Source: Pseudomonas sp. TH15
GTDB taxonomy: Bacteria; Pseudomonadota; Gammaproteobacteria; Pseudomonadales; Pseudomonadaceae
Length of the DNA stretch: 64,000 bases
Direction: 5' to 3'
Assembly (NCBI RefSeq): GCF_016651105.1
Contig: NZ_JAEKEL010000001.1
Location: forward strand, 2,966,001 to 3,030,000
This document shows, one piece after another, positions 1 through 64,000 of this stretch (positions are counted from its first letter, which is position 1; each line of letters opens with the position of its first letter). The translations under genes and the position numbers were made by a program. The notes beneath the pieces are model-generated. The model was not told where the DNA came from. It made no database searches and worked only from the letters and a program-made list of their open reading frames with translations.

Positions 1-1
1 G

Positions 2-49
2 CCCGATACCCCGGAGCAACTTCAGCTTCAGGGCCCCAAAGATGACTGA
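2..49 (+). CDS. possible 3' end of an upstream gene
   Basis: An open frame enters from the left edge and ends at a TGA at 47-49, encoding 15 residues ending in LQGPKDD. It could be the tail of an upstream gene, but 15 codons are too few to assign a family or exclude chance. Bases 50-162 hold no other gene and probably the promoter of the next one. Confidence 0.3.
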   Translation, partial: PDTPEQLQLQGPKDD

Positions 50-162
50 GTTGTTTCAGTTTCAGCCATAGTTTCATGCCCCCGCGACCTTGGCCGCTGT
101 TAGGATTACACTTCAAGGGAAAAGTGCCGACTCGCTAAGTGTCGTTGTCCTACGGGGAAGTC

Positions 163-504
163 ATGGATATTCAGATAATCACACGCGAAGGCGAGCCCGA
201 ATATGCGGTTCTACCTTGGGCTCAGTACCAGGCTTTACTGAAAGCAGCAGGCATCGAGCAACAACCGCCAAGGGCCGCCGTAGAGCGTCCGGCAGTCGTT
301 GCAGACCAGATCCTTCCGGGTCTGGATCAACTCCGCAAATTGCGCGAAGGGAAGGGCATCGCCATTGAGGCGCTCGCCCGCACGGTAGGCATCAGCCCGT
401 CTTATCTGGCCTTGATCGAAAGTGGCGAGCGTCAACCCGACGCTGCGATTCGCCGCAGCCTGGCCTGGGAATTGACGGTGCCAGGGTGGAGGGATGAATC
501 GTGA
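163..504 (+). CDS. XRE-family helix-turn-helix regulator
   Basis: A 113-residue protein likely to bind DNA as an antitoxin-like or small regulatory protein. The C-terminal half (about residues 55-105) carries a Cro/CI-type helix-turn-helix: LREGKGIAIEALARTVGIS followed by PSYLALIESGERQPD, the usual XRE recognition pattern. The N-terminal 40 residues (EPEYAVLPWAQYQALL) resemble the short N-terminal extension seen in some antitoxins. The ATG at 163 is preferred over the TTG at 139 because GGGGAAG lies just upstream. Its stop codon overlaps the GTG of the next gene, so the two are probably translationally coupled. No toxin partner of known family is adjacent. Confidence 0.75.
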   Translation: MDIQIITREGEPEYAVLPWAQYQALLKAAGIEQQPPRAAVERPAVVADQILPGLDQLRKLREGKGIAIEALARTVGISPSYLALIESGERQPDAAIRRSLAWELTVPGWRDES

Positions 505-872
505 GCGTACGCATCAGTCGTCAACATTGGGACGGGTTGCTGGGTGAACTGGATCAGGCGCGCCGCCAGCGCCATCTGCTGACTTACCGAGCGCTGCTCG
601 AGCGATTGCAGTTGCCGACGCCGGCCATGCAAACCCTGACCGCAGCCCTTGAACACCTCGCCGCACTGGACGCCAAGGCCGAGCAGCCACTGCGCAGCTC
701 GCTGGTGATCAGCCAGGGTGCCAGTCGCCTGCCACGCACCGGCTTCTTCGAATGCGTCGAACGCCTGGGACGTTTCTCCGGCCCGTCCGACGGCGTCGCC
801 GCCGCGTCCTGGCATGCGTCGGAAGTAGTGCGCGTGTTCGAATACGAGTACCCAGAATCAGCGGAGGCCTGA
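501..872 (+). CDS. conserved hypothetical protein
   Basis: A 123-residue soluble protein of no family I recognise. It is rich in Arg, Leu and Ala; residues 1-60 look mostly alpha-helical (LLGELDQARRQRHLLTYRAL). It starts with GTG at 501, overlapping the stop of the upstream XRE gene by 4 bases, and its TGA is directly followed by the GTG of the Sel1-repeat gene. The tight packing argues for one transcript and a shared job. No signal peptide or membrane segment is visible. It is a candidate effector or partner for the upstream DNA-binding protein, but nothing in the sequence identifies its activity. Confidence 0.65.
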   Translation: MSVRISRQHWDGLLGELDQARRQRHLLTYRALLERLQLPTPAMQTLTAALEHLAALDAKAEQPLRSSLVISQGASRLPRTGFFECVERLGRFSGPSDGVAAASWHASEVVRVFEYEYPESAEA

Positions 873-1280
873 GTGTTTTTACGCCTCAAAGCGCGGGCCG
901 GTTACTGGCTGGCCCGCCGGTTGTTTCATTGGTCATGGTTTGTGCGACAGCCCCGAGGCTGGAAATGGCTCGAGGGCCAATTCGCCCGCATGGCCAACCT
1001 CGGCAATGTCGGCGCCCAGAGCTTCTATGGCCACATCCTGACCTTTCGCGGTGTTGGGCTTGGTGCTCGTGAGGAAGGCGTGCGATTGCTGCGTTTGGCG
1101 GCGTTGGCGGGGGATGGCAAAGCGGCGTATCAGATTGGGGTGATCAGCCTTGCCGGCAGCCCAAGCAAGGCACCGGATCCTGATGAAGCCGCTCGCTGGT
1201 GGGGCATGGCCGCCAAGGCCGGGCATCCGTTGGCCGAACACAAACTCAGAGAGTTGAGTTCGCGCGACACCGCACCATAA
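873..1280 (+). CDS. Sel1-repeat (tetratricopeptide-like) protein
   Basis: A 135-residue protein with two to three Sel1-like repeats, alpha-helical pairs that mediate protein-protein contacts. The repeats show the typical A-x-G-x-x-x-A-x-Y/F pattern: GNVGAQSFYGHI, GDGKAAYQIGVISLAG and AARWWGMAAKAGHPLAEHKL. The N-terminus is basic and aromatic (YWLARRLFHWSWF), without a clear signal peptide. It starts at a GTG immediately after the previous stop and is the last gene of the three-gene unit, followed by a strong terminator. Its partner is unknown. Confidence 0.75.
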   Translation: MFLRLKARAGYWLARRLFHWSWFVRQPRGWKWLEGQFARMANLGNVGAQSFYGHILTFRGVGLGAREEGVRLLRLAALAGDGKAAYQIGVISLAGSPSKAPDPDEAARWWGMAAKAGHPLAEHKLRELSSRDTAP

Positions 1281-1301
1281 ACCTGTTGTTGTCTGTTTGA
1301 T

Positions 1302-1345
1302 AAACGCGGCGTGAGGGAAACCTCACGCCGCGTTTGCGTTTTGTT
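1302..1345 (+). terminator. rho-independent terminator after the Sel1 gene
   Basis: A perfect 15-bp stem (AAACGCGGCGTGAGG at 1302-1316, complement at 1321-1335) closed by a GAAA tetraloop and followed by a T-rich stretch (GCGTTTTGTTT). It ends the operon 163-1280. Confidence 0.9.
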
Positions 1346-1473
1346 TGGCTGTTTATTTTCTGGCAGTTTTTTACAGATTAGTCCTACAGCTATCGCCTAC
1401 TTGCCTGACTTCTTTCCTGATTGATCCCCCGCACAGTTCCCGCGCCTAAATTTTTTTGCGCGAGGGAACGCTC

Positions 1474-1521
1474 ATGTTCGACCCGGTCAACCAGTTCTAC
1501 CCGCATCCAGACGTGCGCTGA
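1474..1521 (+). CDS. 15-codon leader ORF before the Rhs locus
   Basis: ATG at 1474 follows a good ribosome binding site (GAGGGAACGCTC). The frame encodes a 15-residue peptide, begins MFDPVNQF and ends in a TGA overlapping the ATG of the next gene (TGATG at 1519-1523). It may be a short coupling peptide for the next gene, since that start has no good ribosome binding site of its own apart from this overlap. Alternatively it is the remnant of a longer N-terminal extension. Translation is inferred from layout only. Confidence 0.4.
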   Translation: MFDPVNQFYPHPDVR

Positions 1522-2321
1522 TGGAAGCCATCGCTCGTATCGAGCAGGAACTCGACAGCTTCCCTGACACCCTCAGCCTCTACCGCGAACAGCTCAAACA
1601 CTGGGCCAGTCAAACAGCGGACAAAGTCAGCCACGCCACGGATCTGCCATCGCTGATGGGCATGGAGCGGGTCATCCGCTTCGGTGATCGCAGTTCCGCC
1701 GTCAGCAGCAGCGACGACAATTTTTTCTCCAGCGTCATCCAGTGCCCTGAGGGTGGGGTGATGGAGATCGAGAGCAAATTCGAGTCGGTATACGACATTG
1801 CGCTCGGCGACATCGTCGTCGATGTGGTGGCCGTGGATGGCGGCAAAACCACGCCCGTGACCCTCGATGCGCAAGGCAGGGGCACGTTCGCAGGGATCGC
1901 GGGCAAGTTCTATCGAGTGCATGTACACAGCGAGGTCTCGCCGGCGCAGGTCGAGGATTTGTTCACTGCTTACGATGGCTTGAACGCTGAGCTGGATGGC
2001 TGGTTGCGTAACGAGTGGCAGACATTCAAGCCGCAGTGGCCGCTGTCGGCAGCGACGGCGGCGGGTAACGGCATGCTCGCCGGGAGCTGGGCGGCGATCG
2101 AGGGTGTGTGGGACAGCATTGGCATGCTGTCCGACATCCTCAAGGATCCGGGAGCGTTCGCCGAACGGTTGGGGGAGGGCGCCACGCAACTGCAAGTGCT
2201 GGCGGAGACAGCTCCCCAGGTCATGGAAAAACTGCAGCTGCTGGTCAGTGACGAAGCGGCGCTGTGTCTGTTGCTGCGAACCGCGAGCCTTTGGCTGGAA
2301 ATGTTGCCCCCGGCGAAATGA
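1521..2321 (+). CDS. hypothetical protein upstream of rhs
   Basis: A 266-residue protein of unknown family. Residues 1-60 are helical and charged. A middle part around residues 70-150 is beta-rich (VMEIESKFESVYDIALGD, then FAGIAGKFYRVHVHS). The C-terminal 100 residues are helical and contain the segment AAGNGMLAGSWAAIEGVWDS. No signal peptide or clear transmembrane helix is present. Its stop codon overlaps the ATG of rhs (ATGA at 2318-2321), so the two are probably made in a fixed ratio. By position it could be an adaptor or loading factor for the Rhs protein. It does not resemble EagR (DUF1795) chaperones or VgrG, so this role is inference. Confidence 0.6.
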   Translation: MEAIARIEQELDSFPDTLSLYREQLKHWASQTADKVSHATDLPSLMGMERVIRFGDRSSAVSSSDDNFFSSVIQCPEGGVMEIESKFESVYDIALGDIVVDVVAVDGGKTTPVTLDAQGRGTFAGIAGKFYRVHVHSEVSPAQVEDLFTAYDGLNAELDGWLRNEWQTFKPQWPLSAATAAGNGMLAGSWAAIEGVWDSIGMLSDILKDPGAFAERLGEGATQLQVLAETAPQVMEKLQLLVSDEAALCLLLRTASLWLEMLPPAK

Positions 2322-3496
2322 GCGGCAAGACCGCTGAAGCGGTATCGATGGTCGTGGTGCAAGTGCTGATCGATGTGCTGATCGGTGTTGTCTTGACGTT
2401 CGTCGGCGCCGCAGCAGGAATCGCCTATCTGACGCTACGTCTGGCGCAACGTGCAGGGCAATTGTTGTCGGCCGTGGTGCGTTTGGTGAAGGCGATGTTC
2501 GCCATCGTCGAGGGGTTCATCAAATACGTCGACAAATACAAAAAAGTGGCCGCCCGAGGTATCGCTACGGGTGTGAAAAAAGGCCGGATGCAGTTGCGCT
2601 GGGACGCCAGGCGCAATGCTTTGTTAAAGAAAAACGAACATCACGATGACGCGCCGGATCAGGCGAAAAATCCTAACGGCGACAGCGCTGACTGTGGGCC
2701 GGAGACCTGCACCAACGGCTGCCCGGTATCGATGGTCACCGGCGAGGAACTGCTGACCCTGACAGATGGTGTCCTTGATGGGTTGTTTCCGTTCGAGTTC
2801 ACGCGGTTGTATCGCAGCAGTGCTTGTGAAGTCGATATTGGGTTGGGGTCTGGCTGGAGTCATTCGCTGGCGCATCGGCTGGAGTTTGCTGACGACGGCG
2901 TTGTCTGGGTTGACCATGAAAACCGCCGTACACAGTTTCCGTTACCGAGTGTTTCGCGTCCGGCGATTCACAACAGCCTGTCGCGGGCGGCGATCTTTCT
3001 CGGGGATGAGCCACAGGAGTTGATTCTCGCGCTGGCCGGGGAAAAATCGCAGTTTTATCACTTTCGAGCCGGACGGCTGACAGCGATCAGCGATGCGTAC
3101 GACAACCGGTTGCGCCTTGTCCGGGATCGTCAGGATCGTGTTCAACGTCTGGAAAACGGCGCGGGTCGGGCGCTGTTGTTGCGTTACGACCGGGCACATT
3201 TGGTTGGCGTCGATTATCAGCGCTTCGATTCGACTCAAAACCTTTCCGAGGCTTGGCGCACCGAGCAGACGCTGGTCAGTTACCACTACGACGCGCGTCA
3301 TCGCCTGATCGAAGCCACCAATGCCGTCGGCGAAAGCGAGCGGTACGACTACGACGATCAGCACGTGATCCTGCAGCGGCAATTGACCGGTGGGGCGAGT
3401 TTCTTCTGGGAGTGGGAAAGAGTCCGGCAAGGCTGCGCGGTGTGTCCGACATTGGGCGTCGTTTTCGCAGATGGACACGGCTTGTACCTGGGATGA
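2318..3496 (+). CDS. Rhs protein, 5' part (frameshifted)
   Basis: N-terminal 390 residues or so of an Rhs toxin. Residues 10-80 hold two hydrophobic segments (VVVQVLIDVLIGVVLTFVGA) that may cross or enter a membrane; no PAAR domain is seen. Around residue 130 comes the DUF6531-type start of the Rhs shell (GCPVSMVTGEELL, then FEFTRLYRSS), followed by the first YD repeats (YHYDARHRLIEATN). True homology stops at EWER (3410-3421). After that the frame reads 25 meaningless residues to a stop at 3496, while the expected continuation SGKAARCVRHW lies one base along in another frame. One extra base near 3416-3422 explains this. The ATG at 2318 is chosen because it overlaps the stop of the preceding gene. 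With the shift repaired the gene spans 2318-6272 and encodes about 1317 residues. Confidence 0.8.
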   Translation: MSGKTAEAVSMVVVQVLIDVLIGVVLTFVGAAAGIAYLTLRLAQRAGQLLSAVVRLVKAMFAIVEGFIKYVDKYKKVAARGIATGVKKGRMQLRWDARRNALLKKNEHHDDAPDQAKNPNGDSADCGPETCTNGCPVSMVTGEELLTLTDGVLDGLFPFEFTRLYRSSACEVDIGLGSGWSHSLAHRLEFADDGVVWVDHENRRTQFPLPSVSRPAIHNSLSRAAIFLGDEPQELILALAGEKSQFYHFRAGRLTAISDAYDNRLRLVRDRQDRVQRLENGAGRALLLRYDRAHLVGVDYQRFDSTQNLSEAWRTEQTLVSYHYDARHRLIEATNAVGESERYDYDDQHVILQRQLTGGASFFWEWERVRQGCAVCPTLGVVFADGHGLYLG

Positions 3497-6272
3497 CGAG
3501 GGCAGCGTCGCGGTGCAAAACGTCGACGGCAGCGAAGAGGTTTACGTCCACGACGACCGGGCGCGTCTGGTGCGCAAGGTCGAGCTCGATGGTGGCGAAC
3601 ACCTCAAGGCCTACGACGAACAGGGACGATTGATCGCCGAGCAGGATCCGCTCGGCGCGGTGACTGAATACCGCTACGACGAAATCGGACGCCTCGTTGC
3701 ACTGATTCCGCCCGACGACGAGCCAACGGCCTACGAGTACCGCAACGGTTTCCTGCACGCGCGGTATCGCGGCGAAGCGGTTTGGAAGTATCAGCGTAAT
3801 GCACAGGGTGATGTTACCGAAGCTACCGACCCGGATGGGCATGTAACCCATTACCACTACGACGCTCAAGGGCGGCTGCTGTCGATCCGTTATCCGGACA
3901 TCAGCCGGCACCTGTTCGTCTGGAATGACCTGGGGCAACTGATCGAAGAAACGCTGCCGGACGGCGGTCGGCGACGCTTTTCCTACGATGTGCTGGGGCG
4001 GCGGACGACGCGGCAGGACGAACACGGTGCCGTCACGCGTTACCAGTGGGACGCGGTCGGCCGACTGATCCAGACGACTTTACCTACAGGCGCCACCCGA
4101 GCTTTCAGCTACAACGCCTACGGCCAGATCACCGCTGAACGTGACGAACTCGGCCGCATCACCCGCTACGAATACGCCGACGACTTGCACCTGGTCAGCC
4201 GCCGGATCAACCCTGACGGCACGCAGCTGAAGTATCGCTACGACAACGCGCAGCTTCTTCTGACCGAGATCGAAAACGAATCCGGCGAACAATATCAGCT
4301 GGACTACACGCCCAACGGTTTGATCCGGCAAGAAACCGGTTTCGACGGCCGGCGCACGGCGTATGCCTACGACCTTAACGGGCACCTGCTGGAGAAAACC
4401 GAGTTCGGCGATGACGGCTCGCAACTCGTCACCGGTTACCAGCGCGATTCGGTTGGGCGGTTGCTGGTCAAGACCCTGCCCGACGGCATCAAGGTCGAAT
4501 ACCGCTACGACAGCCTCGGTCGACTGGTCGGCGTCGATGATGGCCACGACCATCCGCTGGAATTTGAATACGACCGGCAAGACCGCCTCATCACCGAGCA
4601 CCAGGGCTGGGGCACTTTGCGTTATGGCTACGACGCCTGCGGCCAACTCAACCACCTACGCCTGCCGGACAACAGCAAACTTGATTATCACCACACCAAG
4701 GGCGGCGCACTCAGCGCCATCGACCTCAACGGTGCGCGACTTACCACTCACCAGTTTCAATTCGGTCGTGAGAAAAATCGCCAACAAGGTCTGCTGCTCA
4801 GCGAATATTCCTACGACGACCAAGGACGCCTCAAAGCCCACGCCGTCAGCCAACAGCAACGACCGCTGTACCGCCGCGACTATGCCTACAGCCTCAACGG
4901 CAACCTCGACAGCATCGCCGACACCCGCCACGGCCAGCGCAGCTATGTTTACGACGCCCTCAACCGACTGACCCGCGTTCGGCATAGTCGAGACGAGCTG
5001 CCGGAAAGCTTCGCCCACGACCCGGCGGGCAACCTGCTGATGCAGGATCGCCCCGGCCCGGCGCGTGTTAAGGGCAATCGCCTGCTCATGCAGGGTGACC
5101 GACATTACGACTATGACGCCTTCGGCAACCTGATTCGCGAACGCCGCGGCACTGGGCAGAAGCTCGTCACAGAGTATCGATACGACTGTCAGCACCGCCT
5201 GATCGGCGTCACGCCGCCGGATGGTCGTTGTGTGAGTTATCGCTACGACGCCTTTGGCCGTCGCATCAGCAAAACCGTCGACGGTAAAACCACCGAATTC
5301 TTCTGGCAAGGCGATCACCTCGTCGCTGAAAGCAGTCGCGAGCATTACCGCAGCTATGTATATGAGCCTGGCACCTTCCGCCCATTGGCCATGCTCGATG
5401 GCAAAGGCCCGCGCAAGGCCTGCCCGTTCTACTACCAACTCGACCACCTTGGCACGCCGCAGGAACTGACCGACTACAGCGGCGAGATCGTCTGGGCGGC
5501 GAAATACCGCGCCTATGGCAACCTTGCCGCGCTGGACATTGCTGAAATCGACAACCCTTTGCGTTTTCAGGGTCAATACTTCGATGCTGAGACAGGCTTA
5601 CACTACAACCGGCATCGCTACTACAATCCGGGGACTGGAAGGTTTCTGACGCCGGATCCGATCAAGCTTGCGGGTGGGTTGAATAACTACCAGTACGTGC
5701 CTAACCCTACGGGGTGGGTGGATCCGTTGGGGTTGAGTGGGAATTGTCCACCGCCGAATAGGCCGGGTTGTGCGGTGCCGGGTGCAGCCAATGGCGCTAA
5801 GGTTGATAAAGGTGAACCTGAGCTGCCGGAGCCAAAACTGAGCGCGAAGGAGCTAGCAAAGATAGAGATTCATAGGTTGAACGATAGTCAGGGTATGCAC
5901 ATGGTTGGCAAGCATGGGCCAGAGGTCCCACCTGTCAAATGGAAACAGAGAGCTATTGATGGCACGAATCCAATGACGGGAAGAACGCCGCGAGACCAAA
6001 GAGGCAATCCCAGCTCTATATTTAATAGTTATGAAATAATGCTTGAGGCCTACACTTTAGCGACGACGCGAGTTGCAAATGGCTTGCCGCAGTTCACAGG
6101 AAAGGATGCTCAATTGGCAGATATTGTAAGGATGGATCTGCCTGGCGCAGGAAAGGGTTATATGCCAAATTCACAAGACCCCCAAAATCCAAGGTTACTC
6201 TTGTTGAATAGATTTGAGATGAAATTTGATGGCGTGACTGGAGTTCCATTCACCTTGTTTCCAATCAAGTAG
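3390..6272 (+). CDS. Rhs protein, 3' part with C-terminal toxin
   Basis: Continuation of the Rhs shell and toxin in a frame offset by one base. Homology begins at about 3423 (SGKAARC); the GTG at 3390 is only the first possible start of the open frame and has no convincing ribosome binding site. There are more than ten YD repeats (YRYDEIGRLVAL, YHYDAQGRLLSI, YRYDAFGRRIS and others) and then the conserved Rhs core ending near 5745 (GLHYNRHRYYNPGTGRF, WVDPLGLSG). The last 175 residues are a variable toxin tip that is AT-richer than the shell. It contains MHMVGKHGP, a His-Gly pattern seen in several nuclease toxins, and ends in RFEMKFDGVTGVPFTLFPIK. The enzyme class is not established. Rhs proteins act in interbacterial killing after T6SS or similar export. 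The immunity gene starts 8 bp downstream. Confidence 0.85.
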   Translation: MGRVSSGSGKESGKAARCVRHWASFSQMDTACTWDDEGSVAVQNVDGSEEVYVHDDRARLVRKVELDGGEHLKAYDEQGRLIAEQDPLGAVTEYRYDEIGRLVALIPPDDEPTAYEYRNGFLHARYRGEAVWKYQRNAQGDVTEATDPDGHVTHYHYDAQGRLLSIRYPDISRHLFVWNDLGQLIEETLPDGGRRRFSYDVLGRRTTRQDEHGAVTRYQWDAVGRLIQTTLPTGATRAFSYNAYGQITAERDELGRITRYEYADDLHLVSRRINPDGTQLKYRYDNAQLLLTEIENESGEQYQLDYTPNGLIRQETGFDGRRTAYAYDLNGHLLEKTEFGDDGSQLVTGYQRDSVGRLLVKTLPDGIKVEYRYDSLGRLVGVDDGHDHPLEFEYDRQDRLITEHQGWGTLRYGYDACGQLNHLRLPDNSKLDYHHTKGGALSAIDLNGARLTTHQFQFGREKNRQQGLLLSEYSYDDQGRLKAHAVSQQQRPLYRRDYAYSLNGNLDSIADTRHGQRSYVYDALNRLTRVRHSRDELPESFAHDPAGNLLMQDRPGPARVKGNRLLMQGDRHYDYDAFGNLIRERRGTGQKLVTEYRYDCQHRLIGVTPPDGRCVSYRYDAFGRRISKTVDGKTTEFFWQGDHLVAESSREHYRSYVYEPGTFRPLAMLDGKGPRKACPFYYQLDHLGTPQELTDYSGEIVWAAKYRAYGNLAALDIAEIDNPLRFQGQYFDAETGLHYNRHRYYNPGTGRFLTPDPIKLAGGLNNYQYVPNPTGWVDPLGLSGNCPPPNRPGCAVPGAANGAKVDKGEPELPEPKLSAKELAKIEIHRLNDSQGMHMVGKHGPEVPPVKWKQRAIDGTNPMTGRTPRDQRGNPSSIFNSYEIMLEAYTLATTRVANGLPQFTGKDAQLADIVRMDLPGAGKGYMPNSQDPQNPRLLLLNRFEMKFDGVTGVPFTLFPIK

Positions 6273-6280
6273 GGCTAATA

Positions 6281-6691
6281 ATGTTTATAGATGTTGGTGA
6301 TGGTCAGCCATTCGCTCCAACCCCATCGTGTTTCTTAGCTGGGGTAGATATTTATGATCGTGAGGAGACTTTGGGGGTGGAGTTAGAAAAGCTTGATCCT
6401 AATGATCCGGGCGATAGAGAGTTGATAATATTGAAATATTGTTTGCCTAGTAAAAGAACCTATAGGCATAAATTCATGATTTTTAAGTGCTTGAAAGAGG
6501 CCCTTGATAATGTGGAGTATGACTTTCAGGTTCTGTTTGAGTATGATCCTGAGGCATGTTCCTCTTTTCCATATCGGTGGGACGAAATGCAAAGCGCAAG
6601 GGTTTTTTTTGAGGATGTATATCGTCTAGCAAGCGTTGAGTGGAAGGATGATGTTGAAAAAGCTAGTTTGGAGAATCAATTAGATTGGTAG
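6281..6691 (+). CDS. probable immunity protein to the Rhs toxin tip
   Basis: A 136-residue acidic, soluble protein directly after rhs, the usual place for the cognate immunity gene. It has no signal peptide, in line with protection in the cytoplasm. It is clearly paralogous to the product of 7095-7511: VDIYDREETLGVELEKLDP against FDTYDREESLGVELSGYDP, YRHKFMIF against YRHKFVLF, and ARVFFEDVY against PRAFFEDIY. Base composition is AT-rich and codon use differs from the flanking chromosome. Function is inferred from position and from the paired duplication of toxin and partner. Confidence 0.75.
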   Translation: MFIDVGDGQPFAPTPSCFLAGVDIYDREETLGVELEKLDPNDPGDRELIILKYCLPSKRTYRHKFMIFKCLKEALDNVEYDFQVLFEYDPEACSSFPYRWDEMQSARVFFEDVYRLASVEWKDDVEKASLENQLDW

Positions 6692-6756
6692 GTTTTTCGA
6701 AGTTTTTAGTCTGATCTAGAAATAATTAAAATTAAACACAAGGAGTTCGGGCGAAA

Positions 6757-7095
6757 ATGAATAAAAATGAATCAAAGGATTCTGAGTTAATCAATCACGT
6801 TATAGAAGAGTGGAGGGCTGTCCCGAGTTCGCAATTCACCAGCCATAGAGCGCAGTTGAATGCATATACACAAGCAACGACAAGAGAACTTAGAAAGCTT
6901 CCCCGCTTTACAGGTGAAGATAGTATGGGGCATCTAGTCGTCAGGATGGCGGCTGAAAATGTAGGTCGTGGATATGAACCTGACCCGTTAGACCCTTCCA
7001 ATCCGCGCTTCATTGCTAAAATGAACGCGTTTGAAATGAGATTTGACTTTGAAACATTGCGACCAATAGCTCTTTATCCTGTGGAGTCAGTTTGA
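6757..7095 (+). CDS. orphan Rhs toxin-tip fragment (second copy)
   Basis: A 112-residue protein homologous to the last 85 or so residues of the Rhs toxin tip: AYTQATTRELRKLPRFTGED against AYTLATTRVANGLPQFTGKD, DPSNPRF against DPQNPRL, and NAFEMRFDFETL against NRFEMKFDGVTG. It lacks the Rhs shell and the MHMVGKHGP segment. It has its own ATG and a fair ribosome binding site (AAGGAG, about 10 bp upstream). This is the layout of a displaced orphan toxin module kept downstream of an Rhs gene as a source for recombination. Whether this fragment is expressed or active is unknown. The region is strongly AT-rich. Confidence 0.75.
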   Translation: MNKNESKDSELINHVIEEWRAVPSSQFTSHRAQLNAYTQATTRELRKLPRFTGEDSMGHLVVRMAAENVGRGYEPDPLDPSNPRFIAKMNAFEMRFDFETLRPIALYPVESV

Positions 7096-7511
7096 TGTTG
7101 ATGCATCCTTATCTTGATATTCCGTACAATCCGCGCCTGAAGAATTTTCTAGGTGGTTTTGATACGTATGATAGAGAGGAGAGCCTTGGAGTAGAGCTGT
7201 CAGGGTACGATCCTGAGTGTCCCTCAGACAGAGATTATCTAATATTTCGCTTTATCGTTAATCGATTTTCGGGGTTGAGTTATCGGCACAAATTTGTTTT
7301 GTTTAATATGTTGGGAGATACTCTGGAGAGTGATGTTAGTATTTTTATTGAAGCTTTTAAACATGATCCGTTGATTCCCTCCTTGCTTCCTCTTGGGTTG
7401 AGTAATATGAAAAATCCAAGGGCTTTTTTTGAAGATATATACATAAAGCTATCTGAGGTCTGGCTTAATGATTTGTGTAAGGCAGGGCGGGAGGACCGTT
7501 CAACATGGTGA
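7095..7511 (+). CDS. immunity protein of the orphan cassette
   Basis: A 138-residue acidic protein paralogous to the immunity protein at 6281-6691 (shared YDREE-LGVEL, YRHKF and RAFFEDIY blocks). The ATG at 7095 overlaps the stop of the orphan toxin gene (TGATG), so the two are coupled; a TTG three bases earlier is less likely. The divergence from the first immunity protein suggests that each protects only against its own toxin variant. Bases 7512-7632, up to the end of the convergent EAL gene, are AT-rich and contain no gene or obvious terminator. Confidence 0.75.
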   Translation: MLMHPYLDIPYNPRLKNFLGGFDTYDREESLGVELSGYDPECPSDRDYLIFRFIVNRFSGLSYRHKFVLFNMLGDTLESDVSIFIEAFKHDPLIPSLLPLGLSNMKNPRAFFEDIYIKLSEVWLNDLCKAGREDRSTW

Positions 7512-7632
7512 AAATTAGGAAGTTCTATTTTCGACTCGCCGAAATGGTAAGGTTCAAAAAAATATAATAACTTAGCCTGAGGTAGTACCTACAACAGGAT
7601 GAGATCAAGAGGGAAATTGTGTTGTTGGGAGA

Positions 7633-9423
7633 TTATCGTTGGCCGATTAGCTGTGGTGTATGCAGGTCAGGGGCATTGAGGCTGTCTAGTAGGTGCACGC
7701 TATACCCCGGCACATTTTTCGCGTGGTGTTTGGCCTGTGATGCCATCTCCGCCAGCAGGCTTGCATCAAGCCCGGCACAGGCCTCAGGGTGCAAATGCAC
7801 CACGCCAATCGACAACGACAACAACGGAAATTCTTGCCGTACGCCTTGGCGGTTGGGCGCGATGAAGCAGCCGGCTTCGAGGTGTTCACTGCGGTAGAAG
7901 CGCCGACATTGGCTTTGGAAATCGTCGAGCAGTTGGTTCAGGCGTTTGCGCCAGTCTTCCGGACCCAGCACCATCAGGAAGTCGTCGCCGCCGATATGGC
8001 CGACGAAGTCGCGGGATGGGTCGACGCGGTCGTTCAGGCATTGCGCCAGGCAGAGTAGGACTTCATCCCCGCGGCCGTAGCCGTAGATGTCGTTGAAGGG
8101 TTTGAAGCTGTCGATGTCGACGTAGCAGATCACCGATTCCCGCGCTTGTTGCAGCAGCCGCGTCAGGCATTGCTGGATCGGCACGTTGCCGGGCAGCAGG
8201 GTCAGTGGGTTGGCGTAGCGGGCTTGCTGGATTTTCAATTCGGTAATCAGTTTGAGCACGTCGATAACCCGGCCCAGTCCCAGGTAACCGCCGTTGAGGG
8301 TGATGATGAAGTCTTCTTCGATGCGTTGCCGGGCGCGGCTGGTGATCAGGCGGCTGACTTGTTGCAGCGACTGGCTCATCTCGACCGCGAGGAAGTCGTC
8401 GTTCATCAGGCGGCTGATGGGTTTGCGGGCGAACAGGTCGGTGGCAAACGGCTTGAGCAGTGCGTCAGAGAGCGAATGCCGATGAACGATGCCGCACGGC
8501 TGACCTAGCTCGTCGAGCACCGCCAGGGAGTTCAGGTTGGCTTGGCGGCGGAAGGCTTCCAGCACGGCGGCCGTCGGGGTGTCGCGGTCCACGGCGGGTT
8601 GGTCGTTGAGCAGGGCGCTGAGGTCGCTGCCTTCGTCGTTCAGCGCGACGGTGGTGCTTTCCTGTTTGGGCATCAGCGTGCGGGCATCCCGTGGCGGATG
8701 TTCCTGCGGGCGGCAGAGCAGATAGCCTTGCACCAGGTCCACACCCATCTCGGTCAGCACCGCGAGTTCTTCCGGCAGTTCGATGCCTTCGGCGATCACT
8801 TGCGCACGGGACGCCTTGGCGATTTGCAGGATCGAGCCGACGAACTCACGCTTGAGCGCGTCTTGGTGGATGCCGTCGATGAAGTGCCGATCAATCTTTA
8901 CGTAGTCCGGCCGCAGTTCCGACCACAAGCGCAGACTCGAATACCCTGCGCCGAGATCATCCAGCGCGATGGAAAACCCCATCGCCCGATAGTGATGCAA
9001 GGCATTTTGCAGCAGCTGGAAATCGTCTGTCGGGGTCTGTTCGGTGAGTTCGATCACCACTTGGCTCGGCGGTATGCCGAAATCCTGCAGCAGTTGCAGG
9101 GTGCGACCGGGTTGGTGAGCGGCTTCGAGCAGTGATTCGGGAGAGACGTTGAGAAACAGTTTGCCCGGCAGTTGCTGTTCGTTGAACCGGCGACAGGCAC
9201 TTTCCCGGCAAGCAATTTCCAGTTCATTGAGGCGCCCGGCCTGACGGGCCACAGCGAACAGTGCAATAGGGGAGTGCAGCGGACTGTTGGAGGGGCCACG
9301 GCTAAGGGCTTCATAGCCGACGATGCGTCGTTCAGAGAGGGAGATGATTGGCTGGAACAGACTGTGCAAACCGCTTTGAGCCAGAATTGAACTCAAGGCA
9401 CTCAGCTGTTCGGTTGTGGTCAT
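7633..9423 (-). CDS. EAL-CBS-GGDEF cyclic-di-GMP protein
   Basis: A 596-residue cytoplasmic protein of cyclic-di-GMP signalling. Order: EAL phosphodiesterase domain (residues 15-240), paired CBS domains (about 275-400) that may bind a nucleotide, then a GGDEF domain (about 420-590). The EAL domain keeps its catalytic signature: YEALSRG, NVSPESL, ELTEQ, LDDLGAGYSS, KIDRHFID and EGIEL. The GGDEF signature is GGDDF (HIGGDDFLMVLG), with Asp where Glu is usual, so cyclase activity is doubtful and the domain may be regulatory. There are no membrane segments. It is a single-gene unit facing the Rhs island. It is most likely an active phosphodiesterase controlled through the CBS or degenerate GGDEF part. 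Confidence 0.9.
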   Translation of the reverse strand: MTTTEQLSALSSILAQSGLHSLFQPIISLSERRIVGYEALSRGPSNSPLHSPIALFAVARQAGRLNELEIACRESACRRFNEQQLPGKLFLNVSPESLLEAAHQPGRTLQLLQDFGIPPSQVVIELTEQTPTDDFQLLQNALHHYRAMGFSIALDDLGAGYSSLRLWSELRPDYVKIDRHFIDGIHQDALKREFVGSILQIAKASRAQVIAEGIELPEELAVLTEMGVDLVQGYLLCRPQEHPPRDARTLMPKQESTTVALNDEGSDLSALLNDQPAVDRDTPTAAVLEAFRRQANLNSLAVLDELGQPCGIVHRHSLSDALLKPFATDLFARKPISRLMNDDFLAVEMSQSLQQVSRLITSRARQRIEEDFIITLNGGYLGLGRVIDVLKLITELKIQQARYANPLTLLPGNVPIQQCLTRLLQQARESVICYVDIDSFKPFNDIYGYGRGDEVLLCLAQCLNDRVDPSRDFVGHIGGDDFLMVLGPEDWRKRLNQLLDDFQSQCRRFYRSEHLEAGCFIAPNRQGVRQEFPLLSLSIGVVHLHPEACAGLDASLLAEMASQAKHHAKNVPGYSVHLLDSLNAPDLHTPQLIGQR

Positions 9424-9438
9424 GGCGTTCTCTGGCGA

Positions 9439-9485
9439 TAAAAAAAGGACTGGGCGCGCTCTTGGTTAAAGAGGGCGCCCAGTCC
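9439..9485 (-). terminator. rho-independent terminator of prc
   Basis: An 11-bp stem (GGACTGGGCGC at 9447-9457 with its complement at 9475-9485). On the minus strand it is followed by seven T residues, as expected for prc transcription ending here. Confidence 0.85.
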
Positions 9486-9555
9486 TGTATTTCACGACAG
9501 AATGATGACTATTTGATGACGCTCCGGGGAGCGTCAGCATTAAATTGCCATCATC

Positions 9556-11637
9556 TTAGTGCTTGGCCACCTGATTGCTCAGTTTCAAGTAATCCAGCAG
9601 CACCCGACCGGTTTCGCTCAGGTATGCATCGTCTTCCGGTTTGATCTTGTCCGGCTCGGCCGCGATCGCATCTTCGTCTTCTTTCTTCAGCTCTTTGAGC
9701 GGTTCTTCGCCCTTGGCTTTGCGACGGATGTTTTCCATGACCAGCTGCTTGGCTTCGATGTCGGTGTGTTGCGCGCGACGATCGGCTTCGTTGAGGCTGA
9801 CGGTTTTTTCTTCCATCAGTTTCTGGGCCAAGGCCAACTTGTCGCGGATAAACACGAACTCTGCGTCTTTGGCCGAACGTACGTCGTGCTCGGATTTGAG
9901 CTCGGCGATGTAAGGCTTGAACGGGTCGACCGCAGGCTTGATGGCAGCCTTGATGGTGTCCCACGGCATGGCTTCCGGCAGGGCGCTCTCGCCGATTTCC
10001 TTGGTGTCGATGATCGACGGGAAATCAACGTCCGGCAGTACGCCCTGATGCTGGGTGCTCTGGCCGGAAACCCGGTAGAACTTGGCCAGGGTCAGTTTCA
10101 GTTCGCCATGGTTCAGCGGCTGAATGGTCTGCACGGTGCCTTTACCGAAGGTCTGGCCGCCGATGATCAATGCGCGGTGGTAGTCCTGCATGGCGCCGGC
10201 GAAAATCTCCGAAGCCGAGGCGGACAAGCGGTTGACCAGCAATGCCATCGGGCCTTTGTAGAACGCGCCCGGGTTCTCATCTTCCAGCACATCGACGCGG
10301 CCATCGGCGTTACGCACGAGTACGGTCGGGCCTTTGTCGATGAACAGACTGGTCAGCTCGGTGGCTTCCTGCAAGGAGCCGCCGCCGTTGTTGCGCAGGT
10401 CGATGACCACGCCGTCGACTTTGTCTTTCTGCAACTCGGTCAGCAGTTTCTTGACGTCGCGAGTGGTGCTCTTGTAGTCCGGATCGCCAGCGCGGAACGC
10501 TTTGAAGTCCAGGTAGAAGGCTGGAATCTCGATGACGCCGAGTTTGTAGTCCTTGCCGTCCTGTTTCAGGTTGAGGATCGACTTCTTAACGGCCTGATCT
10601 TCAAGCTTCACGGCTTCACGAGTGATCGACACGATCTTGCTGGTCTGGTCGCTCGGCGCATTGCTGGCCGGAATCACTTCCAGACGCACCACGGTGCCTT
10701 TTGGCCCACGGATCAGCTTGACCACTTCGTCCAGGCGCCAGCCGACCACGTCGACCATCTCTTTGTTGGCCTGGGCCACGCCGATGATCTTGTCGGCCGG
10801 TGCAACCTGCTTGGTCTTGTCGGCCGGGCCTGCCGGCACCAGACGCACGACTTTCACCTGGTCGTTATCGCTCTGCAACACGGCGCCGATGCCTTCGAGG
10901 GACAGGCTCATGTTGATGTCGAAGTTCTCCGCGTTATCCGGCGACAGATAGTTGGTGTGCGGGTCGTAGGACATGGCGAAGGTGTTGATGTACGCCTGGA
11001 AGATATCTTCCGGACGGGTCTGGTCCAGACGCGACAACTGGTTCTTGTAGCGCTTGGTCAGGGTTTCCTGGATTTGCTTGGAATCCTTGCCGGAGATCTT
11101 CATCCGCAGGACTTCGTCCTTGACGCGTTTGCGCCACAGGTCGTCCAGCTCTGCGGTGGACTTGAGCCAAGGGGCATCCTTGCGATCGATCAGCAAGTTT
11201 TCCTTGGTGGTGAAGTCGATCTTGTCGACGCCCTTGTTCAGCTCTGCAAGGGCGAAGTCCAGACGCGATTTGACTCGATCCAGGTAGCGCTTGTAGATGG
11301 TGAACCCGGCGTTCAGGTCGCCGCTTTTGAGGAAGTCGTCAAACTGGGTTTTCCACTTGTCGAATTCGGCAATGTCGCTGGCCATGAAGTAGCTGCGCGA
11401 CGGATCCAGCAGCTTGAGGTAGCTGTCGTAGATGATCACCGAGCGCGCATCGTCGAGCGGCGGCTTGCTGTAGTGATTGCGCTTGAGCAACTCGACGACG
11501 TTCAGACTGGCGATTACTTCGTCACGATCAGGCTGAAGGTTGTCCCAGCTATTGGCTGCAAACGTATTGCTCGACACCGGCAAAAGGCCGATACCAATAA
11601 ATAGGGCGAGGGCGGTGCTGGGGAACAGATGCTTCAT
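9556..11637 (-). CDS. prc: tail-specific periplasmic protease Prc (carboxy-terminal processing)
   Basis: A 693-residue S41-family protease that degrades periplasmic proteins with non-polar C-termini. In pseudomonads it feeds into envelope stress and alginate control by trimming the anti-sigma factor MucA (family knowledge). The ATG at 11637 is chosen because it gives a clean signal peptide (MKHLFPSTALALFIGIGLLP, cut near NTFAAN). A PDZ domain lies around residues 230-330 (SLEGIGAVLQ, RLVPAGPADK). The catalytic Ser is in LSASASEIFAG near residue 470 and the Lys in FGKGTVQ about 25 residues later. The C-terminal DUF3340-like extension is helical and charged. It is transcribed alone and ends in a strong terminator. 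Confidence 0.95.
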   Translation of the reverse strand: MKHLFPSTALALFIGIGLLPVSSNTFAANSWDNLQPDRDEVIASLNVVELLKRNHYSKPPLDDARSVIIYDSYLKLLDPSRSYFMASDIAEFDKWKTQFDDFLKSGDLNAGFTIYKRYLDRVKSRLDFALAELNKGVDKIDFTTKENLLIDRKDAPWLKSTAELDDLWRKRVKDEVLRMKISGKDSKQIQETLTKRYKNQLSRLDQTRPEDIFQAYINTFAMSYDPHTNYLSPDNAENFDINMSLSLEGIGAVLQSDNDQVKVVRLVPAGPADKTKQVAPADKIIGVAQANKEMVDVVGWRLDEVVKLIRGPKGTVVRLEVIPASNAPSDQTSKIVSITREAVKLEDQAVKKSILNLKQDGKDYKLGVIEIPAFYLDFKAFRAGDPDYKSTTRDVKKLLTELQKDKVDGVVIDLRNNGGGSLQEATELTSLFIDKGPTVLVRNADGRVDVLEDENPGAFYKGPMALLVNRLSASASEIFAGAMQDYHRALIIGGQTFGKGTVQTIQPLNHGELKLTLAKFYRVSGQSTQHQGVLPDVDFPSIIDTKEIGESALPEAMPWDTIKAAIKPAVDPFKPYIAELKSEHDVRSAKDAEFVFIRDKLALAQKLMEEKTVSLNEADRRAQHTDIEAKQLVMENIRRKAKGEEPLKELKKEDEDAIAAEPDKIKPEDDAYLSETGRVLLDYLKLSNQVAKH

Positions 11638-11776
11638 GCTGATTCGACGCGGGGACAATTGATCACGCATATTAGGCCGTCTTTGAAGTCGCCGGTCCGT
11701 GAAGAGCCGGTCGCATAATGCAAGAAAGCCCGGCGCTACAGCTACGGGCTCAGTCCAGACTCACTATGGAGGCACT

Positions 11777-12739
11777 GTGAAAGCATTGCAAGGCGTTGAA
11801 GGTCGAGTGGAGTGGCTTGAAGAGCCGAGTCCTACGTGTGATGTAGGACAAGTTCGCATTCGAGTGGCGGCAGCGGGGCTCAATAGGGCCGATTTATTAC
11901 AAAAAGCTGGCCTTTATCCACCACCGCCTGGGGCCAGCCAGGTGCTGGGTCTTGAGTGTTCCGGGGTGATCAGCGAGGTCGGTCCGGGCTCGTCCTGGCA
12001 GGTGGGAGACCGGGTCTGCGCCTTGCTGGCCGGGGGCGGGATGGCCGAAGAGGTAGTTGTCGACGGACGGCATGTGCTGCCGGTGCCTGAAGGTTTGTCG
12101 TTGGCCGAGGCGGCCGCGTTGCCGGAGGTGTACGCCACTGTTTGGTTAAATTTGTTTCATCTTGCCGGGCTCAAACCGGGTGAGAAAGTTCTGCTGCACG
12201 CCGGAGCAAGTGGAATCGGTTCAGCTGCCATTCAGTTGTGCAAGGCCTTTGGCAACCCTTGCTGGGTGAGCGTCGGTTCTAACGAACGCTTGGCTTATTG
12301 CGAAGCGCTGGGGGCGCAGGGTGGCGTTGTGCGCACCGGGGATCTGGACAGCCTGAATGATCTGGGGCCGTTCGATGTGATCCTGGATCCGGTGGGCGGC
12401 AATTACGCGGCACTGAACCTCAAGCTGACCGCGCTCGATGGTCGATGGGTGCTGATCGGTTTGATGGGTGGTCGCGAGGCGAAACTGGACTTGGCGCAGG
12501 TATTGGGCAAACGCGTGCAGTTATTGGGTTCGACGTTGCGCAGCCGTAGTGATCAGTTCAAGGCGGATTTGTTCAGTGATCTGAGCCAGCATGTGTGGCC
12601 GCTGTTTGCTGAAGGGCGGTTGAGCCCGCAGTTGGCCAAGACCTTCCCGATCAAGGATGCCGAAGCGGCGTTTGCGGAGTTGGCGAGCAATAAGGTGTCC
12701 GGGAAATTGGTGCTGGTGATCGACGACAGCCTGACCTGA
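11777..12739 (+). CDS. NAD(P)H quinone oxidoreductase (PIG3/QOR-type, MDR superfamily)
   Basis: A 320-residue medium-chain dehydrogenase/reductase of the zinc-free quinone oxidoreductase type, expected to reduce quinones or enones with NADPH. The N-terminal GroES-like fold includes AAAGLNRADLLQKAGLYPPP, a hallmark of the PIG3 branch. The Rossmann fold motif is HAGASGIGSAAIQLCKAFG. No zinc ligands are seen. The GTG at 11777 is preferred because GGAGG lies 5 bases upstream and the conserved N-terminus (MKALQGVEGRVEW) begins there. It is divergent from prc, separated by a short shared promoter region (11638-11776), and followed by a REP pair. Confidence 0.85.
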   Translation: MKALQGVEGRVEWLEEPSPTCDVGQVRIRVAAAGLNRADLLQKAGLYPPPPGASQVLGLECSGVISEVGPGSSWQVGDRVCALLAGGGMAEEVVVDGRHVLPVPEGLSLAEAAALPEVYATVWLNLFHLAGLKPGEKVLLHAGASGIGSAAIQLCKAFGNPCWVSVGSNERLAYCEALGAQGGVVRTGDLDSLNDLGPFDVILDPVGGNYAALNLKLTALDGRWVLIGLMGGREAKLDLAQVLGKRVQLLGSTLRSRSDQFKADLFSDLSQHVWPLFAEGRLSPQLAKTFPIKDAEAAFAELASNKVSGKLVLVIDDSLT

Positions 12740-12744
12740 TCCAT

Positions 12745-12831
12745 GTGGGAGCGGGCTTGCTCGCGAAGGCGGTGTGTCAGTCACACATGTGTTGAATGTG
12801 AATCCGCTTTCGCGAGCAAGCCCGCTCCCAC
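12745..12831. repeat. REP inverted pair (GTGGGAGCGGGC type)
   Basis: Two copies of the REP sequence GTGGGAGCGGGCTTGCTCG in opposite orientation (12745-12767 and 12809-12831) with a 41-bp spacer. It lies between convergent genes. This is the commonest REP class in the window. Confidence 0.9.
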
Positions 12832-12844
12832 AGGGGGATCCGGG

Positions 12845-13498
12845 TTACTTCCAGATATGGATCGGCCAGTTGGCCTTTTGCGCGTGCTCCAGTAAAACCG
12901 GGTCCGGGTTGACCACGTGCGGGAAATCCACCTTCAGCAGCAACGGCAAGTCATTGCGCGAGTCCGAGTAGAAACTCGCGCCTTCAAGGTTTTCCTCTTC
13001 AGCATCCAGCCATTCCAGCAACCGGGCGATCTTGCCTTCGCGGTAGGTCAGGGTGCCGACGGTATGGCCGCTATAAACGCCATGCGCGACTTCCAGTTCG
13101 ATGCCGAGAATCTCGTCGATTCCCAGGCGATCAGCAATCGGTCGGACCAAGTGCGTGCCCGAGGCCGAGATCACCAGGATCCGGTCACCGGCCTTGCGGT
13201 GGGCGGCGATGGCTTTGGTCGCATCGCTGAAGATAATCGGTTCGATGAAGTCTTCCACCCACGGGCCGACCAAGTGGTCGACCTCTTCCGGCGTGCGGCC
13301 GATCATCGGCTCCAGGCTGAAGGTCATGTAGTCCTCCATCCGCAGTTTGCCGTGGCTGTAGGCGTCCATCAGTTCGTTGTTCTGCCGCATGAACGATTCA
13401 GGATCGACCCAGCCCAGCCGGCCCATCTGTTCGCTCCAGAGGGTGGCGCAGTCGCCGTGGATCAGGGTTTCGTCCAGATCAAAAATTGCCAGGGCCAT
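12845..13498 (-). CDS. HAD-IB family phosphatase (SerB-like)
   Basis: A 217-residue HAD hydrolase of subclass IB, the group that includes phosphoserine phosphatase. Motif I is IFDLDETLIHGD (residues 5-16) with both Asp residues; motif II is LVISASGTHLV; motif IV is FYSDSRNDLPLL. The helical cap lies between motifs I and II. It ends the minus-strand unit that includes an ABC importer and a phosphodiesterase-like enzyme, so it may remove phosphate from the imported compound or its product. The gap to the ATPase gene is only 34 bp. The substrate cannot be read from the sequence. Confidence 0.85.
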   Translation of the reverse strand: MALAIFDLDETLIHGDCATLWSEQMGRLGWVDPESFMRQNNELMDAYSHGKLRMEDYMTFSLEPMIGRTPEEVDHLVGPWVEDFIEPIIFSDATKAIAAHRKAGDRILVISASGTHLVRPIADRLGIDEILGIELEVAHGVYSGHTVGTLTYREGKIARLLEWLDAEEENLEGASFYSDSRNDLPLLLKVDFPHVVNPDPVLLEHAQKANWPIHIWK

Positions 13499-13532
13499 CA
13501 GTGCAGTTCTCTCTTCAACATCAGCAAAGGCA

Positions 13533-14522
13533 TCAGGCTACCTCACACAGGGCCGTTGGATCGATGGAAAGTGCCAGGCGCTGACCATCGGGATGCAGAT
13601 CGGCCGCCGAGCGGTTCAGCACATCCACCACCAATTCCACGCCACGGGCTTCAACCCGATAGCGAATCACGTTGCCCAGCAAGCTGTGGCTGCGGACCTG
13701 CGCATCGAGCTCGCCGTTGAGGCTCAGTTCGATGGCTTCCGGGCGAATCGCGATGCGCCCGCTGATCGGCCGTTGCAGCAGTTTCGTCGCGCTGTCGGCA
13801 TCCAGCAGGTTGTAGTTGCCGATGAAGCCGGCGGCAAAGACATCGATTGGCGCGGTGTAAAGGGTTTCGGCATCGCCGCTTTGTACGATCTTTCCCTGAT
13901 TCATCAGGAAAATCCGGTCAGACATGGTCAGGGCTTCTTCCTGGTCATGTGTGACGAAGATCGTGGTCAGGCCGAGTTCGCGTTGGATTGCGCGGATCTG
14001 TTCGCGCAAGTGCTTGCGAATCCGCGCATCCAGGGCCGACAACGGTTCATCCAGCAGCAACAGCCGCGGCCGGGTGACCAGCGAACGGGCCAGCGCAACC
14101 CGTTGGCATTGGCCGCCGGACAGTTGATGCGGATAACGGGCGGCGAAGTCATTGAGCTCCACCAGTTTCAGCACTTCGGTAACGCGCCTGTGACTGTCGT
14201 CAGCGTTGACCTTTTGCATGCGTAAACCGAACGCGACGTTCTGCTCCACGGTCATGTTCGGGAACAGTGCATAGCTCTGGAACACCATGCCGATCCCGCG
14301 TTTCTGCGGGCTCAATGGCACGATGTCGACGCCATCGAGCAGGATCTTGCCGCCATCCACCGAGGTCAGCCCGGCGATGCAGCGCAGCAGCGTGGACTTG
14401 CCGCAACCGGACGGGCCGAGGAGGGTGACGAATTCACCCTTCTTGATTTCGCAGTTGATGTCGCTGAACACCGTGGTGCCGGCGTAATTCTTTTGAAGGT
14501 GTTGGACGCTGACATAGCTCAT
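13533..14522 (-). CDS. ABC importer ATP-binding protein (PotA/FbpC-like)
   Basis: A 329-residue ABC ATPase. Walker A is GPSGCGKST (residues 36-44), the Q-loop lies in FQSYALFPNMTV, the signature is LSGGQCQR, Walker B is LLLLDEPLSALD and the switch His is in FVTHDQEEA. The C-terminal 100 residues form a TOBE-type regulatory domain (IAIRPEAIEL). The family serves importers for polyamines, ferric iron or phosphonates. Its start overlaps the stop of the permease gene by 4 bases, so it belongs to the operon 16954-12845. Confidence 0.92.
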   Translation of the reverse strand: MSYVSVQHLQKNYAGTTVFSDINCEIKKGEFVTLLGPSGCGKSTLLRCIAGLTSVDGGKILLDGVDIVPLSPQKRGIGMVFQSYALFPNMTVEQNVAFGLRMQKVNADDSHRRVTEVLKLVELNDFAARYPHQLSGGQCQRVALARSLVTRPRLLLLDEPLSALDARIRKHLREQIRAIQRELGLTTIFVTHDQEEALTMSDRIFLMNQGKIVQSGDAETLYTAPIDVFAAGFIGNYNLLDADSATKLLQRPISGRIAIRPEAIELSLNGELDAQVRSHSLLGNVIRYRVEARGVELVVDVLNRSAADLHPDGQRLALSIDPTALCEVA

Positions 14523-15319
14523 TCGCTTTTGTCCTTGTTCAAGATATTGGCCGCCCAGGTCAGAACCAGCACGAAGAAGAAGTAGGAAATCACCAGTGCA
14601 CTGGTGAAGTGGCCGCTGCTGTTGCGCATGTTGTTGAGGTAGACCTGCAGGGTTTCGTAGCGGGTGCCGACGAGGATGTTGGCGAACACGAACTCACCGA
14701 ACAGGAACGAGAACGACAGCAGCAGCGCCACCATCAAACCTTTGCGCAGGTTCGGCAGCACCACCAGGAACGCCGCTTGCCAGGTGCTGGCACCGAGCAG
14801 TTGGGCGGCGTCCATCAGGTCGCGCAGGTTGATCGCTTGCAGGTTGTTGGTGATCGCCCGGTACATGAACGGCAGCGCCACGGTGAAGTAGCAACCGATC
14901 AGAATCCACGGCGTACCGACCATTGCAAACGGCCCGGAACCATAGAGCTGCAGCAGCCCCACCGACGACACCACCGGTGGCACCGCGAAGGGCAGCAGGA
15001 TCAGGATGTTCATCAGCGCATCCAGTTTTGGGAAGTGGTAATGGACCACAAACAGCAGCGGCAGAATCAGCACCACCGACAGGATCAGCGAGCCGACACA
15101 CACCAGCAGCGACTGGCCAAACGCGTCGAGAAACCGCGGATCACTCCACAGCTGGATGTACCACTTGAAGGTAAAACCGCTGGGCAGAATGGTCGCCGAC
15201 CAACTGCTGGCAATCGAGTAAATCAACGTGCCGGCCAGCGGTAGCAACAGAATGGCAAACAGCAAATACACCACGACCCGGTGATAGACACCGACCGGGC
15301 CTAATTCAGCGCGAGACAT
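14519..15319 (-). CDS. ABC importer permease 2
   Basis: A 266-residue inner-membrane permease with six predicted helices. The EAA loop that docks on the ATPase is visible as DAAQLLGASTWQAAFLVVLP (around residue 180). It overlaps the next permease gene by 14 bases and the ATPase by 4. It pairs with the permease at 15306-16142 to form the transmembrane heterodimer. Confidence 0.9.
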   Translation of the reverse strand: MSRAELGPVGVYHRVVVYLLFAILLLPLAGTLIYSIASSWSATILPSGFTFKWYIQLWSDPRFLDAFGQSLLVCVGSLILSVVLILPLLFVVHYHFPKLDALMNILILLPFAVPPVVSSVGLLQLYGSGPFAMVGTPWILIGCYFTVALPFMYRAITNNLQAINLRDLMDAAQLLGASTWQAAFLVVLPNLRKGLMVALLLSFSFLFGEFVFANILVGTRYETLQVYLNNMRNSSGHFTSALVISYFFFVLVLTWAANILNKDKSE

Positions 15320-16142
15320 GGTAGCTCCTCTTCAACAGCAGCTGATGCACGATGGTCACCAGGGTCATCAACGCCACCAGCACCACGGCCAGGGCACTGG
15401 CCATGTTCGGGTCCAGGGAAATATCGCCGGAGACCATCGCCGCGATACGGATCGGCAGCACGTTGAAGTTGCCGGTGGTCAATGCGTACACCGTGGCGTA
15501 GGCGCCGAGGGCGTTGGCCAGCAGGATCACGAAGGTGCCGAGCAGCGCCGGGGTCAGCACCGGCAAACCGATGTGGCGCCAGAACTGCCAGCCACTGGCG
15601 CCCAGCAGTTCGGCGGACTCACGCCAGTCTTCGCGCAATGCATCGAAGGCCGGATAGAGCAGCAGCACGCCCAGGGGAATCTGGAAGTAGGTGTAGAGAA
15701 TGATCAGCCCGGTTTTCGAGTACAGGTTGAAGTCCTGAATGACCCCGGCCTGCTTCAGCATGATCGTGAAGCTGCCATTGAAGCCCAGCAGAATGATGAA
15801 GGCGAAGGCCAACGGCACGCCGGCAAAGTTGCTGGTCATGTTGGCGAAGGCGTTGACGAAGTTGCGCAGCTTCGAATCGACCCGGCGCAGCGAGTAGGCG
15901 CCGAGCACCGCGATGATGATCCCGAACACGCTGGACCAGAAGCTGATCTCCAGGCTGTACTGGATCGCCTGCAAATAGAACTTCGAATTGAAGATCTTGG
16001 TGAAGTTTTCGATGCCCCAACCGAACTCTTCCGATTGCACGCTGTTGATCATCACCCAGCACAGCGGGGCGATCTCGAACACGATAAAGAAAATCGCGAA
16101 GGGCACCAGGCATAAGGCTGCCAGCCATTTACCACGGGTCAT
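15306..16142 (-). CDS. ABC importer permease 1
   Basis: A 278-residue inner-membrane permease with about six helices and an EAA loop (ESAELLGASGWQFWRHIGLP). The ATG at 16142 (MTRGKWLAALCLVPF) is preferred to a GTG at 16169, because it leaves a 5-bp gap after the phosphodiesterase gene instead of an overlap and starts right before the first helix. It is the partner of the other permease. Confidence 0.88.
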   Translation of the reverse strand: MTRGKWLAALCLVPFAIFFIVFEIAPLCWVMINSVQSEEFGWGIENFTKIFNSKFYLQAIQYSLEISFWSSVFGIIIAVLGAYSLRRVDSKLRNFVNAFANMTSNFAGVPLAFAFIILLGFNGSFTIMLKQAGVIQDFNLYSKTGLIILYTYFQIPLGVLLLYPAFDALREDWRESAELLGASGWQFWRHIGLPVLTPALLGTFVILLANALGAYATVYALTTGNFNVLPIRIAAMVSGDISLDPNMASALAVVLVALMTLVTIVHQLLLKRSYHVSR

Positions 16143-16147
16143 GGCGT

Positions 16148-16954
16148 TCACTTGAGCAGCTCCTGGCACACAGGTTTGTCGTGGGCCACGCCCAGCAGTT
16201 CGCAGACGGTGCCGCAGATTTCCGTCTGTTTCGGTGCGGCGCCGGCGTTGAAACTGAAGGCGTCGCCGAGGACGAACAGCGGCACTTCGCGTTCTTCCGG
16301 CAACAGGCCGTTGTGGGAGCGGTCGTTGTTCATGCCGTGGTCGGCGGTCACCAGCACCTGGTAACCGGCGTCGAGCCAGGTTTGCAGGTAGTCGGCGAGG
16401 ATGATGTCGGCCGAGCGGGCGCTGTTGCGGTATTGCGGGGTGTCGAGGCCGTGCTTGTGCCCGGCGTCGTCGATGTTCATGGGGTGTATCAATAGAAAGT
16501 TCGGTGCGTGACGCAGGCGCAGGTTTTCCGCGTCGGCGAACAGGTGCGAGTCAGGGTAGTGATCGCTCCAGTAGAAATGCCCGTGCTGGATCGGCAGTTC
16601 CGGGTTGTCGGTGTGACGGTCCCGAGCGGCCACGAACGGCGAACGGTTGTACAGCTCGCTGATCCAGTGATAGGCCGCTGCTGCGGTGACGAGGCCGGCG
16701 TCGCGGGCGTAGTGATAGATGCTGCGCTGGTTGGACAGGCGCGAGACGTTGTTGTGGACGATGCCGCTGTCGATCGGCGTTACGCCGGTCAGGATGCATT
16801 CATACAGCGGTCGGGACAGGGCCGGCAGTTCGCACTCCAGTTTGTAGAGCGCTGCGCGTCCTGCGCCGACGTAAGCCTGCAGGTGCCCCATGGCGTGGCG
16901 CGCGACCTCGTAGTTGAGGCCGTCGAGCACGACAAGGATGACGTTGTGCTTCAT
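16148..16954 (-). CDS. alkaline-phosphatase-superfamily phosphodiesterase / nucleotide pyrophosphatase-like
   Basis: A 268-residue enzyme of the alkaline phosphatase superfamily (type I phosphodiesterase/nucleotide pyrophosphatase branch). Metal-binding features are visible: VVLDGLNYE near the N-terminus, HPMNIDDAGHKHG (Asp and two His) and VTADHGMNN (Asp-His). The nucleophile region is probably LTGVTPID, with Thr. There is no signal peptide, so it acts in the cytoplasm on whatever the adjacent ABC system imports; this suggests a phosphodiester or phosphonate compound. The ATG at 16954 is chosen because the conserved start MKHNVILVV follows a GGAG. It lies between the binding protein and the permease genes. 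Confidence 0.8.
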   Translation of the reverse strand: MKHNVILVVLDGLNYEVARHAMGHLQAYVGAGRAALYKLECELPALSRPLYECILTGVTPIDSGIVHNNVSRLSNQRSIYHYARDAGLVTAAAAYHWISELYNRSPFVAARDRHTDNPELPIQHGHFYWSDHYPDSHLFADAENLRLRHAPNFLLIHPMNIDDAGHKHGLDTPQYRNSARSADIILADYLQTWLDAGYQVLVTADHGMNNDRSHNGLLPEEREVPLFVLGDAFSFNAGAAPKQTEICGTVCELLGVAHDKPVCQELLK

Positions 16955-16996
16955 AGGGGCGATGACTCCGCAAAACAATAAAAGTCGTTAAAAACT

Positions 16997-17082
16997 GTAG
17001 GAGCAGAGCTTGCTCGCGAAGGGCGCGGCGCGGTTTTCGATAAACCGTGGTGCTGCGGTTCGCGAGCAAGCTTTGCTCCTAC
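16997..17082. repeat. REP inverted pair inside the ABC operon
   Basis: Two inverted REP copies (GTAGGAGCAGAGCTTGCTCG and its complement GAGCAAGCTTTGCTCCTAC) between the binding-protein gene and the next gene. In this position it could limit transcription or protect the 3' end of the binding-protein mRNA, raising its dose over the membrane parts. Confidence 0.85.
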
Positions 17083-17092
17083 AGATGAAGGA

Positions 17093-18160
17093 TTACTTCA
17101 TCTCTACGATGACTTCTTCCTGCCACTTCTGAGGAAGGGCCTTGGAGGTCTTCTCCCATGCGTCGGCGTCTTTGATCGGCGTTACTTTTTTGTACTGCTC
17201 GTTCGGCAGCAGCTTGGCTTTCACGTCTTCCGGCAGGGTCAGGTGCTCGGCACGGATTGGACGGGCGTTGCCGCGCGCCAGGTTGGTCTGGCCGGCGTCG
17301 CTGAAGATGTACTCGCGGGTCAGCTTGGCGGCGTTCGGGTGCTTGGCGTATTTGTTGATGATGGTGGTGTAGCCGGAGATCACCGAGCCATCGGACGGGA
17401 TCAGCACCACGTAGTCATCCGGGTTGGTCATCTTGGCCTTGTAGCTCAGGCCGTTGAAGTCCCAGACCACGCCCACTTCCACTTCACCTTTCTCCATGGT
17501 GGCGATGGTCGGGTTAGCCAGCGACAGACGACCTTGCTTGGCGATCTCGGCAAACATCAGCAATGCAGGCTGGATGTTCTTTTCGTCGCCGCCGTTGGCC
17601 AATGCTGCGGCCAGGACGCCGTTGGCGGCTTGAGCGGCGGTGCTCACGTCGCCGATGGAGACTTTGTATTTGCCGGTTTTCAGGTCAGCCCAGCTTTTCG
17701 GGGCTTCGGAACCGTGCAGCAGTTTTTTGTTCACAATGAAAGCGATGGTGCCGGTGTAGGCCAGGGCCCAGTTGCCGTCCTTGTCTTTCGCCCAGTCCGG
17801 GACTTGCGCCCAGGTGGTTGGTTTGTACGGTTGGGTCACGCCTTGTTTGACGGCGATCGGGCCGAAAGCGGCGCCCACGTCGCCGATGTCGGCACTGGCG
17901 TTGTCTTTTTCAGCGGCGAACTTGGCCACTTCCTGGGCCGAGCTCATGTCGGTGTCGATGTGTTTCAGGCCATAGGTCTTGGCCAGGTCTTCCCAGGTGC
18001 CTTTCCAGTTGGCCCAGTCATCGGGCATGCCGACGCTGTTGACGGCGCCTTCCGCTTTCGCAGCGGCTTCCAAAGTTTTCAAATCCGTATCAGCAGCCAT
18101 GGCGGCGGTGCACATGGCAATGGTCGAGCCTAACAGTGATGCCAGGAAAAGCTGTTTCAT
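17093..18160 (-). CDS. ABC importer periplasmic substrate-binding protein
   Basis: A 355-residue extracellular solute-binding protein with a signal peptide (MKQLFLASLLGSTIAMCTAA, cut near AMAAD). The fold is the type II periplasmic binding protein of the iron/polyamine/phosphonate class (YTGTIAFIVNKKLLHG, SWADLKTGKYKVSIGD). It is the first gene of the operon and has a good ribosome binding site (GGAGCTT). The ligand is not known; the phosphodiesterase and HAD phosphatase in the operon point to a phosphorus-containing ligand. Confidence 0.9.
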   Translation of the reverse strand: MKQLFLASLLGSTIAMCTAAMAADTDLKTLEAAAKAEGAVNSVGMPDDWANWKGTWEDLAKTYGLKHIDTDMSSAQEVAKFAAEKDNASADIGDVGAAFGPIAVKQGVTQPYKPTTWAQVPDWAKDKDGNWALAYTGTIAFIVNKKLLHGSEAPKSWADLKTGKYKVSIGDVSTAAQAANGVLAAALANGGDEKNIQPALLMFAEIAKQGRLSLANPTIATMEKGEVEVGVVWDFNGLSYKAKMTNPDDYVVLIPSDGSVISGYTTIINKYAKHPNAAKLTREYIFSDAGQTNLARGNARPIRAEHLTLPEDVKAKLLPNEQYKKVTPIKDADAWEKTSKALPQKWQEEVIVEMK

Positions 18161-18205
18161 CCGAAGCTCCTTTGGGCGTTTTCAACGCTGCGATTGCGGT
18201 TGTGT

Positions 18206-18217
18206 TGGTCTAGGTCA
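18206..18217. promoter_or_regulatory. palindromic operator, copy 1 (HutC/UTRA type)
   Basis: TGGTCTAGGTCA, close to the palindrome TGGTCTAGACCA bound by several GntR regulators with a UTRA domain. It lies about 46 bp before the start of the binding-protein gene. The 18161-18520 intergenic region holds no gene; a further half site (TAGACCA) is at about 18320. Confidence 0.6.
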
Positions 18218-18494
18218 GCAATACCTGAGCCAATTTAAGGGCAGTGGATGACACTTTCATGTCGGTCGTCGCCCAGCAGGACTTTTATTTGCCCGGAATT
18301 GGCGGGTGCCCGGTAAGCGTAGACCATGGGCAAAGGCCCGCTACACAAGGGACTTGGCCGATGTATTGCAGGGTTTGAAAAGAATTTAAAGATGACCGTT
18401 GGGCAGCTGTCATCTCTCAGTCATCTGCACTGCCTAGGCTTGCAGAACGTTCGATAAGCGGGTTTTGCCGCGCGGTTCTGCCCCGAAACAGTGC

Positions 18495-18506
18495 TGGTCT
18501 AGTCCA
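18495..18506. promoter_or_regulatory. palindromic operator, copy 2 (HutC/UTRA type)
   Basis: TGGTCTAGTCCA, matching copy 1 at 10 of 12 bases. It is placed 14 bp before the regulator's own ATG, where it would allow autoregulation. Confidence 0.6.
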
Positions 18507-18520
18507 GATAGGTAACGTTG

Positions 18521-19234
18521 ATGCGTGATGAGGCAACAAAAGCAGTGACAGCCATTGGCCAGGTCCTTCAGGAGCAGCTCGACCACGGCTTGCTGGCGGC
18601 TGGCAGCAAGCTGCCGGCCGAGCGCAAGCTCAGTGAGTTGTTCGGGACCACACGGATTACCGTGCGTGAGGCGTTGTTACAGTTGGAAGCGCAGGGCCAG
18701 ATTTATCGCGAGGAGCGCCGCGGCTGGTTCGTCTCGCCGCCGCGCCTGGCCTACAACTTGATGCAGCGCAGCCACTTTCACGCGATGGTCAGTGCCCAGG
18801 GGCGAGTGCCGTCCACCGAGGTGATTTCAGCGCGTTTGCAGCCGGCGTCGGCGGCGGTGTGTGCCTGGTTGCAGTTGCCGGCGTTGTCGAGCGTGATTCA
18901 GATTTGCCGTGCGCGGCGCATCGACGGGCGTCTGGTGTTGTATGTGGAGCACTATTTGAATCCACAGTTTTTCCCGGGGATTCTCGAGTTTGATTTGAAT
19001 CAGTCGATTACCGAGCTGTACGCGCGGCACTACGATTTGCACTACGGGCGGGTGCGGTTCGAGATCGTGCCGACGTCGTTGTCGGTGGATGCGGCGGCGG
19101 CGCTAAGGGTGTCGGTGGGGAGTCCGGGGTTGCGGATTGCCCGGGTCAATTATGATCAGCATGAGCGGCTGATCGACTGTGATCTGGAGTTTTGGCGCCA
19201 TGATGCGATTCATGTGGGTGTCGATGTGGTTTGA
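18521..19234 (+). CDS. GntR-family regulator with UTRA domain
   Basis: A 237-residue transcription factor of the HutC subfamily. Residues 5-75 form the winged helix-turn-helix (KLPAERKLSELFGTTRITVR, then EALLQLEAQGQI). Residues 90-235 form the UTRA effector-binding domain (ending GLRIARVNYDQHERLIDCDL). It is divergent from the ABC operon and two matching palindromes lie between them, so it most likely represses or controls this importer in response to its substrate. The ATG at 18521 is used rather than the TTG directly before it. Confidence 0.9.
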   Translation: MRDEATKAVTAIGQVLQEQLDHGLLAAGSKLPAERKLSELFGTTRITVREALLQLEAQGQIYREERRGWFVSPPRLAYNLMQRSHFHAMVSAQGRVPSTEVISARLQPASAAVCAWLQLPALSSVIQICRARRIDGRLVLYVEHYLNPQFFPGILEFDLNQSITELYARHYDLHYGRVRFEIVPTSLSVDAAAALRVSVGSPGLRIARVNYDQHERLIDCDLEFWRHDAIHVGVDVV

Positions 19235-19323
19235 GGCTTTTGCCTTGGCGGCCTGTGGGCCGACCAGGCTTTTGGGGGCTGTGTGAATATCCGTTTCTTT
19301 GGTTGCTGCGGCTGGCGGTTTCG

Positions 19324-20695
19324 GGGAGTGTCATAAATTTTGTGTTCGGGCATAACATGCTGCAGAGGTGCATGTATGCCAACCAAAAGAAACCGGCCCG
19401 TGAGGCCAAGCGTGACCTTCCGTCCATTCCAAAAGAGCTGATCGACCAGTTCCTCAGCGAGACGATGAGTGCCGAAGCGATTCAGGATGCCGCGATGGCG
19501 TTCAAAAAGGCGCTTATCGAAAGAGCCCTTGGTGCCGAGTTGGGACTTCACCTTGGCTATCCTCAGGGCGCGGAGCGCCCTGAGGATTCGAGTAACCAGC
19601 GTAACGGCAAGAGCGGCAAAACCGTGCTGACCGATGACGGCCCGTTGCGTCTGGATATTCCCAGAGACCGTGACGGCAGCTTTTCTCCGATTTTGATCCC
19701 CAAACACGAGCGGCGTTTTACAGGCTTTGATGACAAGATCATTGCCATGTATGCCCGCGGCATGAGCGTTCGTGAGATTCGTGCATTTCTCTCGGAACAG
19801 TACGCAACAGATGTCTCCCATGACTTCATCAGCACCGTTACCGACGCTGTTCTGGAGGAAGTCAGTACGTGGCAACAACGGCCCCTCGAGCCCATGTACC
19901 CGGTCATTTTCTTTGATGCGCTGCGGGTTAAAATCCGTGATGAAGGCGTGGTTCGCAACAAAGCGATTTACCTGGCTCTGGGCGTACTTCCGGACGGCAC
20001 CCGCGACATTCTGGGCATCTGGATTGAGAACACAGAGGGCGCCAAGTTCTGGATGAAAGTCTTCAACGACCTTAAAACCCGAGGTGTCGAAGATGTCCTG
20101 ATTGCGGTAACGGATGGTCTCAAAGGCATGCCTGAAGCCTTGAGTGCAGTGTTTCCTCAGACAGCGTTGCAGACATGCATCGTTCACCTGATCCGCAACA
20201 GCCTTGATTACGCGGCATGGGACAAGCGTCGCGAACTGGCCAAGGCCCTGAAACCGATTTATCAAGCACTCAACGCCGAAGTCGCCGAGCAAGCTCTGGA
20301 TGCCTTCGAATCGGGGCCTTGGGGCAAGCAATATCCAACGGTGGTTGCAGCCTGGCGACGCGCTTGGGATCGAGTTATCCCGTTCTTTGTGTTCCCGCCA
20401 GCCATACGAAAGGTGATCTACACCACCAATGCCATCGAGAGTATCAACTCGCAGCTGCGCAAGATCATCAAGACAAGAGGTCACTTTCCAACCGACGAAG
20501 CCGCGACGAAACTGATCTGGCTGGCACTGCAAAACATCACCGCCAACTGGGGAAGCGCCGCCCATGACTGGAAAAACGCTATGAATCAATTTGCGGTTTT
20601 GTACGGGGACCGATTCATCAGGTCTAACTGGTGAAATGAAGGCCTGCCTGACGGCAGGCCATTAACGGCCCGCACACAAAAAATCTGACACTCTC
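19324..20695 (+). mobile_element. IS256-family insertion sequence, intact
   Basis: A 1372-bp element. The terminal inverted repeats align as GGGAGTGTCA at the left end and GAGAGTGTCA (complement) at the right end, with further matching inward (TTTTGTGT, CGGGC). The 8-bp direct repeat CGGTTTCG flanks it at 19316-19323 and 20696-20703, a fresh-looking target duplication of the length typical for IS256. A GC palindrome (20641-20660) after the transposase gene may act as its terminator. Confidence 0.9.
19372..20634 (+). CDS. IS256-family transposase
   Basis: A 420-residue Mutator-type DDE transposase, complete and uninterrupted. The first Asp is in VIFFDALRVKIRDEG, the second in VTDGLKGMPEAL with the following cluster QTCIVHLIRNSL, and the Glu in TTNAIESINSQLRK, all standard for IS256. 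The usual start lies at ATG 19372 (MYANQKKP), inside the left inverted-repeat boundary; longer versions would begin outside the element. It appears able to move itself. Confidence 0.93.
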   Translation: MYANQKKPAREAKRDLPSIPKELIDQFLSETMSAEAIQDAAMAFKKALIERALGAELGLHLGYPQGAERPEDSSNQRNGKSGKTVLTDDGPLRLDIPRDRDGSFSPILIPKHERRFTGFDDKIIAMYARGMSVREIRAFLSEQYATDVSHDFISTVTDAVLEEVSTWQQRPLEPMYPVIFFDALRVKIRDEGVVRNKAIYLALGVLPDGTRDILGIWIENTEGAKFWMKVFNDLKTRGVEDVLIAVTDGLKGMPEALSAVFPQTALQTCIVHLIRNSLDYAAWDKRRELAKALKPIYQALNAEVAEQALDAFESGPWGKQYPTVVAAWRRAWDRVIPFFVFPPAIRKVIYTTNAIESINSQLRKIIKTRGHFPTDEAATKLIWLALQNITANWGSAAHDWKNAMNQFAVLYGDRFIRSNW

Positions 20696-21020
20696 CGGTT
20701 TCGCTTTTACAGCGAGTCACTTTTGCAGACGCCCAAAAGTAACCAAAACGCTGGGCCCCGGCGTTCGGCCCGCTCGCTGGGGCTCGGGGTTCCTTCGTTA
20801 CGGGATCTATCCGGGGGCATCGCCTACGGTTTGCTTCGCTGCACCTCCTCTCGATGTGTTCGACTTCGTCGAACGGTCGCTGCGCTCCCACCCCCGGATA
20901 AATCCCTCCACTCAGCCTGCCGAAGGGGCCAGCACGGCAAGGTCAAAAGCGGTACTCGAGCTTGCGCTCATTGTGTTGAGTGGTGAGGAGCAGAGGCGTT
21001 GCGGGTTCTGCTTTTGCTCT
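20696..21020. repeat. GC-rich repetitive intergenic sequence interrupted by the IS
   Basis: No convincing gene. The sequence, together with 19235-19323 left of the IS, resembles a long recurrent intergenic element of pseudomonads (GAGTCACTTTTGCAGACGCC, then AAAAGTAACCAAAACGCTGG). It contains short palindromes such as TTCGACTTCGTCGAA. The IS sits inside it. Assignment as a multicopy repeat is from memory of the genus; no second copy lies in this window. Confidence 0.5.
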
Positions 21021-21022
21021 TC

Positions 21023-21260
21023 GTGGGAGCAGAGCTTGCTCGCGAGGCGGCCTGACAGCCGACCAATTTCTGGCAGGCTGCACATGGTCCAAATGTGGGA
21101 GCGAGCCTGCTCGCGATGGCAACCTGACAGCCGACCAATTTCTGGCAGGCTGCACATGGTCCAAATGTGGGAGCGAGCCTGCTCGCGAAGGCGCCCGAAC
21201 AGCCGACCAATCTCTGGCAGGCTGCACATGGTCTAGATGTAGGAGCGAGCCTGCTCGCGA
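21023..21260. repeat. 72-bp tandem array of REP sequences
   Basis: Four REP copies in the same orientation start at 21023, 21095, 21167 and 21239, exactly 72 bp apart. The spacers are nearly identical and contain CAGCCGACCAATTTCTGGCA and GGCTGCACATGGTC. The third spacer differs at several bases and the fourth REP begins GTAGGAG instead of GTGGGAG. Confidence 0.92.
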
Positions 21261-21292
21261 AAGCGCCCCCACAATCGCCCTAATCCCTGTCC

Positions 21293-22627
21293 TTATTTGC
21301 CTACCCCCGCATTGGCATACAAATAATCGGTCGCCAACGAGGCGAGTGTCCTCACGCCCACCACCAGTGCCGATTCATCCACGAAGAAACCTGGGTTGTG
21401 ATTCGGCGCCGCTTTGCTCATGTCCTGATCCCGTGGCGTCACCCCGAGAAATACAAACAATCCCGGCACTTCCTTGGCATAGAAAGAAAAGTCTTCTGCG
21501 CCGCCCACCAGCGGGGCATTCACCACGTCGTCCTTGGCCGCCCACTTCAACGTCGGTAGCATTTTTTCGGTGAGTGCCGGGTTGTTAATCGTCGGGTCGT
21601 ATTTTTCGATGATGGTGACGTCCGCTTTCGCACCACCGCTTTCTGCGATTTTTTCGATGGTCTGGCGTACGTCGGCGTGCAGTTTCTGGCGGATGCCGTA
21701 GTCGTAGGAGCGGATCGTTCCGCTCATGTCGACCGATTCGGGAATGATGTTGTAACGCGTCCCGCCATTGATCGTGCCGATGCTGACCACCGATGGATAA
21801 GACGAGATGTCGGTGCGGCGGCTGACTACGGTTTGCAGGCCGACGATGGTTTGGGCGCCGACGGTGATCGGGTCGATGCCGTCCCAGGGGCGGCCGGCGT
21901 GGGTTTGTTTGCCGAGGATTTTGATGCGCAGGTCGTCGGAGCTGGCCAGGGTCGGGCCGGGGCGGTAGGCGATTTGGCCGGCGGGGACGCCGGCCCAGAC
22001 GTGCAGGCCGAAGACGGCGTCGGGTCTGGGTGATTTCATCACGCCTTCCTCGACCATCATTTTCGCGCCCCAGGTGTTTTTGCCGTCGGGGATGAAGTCG
22101 CTCGGGCCCTCTTCGGCAGGCTGGAAGTAGAACACCACGGTGCCGGGCAGGGTGTCGCGCATGCCGGTGAGAATTTTTGCCGTGCTCAGCAGGATGGCGG
22201 TGTGGGCGTCGTGGCCGCAGGCGTGCATGACGTCGACTTCTTTGTCGAGGTAGGTGCCTTTGGCTTTCGAGGCGAAGGGCAGGTTGGAGACTTCTTTGAC
22301 CGGCAGCGCGTCCATGTCGGCGCGCAGGGCTACGGTCGGGCCGGGCAGGGCGCCTTTGAGGATGGCAACGACGCCGGTGCGGGCGACGCCGGTTTTGACT
22401 TCCAGGCCCATGGCTTTCAGTTGTTTGGCGACTAACTCGGACGTGCGCTTTTCGTTGTTGCCGAGCTCGGGGTGGGCATGGATGTCGCGGCGGGTTTCCA
22501 GCAATTCGGGTTCGAGCTTTTGCGCTTGTTCGGCAATTTGCGTACGGGTGCTGTCCATTGTCGCCGCGCCGGCGTGGCCGGCGAAAAGGGTGAGTAGTAC
22601 GGCTTGGGCAATGCGCGTCAGTAGCAT
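21293..22627 (-). CDS. exported M20D-family amidohydrolase/peptidase
   Basis: A 444-residue zinc hydrolase of the amidohydrolase branch (hippurate hydrolase, N-acyl amino acid deacylase type). A signal peptide is present (LLTRIAQAVLLTLFAGHAGA), so it acts in the periplasm. Metal ligands are visible in RADMDALPV, MHACGHDAH, FQPAEEGP and HAGRPWDGIDP; a late His is in NHNPGFFVDE. A dimerisation domain interrupts the catalytic one. It is a single gene between the REP array and the channel gene. The precise amide substrate is not predictable. Confidence 0.88.
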   Translation of the reverse strand: MLLTRIAQAVLLTLFAGHAGAATMDSTRTQIAEQAQKLEPELLETRRDIHAHPELGNNEKRTSELVAKQLKAMGLEVKTGVARTGVVAILKGALPGPTVALRADMDALPVKEVSNLPFASKAKGTYLDKEVDVMHACGHDAHTAILLSTAKILTGMRDTLPGTVVFYFQPAEEGPSDFIPDGKNTWGAKMMVEEGVMKSPRPDAVFGLHVWAGVPAGQIAYRPGPTLASSDDLRIKILGKQTHAGRPWDGIDPITVGAQTIVGLQTVVSRRTDISSYPSVVSIGTINGGTRYNIIPESVDMSGTIRSYDYGIRQKLHADVRQTIEKIAESGGAKADVTIIEKYDPTINNPALTEKMLPTLKWAAKDDVVNAPLVGGAEDFSFYAKEVPGLFVFLGVTPRDQDMSKAAPNHNPGFFVDESALVVGVRTLASLATDYLYANAGVGK

Positions 22628-22696
22628 CGGGCTCTCCTTGATTATTGTTGTTAGGGCTTCTCTGCCTGTGACTGCAACCGCGCGCGCGCGTGCGTG

Positions 22697-24853
22697 CTAT
22701 TCCTTCGGCTGGCCGCCACCGGCAGTGATCACTTGTACGCTCATGCGCGGTGTTGCCAGATCCAGTCCAGCCTCATCCAGATGGCGCTTGAGCGACAGGT
22801 TGAACGCTCGGGAAACTTCCCATTGTTTGATCGGCGCGGTCTTGAACCGAGCCCGCAGAATCGCGCTGCCGGACTCGAAACTTTCCACGCCCTGAATCTC
22901 CAGTGGCGACCAGATATTGCGCCGCTGCAGCGGATCGGTGCGCATCTTCTGGCCGACATCGCGCATCAGTTTGATCGCGTCGTCGATTTCCATGTTGTAG
23001 GGCACCGCCACCCGGAAGATCGCGTAGCCGAATTCCCGGGAGTAGTTCTTGATGCTTTTGATTTCGCTGAACGGGATCGTGTGCACGATGCCGTCGATGT
23101 CCCGCAGACGCACGGTACGGATGGTCAGGCCTTCGACGGTGCCGAGGTGGCCGCCGACATCCACGTAGTCGTCGATGGCCAGCGAGTCTTCAATGATGAT
23201 GAACAGCCCGGTGATCAAGTCCGCGACCAGCGATTGCGCACCAAAACCAATCGCCAGGCCGATCACACCGGCACCGGCCAGCAGTGGCGTGACGTTCATG
23301 CCCATGTTCGCCAGCGCGACGATCAGCGCAATGATGAAGATCGCCACGAACAGCACGTTGCGGATCAGCGGCATCATGGTCTGCGCCCGGGCATTGGCCA
23401 GGCCTTTGCGCGAGCGGGTGAGGGCGTGATGCACCGCGGTGTCGCTGAGGATCCAGATCAGCCAGGCGAAAATCAGCGTAAAGGCGAGGCTGAACAGTTT
23501 GACGCTGACGTCATGGCCTTCGCCTTCGGTGAAGGCAATCAGTGACATGCCCCAGACCCGCAGGCCGAGTTCGATAAACACCAGCCACACAAACAGATGG
23601 GCGAGGGTGTAGCAGAAGCTTTTCAGTCGCTCGGAATACAGTGCGTGACGCTTGATGGTCCGTTGCGGTTTGAGCGAGTGCCGGCGTACCAGCCCGTTGA
23701 TGACCATGCACAACACCAGCAGCACGGTGCAGATCAGCGACTGGCGCAACGCGGTGCTGGTGTCGCCCGCCGAAATGAACGTGGCAAACAGCGAAATGCA
23801 CACCAGCACCAGCGCCGGCACATACCAGAAGGTGCCGAGGATATCGATGGTGTCGCTCAGGGCGCGGCGGGTCAGGCGGCGGGACAGTGGCTGGTTGCGG
23901 ATCAGGTGAGCGATGGGCCGGCGGAAGCGCAGGATGAACAGTCCGGTGGACAGCGCCGCCAGTACGTTGGCGATGGTGGCGGCAGTGTGTGCCAGGTGCA
24001 CACCAAGACTGGCGACCAGGCGCGGGTCGTTCAGGGCTTCGCCAAACGCGGCGAAACTGCCGATCAGCCACAACGGCCGGAAAGCCTGATGACGCAGGAT
24101 GTACAAGGCGCGATGGCGGTGCGGGCCGTCGAGCACGGAGAAGGCAATCACGCAGATCGCCGAAAAACAGGTGCCGACCACCAACGCGTACGCCAGCACC
24201 ATCGCCAGGCTTTTGCCCAATGACGAAGGCAGTGCGTAAGTCATATAAACCGTCATCACCAAGGCAATCAGCCACGGCCCGAGTTTGCGCAAGGCAAAGC
24301 GCAACATGTCGAGGGCCTTGGGGTGTTGCGGCAGTTCTTCGGTCAGGCCGAAGCGCATGCGCACCCGATGGCCAAGCCAGATCAGGGCGGCGGCCAGCAG
24401 GCTCCAGACCATCAGGATCATGGCGAAGGCAAAGATGATCGGCAGCCACTCATTGGCCGGCATCATCAGGGCCGACAGTTCATCCTTGGCCAGACCGAAC
24501 TCTTCAGACCAGCGGGTGAGTGGGCTGTCGGCACCGGAAAATTGCTTTTCGAAACTGCTCAGGGTACCGCCGATCAGTCCGAGAACACCGACCTCGGTGG
24601 CCGGCTGGGCCTGTTTGGTGACGTCGCGCAGTTTCTTCAGGTCTGCCAGCAGTTTGGTCCGCTGCTGATCGTTTTCCAGGGACTTGATTACTTCGTCCAG
24701 GGATTGCCCCAGCGGTTCCTGGGCTTCGGGCTGGGTTTTCGCCGAGTTGCTGAGCAGCCCCGGCAAACTGACCGCTTGGGCAGGCGCCATCGGCAGCAGC
24801 GTCATCAGGCAGATTAGGAGGAAACACGGAAGGGCGAAAAGACGAGCGAACAC
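22697..24853 (-). CDS. large MscS-family mechanosensitive channel
   Basis: A 718-residue inner-membrane channel of the MscS superfamily that releases solutes on osmotic downshock. It has an N-terminal signal peptide (start GTG at 24853; FLLICLMTLLPMAPAQA), a helical periplasmic part with Gln-rich charged stretches (residues 35-130), about eight extra membrane helices and then the MscS core near residues 500-700. The pore helix region reads GAGVIGLAIGFGAQSLVADL, followed by the beta domain (DDYVDVGGHLGTVEGLTIRT). The extra N-terminal part resembles the YbiO/MscM type. Confidence 0.9.
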   Translation of the reverse strand: MFARLFALPCFLLICLMTLLPMAPAQAVSLPGLLSNSAKTQPEAQEPLGQSLDEVIKSLENDQQRTKLLADLKKLRDVTKQAQPATEVGVLGLIGGTLSSFEKQFSGADSPLTRWSEEFGLAKDELSALMMPANEWLPIIFAFAMILMVWSLLAAALIWLGHRVRMRFGLTEELPQHPKALDMLRFALRKLGPWLIALVMTVYMTYALPSSLGKSLAMVLAYALVVGTCFSAICVIAFSVLDGPHRHRALYILRHQAFRPLWLIGSFAAFGEALNDPRLVASLGVHLAHTAATIANVLAALSTGLFILRFRRPIAHLIRNQPLSRRLTRRALSDTIDILGTFWYVPALVLVCISLFATFISAGDTSTALRQSLICTVLLVLCMVINGLVRRHSLKPQRTIKRHALYSERLKSFCYTLAHLFVWLVFIELGLRVWGMSLIAFTEGEGHDVSVKLFSLAFTLIFAWLIWILSDTAVHHALTRSRKGLANARAQTMMPLIRNVLFVAIFIIALIVALANMGMNVTPLLAGAGVIGLAIGFGAQSLVADLITGLFIIIEDSLAIDDYVDVGGHLGTVEGLTIRTVRLRDIDGIVHTIPFSEIKSIKNYSREFGYAIFRVAVPYNMEIDDAIKLMRDVGQKMRTDPLQRRNIWSPLEIQGVESFESGSAILRARFKTAPIKQWEVSRAFNLSLKRHLDEAGLDLATPRMSVQVITAGGGQPKE

Positions 24854-24931
24854 TAGGCGGTCAACCTTAGGAAGAGCGGATCGGCCGAGTGTACGAGCCC
24901 GTCAAAATCAATGCGAGCCAGGCGCACGGAT

Positions 24932-25108
24932 TTATTCGTTGAGCTTGGCGAGGATCTTGTAGACCACGGTGGCGAGGATCACCAGCATGCCGACCCACAT
25001 GGCGAAGACGCCGGCGTTCTTGTCACGAAAGTTAAAGCCGATTGCCAGCATGATCATCCCGGCGAGAATGGGGATGAGCATGGCGTGGAACGAAGACATC
25101 GAAATCAT
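24932..25108 (-). CDS. small two-helix membrane protein
   Basis: A 58-residue protein starting at ATG 25108 (MISMSSFHAMLIPILAGMI) and ending at 24932. Two hydrophobic helices (about residues 8-25 and 33-52) are joined by a short charged loop (NFRDKNAG). Upstream on its strand is a modest ribosome binding site (AAGGCAG). The frame and hydrophobic pattern look selected. It sits between the MscS gene and apeB. Function is unknown. Confidence 0.65.
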   Translation of the reverse strand: MISMSSFHAMLIPILAGMIMLAIGFNFRDKNAGVFAMWVGMLVILATVVYKILAKLNE

Positions 25109-25160
25109 GGGTGACTGCCTTGTCGTGGGGGATATTTAAAGTTTAGGTCGATTTCGAATC

Positions 25161-25261
25161 GTAGGAGCTGCCGAAGGCTGCGATCTTTTGATTTTGCTTT
25201 TTAAAGGCAAGATCAAAGGATCGCAGCCTCGTTTCCCTCGACAGCTCCTACCAGCTCCTAC
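25161..25261. repeat. REP inverted pair (GTAGGAGCTGCC type)
   Basis: Second REP class: GTAGGAGCTGCCGAAGGCTG, then GCGATCTTTTGAT, with a mirrored copy ending at 25261 and an additional partial copy of its end (CAGCTCCTAC twice). Confidence 0.85.
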
Positions 25262-25266
25262 AGGGG

Positions 25267-26556
25267 CTATGGAAGCTCGTGGCAGGCGTAGAACGCGCTC
25301 AGCACTTTGACCAGGTGAGCCAGGTCGTGGCTGCCGCACAGTTCACGGATCGAGTGCATGGCGAAGGTCGGCAGGCCGATGTCCACGGTGCGCACGCCCA
25401 AATGACTGGCGGTGATCGGGCCGATGGTCGAGCCACAGCCCATGTCGCTGCGCACCACGAAGCTCTGCACTGGCACTTCTTCGGCCATGCACAGATGGCG
25501 GAAGAACCCGGCGGTTTCGCTGTTGGTGGCGTAACGCTGGTTGCTGTTGACCTTGATCACCGGGCCGGCGTTGAGTTTCGGGCCGTGGTTGGCGTCGTGT
25601 TTCTCGGCGTAGTTGGGGTGAACGCCGTGGGCGTTGTCAGCCGAGACCAGCAGGGATTTCTGAATGGTGCGTACGAATTCATCACCTTCGGGCAGCACGC
25701 GACGCAAAGTCTGCTCCAGCATCGGGCCGTCAGCGCCGCAGGCCGAGCAGGAACCGACTTCTTCGTGGTCGTTGGCCACAAACACGCAGGTTTCGTCGGT
25801 TTCGGTGGTCAGCAACGCTTGCAGGCCGGCGTAGCACGACAGCAGGTTGTCCAGGCGTGCGCCGGCGATGAAGTCGCCATGCAGGCCAATGACCGCCGCA
25901 CTTTGGGTGTCGTAGAAGCTCAGCTCGTAGTCGAGCACCACGTCGGCGTTGAGGCCGTGTTCGCGGGCGAGTTGGTCGGTGAGCACGGCGCGGAAGTCCA
26001 CGCGCTCGTCACCGGCAAATTGCGCGAGGATTGGCGGCAGCTCGGTCTGGGCGTTGATTGCCCAACCCATGTTGGCTTCACGGTTGAGGTGAATGGCCAG
26101 GTTCGGGATGGTGGCAATCGGTGCCTTGAAGTCGATCAACTGGCTCTCGACCTTGCCGTCACGGCGGAAGGTCACGCGGCCGGCCAGGGACAAGTCACGG
26201 TCAAACCACGGTGCCAACAGCGCGCCGCCATAGACTTCGACGCCCAGTTGCCAGAAACCCTGGCGTTGCAGCTCGGGTTGCGGCTTGACCCGCAGGCACG
26301 GGCTGTCGGTGTGAGCGCCGACCAGGCGGATGCCGCCGTGCAGCGGAGAATGGCGGCCCATCTTGAAGGCGACGATCGAGGAGTCATTACGGGTGACGTA
26401 GTAACGACCGTTGTTTTCGATGGTCCAGGGCTCACGCTCATCAAGACGCGAAAAACCCGCCGCTTCCAGACGCTGAACGAGGCTGGCAGTGGCATGAAAC
26501 GGGGTAGGGGAGGCCTTGAGGAAGTCGATCAGGCCTTGGTTCAACTCTTCGCGCAT
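25267..26556 (-). CDS. apeB: M18-family aminopeptidase
   Basis: A 429-residue zinc aminopeptidase of the M18 family (ApeB/aspartyl aminopeptidase type), cytoplasmic, removing N-terminal residues from peptides. Visible metal and catalytic motifs are [11 protein letters not shown] near residue 80, ANDHEEVGS with the Asp-His-Glu-Glu cluster, and [20 protein letters not shown] near the C-terminus. The length fits the family. It lies upstream of the small membrane protein and MscS genes and is separated from rluA by a REP pair. Confidence 0.93.
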
Positions 26557-26648
26557 AAGAAACTCCAGACAGCAATGGGCGGGAGTTTAACGTATTGAAA
26601 GCGCAAAGTGCGGGGCGGGCACCGCACTTGTGCTGTGGGAAGTTTAGT

Positions 26649-26780
26649 GTGGCGAGGGAGCTTGCTCCCGCTCGGCTGCGTAGCAGTCGTAAAACCTGCA
26701 CGCGCGGTGTGCCAGACAGAATGACATTGCTGGTTTTGGGGAGCGCTTCGCGCTCCAGCGGGAGCAAGCTCCCTCGCCAC
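26649..26780. repeat. REP inverted pair (GTGGCGAGGGAGC type)
   Basis: Third REP class: GTGGCGAGGGAGCTTGCTCC at 26649 and its mirror ending at 26780, enclosing about 90 bp. Confidence 0.85.
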
Positions 26781-26817
26781 AAAAGCCCCTTCACCACAAT
26801 AAACCATTCATTACCCG

Positions 26818-27453
26818 TCAGAACGGTGCAGGGCACTCAAAGCGCAAACGCTCACCGCTTTGCGGGTGGGTGAAGCTGAGCATGCTGGCGTGCAGGCACA
26901 AGCGTGGCCAGGCAGCCAGGGCTTGTTCGTGAGCGTAGAGCCCGTCACCCAGCAGCGGATGACCGATGGACAGCATGTGCACGCGCAACTGATGGGAGCG
27001 GCCGGTGATCGGCGTCAGTTCGACGCGGCACCAATCGCCGCAACGCTCCAACACACGCCAGAAGGTCAGGGCATTCTTGCCGAACTCGTGATCCACCACA
27101 TGCCGAGGCTTGGTCGGCGGGTCGTAGCGCAGGGGCAAGTCGATGCTGCCGCTGTCCAGTTCCGGCTGACCCCAGCACAGGGCGGTGTAGGCCTTTTCGG
27201 TTTCACGGTCGTGAAATTGCCGAGACAATTCGCGATGGGTGTCCGGGTCACGGGCCAGCAGGATGATGCCCGAGGTTTCCCAGTCCAGCCGATGGACGAT
27301 TCGCGCTTCCGGGTAGCCGTTTTCTTGCAGACGGGTAATCAGACAGTCCTTGTTGTCATCGGCCCGGCCAGGGACAGAGAGCAACAGGGTCGGTTTGTTC
27401 ACCACCAGAACGGCATCGTCTTGATGGATGATGTGAACGTTGGACAACGGCAT
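26818..27453 (-). CDS. rluA: pseudouridine synthase RluA (23S rRNA / tRNA)
   Basis: A 211-residue pseudouridine synthase of the RluA family, which modifies U746 of 23S rRNA and U32 of some tRNAs. The catalytic motif is HRLDWETSG, with Asp near residue 57; further motifs are LLARDPDTHRELSRQF and ELTPITGRSHQLRVHM. No S4 domain is present, in line with RluA rather than RluC or RluD. It is the last gene downstream of minE, with a hairpin between them. Confidence 0.92.
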   Translation of the reverse strand: MPLSNVHIIHQDDAVLVVNKPTLLLSVPGRADDNKDCLITRLQENGYPEARIVHRLDWETSGIILLARDPDTHRELSRQFHDRETEKAYTALCWGQPELDSGSIDLPLRYDPPTKPRHVVDHEFGKNALTFWRVLERCGDWCRVELTPITGRSHQLRVHMLSIGHPLLGDGLYAHEQALAAWPRLCLHASMLSFTHPQSGERLRFECPAPF

Positions 27454-27480
27454 TAAAACAGCCTCGTAACAAACGCCAAC

Positions 27481-27524
27481 GGCGGTTCAGGGTCATTCCC
27501 GTATGGAAATGACCCTGAACCGCC
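27481..27524. terminator. hairpin between minE and rluA
   Basis: A perfect 17-bp stem (GGCGGTTCAGGGTCATT with its complement) and a 10-nt loop. It lacks a long T run, so it may stop transcription incompletely or stabilise the minCDE mRNA end. Confidence 0.7.
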
Positions 27525-27544
27525 GTCGTTCCTGCCGGATCGAC

Positions 27545-27799
27545 TCAGCGATCGGGCAGGGTGATGTTGAGTTCCAGAATCGAGCAGCTACCCTGGTTTT
27601 CCAAGGCGACGTGCACGTCATCGGACCCGATATTGACGTACTTGCGGATCACCTCCACCAGTTCCTTCTGCAAGGCTGGCAGGTAGTCCGGCGTACTGCG
27701 CTGGCCGCGTTCATGCGCCACGATGATCTGTAGACGCTCTTTCGCTACCGACGCGGTGCTGACCTTTTTGCTGGCACGAAAGAAGTCAAAAAGATTCAT
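27545..27799 (-). CDS. minE: cell division topological factor MinE
   Basis: An 84-residue protein that binds MinD at the membrane and stimulates its ATPase, driving pole-to-pole oscillation so that the division ring forms at mid-cell. The MinD-binding segment is [13 protein letters not shown] (residues 21-33); the C-terminal dimer domain reads [18 protein letters not shown]. Its ATG overlaps the minD stop (TAATG), so it is coupled to minD. Confidence 0.96.
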
Positions 27800-28611
27800 T
27801 ATCTACCTCCAAACAGGCGCTCGAAGAAGCCCTTCTTCGTAACATCGAGGAAACGATGCTCCACGGTTTTGCCCAGCAGACGATCGACCGCATCGCTGTA
27901 CGCCTGACCGGCGTCGCTCTGGTCGTCGAGAATCACGGGCACGCCCGAGTTGGAAGCCTTCAGTACTGCTTGGGACTCCGGAATGACGCCCAGCAGGGTC
28001 ACGGCCAGAATCTCTTTAACGTCTTCGACGCCAAGCATTTCGCCGTCGCTGACGCGTTGCGGGTTGTAGCGGGTCAGCAGCAGGTGTTCCTTGATCGGCT
28101 CTTCGCCGTTCTCGGCGCGGCGCGATTTGCTGGCCAGCAGGCCCAGCATGCGGTCCGAGTCACGTACCGAGGACACTTCCGGGTTGGTCACGACAATCGC
28201 TTCATCAGCGAAGTACATGGCCAGGTGAGCACCTTTCTCGATGCCGGCCGGGGAGTCGCAGACCACGAATTCGAAGTCTTCTTTCAACGCCATCAGGACT
28301 TTTTCCACGCCTTCGACAGTCAGCGCGTCTTTATCGCGGGTCTGACTGGCGGCCAGTACGTAGAGGTTTTCCAGGCGTTTGTCTTTGATCAGGGCTTGCT
28401 GCAGGTTGGCTTCGCCGTTGACCACGTTGACGAAGTCATACACCACGCGACGCTCGCAACCCATGATCAGGTCGAGGTTACGCAAACCGACGTCGAAGTC
28501 GACGATAACTGTTTTGTGACCGCGCAGAGCGAGGCCGGTACCGATAGCGGCGCTGGTGGTGGTCTTACCCACACCACCCTTGCCGGATGTAACCACGAGA
28601 ATCTTGGCCAA
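27799..28611 (-). CDS. minD: septum site-determining ATPase MinD
   Basis: A 270-residue ParA/MinD-type ATPase, recruiting MinC to the membrane. The deviant Walker A motif is [15 protein letters not shown] (residues 9-23) and Walker B lies around [17 protein letters not shown]. The C-terminal amphipathic helix that binds the membrane ends in [12 protein letters not shown]. The start codon is TTG (28611), with GGGGTGA upstream, which is unusual for a key division gene and may lower its expression. It is separated from minC by 201 bp. Confidence 0.96.
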
Positions 28612-28812
28612 GGTGTTTCACCCCTAAGGAAAAAGGACATTTAGCCCCTGAAAAACATCTCTTGAAAAACTACTGCAGTCGGACAGCCTTGGCTGGAATC
28701 CGGTCCTGAGCGGCGCGTACCTGCGGTAAACACTGCTTTTGGCCTTTTTCCTACTTCGTTTGAGCCGTTTTCGCTACGTTTTAGAGATGCTTGGAAAATG
28801 CGGCAGTATCCG
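28612..28812 (-). promoter_or_regulatory. minC-minD intergenic region
   Basis: 201 bp without a gene between minC and minD, which are often closer in other bacteria. It is large enough for a separate promoter for minDE, but I see no clear -35/-10 pair. Confidence 0.3.
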
Positions 28813-29550
28813 TTAAAGCCGAATGATGTTCAACACGTCGCCCGACAGGCTGACTTGTACGCCCGAGCCCCACAACGGATCGCGACGCAGGTCCTCGGAG
28901 ACCTTGTAATGGCCCGCGATGGAGAGTAGTTCAGCGCTCATTTGCTGACAGAAAATTCGCGCTTTCGAGTCGCCCTTGACCCCGGCGAGTGCTCGACCGC
29001 GCATCGGGCCGTATACATGGATGTTCCCATCGGCGAGAAGTTCCGCCCCCGGGCTGACCGACGAAACGACGACCAAATCGCCACCCTGGGCATATATCTG
29101 TTGGCCACCACGTACTGGCGAAGTGATTACCTTCGTCGGTTTGATGGTCGGCTCAGGTGGTTTTTCCGGTTTTTTTACGACGATGCCTTCGTGTGGGTCC
29201 AGCGCACGCTCACGGGCGCCGGACGGCGGCAGCACTGGCAGGTCGACGGCAATGGCGGCGGCGATGTCTTCGATACGGCTGGCACGGATCGCGAGGGTGC
29301 GCAGGCCGTGCTGACGGCAGACGCGCATCAGCCCCGGCAAATCGACGGCGCCTTCACTGGCCGGGAGTTTGTCCAGGGCCAGCACCAGCGGCGCGTTGCT
29401 GAAGAAATTCGGCGCCTGGGCGACCTTGGCGGCCAGTTGCCGATCGAGCATCTCGAGGTCGTTGCGGGCCAGTTCCAGCACCGTAATGGCGAGCATGCTG
29501 CCCTTCAACTGGAACACGGGATCTTGGTCTAGCGGTTCGGTTTGGCTCAT
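28813..29550 (-). CDS. minC: septum site-determining inhibitor MinC
   Basis: A 245-residue inhibitor of FtsZ assembly, activated by MinD. The N-terminal FtsZ-binding domain covers residues 1-110; a Pro/Lys-rich linker ([16 protein letters not shown]) is followed by the C-terminal beta-helix domain ([33 protein letters not shown]). The ATG at 29550 (MSQTEPLDQ) is chosen as the typical Pseudomonas start; two ATGs upstream are also possible. It is divergent from the acyltransferase gene. Confidence 0.95.
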
Positions 29551-29668
29551 GGTCGGCATACAACGGCTTGTCACTAAAAGTGCCGAGACTTATAACGAGA
29601 ACGCCCGCAGGCCGCAAGCCGGGTCGAACGATGTAGAATGCGCGGCCATTGTCTTTCCGGAACCTTTA

Positions 29669-30601
29669 ATGGATCGCCCGCGTTTTCGTACAGCATTTCT
29701 TTCTCCTCGTTTCTGGCCATTGTGGTGCGGGCTGGGGCTGTTGTGGCTGATTGTCCAGTTGCCGTATCCGGCGTTGCTGTCAGTCGGTCGCGCCTTGGGT
29801 GCATTGATGTACCGAGTGGCCGGCGACCGACGGCGCATCGCCAAGCGCAATCTTGAACTGTGTTTCCCGGAAAAAACCGCTGTCGAGCGCAAGCGCCTGC
29901 TCAAGGAAAACTTCGCCTCGACCGGCATCGCCTTCTTCGAAATGGCCATGAGTTGGTGGTGGTCGCGTCAGCGGCTGGCCAAACTGGCCCATGTCGAAGG
30001 CCTGGAGCATTTGAAAAAAGCCCAGCGCGACGGCAAGGGTGTGATTCTGATGGCCCTGCATTTCACCACCCTGGAAATCGGTGCGGCGCTGCTCGGTCAG
30101 CAACATACGATCGACGGCATGTACCGCGAACACAAAAACCCATTGTTCGACTTCATCCAGCGCCGGGGCCGCGAGCGGCACAACCTCGATTCGCTGGCGG
30201 TGGAGCGCGACGACGTGCGCGGCATGCTCAAACTGCTGCGGGCCGGCCGGGCGATCTGGTACGCACCGGATCAGGACTACGGCGCCAAGCAAAGTATCTT
30301 CGTGCCGTTGTTCGGCATTCAGGCCGCGACCGTTACTGCTACCAGCAAGTTTGCACGGCTGGGCAAGGCGTTGGTGGTGCCGTTTACCCAGGAACGCCTG
30401 GCGGACGGCAGCGGTTATCGGTTGGTGATTCATGCGCCGCTCGATAACTTCCCTGGCGAAACTGACGAGGCGGATTGCATTCGTATCAACCAGTGGGTCG
30501 AAGGCGCCTTGCGCGATTGCCCGCAGCAATACCTCTGGGCTCATCGCCGCTTCAAGAGCCGCCCACCAGGCGAGCCGAAACTGTACGCAAAACGCGGTTG
30601 A
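29669..30601 (+). CDS. lipid A biosynthesis lauroyl/myristoyl acyltransferase (LpxL/HtrB-like)
   Basis: A 310-residue inner-membrane acyltransferase that adds a secondary acyl chain to lipid A. An N-terminal membrane helix (residues 12-35) is followed by the catalytic H-x4-E motif (LHFTTLEIG), the second conserved block MYREHKNPLFDF, then YAPDQDYG and VPFTQERL. The ATG at 29669 gives the usual N-terminus. It is transcribed away from minC and is followed 35 bp later by a patatin gene. Confidence 0.9.
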   Translation: MDRPRFRTAFLSPRFWPLWCGLGLLWLIVQLPYPALLSVGRALGALMYRVAGDRRRIAKRNLELCFPEKTAVERKRLLKENFASTGIAFFEMAMSWWWSRQRLAKLAHVEGLEHLKKAQRDGKGVILMALHFTTLEIGAALLGQQHTIDGMYREHKNPLFDFIQRRGRERHNLDSLAVERDDVRGMLKLLRAGRAIWYAPDQDYGAKQSIFVPLFGIQAATVTATSKFARLGKALVVPFTQERLADGSGYRLVIHAPLDNFPGETDEADCIRINQWVEGALRDCPQQYLWAHRRFKSRPPGEPKLYAKRG

Positions 30602-30636
30602 ATCACCGATCCCTTTAGGCACCATGGAGTGTTGCG

Positions 30637-31809
30637 ATGCGCCCAGCTGAACCGGTTACAGGATTGATTCTTTCCGGCGGCGGGGCTCGAGCGGCCTATC
30701 AGGTAGGGGTGCTGGCAGCGATTGCCGAGTTGCTGCCGCCCGGCGCGGACAATCCGTTTCCGGTGATCGTCGGCACGTCTGCCGGGGCGATCAACGCGGT
30801 CAGCCTGGCCAGCGGCGCGATGGACTTCCGCAGCGCTATCGAGCGTCTGACGGCCTTCTGGCAGGGTTTCCGCAGTCATCTGGTGTTGCGCAGCGACTGG
30901 CCGGGCGTGATTCACCAGGCCAGCCGGTTTGTCAGCCACAGCTTGCTCGGCATCGGCAGCCAGGTGCCGGTGGCGCTGCTCAACAGTTCACCGCTGCGGG
31001 GTTTGCTCAACGACAAACTGTCGATGGACGGCATTGCGCAAGCCATCGAGCAAAAGCAATTGCAGGCCGTGGCGGTGACCGCGTTCGGTTACGAGTCCGG
31101 TCAGGCGGTGACCTTCTATCAGGGCGGCGGCACCATCAATGCCTGGCTGCGCCATCGGCGGATTGGCGTGCCGACTCAATTGACCGTCGATCACTTGCTG
31201 GCCAGCTCGGCGATTCCGCTGCTGTTCGCCCCGGTGAAAATCGGCGAGGAGTTCTTCGGTGATGGCGCAGTGCGTCAGTCGGCGCCGATCAGCCCGGCCT
31301 TGCACCTGGGCGCCAGCAGAGTGCTGGTGGTGGGTGTCAGCGGCAACCCGCGCGGGTCCGATCCGCAGGAGCCGCTGCAGCGCACCTACACGGGTCAACA
31401 GCCTACGCTGGCGCAGATCGGCGGGCACATGCTCAACAGCACGTTCATTGACAGCCTGGAAAGCGACATCGAGTTGTTGGAGCGTTTGAACCAGTTCAGC
31501 CACCTGATGCCCGATGGCACGCCGATTCGAACCCTGGGCGTGGCGCCGGTGGAAGTGCTGGTGATTTCGCCGAGTCAGCCAATCGATGAAATTGCCGCGC
31601 GTCATCGCCAGGAATTGCCGGCCGCGTTGCGCCTGTTTTTGCGCGGGCCGGGGGCGACCAAGACCAGTGGGGCAGGGGTGTTGAGCTATCTGCTGTTCGA
31701 GGCGGGGTATTGCAGCGAATTGATTGACCTCGGGCGGCGGGATGCGTTGGCCAAGCGGGATGAGTTGTGTCGGTTTCTTGGGATATCCGCAGCGGTGGCT
31801 CCCGCCTGA
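30637..31809 (+). CDS. patatin-like phospholipase
   Basis: A 390-residue patatin-family lipid acyl hydrolase. The oxyanion hole is SGGGARAAYQVG (residues 13-24), the nucleophile elbow is VGTSAGAIN (Ser near 49), and the second catalytic residue is in DGAVRQSAPISPA. There is no signal peptide, so it probably acts at the cytoplasmic face of the membrane. It follows the lipid A acyltransferase gene closely, suggesting a joint role in envelope lipid turnover. The C-terminal 130 residues are less conserved. Confidence 0.88.
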   Translation: MRPAEPVTGLILSGGGARAAYQVGVLAAIAELLPPGADNPFPVIVGTSAGAINAVSLASGAMDFRSAIERLTAFWQGFRSHLVLRSDWPGVIHQASRFVSHSLLGIGSQVPVALLNSSPLRGLLNDKLSMDGIAQAIEQKQLQAVAVTAFGYESGQAVTFYQGGGTINAWLRHRRIGVPTQLTVDHLLASSAIPLLFAPVKIGEEFFGDGAVRQSAPISPALHLGASRVLVVGVSGNPRGSDPQEPLQRTYTGQQPTLAQIGGHMLNSTFIDSLESDIELLERLNQFSHLMPDGTPIRTLGVAPVEVLVISPSQPIDEIAARHRQELPAALRLFLRGPGATKTSGAGVLSYLLFEAGYCSELIDLGRRDALAKRDELCRFLGISAAVAPA

Positions 31810-31825
31810 GATTTGCGCTGAGGCT

Positions 31826-31889
31826 TTCGCGAGCAGGCTCGCTCCCACATTGGAACTCGGTCGAATGTGGGAGCGAGCCTGCTCGCGAA
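31826..31889. repeat. REP inverted pair (GTGGGAGCGAGCC type)
   Basis: Inverted copies of GTGGGAGCGAGCCTGCTCG (31826-31848 and 31867-31889) between convergent genes. Confidence 0.85.
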
Positions 31890-31899
31890 GCTTCTAAGA

Positions 31900-32691
31900 T
31901 CAGAAGTGGAACTTCACCAGCAAGCTCGTCACGTTCTGATTGGTGGTGAACGAATTGGTGTCATCAATCCCGTACTTGTTCTTCCAGTAGTCGTACTCGA
32001 CACCGACGTACAACTGCTTCGCGCCGAAATTCAGCGCTTTGCCCAAGTCGTATTTGACCTGCGGGTTGAAGTGCAGGTTAGCGTGGTAATCGCCACGGGC
32101 GTTTTTATCGTTGTCGACCACCCAGTCCATGTAGCCATCGATCAGGACGCTCGAATCGCCAACCGGGATGGTATAGGACCAGACTGGTGTGATCTGCCAG
32201 ACATTGTTGCCCGGACGATCACCATCAGGATGGCGCTGGTAGAAGTTCAGCTGGAAGTAGTCGAAGCCGGGGATCGCCAGGTCGAAACCCGGGCCGATCA
32301 GGTAGGACTCGACGTCGCCTTCACCAAACTCGTAAGTCATGGCCAGCAGCACGTCTTTGATCGGGCCGAACTCGATCTTTTTGTCCAGGACCTTGCCCAG
32401 CGAAATACGCGGGCTGAACTCGCCATAAGTGGAGTTCGGACCCGAGTTGGCGTCGTCCTTGCCGTTGTAGAAGATCTTGTCGACGAACAGGAAGTTATCC
32501 CCGTATTTCCAGGCGTCGGCGTGCTCAAAGGTGACGGTTTGCTGAATGGACGGGTTGACCTTGAAGCCCTTGCCGTAGAGGTAGGTCAGGCTGTTGTTCT
32601 GCCAAAGCAGCAGGTCGCCATTGTCAGCCATTGCCTGGCCCCCGGCCAACAAGGATCCCGCGAGCATCAGGCTGGTGCACGTGCGTTTCAT
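31900..32691 (-). CDS. Tsx/OmpK-like outer membrane channel
   Basis: A 263-residue outer membrane protein with a signal peptide (MKRTCTSLMLAGSLLAGGQA, cut after AMA). The body consists of alternating beta strands ending in a C-terminal Phe (VTSLLVKFHF), the sorting signal for outer membrane barrels. Sequence features such as WQNNSLTYLYGKGF and VEYDYWKNKYG match the nucleoside-specific channel-forming Tsx/OmpK family. It lies next to the purine catabolism genes, so it probably admits nucleosides, purine bases or urate into the periplasm. The ATG at 32691 is used because the signal peptide begins there; the frame stays open further upstream but without coding character. Confidence 0.85.
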   Translation of the reverse strand: MKRTCTSLMLAGSLLAGGQAMADNGDLLLWQNNSLTYLYGKGFKVNPSIQQTVTFEHADAWKYGDNFLFVDKIFYNGKDDANSGPNSTYGEFSPRISLGKVLDKKIEFGPIKDVLLAMTYEFGEGDVESYLIGPGFDLAIPGFDYFQLNFYQRHPDGDRPGNNVWQITPVWSYTIPVGDSSVLIDGYMDWVVDNDKNARGDYHANLHFNPQVKYDLGKALNFGAKQLYVGVEYDYWKNKYGIDDTNSFTTNQNVTSLLVKFHF

Positions 32692-33190
32692 TCGGTTGCT
32701 CCCAAAAAGTAGGTGGTTCCACGTTTTTTTTCTTAGGTCGGCGCTCTGGTGTGGCGCCTTTTGTTGCAGCTGTAAAAACTCATCCAATCGGTCAGCTTTA
32801 GTGCTCTTAGCAAGAGCTGAGCCAAGGCTTTCAAAAAGCAAAAAAACTCCCGTTCGGCTGTTCGAAAACAGTCGATTACGAGAGATTTTTGGATGCCTTG
32901 ATACCGTCCAGAGCCGGGGTAAGTTGGCTTTCTGGTCAGGAATTAAATCCGGGCTTTTTTTTAGACCAGATTCGGGCGGCCGCGGAGAATACTGACTCCT
33001 TGGCCAGGTCTCAAGTGCCCCGCAACAGCGCACCGACGACAGGTTTGGGGCACGGTTGTTGGCGGTGGGCCTGGCGTCGTTGAACGACAGGCTTGAGTCG
33101 GTAAAAACCATCTGATGCTTCCTCTTGTTTTTATTGTTGAGGCGCAGGCAGTTGCTGGTTGCCACAGGGCAGCCATTTCACAGGTTTTGA
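32692..33190 (-). promoter_or_regulatory. intergenic region upstream of the Tsx-like gene
   Basis: 499 bp with no gene I can support. A T/A-rich stretch with short hairpins lies at 32800-32990 (AAAAACTCCCGTTCGGCTG, GGGCTTTTTTTTAGACC). It probably holds the promoter and leader of the porin gene. No purine riboswitch pattern could be confirmed. Confidence 0.4.
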
Positions 33191-34549
33191 TCAGTGCGTG
33201 TGGGCGTGGCAGTCGTTGATGGCCGCGCGTTCTCTACCACCGAGAATGTTGAACAGCAGGTTCAACGACAGGGCGCTCAGCGTGGCCATGGCGATGCCGC
33301 TGTGGGTGATCGGGCTCATCCACAGTGGCAGGTGCGCGAAGAACTCCGGACGGACCACCGGGATCAGGCCCATGCCGATGCTCACTGCCACCAGCAGCTG
33401 GTTGCGGCGGTCACCGATGTCGGCTTCTTGCAGGATCTTGATGCCCGTGGCCGCAACCATGCCGAACATCGCAATGGCCGCGCCGCCCAGTACCGCCGGC
33501 GGAATCGACGCCACCAGGAACGCCGCTTTCGGCAGCAGGCTCAACACCACCAGCAAACCGCCGGCGACGATGGTCACCGAGCGGCAACGCACGCCGGTCA
33601 TCTGCACCAGGCCGATGTTCTGGGCGAAGGAGGAATGGGTGAACGTGTTGAAGAAACCGGCGAAAAACGAGGCGCCGGCATCACACAGCAAGCCGCGACG
33701 CAGCATCCGTGGGCAGACTTCCTGACCGGTGATCTTGCCCAGGGCGAGGAACATCCCGGTGGACTCGACGAAGATAATCACCACCACCAGGCACATCGAC
33801 AGGATCGGTGCGAGTTCAAATTTCGGCATGCCGAAGTGCAGCGGCGTGACGATCTGCACCCATGGCGCTTGAGCCATGCCGCTGAGATCGACCATGCCGA
33901 TCACGCCACAGAGCGCGTAGCCCAGGCACATGCCGATCAGCACGGAAATGTTGACCCAGAAACCGCGCATAAAGCGGTGGATCAATAGAATGGTCGCCAG
34001 CACCAGCGCGGCGATGGCCAGGTAAATCGGTGAACCGAATTGAGTCGCGCCAGCACCGCCGCCGGCCCAGTTCACGGCCACGGGGAACAGCGACAAACCG
34101 ATCGAGGTGATGACGGTGCCGGTCACCAGCGGCGGGAAGAAGCGTACGACTTTGGACATGAACGGCGCGATGATCATGCCGAAGAATCCGGCGGCGATAG
34201 TCGCGCCGAAGATCCCTTGCAGGCCGATACCGGGCATGCCGGCCATGGCGACCATGCTGCCGACGGCGGCGAAACTGGCGCCCATCATCACCGGCATGCG
34301 GATGCCCATCGGGCCGATCCCAAGCGATTGCACGACGGTGGCAATGCCGGCGACCAGCAGGTCGGCGTTGATCAAAAAGGCGATTTCTTCACGACTCAGG
34401 CCAGCGGCCTGTCCGATGATCAGCGGTACCGCGATGGCGCCGCCGTACATCAGCAGTACGTGTTGCAGACCGACCAGGATCAGTTGCAAAAGAGGCAAAC
34501 GCTGAATCGCGGGTGCGTCGGGGATGCGCGCTTCGGATAGCTCGGACAT
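33191..34549 (-). CDS. NCS2-family xanthine/urate permease
   Basis: A 452-residue inner-membrane symporter of the nucleobase-cation symporter-2 family, with about 14 helices. The family motif around the substrate site appears as FVESTGMFLALG, followed by GVVSFFAG-like GASFFAGFFNTF and QNIGLVQMTGVRCR, the Q-N-x-G-x-x-x-x-T signature. The QH of LVGLQHVLLMYGG near the N-terminus is also typical. Gene context (puuD, alc, allA, puuE) favours urate or xanthine as substrate. The ATG at 34549 follows GAGGTG. It lies downstream of puuD with a REP pair between. Confidence 0.9.
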   Translation of the reverse strand: MSELSEARIPDAPAIQRLPLLQLILVGLQHVLLMYGGAIAVPLIIGQAAGLSREEIAFLINADLLVAGIATVVQSLGIGPMGIRMPVMMGASFAAVGSMVAMAGMPGIGLQGIFGATIAAGFFGMIIAPFMSKVVRFFPPLVTGTVITSIGLSLFPVAVNWAGGGAGATQFGSPIYLAIAALVLATILLIHRFMRGFWVNISVLIGMCLGYALCGVIGMVDLSGMAQAPWVQIVTPLHFGMPKFELAPILSMCLVVVIIFVESTGMFLALGKITGQEVCPRMLRRGLLCDAGASFFAGFFNTFTHSSFAQNIGLVQMTGVRCRSVTIVAGGLLVVLSLLPKAAFLVASIPPAVLGGAAIAMFGMVAATGIKILQEADIGDRRNQLLVAVSIGMGLIPVVRPEFFAHLPLWMSPITHSGIAMATLSALSLNLLFNILGGRERAAINDCHAHTH

Positions 34550-34598
34550 GCAACACCTCGGATCTTTTTTATTCTTGTGATTTTTTTCAGGCGAATCT

Positions 34599-34702
34599 GT
34601 GGCGAGGGAGCTTGCTCCCGCTGGGGCGCGAAGCGGCCCCGCTTTTCTCCAATAAGAAAGGGGACTGCTGCGCAGTCCAGCGGGAGCAAGCTCCCTCGCC
34701 AC
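34599..34702. repeat. REP inverted pair (GTGGCGAGGGAGC type)
   Basis: Inverted copies of GTGGCGAGGGAGCTTGCTCC between puuD and the permease gene on the same strand, so it may modulate read-through or mRNA decay. Confidence 0.85.
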
Positions 34703-34734
34703 AAAAGCCCGCTTGTCACAGGCTTTTGTGTTGC

Positions 34735-36036
34735 TTAGTTGACTTGAGCTCCCTGATTGATCCAGGCACCAATCAGGTCACGTTCCTGCTGGGTCATCTG
34801 TGTGATGTTGCCCAGTGGCATGATCTGGCTGGCGACGGCTTGCGCCTGAATCCGCGGGGCCAATTGCTGGATTTGTTGCGGGGTATCGAACATCACGCCG
34901 GCCGGTGCTGCACTGAACAGCGGGCTGGTCGGTTTGGCCGAATGGCACACGGCGCAGCGTTCCTGAATCACGCTGTGCACCTTGTCGAACGCCGGGCCCT
35001 GGCTCGACGCTTGCGCCGGTGCGGCGGCAGGCGCAGCAGGCTTGGCCGCTTCAGGTTTGGCACCACCACCGAGGGCAGTTTCCGGCAACGGTTGGTACTC
35101 AATGGCGGCAGGAGCCTTCGCGACTTCAGGCGCAGTAGGCATCGGCGACGGGCCAGTCACGTAAGCCAGGCTGATCATGCCGACGGCTGCAACCGGCAGG
35201 GTCCAGGCAAACTTGTGGCTGTTGTGACGGGTGTTGAAGTAGTGACGCACCAACACCGCCAGCACCGCGATCCCGGCCAGGATCAGCCAGTTGTATTGGC
35301 TGCCGTAGGTGCTCGGAAAGTGGTTGCTGATCATGATGAACAGCACGGGCAAGGTGAAGTAGTTGTTGTGACGCGAACGCAGCAAACCTTTGGCCGGCAG
35401 CGCCGGATCGGGTGTGCGGTTCTCGGCAATCGCCGCGACCAACGCACGTTGCGCCGGCATGATGATGCGGAACACGTTACCGACCATGATGGTGCCGATG
35501 ATCGCGCCAACGTGCAGGTACGCACCACGACCGCTGAACACTTTGCTGAAGCCGTAGGCCGCGCCGATGATCAGCACGAACAAAATTCCGCCGAGCAGGG
35601 CAGGGCGTTTGCCCAGGGCCGAGTCGCAGAGGAAGGAGTAGATGAACCAGCCGATGAACAGCGAGCCGATACCGATGGCCACGCCTTCAGGACCGCTCAG
35701 GCTGCTGCCCGGAGCCAGCAAGTACAGCGTCGGGTTGGAGTAGAACACCACGCACAGCAGCGCGATCCCCGACATCCAGGTGAAGTAGGCTTCCCATTTG
35801 AACCAGTGCAGGTTGTCCGGCATGGTCGGTGGAGCCAATTTGTATTTTTCCAGGTGATAGATACCGCCGCCGTGGATCGCCCACAGATCGCCCGCCAGAC
35901 CGCTTTTCGGGTTGACCCGATTGAGGTTGTTTTCCAGCCAGACGAAATAGAACGACGCACCGATCCAGGCCACGCCAGTAATCATGTGAACCCAGCGCAC
36001 GCTAAGGTTCAGCCATTCCAACAGATGTGCTTCCAC
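34735..36036 (-). CDS. puuD: membrane urate hydroxylase PuuD with cytochrome c domain
   Basis: A 433-residue membrane protein that oxidises urate to 5-hydroxyisourate and passes electrons to the respiratory chain, replacing soluble uricase. The N-terminal 300 residues hold about eight helices with conserved His residues (WVHMITGVAWIGASF, AIHGGGIYHLEKYK, RHNNYFTLPVLFIM). A Pro/Ala-rich linker follows, then a C-terminal cytochrome c domain with CAVCH near residue 360 and the distal Met in SQIMPLGNIT. The start is GTG at 36036. It lies in the urate operon between allA and the permease gene. Confidence 0.93.
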   Translation of the reverse strand: MEAHLLEWLNLSVRWVHMITGVAWIGASFYFVWLENNLNRVNPKSGLAGDLWAIHGGGIYHLEKYKLAPPTMPDNLHWFKWEAYFTWMSGIALLCVVFYSNPTLYLLAPGSSLSGPEGVAIGIGSLFIGWFIYSFLCDSALGKRPALLGGILFVLIIGAAYGFSKVFSGRGAYLHVGAIIGTIMVGNVFRIIMPAQRALVAAIAENRTPDPALPAKGLLRSRHNNYFTLPVLFIMISNHFPSTYGSQYNWLILAGIAVLAVLVRHYFNTRHNSHKFAWTLPVAAVGMISLAYVTGPSPMPTAPEVAKAPAAIEYQPLPETALGGGAKPEAAKPAAPAAAPAQASSQGPAFDKVHSVIQERCAVCHSAKPTSPLFSAAPAGVMFDTPQQIQQLAPRIQAQAVASQIMPLGNITQMTQQERDLIGAWINQGAQVN

Positions 36037-36086
36037 AGTCTTTACCTCTCGCCCGTCACTCTGTTGTCGAGTGATCAGACCTTCTC

Positions 36087-36590
36087 TTATTGGTGGGGGG
36101 CAAGGATCAAACGCTCATCCTCTTTGAAAAAATGCTCATCGCAGTTATTGCCTGTGCCACTGCGATCAACCACCAGGAAGTCATCCCGCTTTTCGATCGT
36201 CAGCACCGGATGGTGCCAAACGCCGCGATGGTAATTAATGCCCTGCCTGCCGTTGGTGACGAAGGCGCGGACCAAGCCTGATACAGGTTCATCGCCAAGT
36301 GGCGCGACCACGATCAGAAAGGGGTTGCCGAGCAGCGGGATGAAAGCCTGGCTGCCCAGCGGGTGACGCTCCAGCATGCTGACGGTCAGCGGCATGTCCT
36401 GCGCGTCGGCGCGGAAGATGCTGATGATCGCGTTATCCTCTGGCGTGGCGGTTTGCACCGTCGCCAGTTTATGGAAGCGCATGGTCGAACCGTTGTTGAT
36501 CATGAAGTGATCGCTACCGTCGGTTTCAATCACGTCACCGAAAGGGGCGAAGGCTTCTTTGGTCAGCGGTTCAATCGTCAATGTGCGCAT
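36087..36590 (-). CDS. allA: ureidoglycolate lyase
   Basis: A 167-residue cupin-like enzyme that splits ureidoglycolate into glyoxylate and urea, the last step of this urate pathway. Family features are MRTLTIEPLTKEAFAPFGDV at the N-terminus, LERHPLGSQAFIPL in the middle, and INYHRGVWHHPVLT with the conserved His residues. It is separated from alc by a REP pair and from puuD by 50 bp, on the same strand. Confidence 0.94.
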   Translation of the reverse strand: MRTLTIEPLTKEAFAPFGDVIETDGSDHFMINNGSTMRFHKLATVQTATPEDNAIISIFRADAQDMPLTVSMLERHPLGSQAFIPLLGNPFLIVVAPLGDEPVSGLVRAFVTNGRQGINYHRGVWHHPVLTIEKRDDFLVVDRSGTGNNCDEHFFKEDERLILAPHQ

Positions 36591-36626
36591 GCTGGTCTTC
36601 TTACCTTGAATTCTGTGTTGTTTATT

Positions 36627-36730
36627 GTGGCGAGGGAGCTTGCTCCCGTTGGACTGCGCAGCAGTCCCCTTTCTTCCTGGAGAAAAGCGGGGCCGCTTCG
36701 CAGCCCAGCGGGAGCAAGCTCCCTCGCCAC
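36627..36730. repeat. REP inverted pair (GTGGCGAGGGAGC type)
   Basis: Inverted copies between alc and allA inside the urate gene series, nearly the same as the pair at 34599-34702. Confidence 0.85.
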
Positions 36731-36741
36731 AGGTTCAGCGC

Positions 36742-37737
36742 TTATTTAGCGACCTTGCCCAGTACGCGCAGGCGGCTCACACCACCATCCGGGAACACGT
36801 TCAGGCGGATGTGGGTGATCGGGCCCAGCGCCTTGATCTGCTCGGCGAAGGTGTGTTCAGCGTGCATTTCCAGTTTCTGCGCTGGCAGCAGTTCGCGCCA
36901 GAACAACGATTGGGTTTCGATCTGGCTGTCAGTACCGCCCTTCACGAAAGCGCCCTGGATCGAGCACGTGTCCGGGTAGTTGCCCTTGAAGTGCAGGGTG
37001 TCGACGATGACTTTCTCGACTTCGCCCGCATGACCCAGCGCGACGATCACCCAGTCATTGCCTGGCGTGCGACGACGTGCGGTTTCCCAGCCGTCGCCCA
37101 TGTTGATGCCACGGCCCGGGTTGAGGATGTTGCTCATGCGGCCGAAGTGTTCATCGGAGCAGGCGAGGGCGCGGCCACCGTTGAGGGCTGCGGCCAGGTC
37201 GATCTGCTCGTTGTCGCCAACGGCCGACCAGTCGCGGTGCGGAACGCCGTACACACGCAGACGCGCTACGCCACCATCCGGGTAGATGTTGAAGCGCAGG
37301 TGGCTGAATGCCTGGTCGTTGTTGATTTCGTGGAAGTGATGGCTGTTGCCTTGCAGCTCGACAGCCGACAGCACTTCAACCCACTGGGTGTTTTCAGTCG
37401 GTTCGCCTTCTGCCAGGAAGCAGGCTTCCAGGGAGGCCGACGGCGGGAAGTTGCCGGTGAAGAATGAAGTATCGATGTCCACGCCTTTGATCGAACCTGG
37501 TACGCCCAGGCGGATCACGGCACTGTCATAGCCTTCGAAGCGCTTGCGGCGCGATTCCCAGCCGTCCATCCACTTGCCGTTGTCATCGAACACGCCTTCT
37601 TTCCACACAGCCGGGGTCGGCTGGAACAGGCGGTTGGCATCAGCGAACCAGTCATCGGTGACCGAGATGATTTTGGTGCCCAGACGGGCATCGGCCAGGT
37701 TGACGAACTTCTCGAAAGGTACGGCGTAAGCTTTCAT
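36742..37737 (-). CDS. alc: allantoicase
   Basis: A 331-residue hydrolase that converts allantoate to ureidoglycolate and urea. It has the two tandem allantoicase domains expected (residues 15-165 and 190-328); each contains a similar block ([20 protein letters not shown] and [20 protein letters not shown]) and ends in a repeat of FPDGG/YPDGG-V-x-RLRV. The length is normal. Substrate is supplied by PuuE, and the product goes to AllA downstream. Confidence 0.95.
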
Positions 37738-37825
37738 TCTTCTTGTCTGCCTTTAATAAGTTGGCTTGGGATGCTTGCAGGGTCCTGGGTGTATTTCGCG
37801 TTTTTAAACACTCGGGCCAAGCTTG

Positions 37826-38350
37826 CTAGAGAGTCAGTAATCGGAACAACGCTATCTTGTTGATCTCCGCCAGCGCGCATTTGAATTCGGTGTCTGCCGA
37901 GTTGTGAATGCGCGTTTCGAACGCCGCGAGGATCTGATGCCGGTTGCTGCCTTTTACCGCCATGATGAAGGGAAACTTGAACTTGGCCTTGTAGGCGTCA
38001 TTCAGCTCGGTGAAGCGTTGAAACTCATCGCTCGAGCATTGGTGAATACCGGCGCCAGCCTGTTCATTAGTGCTGGCTTCGGTCAGTTCGCCCTGGACGG
38101 CAGCTTTGCCGGCCAGGTCGGGGTGAGCGACGACCAGCTCAAGCTGGCTTTGGTGATCAGCGCTCAACAAAATGTCGCTCATGCGCTGGTGCAGGGTTTC
38201 GATCTCGTCGATCTCGTCGATCGCAGCGTCCTGGCCCAGGTCGAAAGCCTTTTCGGCCACCCATGGCGAATGTTCGTAGATGTCGGCGAAGGCGGCGACA
38301 AACGCATCGCGGCTCAGGGTCGACGGTTTCAGTGTCTGGAAGGTGCTCAT
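37826..38350 (-). CDS. uraD: OHCU decarboxylase
   Basis: A 174-residue enzyme decarboxylating 2-oxo-4-hydroxy-4-carboxy-5-ureidoimidazoline to S-allantoin. The family signature HPDLAGKAA (catalytic His) is at residues 74-82, followed by LTEASTNEQAGAGI and later FPFIMAVKGSNRHQIL. Its ATG overlaps the puuE stop (ATGA), so the two are coupled. This and UraH complete the conversion started by PuuD. Confidence 0.95.
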   Translation of the reverse strand: MSTFQTLKPSTLSRDAFVAAFADIYEHSPWVAEKAFDLGQDAAIDEIDEIETLHQRMSDILLSADHQSQLELVVAHPDLAGKAAVQGELTEASTNEQAGAGIHQCSSDEFQRFTELNDAYKAKFKFPFIMAVKGSNRHQILAAFETRIHNSADTEFKCALAEINKIALFRLLTL

Positions 38351-39273
38351 TTGGCAGCCCCTTGGTACGGGTGGGTTTCATGCCAATGGCGAGCGATGTC
38401 GACGCGACGGCTGAACCATACCTGTTCATGACTTTTAGCGTATTCGATAAAACGCTTGAGCGAGGCCAGACGCGCCGGACGGCCGATCAGTCGGCAGTGC
38501 AGGCCGATCGACAGCATCTTCGGTGCTTCGGCGCCTTCAGCGTAAAGCACATCGAATGCATCTTTGAGGTATTCGAAGAAATCGTCGCCCTTGTTGAAAC
38601 CCTGGACCTGGGTGAAACGCATGTCGTTGGTGTCCAGCGTGTACGGGATCACCAAGTGCGGCTTGCCGGTCGGGTTGTTCGGTTCCCAGTAGGGCAGGTC
38701 GTCGTCGTAGGTGTCGCAGTCGTAGAGGAAACCGCCTTCTTCCATCACCAGCCGACGGGTGTTCGGGCCGGTGCGGCCGGTGTACCAGCCCAGTGGGCGT
38801 TCGCCTGTGAGTTCGGTGAGGATGCGGATCGCTTCGAGCATGTGCTCGCGTTCCTGCGCTTCGTCCATGTACTGATAGTCGATCCAGCGATAGCCGTGGC
38901 TGCAGATTTCGTGGCCGGCATCGACCATCGCGCGGATCACGTCCGGGTGACGCTGGGCGGCCATCGCTACGGCGAAGATGGTCAGCGGAATGTCGAATTC
39001 CTTGAACAGCTTCAGCACCCGCCAGACACCCGCGCGGCTGCCATACTCGTAAAGGGATTCCATGCTCATGTTGCGCGCGCCTTGCAGCGGCTGCGCCGAG
39101 ACCATTTCCGAGAGGAAGGCTTCGGACTCTTTGTCGCCGTGCAGGATATTGCGCTCGCCACCTTCCTCGTAATTGAGTACGAAGGACAAGGCGATGCGGG
39201 CATTGCCCGGCCAGTGTGGGTGCGGAGGGTTACTGCCGTAACCGACCAGGTCGCGTGGGTAGTCAGCGCTCAC
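38347..39273 (-). CDS. puuE: allantoinase PuuE (polysaccharide deacetylase-like)
   Basis: A 308-residue metal-independent allantoinase of the polysaccharide deacetylase fold, hydrolysing allantoin to allantoate. Family blocks include PRDLVGYGSNPPHPHWPG near the start, SFVLNYEEGGERN, AGHEICSHGYRWIDYQ, and GWYTGRTGPNTRRLV. The start is taken as GTG at 39273, which has GGAAG in front and gives the family N-terminus; an ATG-like longer start at 39303 adds 10 unlikely residues. It is the first gene of the minus-strand urate unit. Confidence 0.93.
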   Translation of the reverse strand: MSADYPRDLVGYGSNPPHPHWPGNARIALSFVLNYEEGGERNILHGDKESEAFLSEMVSAQPLQGARNMSMESLYEYGSRAGVWRVLKLFKEFDIPLTIFAVAMAAQRHPDVIRAMVDAGHEICSHGYRWIDYQYMDEAQEREHMLEAIRILTELTGERPLGWYTGRTGPNTRRLVMEEGGFLYDCDTYDDDLPYWEPNNPTGKPHLVIPYTLDTNDMRFTQVQGFNKGDDFFEYLKDAFDVLYAEGAEAPKMLSIGLHCRLIGRPARLASLKRFIEYAKSHEQVWFSRRVDIARHWHETHPYQGAAK

Positions 39274-39344
39274 TGCAGTCTTCCTTCTTATTCGTGGTAG
39301 CAATTTGTGTGGCAGCCTGGCGTGGCGTCACAGCGATGGGCTGA

Positions 39345-39354
39345 TTGTATACAA
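39345..39354. promoter_or_regulatory. palindromic operator TTGTATACAA
   Basis: A perfect 10-bp palindrome in the 407-bp divergent promoter region between puuE and uraH, 72 bp from the puuE start. The same core occurs at 42376-42387 in front of the NCS2 purine permease. Probably a binding site for a purine-responsive regulator not encoded next to it. Confidence 0.65.
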
Positions 39355-39538
39355 CTTTATATTCACTTTGTAAGCCTGATTTTTTGCATTTTTCATTAAC
39401 TGTCATGAATGGATGCTACTGCAAGAAACCTGCCTGACTGGTCAGCTAATGAATAGGAGGTTCGCTGACTGCATGGTTCGCGGGTAAATCCGCTGCAAAT
39501 TCGCGGATGGCGGGGGAGGGCGTAAAAATGTCGTTTTT

Positions 39539-39550
39539 ATTGTGTACAAT
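39539..39550. promoter_or_regulatory. second palindromic operator ATTGTGTACAAT
   Basis: A near-perfect palindrome of the same type, on the uraH side of the divergent region (about 131 bp before uraH). With the site at 39345 it gives each direction one site. Confidence 0.6.
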
Positions 39551-39680
39551 TTTTTTGAAAAGTGTCTTAATCAGTCGCTCGCCGCAGCTTTTCGTGCTCC
39601 GAAACGGTGCGGTCTCCTTTTCAACTGACTTCGGGAGGCGCGAGGTCTGACTGCTCTACGCAGCCAGGCGCGCAGAATCA

Positions 39681-40034
39681 ATGGGACGTTTGACTACACA
39701 CGTTTTGGACGCTGCACACGGTTGCCCGGGCAGCTCGATCAAGGTCGAGTTGTACCGCGTTGAAGGCTCGCAGCTGGAATTGGTCGCCAGCGCGATTACC
39801 AACAGCGACGGCCGTGTCGATGCACCGCTGCTGCAAGGCGATGACTACCGTTCCGGGGTCTATCAGGTTCAGTTTCATGCGGGCGATTACTACCGCGCCC
39901 GTGGCGTTCAGCTGCCGGAACCCGCGTTCCTGGACGTAGTCGTGCTGCGGTTCGGCATCTCTGCTGAACAGGATCACTACCACGTGCCACTGCTGATTTC
40001 GCCCTACAGCTATTCGACCTACAGAGGAAGCTAG
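39681..40034 (+). CDS. uraH: 5-hydroxyisourate hydrolase (transthyretin-like)
   Basis: A 117-residue enzyme that opens 5-hydroxyisourate to OHCU, the step after PuuD. Transthyretin-related signatures are present: THVLDAAHGCPGSSI (residues 5-19), then FHAGDYY, and the C-terminal YHVPLLISPYSYSTYRGS, whose YRGS end is diagnostic. There is no signal peptide, so it is cytoplasmic. It is divergent from puuE and followed by a strong terminator. Confidence 0.95.
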   Translation: MGRLTTHVLDAAHGCPGSSIKVELYRVEGSQLELVASAITNSDGRVDAPLLQGDDYRSGVYQVQFHAGDYYRARGVQLPEPAFLDVVVLRFGISAEQDHYHVPLLISPYSYSTYRGS

Positions 40035-40076
40035 ACTCCCCCAAGAATCTGCGCAAAAAGCTTCTTTGGTCTTTCG

Positions 40077-40103
40077 CCCGCTCACACTGCGGGCTTTTTT
40101 TTG
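40077..40103 (+). terminator. rho-independent terminator of uraH
   Basis: Stem GCCCGC (40077-40082) with GCGGGC (40090-40095), followed by eight T residues. Confidence 0.92.
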
Positions 40104-40118
40104 CCTTCAGGAAAGTCA

Positions 40119-40197
40119 AAAGATCGCAGCCTTCGGCAGCTCCTACATTTAAATGCGATCCCCTGTAGGAGCTGCCGAAGGCTGCGATCTTTTGATC
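40119..40197. repeat. REP inverted pair (GTAGGAGCTGCC type)
   Basis: AAAAGATCGCAGCCTTCGGC with its inverted copy ending at 40197; between convergent uraH and the LysE-type gene. Confidence 0.85.
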
Positions 40198-40206
40198 TTG
40201 CTTTAC

Positions 40207-40833
40207 TTACCGGCTCAACAACGACGCGGCGCCCGCGCCACCGAACAACGCGGCACTAATCCGGTTAAACCAACTCTGGCCCTTGCCACTGCGCAGATAC
40301 CGCGCCGCGCCATGGGCACCCAGCCCATACGCCAACTTGCACAGCAGATCCAACACCGCCCAGGTTGCAATCATCACCAGCAATTGCGGCAGGAACGGCT
40401 GTTCAGCGCTCAAGAACTGCGGCAGGAAAGCGGCGAAAAACAGGATGTCTTTTGGATTACTTGCGCCCAACACAAACGCGCGTCCGAACAGTGCGCGAAA
40501 GCGTGGCACAGGTGCGGCCTGGGGCACTTCGGCGCCGTGGGACGGTTGACGCGATTGTTGCCAGCTCTTCCAAGCGAGGTAAAACAGGTACAGCGCGCCA
40601 ACGATCTTCAGCGCGCTGAACAGCTGTTCCGACGCCAGCAGCAGGGCGCCCAGACCCAGCGCCGACGCACTGAGCAGACAAATCGAGGCAATCACCCCGC
40701 CGAGAAACGCCGGGTACGAACGGCGCAAACCGTAGTTCAGGCTGTTGCTGATCATCAGCAAAGACAATGGCCCCGGGATCAGGATTACCACCAGCGCGGC
40801 GCCGCTGAACAGCAGCCAGGTTTCCAGACTCAT
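40207..40833 (-). CDS. LysE/RhtB-family amino acid exporter
   Basis: A 208-residue inner-membrane exporter with about six helices. The family block LIPGPLSLLMISNSLNYGLR (residues 18-37) includes the conserved Pro-Gly-Pro; a second mark is FVLGASNPKDILFFAAFLPQFL. The ATG at 40833 is preceded by an excellent AGGAGG. The substrate (amino acid or related metabolite) is not predictable. It is separated from the NCS2 gene by that gene's terminator. Confidence 0.9.
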   Translation of the reverse strand: MSLETWLLFSGAALVVILIPGPLSLLMISNSLNYGLRRSYPAFLGGVIASICLLSASALGLGALLLASEQLFSALKIVGALYLFYLAWKSWQQSRQPSHGAEVPQAAPVPRFRALFGRAFVLGASNPKDILFFAAFLPQFLSAEQPFLPQLLVMIATWAVLDLLCKLAYGLGAHGAARYLRSGKGQSWFNRISAALFGGAGAASLLSR

Positions 40834-40853
40834 CACTTTCCTCCTAATGTGCA

Positions 40854-40877
40854 AAAGCCCCACCCGACGGGGTGAGG
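40854..40877 (-). terminator. rho-independent terminator of the NCS2 permease gene
   Basis: On the minus strand GCCTCACCC pairs with GGGTGGGGC around a 4-nt loop, followed by TTTT. Confidence 0.8.
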
Positions 40878-40897
40878 CTGTTTGAAGCTATGACGGC

Positions 40898-42247
40898 TTA
40901 CAAGAAAATGAACTTGGCGATGAAGATCGCGCAGAGCACCCACAAGCTGGCGGAAATTTCCTTGTACTTACCGGTACCAGCCTTCAGCACCACGTAAGTG
41001 ATAAAGCCCAGTGCGATGCCGTCGGCGACCGAAAAGGTCAGCGGCATCATGATCGCGGTGACGATCGCCGGAATGCTGTCGGTCGCTTCATCCCAGTTGA
41101 TGTGAGCCATACCGCTCATCATCAGCATCGCCACATAAATCAGCGCACCCGCCGTTGCATAAGCCGGAATCATGCCAGCCAGCGGTGCGAAGAACATCGC
41201 GGCAATAAATAGCACACCTACGGTCACTGCGGTAAGACCAGTCCGACCACCAGCGGCTACACCCGCGGCACTTTCTACATAGCTTGTTACTGGAGGGACG
41301 CCGACCATCGCCCCGAATACGCTGGAGGCGCTGTCAGCTTTCATGGCGCGAGAGAGGTTTTCGATCCGGCCATCAGCGTTGACCAGGCCGGCGCGCTGGG
41401 CGACGCCCATTAAGGTACCGGCGGTGTCGAACATGTGCACGAAGAGGAACGCCAACACCACGCTGATCATGCTGACGTTGAACACGCCGGCGATGTTCAT
41501 GGCCATCCAGGTCGGTGCCAGGCTCGGCGGGGCGGACATGATGCCGCCGTAATGCACCAGGCCCAGGCCCCAACCGGCGAGGGTCACGGTGATGATGCTG
41601 ATGAGGATCGCGCCGAAGACTTTGTGGTAGCTGAGCACGGCAATCATCAGGAAGCAGATGGCCGCCAGCAGCGGGCCAGGCTCGCGCAGGGAGCCGAGTT
41701 TGATCAGGGTGGCCGGGCTGGCGACGATGATGCCGGCGGTTTTCAGGCCGATGATCCCTAGAAACAGTCCGACCCCGGCGCCCATGGCGTAGCGCAGGCT
41801 GACCGGAATGCTGTTGAGCAGCCATTCGCGAATCTTGGAAAACGTCAGAATCATGAACAACACACCGGAGACAAACACCGCGCCGAGGGCGGTTTCCCAG
41901 TTGTAGCCCATGGTGCCGACCACGGTGTAGGTGAAGAATGCGTTCAGGCCCATGCCCGGTGCCAGGCCGACCGGCCAGTTGGCGTACAGGCCCATCAACA
42001 GGCAACCCAGTGCCGCAGCGATGCAGGTGGCAACGAACGCCGCGCCGTGGTTGATGCCAGCGTCAGCCATGATGTTCGGGTTGACGAAGATGATGTAGGC
42101 CATCGTGATGAAGGTTGTCAGACCGGCAATCAGCTCGGTCTTCACCGTGGTGCCATGCAAGCTGAGTTTGAAGATGCGCTCCAGCCAGCCATTACGTAAC
42201 GGCGGCGAGAGATCCAGCGACGAAGCTTCGGATTTGCGGCTTTCCAC
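40898..42247 (-). CDS. NCS2 (AzgA-like) adenine/guanine/hypoxanthine permease
   Basis: A 449-residue purine-base proton symporter of the AzgA-like branch of NCS2. Family blocks: TELIAGLTTFITMAYIIFVN at the N-terminus, GPGMGLNAFFTYTVV-like APGMGLNAFFTYTVV, then FLFVHMFDTAGTLMGVAQRA and PVTSYVESAAGVAAGGRTGL. About 12-14 helices. The start is GTG at 42247. It supplies purines that feed the nearby urate pathway, and it shares a palindromic upstream site with the urate cluster. Confidence 0.92.
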   Translation of the reverse strand: MESRKSEASSLDLSPPLRNGWLERIFKLSLHGTTVKTELIAGLTTFITMAYIIFVNPNIMADAGINHGAAFVATCIAAALGCLLMGLYANWPVGLAPGMGLNAFFTYTVVGTMGYNWETALGAVFVSGVLFMILTFSKIREWLLNSIPVSLRYAMGAGVGLFLGIIGLKTAGIIVASPATLIKLGSLREPGPLLAAICFLMIAVLSYHKVFGAILISIITVTLAGWGLGLVHYGGIMSAPPSLAPTWMAMNIAGVFNVSMISVVLAFLFVHMFDTAGTLMGVAQRAGLVNADGRIENLSRAMKADSASSVFGAMVGVPPVTSYVESAAGVAAGGRTGLTAVTVGVLFIAAMFFAPLAGMIPAYATAGALIYVAMLMMSGMAHINWDEATDSIPAIVTAIMMPLTFSVADGIALGFITYVVLKAGTGKYKEISASLWVLCAIFIAKFIFL

Positions 42248-42375
42248 AGCGAGTACTCCTCAAGAGTTTTATTTTTATTTCCAGGGCCGGACCCATGAGG
42301 GTGGCAGCGGCCCTTTGAGGCACTTGCGAATTTGTTGACCGCTTGGTCAGGAACTCGCACGAAGTGGATTATGCT

Positions 42376-42387
42376 TTTGTATACAAA
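42376..42387. promoter_or_regulatory. palindromic operator TTTGTATACAAA
   Basis: A perfect 12-bp palindrome 129 bp upstream of the NCS2 permease start, containing the same TTGTATACAA core as the site in the puuE/uraH promoter. The 315-bp region 42248-42562 otherwise contains only a REP pair. Confidence 0.65.
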
Positions 42388-42458
42388 TAAAGCAAATAAT
42401 GTTTTCGGTTTTGTTTACGAAAGTTCCGTCGATAGGGATATATCGCCTTCGAGGGCCT

Positions 42459-42550
42459 CATCGCTGGCAAGCCAGCTCCCACAGGATTTGAGTGGTTCTG
42501 TACATCTGAGTACACCGCCAACCATTGTGGGAGCTGGCTTGCCAGCGATG
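42459..42550. repeat. REP inverted pair (GTGGGAGCTGGCTTGCC type)
   Basis: Fourth REP class: CATCGCTGGCAAGCCAGCTC at the left and its inverted copy ending GCCAGCGAT at 42550. Confidence 0.85.
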
Positions 42551-42562
42551 GGGCCAGATCAA

Positions 42563-43009
42563 TCAGTCGAGAACTGTCTGACTGTTCCCCAACGCCAGAT
42601 TCACCGCCAACCACCCATTCACCGCCGTCTCCCCAGCCTCGGCAAATACCCGCTCCAGCAACGTCACCTGCTCACGCCGCAGCGATTGCTCAAACCGCGC
42701 GCCATCGTCAGTCAATTCGAGCAGCCGTTTTCGCTTGTCAGTCTCGGACGCCACGCTGTCCACCAAATGCATCTCCACCAACTGACGCAGTGGAATGTTC
42801 AACGCCTGTTTGGTCACGCCGAGCAATGCCAGCAAATCCTTCACACTCAGGTTCGGGTAACGGGCGATGAAAAACACGATGCGCTGATGCACCCGGCTCA
42901 AGCCGCGACGCTCAAGCATCTCGTCAGCCTTGGCCGTGAAAGCCTGGTAGCCGAAGAAAAACGCTTCCATTGCTTGTTGCTGGGTCGTGGGGTTTTTAAG
43001 GTCAAGCAT
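42563..43009 (-). CDS. MarR-family transcriptional regulator
   Basis: A 148-residue winged-helix regulator. The DNA-binding part is NLSVKDLLALLGVTKQALNI, then PLRQLVEMHLVDSVASETDK and RKRLLELTDDG, the MarR wing pattern. The N- and C-terminal helices form the dimer interface. The ATG at 43009 is preferred to a TTG at 43027. It is divergent from the aminotransferase gene with an 82-bp gap and probably controls it. Confidence 0.87.
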   Translation of the reverse strand: MLDLKNPTTQQQAMEAFFFGYQAFTAKADEMLERRGLSRVHQRIVFFIARYPNLSVKDLLALLGVTKQALNIPLRQLVEMHLVDSVASETDKRKRLLELTDDGARFEQSLRREQVTLLERVFAEAGETAVNGWLAVNLALGNSQTVLD

Positions 43010-43091
43010 GTTGACGTATCCGCTCAAGCTGTCGTAATTTCGGTCAACCAGTTTGACTCATTTCCTTCAGGCCCCGCTACCGGTGACCCCC

Positions 43092-44258
43092 ATGGCTTTT
43101 TCCGAACGTGTCTCGCGCCTTAAAAGTTCTTTGATCCGTGAAATCCTTGCCGCCGCCCAGCGTCCGGAAGTGATGTCGTTCGCTGGCGGCTTGCCGGCCG
43201 AAGCGATGCTGCCGAAAGTCGAGTGGGCTGACATGCCGCTGTCCATGGGTCAATACGGCATGAGCGAAGGCGAGCCGGCACTGCGTGAAGCACTGGCGGG
43301 CGAGGCGAGGGCGCTGGGCGTGCCGTGTGAGGCGAGCCAGGTGTTGGTGGTCAGCGGCTCCCAGCAAACCCTCGATCTGGCGGCCAAGCTCTACATCGAC
43401 AAAGGCACCGAAATTTTGCTCGAAGCGCCGACTTATCTGGCGGCGTTGCAGATTTTCCAGCTGTTCGGCGCCGACTGCATCACCGTGCCGCAGGAAGCAG
43501 ACGGTCCGAACCTGGCACAGTTGCGTTCGCGACTGGAGAATCACAAGCCTGCGTTCATTTACCTGATTCCGACCTTCCAGAACCCGTCGGCAGTGCGCTA
43601 CAGCGAAGCCAAGCGCGATGCCGTGGCCGCGTTGTTGGACGAGTTCGGCGTCACGCTGATCGAAGACGAACCCTACCGCGAACTGACCTTCGACGGCGCC
43701 AGCGCAACACCGATCGTCAGTCGCTTGAAAAACGCCAGTTGGATCTACACCGGCACCGTGTCCAAAACCCTGCTGCCGGGCCTGCGGGTCGGTTACTTGA
43801 TTGCCAGTCCCGACCTGTTCCCGCACTTGCTGAAACTTAAGCAATCGGCGGACTTGCACACCAATCGCGTGGGCCAGTGGCAGGCGCTGCAATGGATTGG
43901 CACCGAGAAATTCCAGCAGCACTTGAGCGAGCTGCGGGATTTTTACCGCGTTCGTCGGGATGCGTTTCAGTCGGCGTTGGAAACGCACTTTTCTGATCTG
44001 GCGGACTGGAACGTGCCGCAAGGTGGGTTGTTTTTCTGGCTGACGCTCAAGCAACCGCTGGACACCCGGACCTTGCTCAAGGACGCACTGGCGGCGGACG
44101 TAGCGTTTATGCCGGGGGAGCCGTTTTTCCCAGACCCGGACAACAACCCCGGTCACCTGCGGTTGAATTTCAGCCACATCGACCCGGCGCGATTGGATGA
44201 AGGGCTCAAGCGGTTGGCGACGGTTGTTAGGCAGGCCCAGGCAGCAGAAGCCGCCTGA
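43092..44258 (+). CDS. PLP-dependent aminotransferase (class I/II, fold type I)
   Basis: A 388-residue aminotransferase of the 2-aminoadipate/LysN and MocR-like branch. Cofactor residues visible: YLIPTFQNPSAVRY, IEDEPYREL, and YTGTVSKTLLPGLRVGYL with the Schiff-base Lys in SKT. The C-terminal Arg that binds the substrate carboxylate is in HLRLNFSHI. The ATG at 43092 (MAFSERVSR) gives the family N-terminus; a TTG at 43053 is an alternative that adds 13 residues. The divergent MarR gene may regulate it. The amino donor and acceptor are unknown. Confidence 0.88.
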   Translation: MAFSERVSRLKSSLIREILAAAQRPEVMSFAGGLPAEAMLPKVEWADMPLSMGQYGMSEGEPALREALAGEARALGVPCEASQVLVVSGSQQTLDLAAKLYIDKGTEILLEAPTYLAALQIFQLFGADCITVPQEADGPNLAQLRSRLENHKPAFIYLIPTFQNPSAVRYSEAKRDAVAALLDEFGVTLIEDEPYRELTFDGASATPIVSRLKNASWIYTGTVSKTLLPGLRVGYLIASPDLFPHLLKLKQSADLHTNRVGQWQALQWIGTEKFQQHLSELRDFYRVRRDAFQSALETHFSDLADWNVPQGGLFFWLTLKQPLDTRTLLKDALAADVAFMPGEPFFPDPDNNPGHLRLNFSHIDPARLDEGLKRLATVVRQAQAAEAA

Positions 44259-44271
44259 CGACAGAAACAAA

Positions 44272-44300
44272 AAACCGGCTCAAGGGCCGGTTTATTTTTG
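44272..44300 (+). terminator. rho-independent terminator of the aminotransferase gene
   Basis: AAACCGGC (44272-44279) pairs with GCCGGTTT (44286-44293) and is followed by TTTATTTTTG. Confidence 0.9.
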
Positions 44301-44330
44301 TCCGAAATTTGCGGTGCCGGGGAGGGCCTC

Positions 44331-44350
44331 ATCGCGAGCTTGCTCGCGAT
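44331..44350. repeat. single REP palindrome
   Basis: ATCGCGAGCTTGCTCGCGAT is a near-perfect palindrome of the GTGGGAGC-class core, without the flanking second copy. Confidence 0.7.
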
Positions 44351-44377
44351 GGCGTCAGTTCAAACACCCAAAAATCA

Positions 44378-44749
44378 TCAGGCCGCTGCAAACCGCTTAT
44401 CCAGATAATCAATAATCACCTTGGATTCATACATCCAGGTGGTCTGCCCATTCTCTTCAATCCGCAGGCACGGCACTTTGATCTTGCCGCCTTGCTCGAG
44501 CAGGGCCTTGCGATCCAGTTCGTTATTCTTCGCATCGCGCAACGCCACTGGCACGTTCAAACGGCGCAGGGTGCGGCGGGTTTTCACGCAGAACGGGCAG
44601 GCGTGGAACTGATACAGCGTCAGGTCCTTGGCATCCGCTTCAACCTGAGCCTGAGCGGCGGCGGGGCGCTGCTTTTTGCCTGGACGGGTGATGAAGTCGA
44701 TGAAGATGATCAGTTGGCCAAGGCCGACACGAAGCGCTTTAACGAACAC
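44378..44749 (-). CDS. glutaredoxin/GST N-domain protein
   Basis: A 123-residue protein with an N-terminal hydrophobic segment (VGLGQLIIFIDFITRP, residues 7-22) and a glutaredoxin/glutathione S-transferase thioredoxin fold. The active site is FHACPFCVKTRRTLRRLN, a CPFC motif. Later parts GKIKVPCLRI (cis-Pro) and YESKVIIDYLDKRF match glutathione-binding positions. The hydrophobic N-terminus suggests membrane attachment. The GTG at 44749 has GAGG upstream. It is probably a thiol-disulphide reductase. Confidence 0.83.
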   Translation of the reverse strand: MFVKALRVGLGQLIIFIDFITRPGKKQRPAAAQAQVEADAKDLTLYQFHACPFCVKTRRTLRRLNVPVALRDAKNNELDRKALLEQGGKIKVPCLRIEENGQTTWMYESKVIIDYLDKRFAAA

Positions 44750-44810
44750 GGTAGAAGCCTCACAAGGGCAAACAGAAGGCGCGCAGCTTACCTGATTTTT
44801 CACAGGCGAA

Positions 44811-44838
44811 AAAAAACCGGCGATGAGTGCCGGTTTTC
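44811..44838 (-). terminator. rho-independent terminator of folE
   Basis: AAAACCGGC (44813-44821) and its complement (44829-44837); on the minus strand it is followed by a run of T. Confidence 0.9.
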
Positions 44839-44851
44839 TTCGTGCTGCGAG

Positions 44852-45397
44852 TTACTTGATCAGGCTGAGAAACTCGCTGCGAGTGGCAGCGTTTTCGCGG
44901 AACTCACCGAGCATCACCGAAGTGATCATCGACGAATTCTGCTTCTCCACACCGCGCATCATCATGCACATGTGCTTGGCCTCAATCACCACCGCAACGC
45001 CCAGGGCGCCGGTGACTTGCTGGACCGCATCGGCGATCTGGCGGCTGAGGTTTTCCTGGATCTGCAGGCGGCGGGCGTACATATCGACGATCCGCGCGAC
45101 TTTCGACAACCCCAATACCTTGCCGCTCGGGATATAGGCGACGTGGGCCTTGCCGATGAACGGCAGCAGGTGGTGTTCGCACAACGAGTAGAGCTCGATG
45201 TCCTTGACCAGCACCATTTCGCTGTTGTCGGAGCTGAACAAGGCACCATTGGTGACTTCTTCCAGTGTCTGTTCATAACCGCGGCAAAGGTACTGCATGG
45301 CTTTGGCGGCACGCTTTGGCGTGTCGAGCAGGCCCTCGCGGGACACGTCCTCGCCCAATTGGCCGAGAATCGCGGTGTAATTCTGTTCCAGGGACAT
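44852..45397 (-). CDS. folE: GTP cyclohydrolase I
   Basis: A 181-residue enzyme that converts GTP to dihydroneopterin triphosphate, the first step of folate synthesis. The zinc ligands are in [14 protein letters not shown] and in [27 protein letters not shown] is also family-typical. The ATG at 45397 is clear. It is a minus-strand unit near the Smr-domain gene, with 77 bp between them. Pseudomonads often have more than one FolE; paralogue numbering is not possible here. Confidence 0.94.
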
Positions 45398-45474
45398 GAA
45401 ACTACCTGTGGGATTTTTCGCAAAGGTCAAGGGTACGGTGGCGGACACGGCGCTGCAAGCGTGGCGCGACAGCT

Positions 45475-46032
45475 TTACTCGTCGCGGCCTTCCATCATGG
45501 TGCGTTTGAGCATCACATACACCGCGCCGGCACCACCGTGTTTCGGTTGGCACGAGGTGAAGCCGAGTACTTGGGAATGCTGGCGCAGCCAGGTGTTGAC
45601 GTGGCTTTTGATCATCGGCCGCTTGCCGTCCAGGCGCACAGCTTTGCCGTGAGTGACGCGTACGCAGCGGATTTCGAATTTGGTGGCTTCGGCGAGAAAG
45701 GCCCAAAGGGTTTCCCGAGCCTTTTCCACGTTCATGCCGTGCAGGTCGAGGCTGCCTTCGAACGGGATCTGGCCAATCTTGAGTTTGCGTATCTGGCTTT
45801 CCTGAACGCCGTCGCGCGCCCACATCAACTCGTCTTCCGGGCCGACATCGATGACGAACTGATCCGACAGCCCATCAACGGTGGTGGCATCGGTGCGCAC
45901 GGTGGCGGCCTGACGCAGCTTGGCGATTTGCGCGCGGTCGCTTTTGGGTTTGCCGGTTTCGGCGCGATCGTGCTTGATCGGCTTGATGCCTTGGGTCGCA
46001 CTTTTAAACAGGGAAAAATCGTCGTCTTGCAT
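45475..46032 (-). CDS. Smr-domain (MutS C-terminal-like) endonuclease
   Basis: A 185-residue protein with a C-terminal Smr domain, a nicking endonuclease fold. Motifs: [16 protein letters not shown] (LDLHG) near residue 97, and [11 protein letters not shown] (HGKG-like) about 30 residues later, followed by LKSHVNTWL-like [12 protein letters not shown]. The N-terminal 85 residues are charged and disordered. Such proteins act in DNA repair or, in other lineages, on mRNA of stalled ribosomes. The start at ATG 46032 is the likely one. Confidence 0.88.
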
Positions 46033-46117
46033 GTCAGCCTCCGCGAAGGCCGCCAGTTTACCCAAGTCGAGGCGCCATCCATAACAATTGGGCCCGTCAG
46101 ATCGACGGGCCGTTGAT

Positions 46118-46438
46118 TCAGTCGTGTTTTTTCATCAGGTGCGGGGACAAATTCAGCTCCCGCGACTGGCGCGAACGGCGCCGGCAGCGACGCCAGAGCC
46201 ACACGCCGATGTACAGCACGAACAGGCCAATCGCCAGAATCACAGCCGCACCGACGCGGTTGGTATTCAATTCGCCCATGGCGGGCGCGTGGCCGAACAG
46301 GCTGGCGGCACCAGCCATGGCGAGCAGCACACCGCCCATCGCCAGCAGGGCGGCAATTGCTGCGCCGAATCTATAACGCCAGTTGCTTCGGCTTTTGGGC
46401 CGCAGGCGGCGTGCGTCAAAACCATCGGATAACTTCAT
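46118..46438 (-). CDS. small membrane protein, hypothetical
   Basis: A 106-residue protein with two membrane helices (about residues 22-45 and 62-82) and a very basic stretch behind the second (RRCRRRSRQSRE). The N-terminus before the first helix is also basic. I know no function. The ATG at 46438 is used; an in-frame upstream ATG at 46453 is possible. It is downstream on the same strand as the isochorismatase homologue, separated by 131 bp. Confidence 0.7.
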   Translation of the reverse strand: MKLSDGFDARRLRPKSRSNWRYRFGAAIAALLAMGGVLLAMAGAASLFGHAPAMGELNTNRVGAAVILAIGLFVLYIGVWLWRRCRRRSRQSRELNLSPHLMKKHD

Positions 46439-46569
46439 TCCGACCTTCCTCAATGGGTATCGGCCCTTCGACCGGGAGTTGTCCGGGATGTTCCTGAGGC
46501 TAAGACAATTGCAGAAAATGAGATGCTTTTGCGGATGAGCGGCGGCATTAGCCGCTCATCTGGAGTCGA

Positions 46570-47160
46570 TCAGATCAGATCGTGGGTCAGGGCGAGGGTG
46601 GCGAAGTTGTCCGCCATGATCGCCATTTCGGTCTGCTGAACGTGCTCGGCGCTGAGTACACCGCCCTTGTAAGGCAGGTCGCGGGTGGCACAGGCGTCTT
46701 CGACCAGAGTGCAGCGAAAGCCCAGGTTCTTGGCGGCGCGCACGGTGGTGCTGACGCTGGAATGGCTCATGAACCCGCAGACGATCAAGTCCAGGGAGCC
46801 GAGTTCTTGCAGGCGATCGTACAGCGTGGTGCCGTGGAACGCGCTCGGCAGCAACTTGCCGATGATGGTTTCGTCGGCGTGTGGCTCCAGGCCCGGGATG
46901 AACTCACCGCGCTCGCCCTGTGGATCGAACAGCCCGCCGACGGTGCCGAGGTGACGCACGTGCACAATCGGCCGACCGGCTGCACGGGCAGCGGCCACGA
47001 TTTGCTTGATGTTCGCGACGGCAGCATCCATGCCGCTCAGGGCCAACGGGCCGCTGAGGTATTCTTTCTGAGCATCGATGATGATGAGGGTCGCCTGGCT
47101 CAGTTTGGCCGCCGGATAACCGCGACCGCTGAGTTGAAACATCGTTTGTGGAACGGACAT
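46570..47160 (-). CDS. isochorismatase-like hydrolase lacking catalytic Cys
   Basis: A 196-residue protein of the cysteine hydrolase (isochorismatase-like) family. Asp29 (IIIDAQKEYLSG) and Lys102 (IIGKLLPSAFHGT) of the expected triad are present. The position of the catalytic Cys, normally in a TH-x-C-V block, reads GFMSHSSVSTTVRAA with Ser135. The substrate may therefore differ, or the protein is a non-catalytic or Ser-dependent variant. Length and all flanking motifs (VEDACATRDL) are normal. The ATG at 47160 is preceded by a fair ribosome binding site (AAGGAGC). Confidence 0.85.
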   Translation of the reverse strand: MSVPQTMFQLSGRGYPAAKLSQATLIIIDAQKEYLSGPLALSGMDAAVANIKQIVAAARAAGRPIVHVRHLGTVGGLFDPQGERGEFIPGLEPHADETIIGKLLPSAFHGTTLYDRLQELGSLDLIVCGFMSHSSVSTTVRAAKNLGFRCTLVEDACATRDLPYKGGVLSAEHVQQTEMAIMADNFATLALTHDLI

Positions 47161-47413
47161 TCTGGGGCTCCTTGGAGTGGGGCTTTTGCGACATTGTCCT
47201 CTGGCTGAGCGGTTCTGTGAATCGCTACCATCGTAGGCACCGTCTTTGCTGGCTTGCAGCCTTGTCAAGATGCTCGTTTTGTTCAATAGCCAACCGAAAA
47301 AATGGATAAGTCCTACATCTGATCCGGTGTTTTTCCTGCGTCGTCGGGAAGCGTTTTGGCTGTTAGAATCGCCAGTCGTTTTTCTGCCAGTCGTTTTATT
47401 TGGAGTTGCCCCC

Positions 47414-48322
47414 GTGATCACTTCCCGACTTCGTACCCTGCGTGACCATATCCGTTGGGCCGTCAGCCGCTTCCATGGGGAGGATCTGTTTTTCGGCCAT
47501 GGGACCGACAACGCCTGGGACGAAGCCCGTCAACTGGTGCTGGGTGCGCTGCACCTGCCGTGGGAAATTGCCGACAGCTATCTGGACTGCAATCTGGAAG
47601 ACGATGAGCTGGTCAATCTGCAACGCTTGCTCAAGCGTCGTATCGAAGAACGCATTCCTACTGCGTACTTGTTGGGCGAGGCCTGGTTCTGCGGCATGTC
47701 GTTCATCGTCGATGAGCGGGTGCTGATCCCGCGTTCACCGATTGGCGAGCTGATCGAAAAGCGCTTCGCTCCGTGGCTGGGCACCGACCCGGCGCGGATT
47801 CTTGACCTGTGCACCGGTTCCGGTTGCATCGGTATCGCCTGTGCCTACGAATTCCAGAACGCCGAAGTGGTGCTGGCCGACCTGTCGTTCGAAGCGCTGG
47901 AAGTGGCCAACCAGAACATCGAGCGCCATGGCGTCGATGAGCGGGTGTACACGGTTCAGGGCGATGGCTTTGATGGCTTGCCGGGGCAACGTTTCGACCT
48001 GATCGTGTCGAACCCGCCCTACGTCGATGCGGAAGATTTCGCGGACATGCCGGACGAATACCAGCACGAACCGGAATTGGGCCTGGCCTGCGGTGACGAC
48101 GGTTTGAACCTGGTACGCCGGATGCTCGCCGAAGCGGCGAATCACCTGACCGAGAAGGGCTTGCTGATTGTCGAAGTGGGCAACAGCCAGGTTCACGTCG
48201 AAGCGCTGTACCCGGAAGTCGACTTCGCCTGGCTTGATTTCGAGCGCGGTGGGCATGGGGTGTTCATGTTGACGGCGGAGCAGTGCCGCGATCATCAAGC
48301 GGTGTTTGCTTCTCGCGTCTGA
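47414..48322 (+). CDS. prmB: ribosomal protein L3 glutamine methyltransferase
   Basis: A 302-residue SAM-dependent methyltransferase that methylates a glutamine side chain of ribosomal protein L3. Motif I is [17 protein letters not shown] and the catalytic NPPY motif is in [12 protein letters not shown]. The N-terminal helical domain (residues 1-100) is characteristic of PrmB rather than PrmC. The start is GTG at 47414, behind TTGGAGTTGCCCC. It is divergent from the isochorismatase homologue with a 253-bp gap and lies upstream of a REP pair. Confidence 0.93.
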
Positions 48323-48334
48323 CATAAGAAAGCC

Positions 48335-48398
48335 TTCGCGAGCAAGCCCGCTCCCACATTGGAATGCATTCTCCTGTGGGAGCGGGCTTGCTCGCGAA
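48335..48398. repeat. REP inverted pair (GTGGGAGCGGGC type)
   Basis: Inverted copies of GTGGGAGCGGGCTTGCTCG enclosing about 18 bp, between convergent prmB and the next gene. Confidence 0.88.
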
Positions 48399-48422
48399 TA
48401 GCCGCGCCTCGGTCTTGAATCT

Positions 48423-49214
48423 TTACCGGTGCGTCGCAATCCAGATCAACAACCCCGCCTGAAACACCGCAAACGCCACCAGGCAACTGATGGTAAATCG
48501 CAGCCCGGCATCTTCGCGCTTGTACTTGGTAACTTTTTCTTCGTGTTTCTTGAGCTTCACTTCCTGCTCGGCCAGGTTCTGCTCGGCCTGCTGAAGCATC
48601 TGCGCAGCTTCGAGAATTTCCACCTGCTGCAGCTTTTCGGTATTCCAGTCGGTCAGCAAATCGCTGACCTGCACCTCTTTGACGCTGCCCTTCAAATGCT
48701 GGGCGTCGGCGTAAACCACGTCAAAACCATGCACCCGCAAAAAGTGATCGCGGCGCAGGCGCGTGTCTTCGTTCAACGCATCCTTGTTGTTCAGGTCGCT
48801 GCCGTCGACGGTGTAGCCGGGCCAGCATTTTTTCGCCCAGGAAATGCCTTGAGCCGCCAGGTAACGGCCGATGCCACGGTTCATCGGTTCGATCTGCAAG
48901 CCGCTGGCCGGTCCGAAATGCACGCGTTTGGTCTCGTGATCGACCCAGACGTCCAGATGATTCTGTTCCTTGCGCACCCGCTGGCCTGGCAGCGAGATGG
49001 TCATGCGCATGAGGCTGTGTTCCTTGCTGTTGCGCTCGGCGTAACCGAACTCGACAAAGCGCAGTGGCCGGCCACCCGTATTGCGGTCGGTCTGCAACGG
49101 CGCCAGGCGGAGCATCTTGTGGTGCTCGACGTGGACGTCCGCCCACGGCAGCTCGACCACTGGAGGTGCGTCTTTTTCAGCGGTGGTGTCGGGTGAAGTC
49201 TGGGTATCAGTCAT
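48423..49214 (-). CDS. hypothetical protein: GNAT-like domain, coiled coil, C-terminal membrane anchor
   Basis: A 263-residue protein of no named family. Residues 60-180 contain blocks that resemble a GNAT acetyltransferase: MNRGIGRYLAAQGISWAKK (R-x-x-G-x-G-like) and LRRDHFLRVHGFDVVY at the end. Residues 190-235 form a charged coiled coil (AAQMLQQAEQNLAEQEVKLK), and a final helix (residues 241-259, CLVAFAVFQAGLLIWI) would anchor it in the inner membrane with the bulk inside the cell. The acetyltransferase reading is inference from a few motifs. It is a single gene between a REP pair and the alpha/beta hydrolase gene. Confidence 0.7.
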   Translation of the reverse strand: MTDTQTSPDTTAEKDAPPVVELPWADVHVEHHKMLRLAPLQTDRNTGGRPLRFVEFGYAERNSKEHSLMRMTISLPGQRVRKEQNHLDVWVDHETKRVHFGPASGLQIEPMNRGIGRYLAAQGISWAKKCWPGYTVDGSDLNNKDALNEDTRLRRDHFLRVHGFDVVYADAQHLKGSVKEVQVSDLLTDWNTEKLQQVEILEAAQMLQQAEQNLAEQEVKLKKHEEKVTKYKREDAGLRFTISCLVAFAVFQAGLLIWIATHR

Positions 49215-49303
49215 AACGGCGAGATCCTGTCCAAGCGCTTGCCGCCAGTCATAGCGCTGGCGACAAAGGCTTATCGGCCGTTTTTTTGAAGACTAGAGGG
49301 TTA

Positions 49304-49356
49304 GGGAGCGTTCTCTCCTGGTTTTCGCGGCGTGAAAACTAGTTGAGAACGCCCCC
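49304..49356. repeat. nested inverted repeat
   Basis: Outer stem GGGAGCGTTCTC with GAGAACGCCCCC, inner stem CTGGTTTTC with GAAAACTAG. It lies downstream of the hydrolase gene (minus strand) and could end its transcript, although a T run directly after the stem is missing. Confidence 0.6.
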
Positions 49357-49365
49357 TGACAGCGC

Positions 49366-50319
49366 TCAACTGGTGCGAAGTCCGTCAATAAACTCGATGA
49401 TTCGCGTGCCCAGTTCCGCTGCCAGGGGCAAATTAGGGTCCTTGTAGGACGCCAATTGCCGTTTCACGTCGTTCGGCACAATGCGCATCACGTGGTTCAT
49501 GCCTTCGATCACCGCCAGTGTGGCGTCGGGTTTGGCGGCTTTCAGTGCCTTGGCATCGCCGACACCGACTTGAATGTCGTGGCTGCCCTGGACAATCAGC
49601 GCCGGCATTTTCAAGCGGGCGAAGGCGGCCGACGGATCCTGGCGAAACAGCGAAATCAGATACGGCTGCACACTCGGACGGAAAATCACCTCCAACTGTG
49701 GAGGCACATTATCGTCGGTGTGCCCGGCCTTGAGGCTGTCGAGCAGCTCATTGCTGCGCTGCATCAGCGGTGGCGGCAGGCGATTGCTCAATTGCTGGCG
49801 CAACACCTCATCGACCGGGCGGGCGCTGCCGGACAGGGAAATCACCCCCGCCGCATCAGCACTCGGCGCTGCCAACGTAGCAATCAACGCACCTTCGCTG
49901 TGGCCGAGCAAAATCAACTGGCCAAAGCGCGGGTCGGATTTGAGCTTGCGGCTCCAGGCTTCGGCGTCAGCCACGTAGGCTTCCACCGACAAATTGCGTT
50001 CGTCCGGCGTGGCGGCCAGGCTCGCCGCCACGCCACGTTTGTCGAAGCGCACGCTGGCGATGTTGTGTTTGGCCAGCACCCAGGCCAGCCGCTTGAGGCT
50101 GTCGTTGCGCCCGCCGTCCGGGTTATTTCCGTCACGATCCGTAGGGCCGGAGCCAGAAATGATCAGGACAACCGGTACCGGCGTGTCGGATTTTGGCAGC
50201 AACAGGGAGCCGAAAAGCTCGCCGGTGCCGGTATCCAAAGTGATTGGGCGTTGCAGGACAGTGGCCTGGACAAAGCCGGTAAACAGGGTAAGGCTCAAGG
50301 CTAGAACTCGCAGCATCAT
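49366..50319 (-). CDS. exported alpha/beta hydrolase
   Basis: A 317-residue alpha/beta-hydrolase with a signal peptide (MLRVLALSLTLFTGFVQATV). The oxyanion region is VVLIISGSGPTDRDGNNPDG, the nucleophile elbow is LLGHSEGALIA (Ser), the acid is in VQGSHDIQVG, and the catalytic His is in VIEGMNHVMR, so the triad looks complete. It would act in the periplasm. Two adjacent ATG codons (50319, 50316) can start it. It is divergent from aroC (129 bp). The substrate is unknown. Confidence 0.85.
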   Translation of the reverse strand: MMLRVLALSLTLFTGFVQATVLQRPITLDTGTGELFGSLLLPKSDTPVPVVLIISGSGPTDRDGNNPDGGRNDSLKRLAWVLAKHNIASVRFDKRGVAASLAATPDERNLSVEAYVADAEAWSRKLKSDPRFGQLILLGHSEGALIATLAAPSADAAGVISLSGSARPVDEVLRQQLSNRLPPPLMQRSNELLDSLKAGHTDDNVPPQLEVIFRPSVQPYLISLFRQDPSAAFARLKMPALIVQGSHDIQVGVGDAKALKAAKPDATLAVIEGMNHVMRIVPNDVKRQLASYKDPNLPLAAELGTRIIEFIDGLRTS

Positions 50320-50448
50320 CACGCCATCATGAACAAGATGCCGGTTGGACTCGCAGGCACCCATAAGGTTCGAGGATGAACTACTTGGGTAGCCTGCGTA
50401 TACTGGCGCGCATTACGTATTCAGGTTCGATTTCACGGAGCGTCCCGC

Positions 50449-51540
50449 ATGTCCGGCAATACCTACGGCAAGCTGTTCACTGTCACCACCGCTGGCGAAA
50501 GCCATGGTCCGGCGTTGGTCGCCATTGTCGACGGCTGCCCGCCGGGTCTGGAGATCTCCCTGGAAGATCTGCAGCGTGACCTTGACCGCCGCAAACCCGG
50601 CACCAGCCGCCACACCACTCAGCGCCAGGAAGCCGACGAAGTCGAAATCCTCAGCGGCGTGTTTGAAGGCCGCACCACCGGTTGCGCCATTGGCCTGTTG
50701 ATCCGCAACACCGACCAGAAGTCCAAGGACTACTCGGCGATCAAGGATCTGTTCCGTCCGGCCCATGCCGACTACACCTACCACCACAAATACGGCGAAC
50801 GCGATTACCGCGGCGGCGGTCGCAGTTCGGCGCGGGAAACCGCCATGCGCGTGGCGGCGGGGGCGATTGCCAAGAAGTACCTGGCTAGCCAGGGCATCGT
50901 CATTCGTGGCTACATGAGCCAGCTCGGGCCGATTGAAATCCCGTTCAAGACCTGGGATTCGGTGGAAGAAAACGCATTCTTCAGCCCTGATCCGGACAAG
51001 GTGCCGGAACTGGAAGCCTATATGGACCAGTTGCGCCGCGACCAGGATTCGGTCGGCGCGAAGATCACCGTTGTGGCCGAAGGCGTGATGCCTGGCCTCG
51101 GCGAGCCGATTTTCGACCGCCTCGACGCCGAACTGGCCCACGCGCTGATGAGCATCAACGCAGTCAAAGGCGTGGAAATCGGCGCCGGTTTCGCCAGCGT
51201 CGCCCAGCGCGGCACCGAACACCGCGATGAAATGACCCCGCAAGGGTTCCTCAGCAACAACGCCGGCGGCATTCTCGGCGGGATTTCGTCGGGTCAGCCA
51301 ATCGTTGCGCATTTGGCGCTGAAACCGACGTCGAGCATCACCACGCCGGGCCGTTCCATCGATATCCATGGCAACCCGGTGGAAGTTGTCACCAAGGGCC
51401 GCCACGACCCATGCGTCGGCATCCGTGCCACGCCGATTGCCGAAGCGATGATGGCCATCGTGCTGATGGATCACCTGCTGCGTCATCGTGGGCAGAACGC
51501 CGACGTACGCGTGAGCACTCCGGTGTTGGGTCAGCTTTAA
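50449..51540 (+). CDS. aroC: chorismate synthase
   Basis: A 363-residue enzyme making chorismate from 5-enolpyruvylshikimate 3-phosphate, the last step of the shikimate pathway, using reduced FMN. The three family signatures are present: [18 protein letters not shown] near the N-terminus, [18 protein letters not shown], and [17 protein letters not shown] at the end. The length is normal. The MFS gene follows by about 35 bp. Confidence 0.97.
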
Positions 51541-51574
51541 TGGCTGACCTTACAACTGCCGGGTTCTGACGAGG

Positions 51575-52720
51575 TTGGCGGCGCTCCCGTACTGGCGGCT
51601 TTCCAGTTTCTATCTGTTCTATTTCGCCTTGCTCGGATCGACAGCGCCGTTTCTGGCGCTGTACTTCGATCACCTGGGCTTTTCCAGCGCGCGCATCGGC
51701 GAGCTGGTGGCGATCCCGATGCTGATGCGCTGCGTGGCGCCGAACATCTGGGGCTGGCTTGGTGACTACACCGGCCGACGCCTGGCCATCGTGCGCTTCG
51801 GAGCGGTCTGCACATTACTGTCGTTCTCGCTGATCTTCGTCAGCAAGACCTACGCCTGGCTGGCGATGGTCATGGCGTTGCACGCGTTCTTCTGGCACGC
51901 GGTGCTGCCGCAGTTCGAAGTCATTACCCTGGCGCACTTGAAGGGACAGACGTCGCGTTACAGTCAGATCCGCTTGTGGGGTTCCATCGGTTTCATCATC
52001 ACCGTGGTCGCGCTCGGGCGGGTGTTTGAATGGCTGAGCCTGGACGTCTATCCGGTCGCGCTGGTGCTGATCATGGCCGGGATCATCGTCAGCAGCTTGT
52101 GGGTGCCGAATGCGCAACCGGTCCAGAGCGAACGGGCGACGGGGGAGGGCTTCCTCAAGCAATTGCGCAGCCCCGGGGTGTTGGCGTTTTACGGTTGCGT
52201 TGCGCTGATGCAGATGAGTCACGGCCCGTATTACACCTTTTTGACCCTGCACCTCGAACGCCTCGGTTACAGCCGGGGTGTGATCGGCATGCTCTGGGCG
52301 GTGGGCGTGGTCGCCGAAGTCTTGATGTTCCTGGCCATGAGCAAAATCCTCGCGCGCTTCTCGGTGCGTCGGGTGCTGATGGCGAGTTTTCTACTGGCGG
52401 CCTTGCGTTGGTTGCTGCTAGGTTCGTTTGCTGAATTCCTGTGGGTGCTGCTGTTCGCGCAAGTGTTGCACGCGGCCACCTTCGGCAGCTTTCACGCGTC
52501 TGCCATCCAGTTCGTGCAACGTAGTTTCGGTGCGCGTCAGCAAGGCCAGGGCCAGGCGCTGTACGCCGCACTGGCCGGCACCGGCGGCGCACTCGGCGCG
52601 TTGTATTCCGGCTACAGCTGGAATGCCCTCGGCCCCACATTGACCTTTAGTATCGCCAGCCTCGCAGCCTTCGCGGCTGCCGTTATCATTGCTACACGTA
52701 TGCAAGAGGACCGGCCATGA
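51575..52720 (+). CDS. MFS transporter (3-phenylpropionate-permease-like)
   Basis: A 381-residue major facilitator with about 12 helices, of the MFS_1-like family that includes nucleoside and phenylpropionate permeases. The loop 2-3 signature appears in NIWGWLGDYTGRRLAIVRFG. No ATG precedes the first helix, so the TTG at 51575 is taken; its exact start is uncertain. Its stop overlaps the mtnB start (ATGA), so it is probably cotranscribed with the methionine salvage genes and may move a salvage-related metabolite such as methylthioribose (inference). Confidence 0.83.
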   Translation: MAALPYWRLSSFYLFYFALLGSTAPFLALYFDHLGFSSARIGELVAIPMLMRCVAPNIWGWLGDYTGRRLAIVRFGAVCTLLSFSLIFVSKTYAWLAMVMALHAFFWHAVLPQFEVITLAHLKGQTSRYSQIRLWGSIGFIITVVALGRVFEWLSLDVYPVALVLIMAGIIVSSLWVPNAQPVQSERATGEGFLKQLRSPGVLAFYGCVALMQMSHGPYYTFLTLHLERLGYSRGVIGMLWAVGVVAEVLMFLAMSKILARFSVRRVLMASFLLAALRWLLLGSFAEFLWVLLFAQVLHAATFGSFHASAIQFVQRSFGARQQGQGQALYAALAGTGGALGALYSGYSWNALGPTLTFSIASLAAFAAAVIIATRMQEDRP

Positions 52721-53343
52721 GCCTTACCCGTGAACACCTCGCCCAGGAAATCATCGACGCCGGGCGTTTTCTGTATGGTCGCGGCTGGTCGCCGGCCACC
52801 AGCAGCAATTATTCGACGCGCCTGTCGCCGACCGAAGCGCTGCTGACGGTCTCCGGCAAGCACAAAGGCCAATTGGGTCTCGATGATGTGCTGGCCACCG
52901 ACTTGTCCGGCAACAGCCTGGAGCCGGGCAAAAAGCCGTCCGCCGAAACCCTGCTGCACACCCAACTCTACAGCTGGCGCCCCGAGATCGGCGCGGTTCT
53001 GCACACCCATTCGGTGAACGCCACAGTGCTGTCGCGCCTGACGCCGCAGGACTTCATCGAATTCGAAGACTACGAACTGCAAAAAGCCTTTAGCGGCGTC
53101 TCGACCCACGAGTCCCGAGTGCGAGTGCCGATTTTCGACAACGATCAGGACATTGCGCGCCTGGCCGCCAAGGTTCAGCCTTGGCTGGACGCCCACCCCG
53201 ATTGCGTCGGCTACCTGATTCGCGGCCACGGCCTCTACACCTGGGGCGCGCGCATGAGTGACGCGTTGCGGCAGATCGAGGCCTTTGAATTTTTGTTCGA
53301 GTGCGAGTTGAAGACCCGCAGCGTCATGAACCGCCAAGGCTGA
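52717..53343 (+). CDS. mtnB: methylthioribulose-1-phosphate dehydratase
   Basis: A 208-residue class II aldolase-fold dehydratase of methionine salvage. Zinc ligands are visible in HTHSVNATVL (residues 88-97) and in IRGHGLYTWG. The conserved start (AQEIIDAGRFLYGRGWSPAT) and the phosphate-binding part (SGKHKGQLGLDD) match the family. It overlaps the MFS gene and is followed after 92 bp by mtnD. Confidence 0.93.
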   Translation: MSLTREHLAQEIIDAGRFLYGRGWSPATSSNYSTRLSPTEALLTVSGKHKGQLGLDDVLATDLSGNSLEPGKKPSAETLLHTQLYSWRPEIGAVLHTHSVNATVLSRLTPQDFIEFEDYELQKAFSGVSTHESRVRVPIFDNDQDIARLAAKVQPWLDAHPDCVGYLIRGHGLYTWGARMSDALRQIEAFEFLFECELKTRSVMNRQG

Positions 53344-53376
53344 CTTCACCAGAAGTAGCCCATTGCCTGATGAAAC

Positions 53377-53415
53377 GCCTCGCCCGACCGGTCTGAAAGA
53401 ACCGGACGGTGAGGC
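53377..53415 (+). repeat. hairpin between mtnB and mtnD
   Basis: GCCTC and CCGGT pair with ACCGG and GAGGC around an internal loop and an 8-nt apical loop, just ahead of the mtnD ribosome binding site. It could shape the relative translation or stability of the two cistrons. Confidence 0.5.
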
Positions 53416-53435
53416 AGATACCGAGGAATTGCCCC

Positions 53436-53981
53436 ATGAGCAGCCTGTCCGTTTATCACATCTCCAGCCCGGAAATACCGAACAAGGTCCTGACCCACTT
53501 CGAAGACATCGCCTCGACCCTGGCCGAGCAGGGCGTGCGCTTCGACCGCTGGCAAGCCACGGCGAAAATCCAGCCCGGCGCCAGCCAGGAAGAAGTGATT
53601 GCTGCTTACCAAGAGCAAATCGACAAACTGATGACCGAACGCGGTTACATCACTGTCGACGTGATCAGCCTCAACAGCGATCACCCGCAAAAAGCCGAAT
53701 TGCGCGCCAAGTTCCTTGAGGAACACCGCCATGGCGAAGACGAAGTGCGATTTTTCGTCGCCGGCCGTGGGCTGTTTACCTTGCACATCGACGATTACGT
53801 CTACGCCGTGCTCTGCGAGAAAAACGACCTGATTTCGGTGCCGGCCGGTACGCCGCACTGGTTCGACATGGGCGAGCATCCGCATTTTGTTGCGATTCGC
53901 CTGTTCAACAACCCGGAAGGCTGGGTCGCCAACTTCACCGGCGAAGACATCGCCAATCGCTTCCCGCGTCTTGAGGACTGA
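53436..53981 (+). CDS. mtnD: acireductone dioxygenase
   Basis: A 181-residue cupin metalloenzyme of methionine salvage; with iron it makes the methionine precursor 2-oxo-4-methylthiobutanoate. The metal ligands are in [13 protein letters not shown] (two His and Glu) and in [12 protein letters not shown]. The ATG at 53436 gives the family start (MSSLSVYHI) and has GAGGAA before it. Confidence 0.95.
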
Positions 53982-53985
53982 GCCG

Positions 53986-54669
53986 ATGCCGATCAAAGCA
54001 ATTCTCACCGACATCGAAGGCACCACCAGCGCGGTGAGTTTTGTGTTCGACGTGTTGTTTCCTTACGCCGCCAAGCACCTGCCGGATTTTGTTCGTCAGC
54101 ACGCCGCCCGGGCGGATGTCGCTGAGCAACTGAACGCCGTGCGTCGGGACAGCAATGAACCTGAGGCGGATGTCGAGCGCGTCATAGAGATCCTGCTGGG
54201 TTGGATCGCCGAAGACCGCAAGGCCACGCCGCTCAAGGCGTTGCAAGGGATGGTCTGGGAGCAGGGTTATCAGGCCGGGCAGTTGAAGGGCCATGTTTAC
54301 CCGGACGCCGTTGAAGCGCTTAAGCGCTGGCATCAGAACGGTTATCAACTGTTTGTTTATTCCTCGGGCTCGATCCAGGCGCAGAAACTGATCTTCGGCT
54401 GCTCGGAGGCGGGGGATTTGTCGCCGTTGTTCAGCGGATATTTCGACACGACGTCGGGGCCGAAGCGCGAAGTGCAGTCCTACACCAATATCCAGAAAGC
54501 CATTGGCGTTGAACCGCAGGAGATCCTATTCCTCTCGGACATCGTTGAAGAGTTGGACGCTGCGCAATCTGCCGGCCTGCAAACCTGCGGCCTGGCGCGC
54601 GAAGGCGGGGAGCTGGGAAGCCACGTCACCGTCGAAACGTTCACCGCCATCGAACCCGAAGCCTTCTAA
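53986..54669 (+). CDS. mtnC: enolase-phosphatase E1
   Basis: A 227-residue bifunctional HAD enzyme that enolises and dephosphorylates 2,3-diketo-5-methylthiopentyl 1-phosphate. Motif I is [15 protein letters not shown] (DIEGTT is diagnostic), motif II is [12 protein letters not shown], motif IV is [12 protein letters not shown]. It starts 4 bp after mtnD and is the last gene of the MFS-mtnB-mtnD-mtnC unit; mtnA is not in this window. Confidence 0.95.
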
Positions 54670-54686
54670 GGGCTGGTCAAAATCCT

Positions 54687-54777
54687 GTAGGAGCTGTCGA
54701 GTGGAACGAGGCTGCGATCTTTTGATCTTGATCGTTGAAATCTAAATCAAAAGATCGCAGCGTGCCGCAGCTCCTAC
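54687..54777. repeat. REP inverted pair (GTAGGAGCTG type)
   Basis: GTAGGAGCTGTCGAGTGG with GCTGCGATCTTTTGATC and the mirrored copy ending at 54777; downstream of mtnC. Confidence 0.85.
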
Positions 54778-54796
54778 AGGGAGTTCGCGCATAAAA

Positions 54797-54836
54797 AAAC
54801 AGGCCGTGAAGCGAAAGCTCTCACGGCCTGTTTGTT
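54797..54836. terminator. bidirectional terminator between mtnC and the DUF3509 gene
   Basis: A 13-bp stem AAACAGGCCGTGA (54797-54809) with TCACGGCCTGTTT (54821-54833); T-rich on both strands (TTTGTTT on plus, seven T on minus). Confidence 0.92.
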
Positions 54837-54849
54837 TACAGCGCGCTAT

Positions 54850-55128
54850 TTACGCCGAGTGATAGGTCGGCAGCGCAAACCGTTGCTGGCTCTGCAGCAT
54901 GGAGATCTGTGGCAGTTCGCTGGCCTGTTCGGCGAGGTCACGGCGAATGGCGCTGATCACCCACGAAAGTTGATCGCCAGCATGCAGTTGCTGGTAAGAA
55001 ATCGAGCGTTTAAAGACTTTGCCTTCGGTGCTGCGCAGTGTCAGCAGGATGCCGCCGTCAGGTCGTGCCTGGGTGGTCACGTCGAAGTTGGAGAATAGCG
55101 AGGTAAATTTTTCTTGGATCAGGCTCAT
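54850..55128 (-). CDS. DUF3509-family protein
   Basis: A 92-residue soluble protein of the DUF3509 type, as far as I recognise it, a family largely confined to pseudomonads. Features: SLIQEKFTSLFSNFDVTTQ, then ILLTLRSTEGKVFKRSISYQ and LPQISMLQSQQRF. The predicted fold is mixed alpha/beta. Function is unknown. It ends in the bidirectional terminator shared with mtnC. Confidence 0.75.
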   Translation of the reverse strand: MSLIQEKFTSLFSNFDVTTQARPDGGILLTLRSTEGKVFKRSISYQQLHAGDQLSWVISAIRRDLAEQASELPQISMLQSQQRFALPTYHSA

Positions 55129-55471
55129 GTCTATCGGCTCCGTTAGCGCTTGATTGGCAAGCATGGAGAGGTAGTTGCAGTGATTGTGCCAGTATCTATT
55201 TTTTAAATAATCGTTATAAATCAACAGCTTGAAAATAACGCTGTTTTTTGATTTCGTGCAATCTGCATGAATGGCCATCGTGCATCCTGCATTTTGCGTG
55301 GTCGCACGGGATTCGATTGAACGAATGGCGCGGCCAGGGATCATGTTTTCGCAGGTATCGACTGCGGATACAAAACATTGCAAAAACCGCGTGTACAGCT
55401 CCAGAACCGCTGACGTATTTTCGGGCTCAATCAACGCCGCCCGACAATAAGAAGATCGAACGGGAGCTACC
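55129..55471. promoter_or_regulatory. divergent intergenic region
   Basis: 343 bp between the DUF3509 gene and the acyl-CoA synthetase gene, no gene supported. It is AT-rich on the left (CTATTTTTTAAATAATCG at about 55195) and likely holds both promoters. Repeated TGCAT motifs at 55259-55300 are seen without a known factor. Confidence 0.4.
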
Positions 55472-57298
55472 ATGAGCGACACGATTACCTGGGGCATGAT
55501 GCTCCGCAAATTGCCGACCATCGCCAAAGCCATTCCCCGCGTGGTGAAGGGTATGAAGGTCGCCAACGTCAAGGACCCGACCCAACCGTGTGGCCTCGGC
55601 TGGAGCTTCGAGCAAGCAACGTTGCGCAATCCCGACGGCCTCGCGTTGCTGCAAGACGAAGTGGCGCTGACTTATACGCAGGTCAATCAGTGGGCCAATC
55701 GGATTGCCCACCACCTGATCGCTCAAGGGATCGGCAAGGGCGATGTGGTGGCGATCTTTATCGAGAACCGCCCGGAGTTGCTGGTCACGATCCTGGCCGT
55801 GGCCAAGGTCGGGGCGATCAGCGCATTGCTCAACACCTCGCAGACCCGCGATACCCTGGTCCATAGCCTGAACCTGGTAGCGCCGGTGGCGATTATTGCC
55901 GGCGAGGAGCTGGTACCGGCGTTTTCAGCGGTTCGCGAGCGGGTTTCCATCGCGCAGACACGCACCTGGTTTGTGGCCGACTGCGATACCTACCGCCAAT
56001 CGGGCATTTCGCCCGATGGCTTCATCAATCTGATGACGGCCAGCGTCGACGCCCCGGACGGTAACCCTGCCAGCAGCCAGCAGGTGTTTTTCGACGATGC
56101 CTGCTTCTATATCTACACCTCCGGCACCACCGGGCTGCCCAAGGCGGGCGTCTTCAAGCATGGTCGCTGGATGCGCAGTTCCGCCAGTTTCGGGCTGATC
56201 GCCCTGAATATGCGCCCCGACGACGTCGTCTATTGCACCTTGCCGCTTTACCACGCCACCGGGCTTTGCGTGTGCTGGGGCTCGGCCATCAGCGGCGCCT
56301 CCGGGTTCGCCATTCGCCGCAAGTTCAGCGCCAGCCAGTTCTGGGGCGACGTGCGTAAGTACCGGGCGACTACCCTCGGTTACGTTGGCGAGTTGTGCCG
56401 CTACCTGGTGGATCAACCGCAGTGCGCCGACGACAACCAGCACGGCGTGACCAAGATGATCGGCAACGGCCTGCGTCCCGGCGCATGGCGTGAGTTCAAG
56501 ACGCGATTCGCGGTGGAGCATATCTGCGAACTGTACGCCGCCAGTGACGGCAATATTGGCTTCACCAACATCCTCAACTTCGACAACACCATCGGTTTTT
56601 CCCTGATGTCCTGGGAGCTGGTGGCGTATGACCACGACAGCGGCGCGCCGATTCGCAATGCCAAGGGTTTGATGAGCAAAGTCGCCAAGGGCGGGCAAGG
56701 CTTGTTGCTGGCGAAAATCGACGACAAGGCGCCACTGGACGGCTACACCGATCCGCAGAAAACCGAGAAAGTGGTGCTCCACGACGTGTTCGAAAAGGGG
56801 GATCGCTACTTCAATACCGGTGACTTGCTGCGCAACATCGGTTTCGGTCACGCCCAGTTTGTCGATCGCTTGGGTGACACCTACCGCTGGAAGGGCGAGA
56901 ACGTCTCGACCACGGAAGTGGAGAACATGCTGCTGCAACACCCGAACATTGCCGAGGCGGTGGCCTATGGCGTGGAGGTCCGCAATACCAACGGCCGAGC
57001 CGGGATGGCGGCGATTACCCCGGCCGAGTCCCTGGCAACCCTGGACTTCGCTGAGTTGCTGGCCTTCGCGCGTCAGCAGATGCCCGCGTATGCGGTGCCT
57101 CTATTTCTGCGGGTGAAGGTGAAGATGGAGACCACCGGGACCTTCAAATACCAGAAGACCCGACTCAAGGACGAAGCCTTCGACCCCGGTAAAACCGGCG
57201 ATGACCCGATCTACGCCTGGCTGCCGGGCACCCAGACGTACGTGCAAGTCACCGAGCAGGTGCTGGCGGATATTCACGCGGGCAAGTACCGCTATTGA
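55472..57298 (+). CDS. long-chain acyl-CoA synthetase (FATP/FadD6-like)
   Basis: A 608-residue adenylate-forming enzyme that activates fatty acids to acyl-CoA, of the fatty-acid transport protein branch. The AMP-binding motif is YIYTSGTTGLPKAGVFKHGR (about residues 213-232). The acid and Arg motifs are in YFNTGDLLRNIGFGHAQFVD and DTYRWKGENVSTTEVEN. The C-terminal Lys lies in TGTFKYQKTRLKDEAF. The ATG at 55472 follows GGGAGC. It may transport as well as activate long-chain or unusual fatty acids. Confidence 0.9.
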   Translation: MSDTITWGMMLRKLPTIAKAIPRVVKGMKVANVKDPTQPCGLGWSFEQATLRNPDGLALLQDEVALTYTQVNQWANRIAHHLIAQGIGKGDVVAIFIENRPELLVTILAVAKVGAISALLNTSQTRDTLVHSLNLVAPVAIIAGEELVPAFSAVRERVSIAQTRTWFVADCDTYRQSGISPDGFINLMTASVDAPDGNPASSQQVFFDDACFYIYTSGTTGLPKAGVFKHGRWMRSSASFGLIALNMRPDDVVYCTLPLYHATGLCVCWGSAISGASGFAIRRKFSASQFWGDVRKYRATTLGYVGELCRYLVDQPQCADDNQHGVTKMIGNGLRPGAWREFKTRFAVEHICELYAASDGNIGFTNILNFDNTIGFSLMSWELVAYDHDSGAPIRNAKGLMSKVAKGGQGLLLAKIDDKAPLDGYTDPQKTEKVVLHDVFEKGDRYFNTGDLLRNIGFGHAQFVDRLGDTYRWKGENVSTTEVENMLLQHPNIAEAVAYGVEVRNTNGRAGMAAITPAESLATLDFAELLAFARQQMPAYAVPLFLRVKVKMETTGTFKYQKTRLKDEAFDPGKTGDDPIYAWLPGTQTYVQVTEQVLADIHAGKYRY

Positions 57299-57394
57299 AT
57301 CTGGCTATGGCCGTTCATGAGAAAAAAGGAGTGACAGGCGCCGGAGCGCTCGGGAAACTGTCGGCTTTGCGAATAACCGATGATGGAGTCCCTA

Positions 57395-57913
57395 ATGTCT
57401 GACCAAAGCCGCCAGATGACACCCGAAGAAGCTGCTGAATTTGCCGAACAGGTGTTCAACAAAGCGCGCGAGGGCGATGCGGCCATGATGGCGGCGCTGC
57501 TGACCAAAGGCCTGCCGCCGAACCTGCGCAACCACAAGGGCGACACCTTGCTGATGCTCGCCGCGTACCACGGTCACGTGGAAACGGTGAAAGTGCTGCT
57601 GGAACACAAGGCCGACCCGGAAATTCGCAACGACAACGGCCAGAGCCCGATTGCCGGCGCCGCCTTCAAGGGCGACCTGGCAGTGGTCACGGCGTTGGTC
57701 GAAGGCGGGGCGCAGGTGGAAGGTTCGTCGTTCGACGGCCGCACGGCGCTGATGATGGCGGCGATGTTCAACCGCGTTGAAATCGTCGACTACCTGATCA
57801 GCAAAGGCGCCGACCCCAAAGCCAAGGACGCCAACGGCGTGTCTGCGCTGGATGCGGCCAAGACCATGGGCGCGGCGGATACCCTGGCGCAACTCGAAAA
57901 ACTGCTCGGCTGA
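57395..57913 (+). CDS. ankyrin-repeat protein
   Basis: A 172-residue protein made of about four ankyrin repeats: NHKGDTLLMLAAYHGHVETVKV, NDNGQSPIAGAAFKGDLAVVTA, SFDGRTALMMAAMFNRVEIVDY and DANGVSALDAAKTMGAADT. Cytoplasmic, no signal peptide. It probably binds a partner protein. The ATG at 57395 is behind GGAGTCCCTA. It follows the acyl-CoA synthetase gene by 96 bp but not obviously in one operon. Confidence 0.85.
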   Translation: MSDQSRQMTPEEAAEFAEQVFNKAREGDAAMMAALLTKGLPPNLRNHKGDTLLMLAAYHGHVETVKVLLEHKADPEIRNDNGQSPIAGAAFKGDLAVVTALVEGGAQVEGSSFDGRTALMMAAMFNRVEIVDYLISKGADPKAKDANGVSALDAAKTMGAADTLAQLEKLLG

Positions 57914-57930
57914 AAACTGGCGCGATCCCT

Positions 57931-58022
57931 GTGGCGAGGGAGCTTGCTCCCGTTCGAGTGCGCAGCGCTCGCTGATTTCGGGGCCTGCTTCGCAGCCCAG
58001 CGGGAGCAAGCTCCCTCGCCAC
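57931..58022. repeat. REP inverted pair (GTGGCGAGGGAGC type)
   Basis: GTGGCGAGGGAGCTTGCTCC and its mirror ending at 58022; downstream of the ankyrin gene. Confidence 0.85.
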
Positions 58023-58093
58023 AGGTGTCGGGTGTGCTGAAGAATGCGCTATCCTTCGCGCCCTCAAATTTCCCTCGCTACAGGATCCATCCC

Positions 58094-58624
58094 ATGAAAA
58101 CCGCACTCGTCGAACTCATCAGCAAAATCAGCTCCGGGTGCATGGGCGATGACGAAATCCTGAAAATCGCTGATGAAGCGGCCCAGGCGTACGCCGATCC
58201 TGAAGCTTTTCTGACAGCCAATCCGGACATCAACTTCGACGACACCTTCCCGATGCCGCTGGGCGAATGGGTGGTGGTCGGCAGTCTGCCGGAAACTGTG
58301 CTGTTCCAGGCCGACACCTACATGGACCTGTTCGCCCAGATCGCCGACTCGTTCGGCCCCGGCGTTGACTTCAACATCAAGCCCAAGCAACTGGCCAAGA
58401 CTGAAGCGCTGACCGCGCTCAACCGCATTCAGGTGCAGATGAGCAGCATGAACAAGGAAAACGGCGGCTATACGCTGATGAACTTCAGCCAGTTGCTCGA
58501 CGATGAACTGCAAGTGGTGCTGGTCTATGGCAACGACGTGCCGCGGGTACTCGAACTGTGCGCCCAAGTCGGCATCGCCGCCGCGCCGTCCCTGGAAGCG
58601 CTGAAAGTGGCGATCCACGTTTGA
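58094..58624 (+). CDS. conserved hypothetical protein
   Basis: A 176-residue acidic protein of no family I know. Residues 50-90 read INFDDTFPMPLGEWVVVG and LPETVLFQADTYMDL; the C-terminus is alpha/beta (LDDELQVVLVYGNDVPRVLE). No signal peptide or membrane segment. The ATG at 58094 has AGGATCC in front. It stands between a REP pair and the small membrane protein gene. Confidence 0.65.
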   Translation: MKTALVELISKISSGCMGDDEILKIADEAAQAYADPEAFLTANPDINFDDTFPMPLGEWVVVGSLPETVLFQADTYMDLFAQIADSFGPGVDFNIKPKQLAKTEALTALNRIQVQMSSMNKENGGYTLMNFSQLLDDELQVVLVYGNDVPRVLELCAQVGIAAAPSLEALKVAIHV

Positions 58625-58695
58625 TGCAATAAAACGGAACCCTCGCAAGGGGCGGCTATCCTAAGACTGCATGCCACTATCTTGGGAGCGACACC

Positions 58696-58887
58696 ATGGG
58701 TTCCACGTTTAATAGTTTGGTAGCTCTGATTATTTTCGCCCTGGACATCTGGGCAATCATCAACGTGCTGAAAAGTGGCGCCGAAACAGGGATGAAAATC
58801 ATCTGGGTGCTGCTGATCCTGCTGCTGCCGGTGCTGGGCCTGATCATCTGGGCTATCGCCGGGCCACGAGGCAACGTGCGGATCTGA
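58696..58887 (+). CDS. small PLDc_N-type membrane protein
   Basis: A 63-residue protein with two helices (residues 8-25 and 34-54) and the phospholipase-D N-terminal pattern: ALDIWAIINVLKSGAETGMK, then IIWVLLILLLPVLGLIIW and a C-terminal G-P-R-G. Such small proteins are found alone in many pseudomonads; the function is unknown. The ATG at 58696 follows TGGGAGCGACACC. Confidence 0.82.
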   Translation: MGSTFNSLVALIIFALDIWAIINVLKSGAETGMKIIWVLLILLLPVLGLIIWAIAGPRGNVRI

Positions 58888-58924
58888 CAGGTGAATCCTA
58901 TTTACCTGTAGGAACACCGAACCT

Positions 58925-59012
58925 GTGGGAGCGGGCTTGCTCGCGAAAGCGGCTTATCATCCAACATCAATGTTGACTGACACTCCGCCTTCGCGAGCAA
59001 GCCCGCTCCCAC
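58925..59012. repeat. REP inverted pair (GTGGGAGCGGGC type)
   Basis: GTGGGAGCGGGCTTGCTCG and its inverted copy at 58990-59012, upstream of speE. Confidence 0.88.
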
Positions 59013-59160
59013 ATGGGATTGCGGCAAGTCATCAAGTGACGTTCGACCTGTCATGTTCCGCAACGTAGAATGCGCGCCTTTCCCGGGCAATCGAGCCTCT
59101 CGATTGGCCATCATGGGCGGGTAACCGTCCGTTGCCACCGCATTCATCGGAGCACTTCCC

Positions 59161-60036
59161 ATGACCACCACCAAAACCAGCGAATACCTGGAAACCCTCT
59201 ACGAAGGCTACGGCCAGCGTTTTCGCATGGAAAAACTGCTGCACGAAGTGCGCACCGAACACCAACACCTGGTGATCTTCGAAAACCCGCGCATGGGCCG
59301 GGTGATGGCGCTGGACGGTGTGATCCAAACCACCGAAGCCGACGAATTCATCTACCACGAAATGCTCACCCACGTGCCGATCCTCGCCCATGGCATTGCC
59401 AAGCGCGTGTTGATCATCGGCGGTGGCGACGGCGGCATGCTGCGTGAAGTGTCCAAACACCGCAGCGTCGAGCACATCACCATGGTCGAGATCGACGGCA
59501 CCGTGGTCGACATGTGCAAAGAGTTCCTGCCGAACCACTCCAAAGGTGCGTACGACGATCCACGCCTGAACCTGGTCATCGACGACGGCATGCGTTTCGT
59601 CGCCACCACCACCGAAAAGTTCGACGTGATCATTTCCGACTCCACCGACCCGATCGGTCCGGGCGAAGTGCTGTTCTCGGAAAACTTCTACCAGGCTTGC
59701 CACCGCTGCCTGAACGACGGCGGCATCCTGGTCACCCAGAACGGCACGCCGTTCATGCAACTCGGTGAAGTACAGACCACCGCCGGGCGCCTGCGCAGCC
59801 TGTTCCCGGACTGGCACTTCTACCAAGCGGCCATTCCGACCTACATCGGCGGCGCGATGACGTTCGCTTGGGGCGCGACCAATACCGCCTATCGCAAATT
59901 GTCCCGCGAAATCCTGCAACAGCGCTTCGCCGGCAGCGGCATCATCACCCGCTACTACAACCCGGAAATCCACATCGGCGCGTTCGCCATGCCGCAGTAC
60001 GTGCTGCAAGCGATCAATAAGCCAAGCAACGACTGA
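59161..60036 (+). CDS. speE: spermidine synthase
   Basis: A 291-residue aminopropyltransferase making spermidine from putrescine and decarboxylated SAM, releasing methylthioadenosine. Signatures: [20 protein letters not shown] (substrate loop), [18 protein letters not shown] (SAM site), [12 protein letters not shown], and [16 protein letters not shown] with the catalytic Asp. The released methylthioadenosine is the input of the methionine salvage genes 5 kb upstream. Normal length. Confidence 0.96.
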
Positions 60037-60069
60037 TCCCACCGCGAGCTCCCCATTGAGGGAGCTATT

Positions 60070-60200
60070 GTGGCGAGGGATTTATCCCCGTTAGGATGCG
60101 CAGCGTCCCCAAAATCAGCATCCACGGTCTTCCTGATACACCGCGGTTGCTGATTTTCACGACTGCTGCGCAGCCGAACGGGGATAAATCCCCTCGCCAC
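60070..60200. repeat. REP-like inverted pair (GTGGCGAGGGATTTATCCCC type)
   Basis: A variant of the GTGGCGAGGGA class: GTGGCGAGGGATTTATCCCC at 60070 and its inverted copy ending at 60200, downstream of speE. Confidence 0.85.
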
Positions 60201-60343
60201 AAAAGCACGCTCCCCACTTTGCTGCCTGTACCCAAGATGTCGTTTTTTTCATGTTCGTGCGCTGTAATCCTTTTGAACCAACTTTCGGCGTACCAGTCGA
60301 TTTAGATGTAAGCCCATTTGCGGGTTTGATCGAGGAGGCACTG

Positions 60344-60577
60344 ATGCAAAAGTGGAAAATCACTTTCGTGGATGATCACGGCGTAACTGTCGATGAAGTC
60401 TTTGAGTGCGACGAGTGCCCGGATAACGAGCATGCCGCCAAACTCATCAAGGCCCGGCTCCTGCCTGTCGCTGCTGAACTGGATCTGAATGATCTGGAAG
60501 GGCGCACTGCTGATGCGAGCGTCAAAGAGCTCAAGCTCCAGAACAGCATTCAAATCCTCGGCATTACTCCCGTCTGA
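60344..60577 (+). CDS. small conserved hypothetical protein
   Basis: A 77-residue acidic protein, MQKWKITFVDDHGVTVDEVF and then a CDECPD segment; the end reads IQILGITPV. Strong ribosome binding site (GAGGAGG, 7 bp before ATG 60344). No recognised family, signal peptide or membrane part. The two Cys residues are close (E-C-D-E-C), with no further metal-site residues in sight. Confidence 0.68.
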   Translation: MQKWKITFVDDHGVTVDEVFECDECPDNEHAAKLIKARLLPVAAELDLNDLEGRTADASVKELKLQNSIQILGITPV

Positions 60578-60600
60578 TCCCTCTCCTGTCACATTCACAA

Positions 60601-60673
60601 CCAGACCTTGGCAGCGGCTCTGACTTAGGGCTACTCTGCAAGCGAGATCAGCGAACGGATCGCTAAGGTCTGG
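60601..60673. repeat. inverted repeat with long loop
   Basis: CCAGACCTT at 60601-60609 and AAGGTCTGG at 60665-60673; about 55 bp between. It lies between the 77-residue gene and the RraB-like gene. Role unknown. Confidence 0.5.
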
Positions 60674-60790
60674 TCTTGTCAGCTACATGCTTGTATCCCA
60701 ATGGCAACTTGCTTGTCGTATCGCCTTCATCATTCGGTTGCGGGCGCCGGGAGTACGGAAAGTCTATCCATCAGTTCAGGAGGACGTTTC

Positions 60791-61138
60791 ATGAGCACAG
60801 CCTATCAAGAAGACATCAGCAGCAGCGTGCTGCGCCGCATGAAAGAAGGCGGTTTCGACTTTTCACGATTCCATCCCATCGAGTTCTACGCCATTTTTCC
60901 GGACGAGGAGCGGGCGCGCAGGGCGGCAGGTTATTTCTGTGGTGAATCATTGAATGCCCAGATCAGCGTGCGCGACGACGGCGCGTGGCATCTGGAACTG
61001 AGCAAAGTGATGTACGCCACCTACGACGGTATTGGCGACTTTGAGCAGGACTTCGAGGCGGTGGTCGAGCCTTTGGGCGGGATTATCGAAGGATGGGGCG
61101 TCAAACAGGAGGTGCGTAATCGCCACCGTTTGAACTGA
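60791..61138 (+). CDS. RraB-family (ribonuclease E inhibitor) protein
   Basis: A 115-residue protein resembling the RNase E regulator RraB family. Features: AYQEDISSSVLRRMKEGGFD, then FHPIEFYAIFPDEERARRAA and YATYDGIGDFEQDFEAVVEP with the final GGIIEGWGVK. The ATG at 60791 is behind AGGAGGACG. It may tune RNA decay by binding RNase E; this is family knowledge and not certain here. It ends at a clear terminator. Confidence 0.75.
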   Translation: MSTAYQEDISSSVLRRMKEGGFDFSRFHPIEFYAIFPDEERARRAAGYFCGESLNAQISVRDDGAWHLELSKVMYATYDGIGDFEQDFEAVVEPLGGIIEGWGVKQEVRNRHRLN

Positions 61139-61157
61139 TTTCAGGTTATTTGATTAC

Positions 61158-61193
61158 CAACGGCTAACCTCTGGGTTGGCCGTTGCCATTTTT
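61158..61193 (+). terminator. rho-independent terminator of the RraB-like gene
   Basis: CAACGGCTAACC (61158-61169) pairs with GGTTGGCCGTTG (61174-61185), followed by CCATTTTT. Confidence 0.88.
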
Positions 61194-61202
61194 AAAGATC
61201 AG

Positions 61203-61268
61203 AAGATCGCAGCCTTCGGCAGCTCCTACACAGATTATGTAGGAGTTGCCGGAGGCTGCGATCTTTTG
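61203..61268. repeat. REP inverted pair (GTAGGAGCTGCC type)
   Basis: AAGATCGCAGCCTTCGGC with an inverted copy GTAGGAGTTGCCGGAGGCTG ending in GCGATCTTTT; between the terminator and the orphan minus-strand terminator. Confidence 0.85.
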
Positions 61269-61296
61269 CTTTTACTTTCAAAATATTTCAAACGGG

Positions 61297-61324
61297 CAAA
61301 AAAAAGCCACCGGAGAGGGTGGCT
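61297..61324 (-). terminator. orphan minus-strand terminator
   Basis: On the minus strand AGCCACC...GGTGGCT is followed by eight T residues. No convincing protein gene lies upstream of it on that strand, since the next 355 bp (61325-61679) are non-coding as far as I can judge. It may end a small RNA; a weak 76-codon frame at 61235-61465 has no good ribosome binding site and would run through the terminator. Confidence 0.75.
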
Positions 61325-61560
61325 AAAGGGAAGACCGATAAGGAGAGGAAACCGGTCAGGGTTACGGCGGGGCGGGCTGCGGGGGCAGTCCAGGTCAGTT
61401 GAGCTGGCGACTTCGCGGCGCTGTGCGCAGGGAAGTTTTGCAACGAATGCGCGGATTATCCGCATCGACGCCCGAGCAGTGAAATCAACTCTGACTATGC
61501 TGTTGATAGGCGACAACATTGCTTCGCAATGAAGCGGGGGCGATCAGGTTGGGGCGTTTG
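61325..61560 (-). ncRNA. candidate small RNA or leader transcript
   Basis: Inferred only from the orphan terminator and the lack of a supported gene in 61325-61678. A local hairpin (GACCG/CGGTC, about 61333-61352) lies near its 3' end. Limits are approximate. The 61139-61678 gap otherwise holds a terminator, a REP pair and the promoter of the next gene. Confidence 0.3.
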
Positions 61561-61678
61561 CCGCACAGGATTGGTGCGGTGGGATTGGGGCGATTATCCA
61601 ACTGATTGATATCAAAGCGTTTATGCCGATGGCACGGGCCTTGCGAAGCCTAGATGTCCGGGTGACAAGGAGTACGGC

Positions 61679-63088
61679 ATGATCCGCACCTATTTTGATG
61701 AGATGTACGATGCCGGCGGCCTGGTCCGCCCACATTACCGGGAGTTTGCCCGTTGGCTGGCCGAAACGCCTGACGAGCTTTTGGCACAACGGCGACGCGA
61801 GGCCGATCTGTTGTTTCATCGTGCCGGGATTACGTTCACGCTCTACGGTGATGAGCAGGGGACAGAGCGCCTGATTCCCTTCGACACCATTCCCCGCAGC
61901 ATCCCCGCCAGCGAATGGCGGATCGTCGAACGTGGCTGCATCCAGCGGGTGAAGGCGTTGAACATGTTCCTCGCCGACCTCTACCACGAGCAGCGCATCA
62001 TCAAGGCCGGCATCATTCCGGCCGAGCAAGTGCTGGCCAACGAGCAATACCAGTTGGCGATGCAAGGGCTGGATCTGCACCGGGATATCTATTCCCACAT
62101 CTCCGGCGTCGACTTGGTGCGCGATGGCGACGGCACGTACTACGTGCTCGAAGACAATCTTCGTACACCGAGCGGCGTGAGCTACATGCTCGAAGACCGC
62201 AAGATGATGATGCGACTGTTCCCCGAGTTGTTTGCGGCGCAACGCATTGCCCCCATCGACCACTATCCGAACCTGTTGCTCGACACCCTGAAAAGCTCCA
62301 GCCCGATCGATAACCCGAGCGTGGTGGTGCTGACGCCGGGTCGGTTCAACAGCGCGTTTTTCGAGCATGCGTTTCTCGCTCGGGAAATGGGCGTTGAACT
62401 GGTGGAAGGCGCGGATCTGTTCGTGCGCGACGACAAAGTCTTCATGCGCACCACCGACGGGCCGAAAGCCGTCGACGTGATCTACCGGCGCCTCGACGAT
62501 GCGTTCCTCGATCCGCTGGCGTTCAACCCGGACTCGATGCTTGGCGTGCCGGGGCTGCTGTCGTCCTATCGCTCGGGCAACGTGGTGCTGGCGAATGCCA
62601 TCGGCACCGGGGTGGCGGATGACAAGTCGGTGTATCCATTTGTCACGGACATGATCCGTTTCTACCTGGATGAAGAGCCGATCCTGAAGAACGTTCCGAC
62701 GTTCCAGTGTCGCAACCCTTCAGAACTTTCCCACGTACTGGCCAATCTTCCAGATCTGGTGGTCAAGGAAACCCAAGGCTCCGGCGGTTACGGAATGCTG
62801 GTAGGGCCGGCGGCAACGGCGGCGGAAATCGAATTGTTCCGCGCGCGGATCAAAGCCAAACCCCACGCGTATATCGCTCAGCCGACGTTGTCGCTGTCGA
62901 CCTGTCCGACCTTTGTCGAAAACGGCATAGCTCCACGCCACATCGACCTGCGTCCGTTTGTATTGTCTGGCCGCGAAACCCGGGTTGTGCCCGGCGGTTT
63001 GACCCGTGTTGCCCTGCGCGAAGGCTCCCTGGTGGTGAATTCCTCCCAGGGTGGCGGAACCAAGGACACCTGGGTGGTCGAGGATTGA
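61679..63088 (+). CDS. circularly permuted ATP-grasp type 2 protein
   Basis: A 469-residue protein of the circularly permuted ATP-grasp family (DUF404/DUF407). Typical parts: VKALNMFLADLYHEQRIIKA, EQYQLAMQGLDLHRDIYSHI, DLVRDGDGTYYVLEDNLRTP (metal and ATP site), VYRRLDDAFLDPL-like IYRRLDDAFLDPLAFNPDS and KETQGSGGYGMLVGPAA. In many bacteria it is followed, as here, by an alpha-E gene and a transglutaminase; the set is thought to make or modify a peptide by ATP-dependent ligation. The ATG at 61679 is behind AAGGAG. Confidence 0.9.
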   Translation: MIRTYFDEMYDAGGLVRPHYREFARWLAETPDELLAQRRREADLLFHRAGITFTLYGDEQGTERLIPFDTIPRSIPASEWRIVERGCIQRVKALNMFLADLYHEQRIIKAGIIPAEQVLANEQYQLAMQGLDLHRDIYSHISGVDLVRDGDGTYYVLEDNLRTPSGVSYMLEDRKMMMRLFPELFAAQRIAPIDHYPNLLLDTLKSSSPIDNPSVVVLTPGRFNSAFFEHAFLAREMGVELVEGADLFVRDDKVFMRTTDGPKAVDVIYRRLDDAFLDPLAFNPDSMLGVPGLLSSYRSGNVVLANAIGTGVADDKSVYPFVTDMIRFYLDEEPILKNVPTFQCRNPSELSHVLANLPDLVVKETQGSGGYGMLVGPAATAAEIELFRARIKAKPHAYIAQPTLSLSTCPTFVENGIAPRHIDLRPFVLSGRETRVVPGGLTRVALREGSLVVNSSQGGGTKDTWVVED

Positions 63089-63100
63089 AGGAAGCCTGCC

Positions 63101-64000
63101 ATGTTAAGTAGAACTGCCTCGGATTTGTATTGGATGTCGCGTTATCTGGAGCGGGCGGAAAACCTCGCACGGATGCTCGACATCAGCTATTCGCTGTCGC
63201 TGATGCCGCAGGACGGCCGCGGTGACGGTTTGCACGAACTCGCCATGCCGTTGCTGATCACCGGAACACTGGACGATTACCTGGAGCGCCACGGCGAGTT
63301 GCATGCCGAACGGCTGCTGCATTTTTTCGCCCTGGACGCGGCCAACCCGGCGAGCATCTACAGCTGCCTTGGTTCGGCGCGGGCCAGTGCTCATGCGGTG
63401 CGTGGGCGAATTACCGCCGACATGTGGGAAAACATCAACGCTACCTGGCTGGAAATTCGCGGGATCGCCGAACAGGGCTTGAGTCGCTACGGCATGAGCC
63501 GTTTCTGCGAGTGGATCAAGGAGCGTTCACACCTGTTTCGTGGAGCGTCCTACGGCACGATCATGCGTAACGATGCGTTTCGCTTCATTCGTCTGGGCAC
63601 GTTTATCGAAAGGGCCGACAACACGTTGCGCCTGCTTGACGCCCGTTACGAAATGGCCGGCGATCAGGCCGAAGCGGTCAGCGACGGCACGGCTCACGCG
63701 TATTACCAATGGAGTGCGTTGTTGCGGGCGTTGTCGTCGTTCGAGGCTTACACCGAGATCTACCGCGACGCACCCGGTGCCCGGCATGTCGCTGAATTGC
63801 TGCTGTTGCGCGCCGATGTTCCACGTTCCTTGCGCGCCTGCACCGAAGAAATCGACCAGATCCTCGCCCAGTTGCCGGGGGCCAACGGCCGTCCTGCGCA
63901 ACGCCTGGCGGCGGAAATGGACGCGCGCCTGCGCTACACCGGCATCACCGAAATTCTCGACGAAGGCCTGCACGCCTGGCTGACCGAGTTCATCCCGCTG
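63101..64000 (+). CDS. alpha-E domain protein (DUF403), truncated by the window
   Basis: The first 300 residues of an alpha-helical DUF403 protein, still open at the right edge. The start MLSRTASDLYWMSRYLERAE is the family hallmark, followed by ENLARMLDIS, then FIRLGTFIERADNTLRLLD. It begins 12 bp after the ATP-grasp gene with AAGGAAG before the ATG, so the two are cotranscribed. It is a partner of the ATP-grasp protein in a predicted peptide-modifying system; the usual third gene (transglutaminase) would lie outside the window. Confidence 0.9.
   Translation, partial: MLSRTASDLYWMSRYLERAENLARMLDISYSLSLMPQDGRGDGLHELAMPLLITGTLDDYLERHGELHAERLLHFFALDAANPASIYSCLGSARASAHAVRGRITADMWENINATWLEIRGIAEQGLSRYGMSRFCEWIKERSHLFRGASYGTIMRNDAFRFIRLGTFIERADNTLRLLDARYEMAGDQAEAVSDGTAHAYYQWSALLRALSSFEAYTEIYRDAPGARHVAELLLLRADVPRSLRACTEEIDQILAQLPGANGRPAQRLAAEMDARLRYTGITEILDEGLHAWLTEFIPL

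Follow-up and report, generated by a model that had tools for sequence, protein, structure and literature searches.

Which protein reads the short palindrome that stands in front of the urate genes and of a purine permease in Pseudomonas sp. TH15? The window analysed here is a stretch of 64 kb (G000:C1:2966001-3030000) of a two-contig Pseudomonas genome. We propose that its three palindromic sites are operators of an orthologue of UgmR, a protein described from Pseudomonas aeruginosa, and that they belong to a dispersed regulon; to this explanation as a whole, including its mechanism, we assign a probability of roughly 0.88. The sites, their positions, conservation and synteny and their co-occurrence with UgmR rest on the present analysis, and repression and release by urate rest on the P. 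aeruginosa literature. Binding in Pseudomonas sp. TH15, the steric mode of action, the new targets and the identity of the motif with the published UgmR motif are predictions from sequence.

Palindromic sites among the urate genes

The palindrome TTGTATACAA occurs in exact form between puuE and uraH (39345-39354, ~70 bp upstream of the puuE start) and again 130 bp before the start of an NCS2 permease gene (42377-42386), as the initial annotation had described. The second site that it had reported on the uraH side is present as well (39540-39549, 131 bp upstream of the uraH start), but to call it near-perfect misses its nature: TTGTGTACAA, with one mismatch, is a fixed variant and not a decayed copy, because the same G is found in nearly all relatives and in all 80 sites located before ugmR (see below). 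Of 54 Pseudomonas genomes, 53 have the puuE-side site in exact form and 50 keep the one on the uraH side, and the reversed pattern has no match at these two places in any of the 54.

All three sites are predicted UgmR-type operators. The one at 39345 would serve a series on the minus strand, puuE-uraD-alc-allA-puuD-pbuX, which begins with puuE (allantoinase, 38347-39273; TIGR03212, 544 bits against a cut-off of 424.6) and continues with uraD (OHCU decarboxylase, 37826-38350; TIGR03164), alc (allantoicase, 36742-37737; TIGR02961), an allA-like ureidoglycolate lyase gene (36087-36590), puuD (membrane urate oxidase, 34735-36036; PF06181 Urate_ox_N, 413.6 bits) and a pbuX-type xanthine/urate permease gene (33191-34702; TIGR03173), whose start codon is uncertain. 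The site at 39540 would serve uraH on the plus strand (hydroxyisourate hydrolase, 39681-40034; TIGR02962), and the one at 42377 the NCS2 purine permease gene on the minus strand (40898-42247; PF00860 Xan_ur_permease), whose product we take to be AzgA-like from what is known of the family. The names of puuE, uraD, alc, uraH and the pbuX-type permease come from NCBIfam models, each above its cut-off, and that of puuD from Pfam; the allA-like gene, an ORF of 167 aa that is kept in the clusters of other genera, is named from its sequence and position.

Chance hardly accounts for these sites: the window holds three matches to the palindrome with at most one mismatch, compared to 0.36 expected, and this number was reached in none of 100 shuffles. 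Genome-wide, a pattern search returned 11 exact copies and only two of the reversed control, a frequency above chance of the kind on which the initial annotation had made its reading depend. A wider pattern, TTGTNNACAA, shows no enrichment across the genome (52 matches versus 57 for its control), so a specific core with an AT or GT centre appears to be needed. A literature search on the letters of the motif returned no relevant-looking paper.

Repeats of a different appearance also occur in this part of the window: inverted GTAGGAGCTGCCGAAGGCTGCGATC-like and TGGGAGCTGGCTTGCCAGCGAT-like copies at 40119-40195 and 42445-42545 resemble the REP elements of Pseudomonas.

A distant GntR-type protein as candidate reader

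The initial annotation held that no regulator lies next to the purine genes and that a distant factor reads the shared operator. The first part is not strictly correct: a MarR-family gene (42563-43027) adjoins the permease gene, here and in one related genome, and its product, or some other local factor, might be supposed to bind the palindrome. We regard this as very improbable, because in other genera the loci with the same sites have ugmR as the neighbour, with no marR homologue found, because no such site precedes marR itself, and because the number of motifs tracks UgmR. The second part, a shared purine-gene operator with a distant reader, is well supported, and the best candidate for the reader is the UgmR orthologue, which is encoded ~85-88 kb from the window sites and has an operator of its own.

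The ugmR gene (L058:8323-9087, equal to C1:3093323-3094087) adjoins guaD-xdhCBA in the source genome and encodes a protein with a GntR winged-helix domain (PF00392, 63.7 bits) and an FCD domain (PF07729, 83.4 bits). A TTGTGTACAA site lies between ugmR and a BenE-family gene, and the same variant is found 100-120 bp (about 106) before ugmR in all 80 named Pseudomonas loci. The gene is very probably the orthologue of PA1520, since each of two PA1520 primer sites (PMC1173109) is present in it with two mismatches, at a span of 237 bp compared to the published 236, and since the synteny in other genera agrees; the remaining two PA1520 primers of that study fit poorly. According to PMC12694930, which cites Xu et al. 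2022 (doi 10.1111/1462-2920.16088), UgmR (PA1520) is a GntR-family repressor in P. aeruginosa that acts by binding upstream of gcl and of the PA1513-PA1518 cluster; uric acid releases it, and allantoin does not. The same paper describes an induction of gcl by allantoin that is seemingly independent of UgmR, which suggests that further factors act at gcl. Both published target groups of P. aeruginosa, gcl and the urate/allantoin genes, bear the motif in our genome.

The distance between regulator and sites is understandable from the gene order in other genera. In most of 18 loci from five genera, a single cluster of the form puuE-[site][site]-uraH-azgA-[site][site]-ugmR-guaD-xdhCBA is found, in which the homologue of our NCS2 permease gene adjoins ugmR; azgA is preceded by a site in most loci of these five other genera of the family, and some of the 18 loci have no site before azgA, uraH or ugmR. 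Judged from this synteny, this lineage has broken up an ancestral cluster, of which the window represents one half, and the break would explain why the regulator is not adjacent.

The presence of the regulator and the number of motifs go together. In 59 genomes of the genus, the exact motif averages 7.7 in the 51 with ugmR and 0.5 in the 8 without (Mann-Whitney p = 4e-6, a value that is too small given that the genomes are related), while the reversed control averages 0.5 and 0.6, respectively. Two genomes without a UgmR orthologue, G050 (L330) and G026 (L331), retain a single TTGTATACAA, that of the puuE side, an observation that speaks against the UgmR reading.

A protein of the same kind could be the reader instead: the GntR/FCD regulator encoded divergently from xdhA, a UgmR paralogue, or a GntR regulator of the PA0120 kind. 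The operators of GntR proteins resemble each other, the xdhA-divergent protein is of the same family and linked to xdhA, and SELEX data to which PMC12694930 refers put a PA0120 site upstream of gcl; relatives moreover encode UgmR paralogues of ~40-51% identity, which might read similar DNA. Nevertheless, we consider this improbable, although somewhat less so than a local factor: the motif stands neither before xdhA nor before the xdhA-divergent regulator, it precedes ugmR in every one of the 80 loci, and no further close homologue of UgmR is encoded in the source genome at E <= 1e-40. The xdhA-divergent gene itself (L058:15656-16315) has counterparts of 64-72% identity in other genera and no TTGTATACAA nearby, and its product is a candidate for a separate regulator of xanthine dehydrogenase.

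Another gene of GntR/HutC type lies within the window (18518-19234), with a score just below the PhnR cut-off and with TTGTTCACAA at 17727. We rejected this PhnR-like gene as a source of the reader, as it is a phosphonate-type regulator and the nearby TTGTTCACAA is of another type.

The organization recalls known systems. In Escherichia coli, AllR, which PMC12694930 cites, likewise governs both the degradation of purines and allantoin and the use of glyoxylate as a single repressor, but it belongs to the IclR family, senses allantoin and glyoxylate, and is a protein unrelated to UgmR. With the UgmR regulon of P. aeruginosa, as far as the available literature describes it, our system shares the GntR repressor and the gcl and urate/allantoin targets. 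In contrast, the regulon proposed here is dispersed, with the regulator at ~85-88 kb, and extends to conserved sites in front of mcpH, azurin, an NCS1 permease gene with a racemase gene, a second xanthine permease gene, an MFS exporter gene and a membrane protein gene.

Promoter overlap and a possible mechanism

In the aligned promoters, the three operators coincide with conserved promoter-like elements. The operator at 39345 overlaps a -10-like TACAAT of the puuE series; the one at 39540 contains a -35-like TGTACA that is followed by CTTAAT at 17 bp, with a conserved TGTCTTAAT downstream of the uraH operator; and the one at 42377 fills the spacer between a -35-like TTTGCT and a -10-like CATAAT of the NCS2 permease gene. 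These assignments rest on conservation and on a hand-made score, the boxes being weak matches hexamer by hexamer, and a consensus promoter scanner returned nothing at the operators. The overlap fits steric repression.

A possible mechanism is as follows. When purines are absent, UgmR, presumably a dimer by family precedent, would occupy the palindromes over -10-like, -35-like or spacer sequences and block RNA polymerase. Urate made by xanthine dehydrogenase would then bind the FCD domain and cause UgmR to leave the DNA, so that uptake, degradation of urate to glyoxylate and assimilation of glyoxylate would be switched on together. Through the operator before its own gene, UgmR may also restrain its own expression. 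A mismatch scan of the L058 stretch gave no motif before xdhA, which fits induction by urate, because urate is the product of xanthine dehydrogenase.

Sites elsewhere in the genome

The initial annotation had suggested a genome scan for the motif near xanthine dehydrogenase and other purine genes. Sites were indeed found at gcl, at genes for an allantoin-type and a xanthine permease and at ugmR; however, xdhA lacks one although xdh adjoins ugmR, and the scan also gave sites that had not been foreseen, at mcpH and azurin. Altogether, the shared operator is confirmed as a real feature, and the initial reading of it is supported. Two copies precede gcl (glyoxylate carboligase, TIGR01504 above cut-off; L056), one precedes an NCS1 permease gene that is followed by an Asp/Glu/hydantoin racemase gene, whose product we would guess to be an allantoin racemase, and one precedes pbuX2, the gene of a second xanthine permease (TIGR03173). 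The sites at gcl, ncs1 and pbuX2 recur in the sampled relatives. The gcl and urate/allantoin targets are already known in P. aeruginosa. The sites described here would give UgmR an operator at base resolution and a conserved list of targets across Pseudomonas; what merits testing is that this list reaches to chemotaxis and to azurin. Outside of Xu et al. 2022, neither mcpH nor azurin came up in the literature as a reported target of UgmR.

The chemoreceptor gene has a predicted UgmR operator ~60 bp before its start, which is exact in 19 of 29 cases and has one mismatch in 6. Its product carries a dCache_1 domain (81.2 bits), and the ligand-binding domain matches the structure of Pseudomonas putida McpH (8bmv) at E 1e-101. 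The purine motif, Y121, R129, W140, F167 and D169 (numbering of PMC11245519), is identical at each of its five positions. McpH of P. putida, which shares this motif, is a purine chemoreceptor (PMC11245519), and purines raise its transcripts according to PMC6363813. In their available parts, these two papers name no regulator of mcpH, whereas here a UgmR-type operator precedes the gene. Judged from this operator, mcpH very probably belongs to the UgmR regulon in this strain, which would explain the reported purine induction and provides a concrete candidate for its regulator.

The azurin site is exact in 38 of 49 genomes with UgmR and in none of 7 without (Fisher p = 1.4e-4, the genomes being related), and lies -93 to -99 from the start codon in most genomes. 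Eight of the 49 have neither an exact nor a well-placed near-exact site. The pattern suggests, less surely than for mcpH, that the azurin gene also belongs to the regulon.

Two further copies stand before genes of less obvious function. The first precedes an MFS exporter gene distantly like NepI, at -49 in six of six close orthologues and in none of the paralogues of 54-63% identity; the second precedes a gene for a membrane protein of ~250 aa (L061:2543-3973; relatives L382-L401) that has no Pfam match, and is found at -84/-85 in the relatives, with 16 of 20 exact and two more with one mismatch. It is conceivable that UgmR runs the purine genes and that the azurin, MFS and membrane-protein sites are inert or belong to a different factor: none of the three is a known purine gene, and several distant genomes lack the azurin site although they encode UgmR. 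The exact sequence and the fixed distance to the start (-93 to -99, -49 and -85), together with the absence of the azurin site where UgmR is absent (0/7), make this separation unlikely, if by no means negligible.

If the UgmR orthologue does control all of these genes, urate could, through this one protein, switch on an entire behaviour: the search for purines, their import and their breakdown may be linked, with mcpH and azurin under the same control as uptake and degradation, and with azurin induced as an electron carrier for the cytochrome-c-type urate oxidase PuuD. This extended proposal is tentative, and we think it somewhat more apt to be wrong than right. The path of electrons from PuuD is left open in the available part of PMC4562309, and azurin, offered as a hypothesis only, would be a testable physiological partner in the oxidation of urate.

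A few other sites were set aside. The copy in L060 (C1:3383312) was judged incidental, since the genes on either side of it seem to converge and a terminator-like hairpin is next to it, and TTGTACACAA at C1:1356610 and TTGTCGACAA at C1:3061956 are unlinked to purine genes. A further site, without a counterpart among the exact copies in the source genome, was observed in three relatives (G057, G015 and G007), in which TTGTATACAA stands directly before a dihydrolipoamide-dehydrogenase-like gene (pyridine nucleotide-disulphide oxidoreductase), at L211:2490, L226:2533 and L235:2500.
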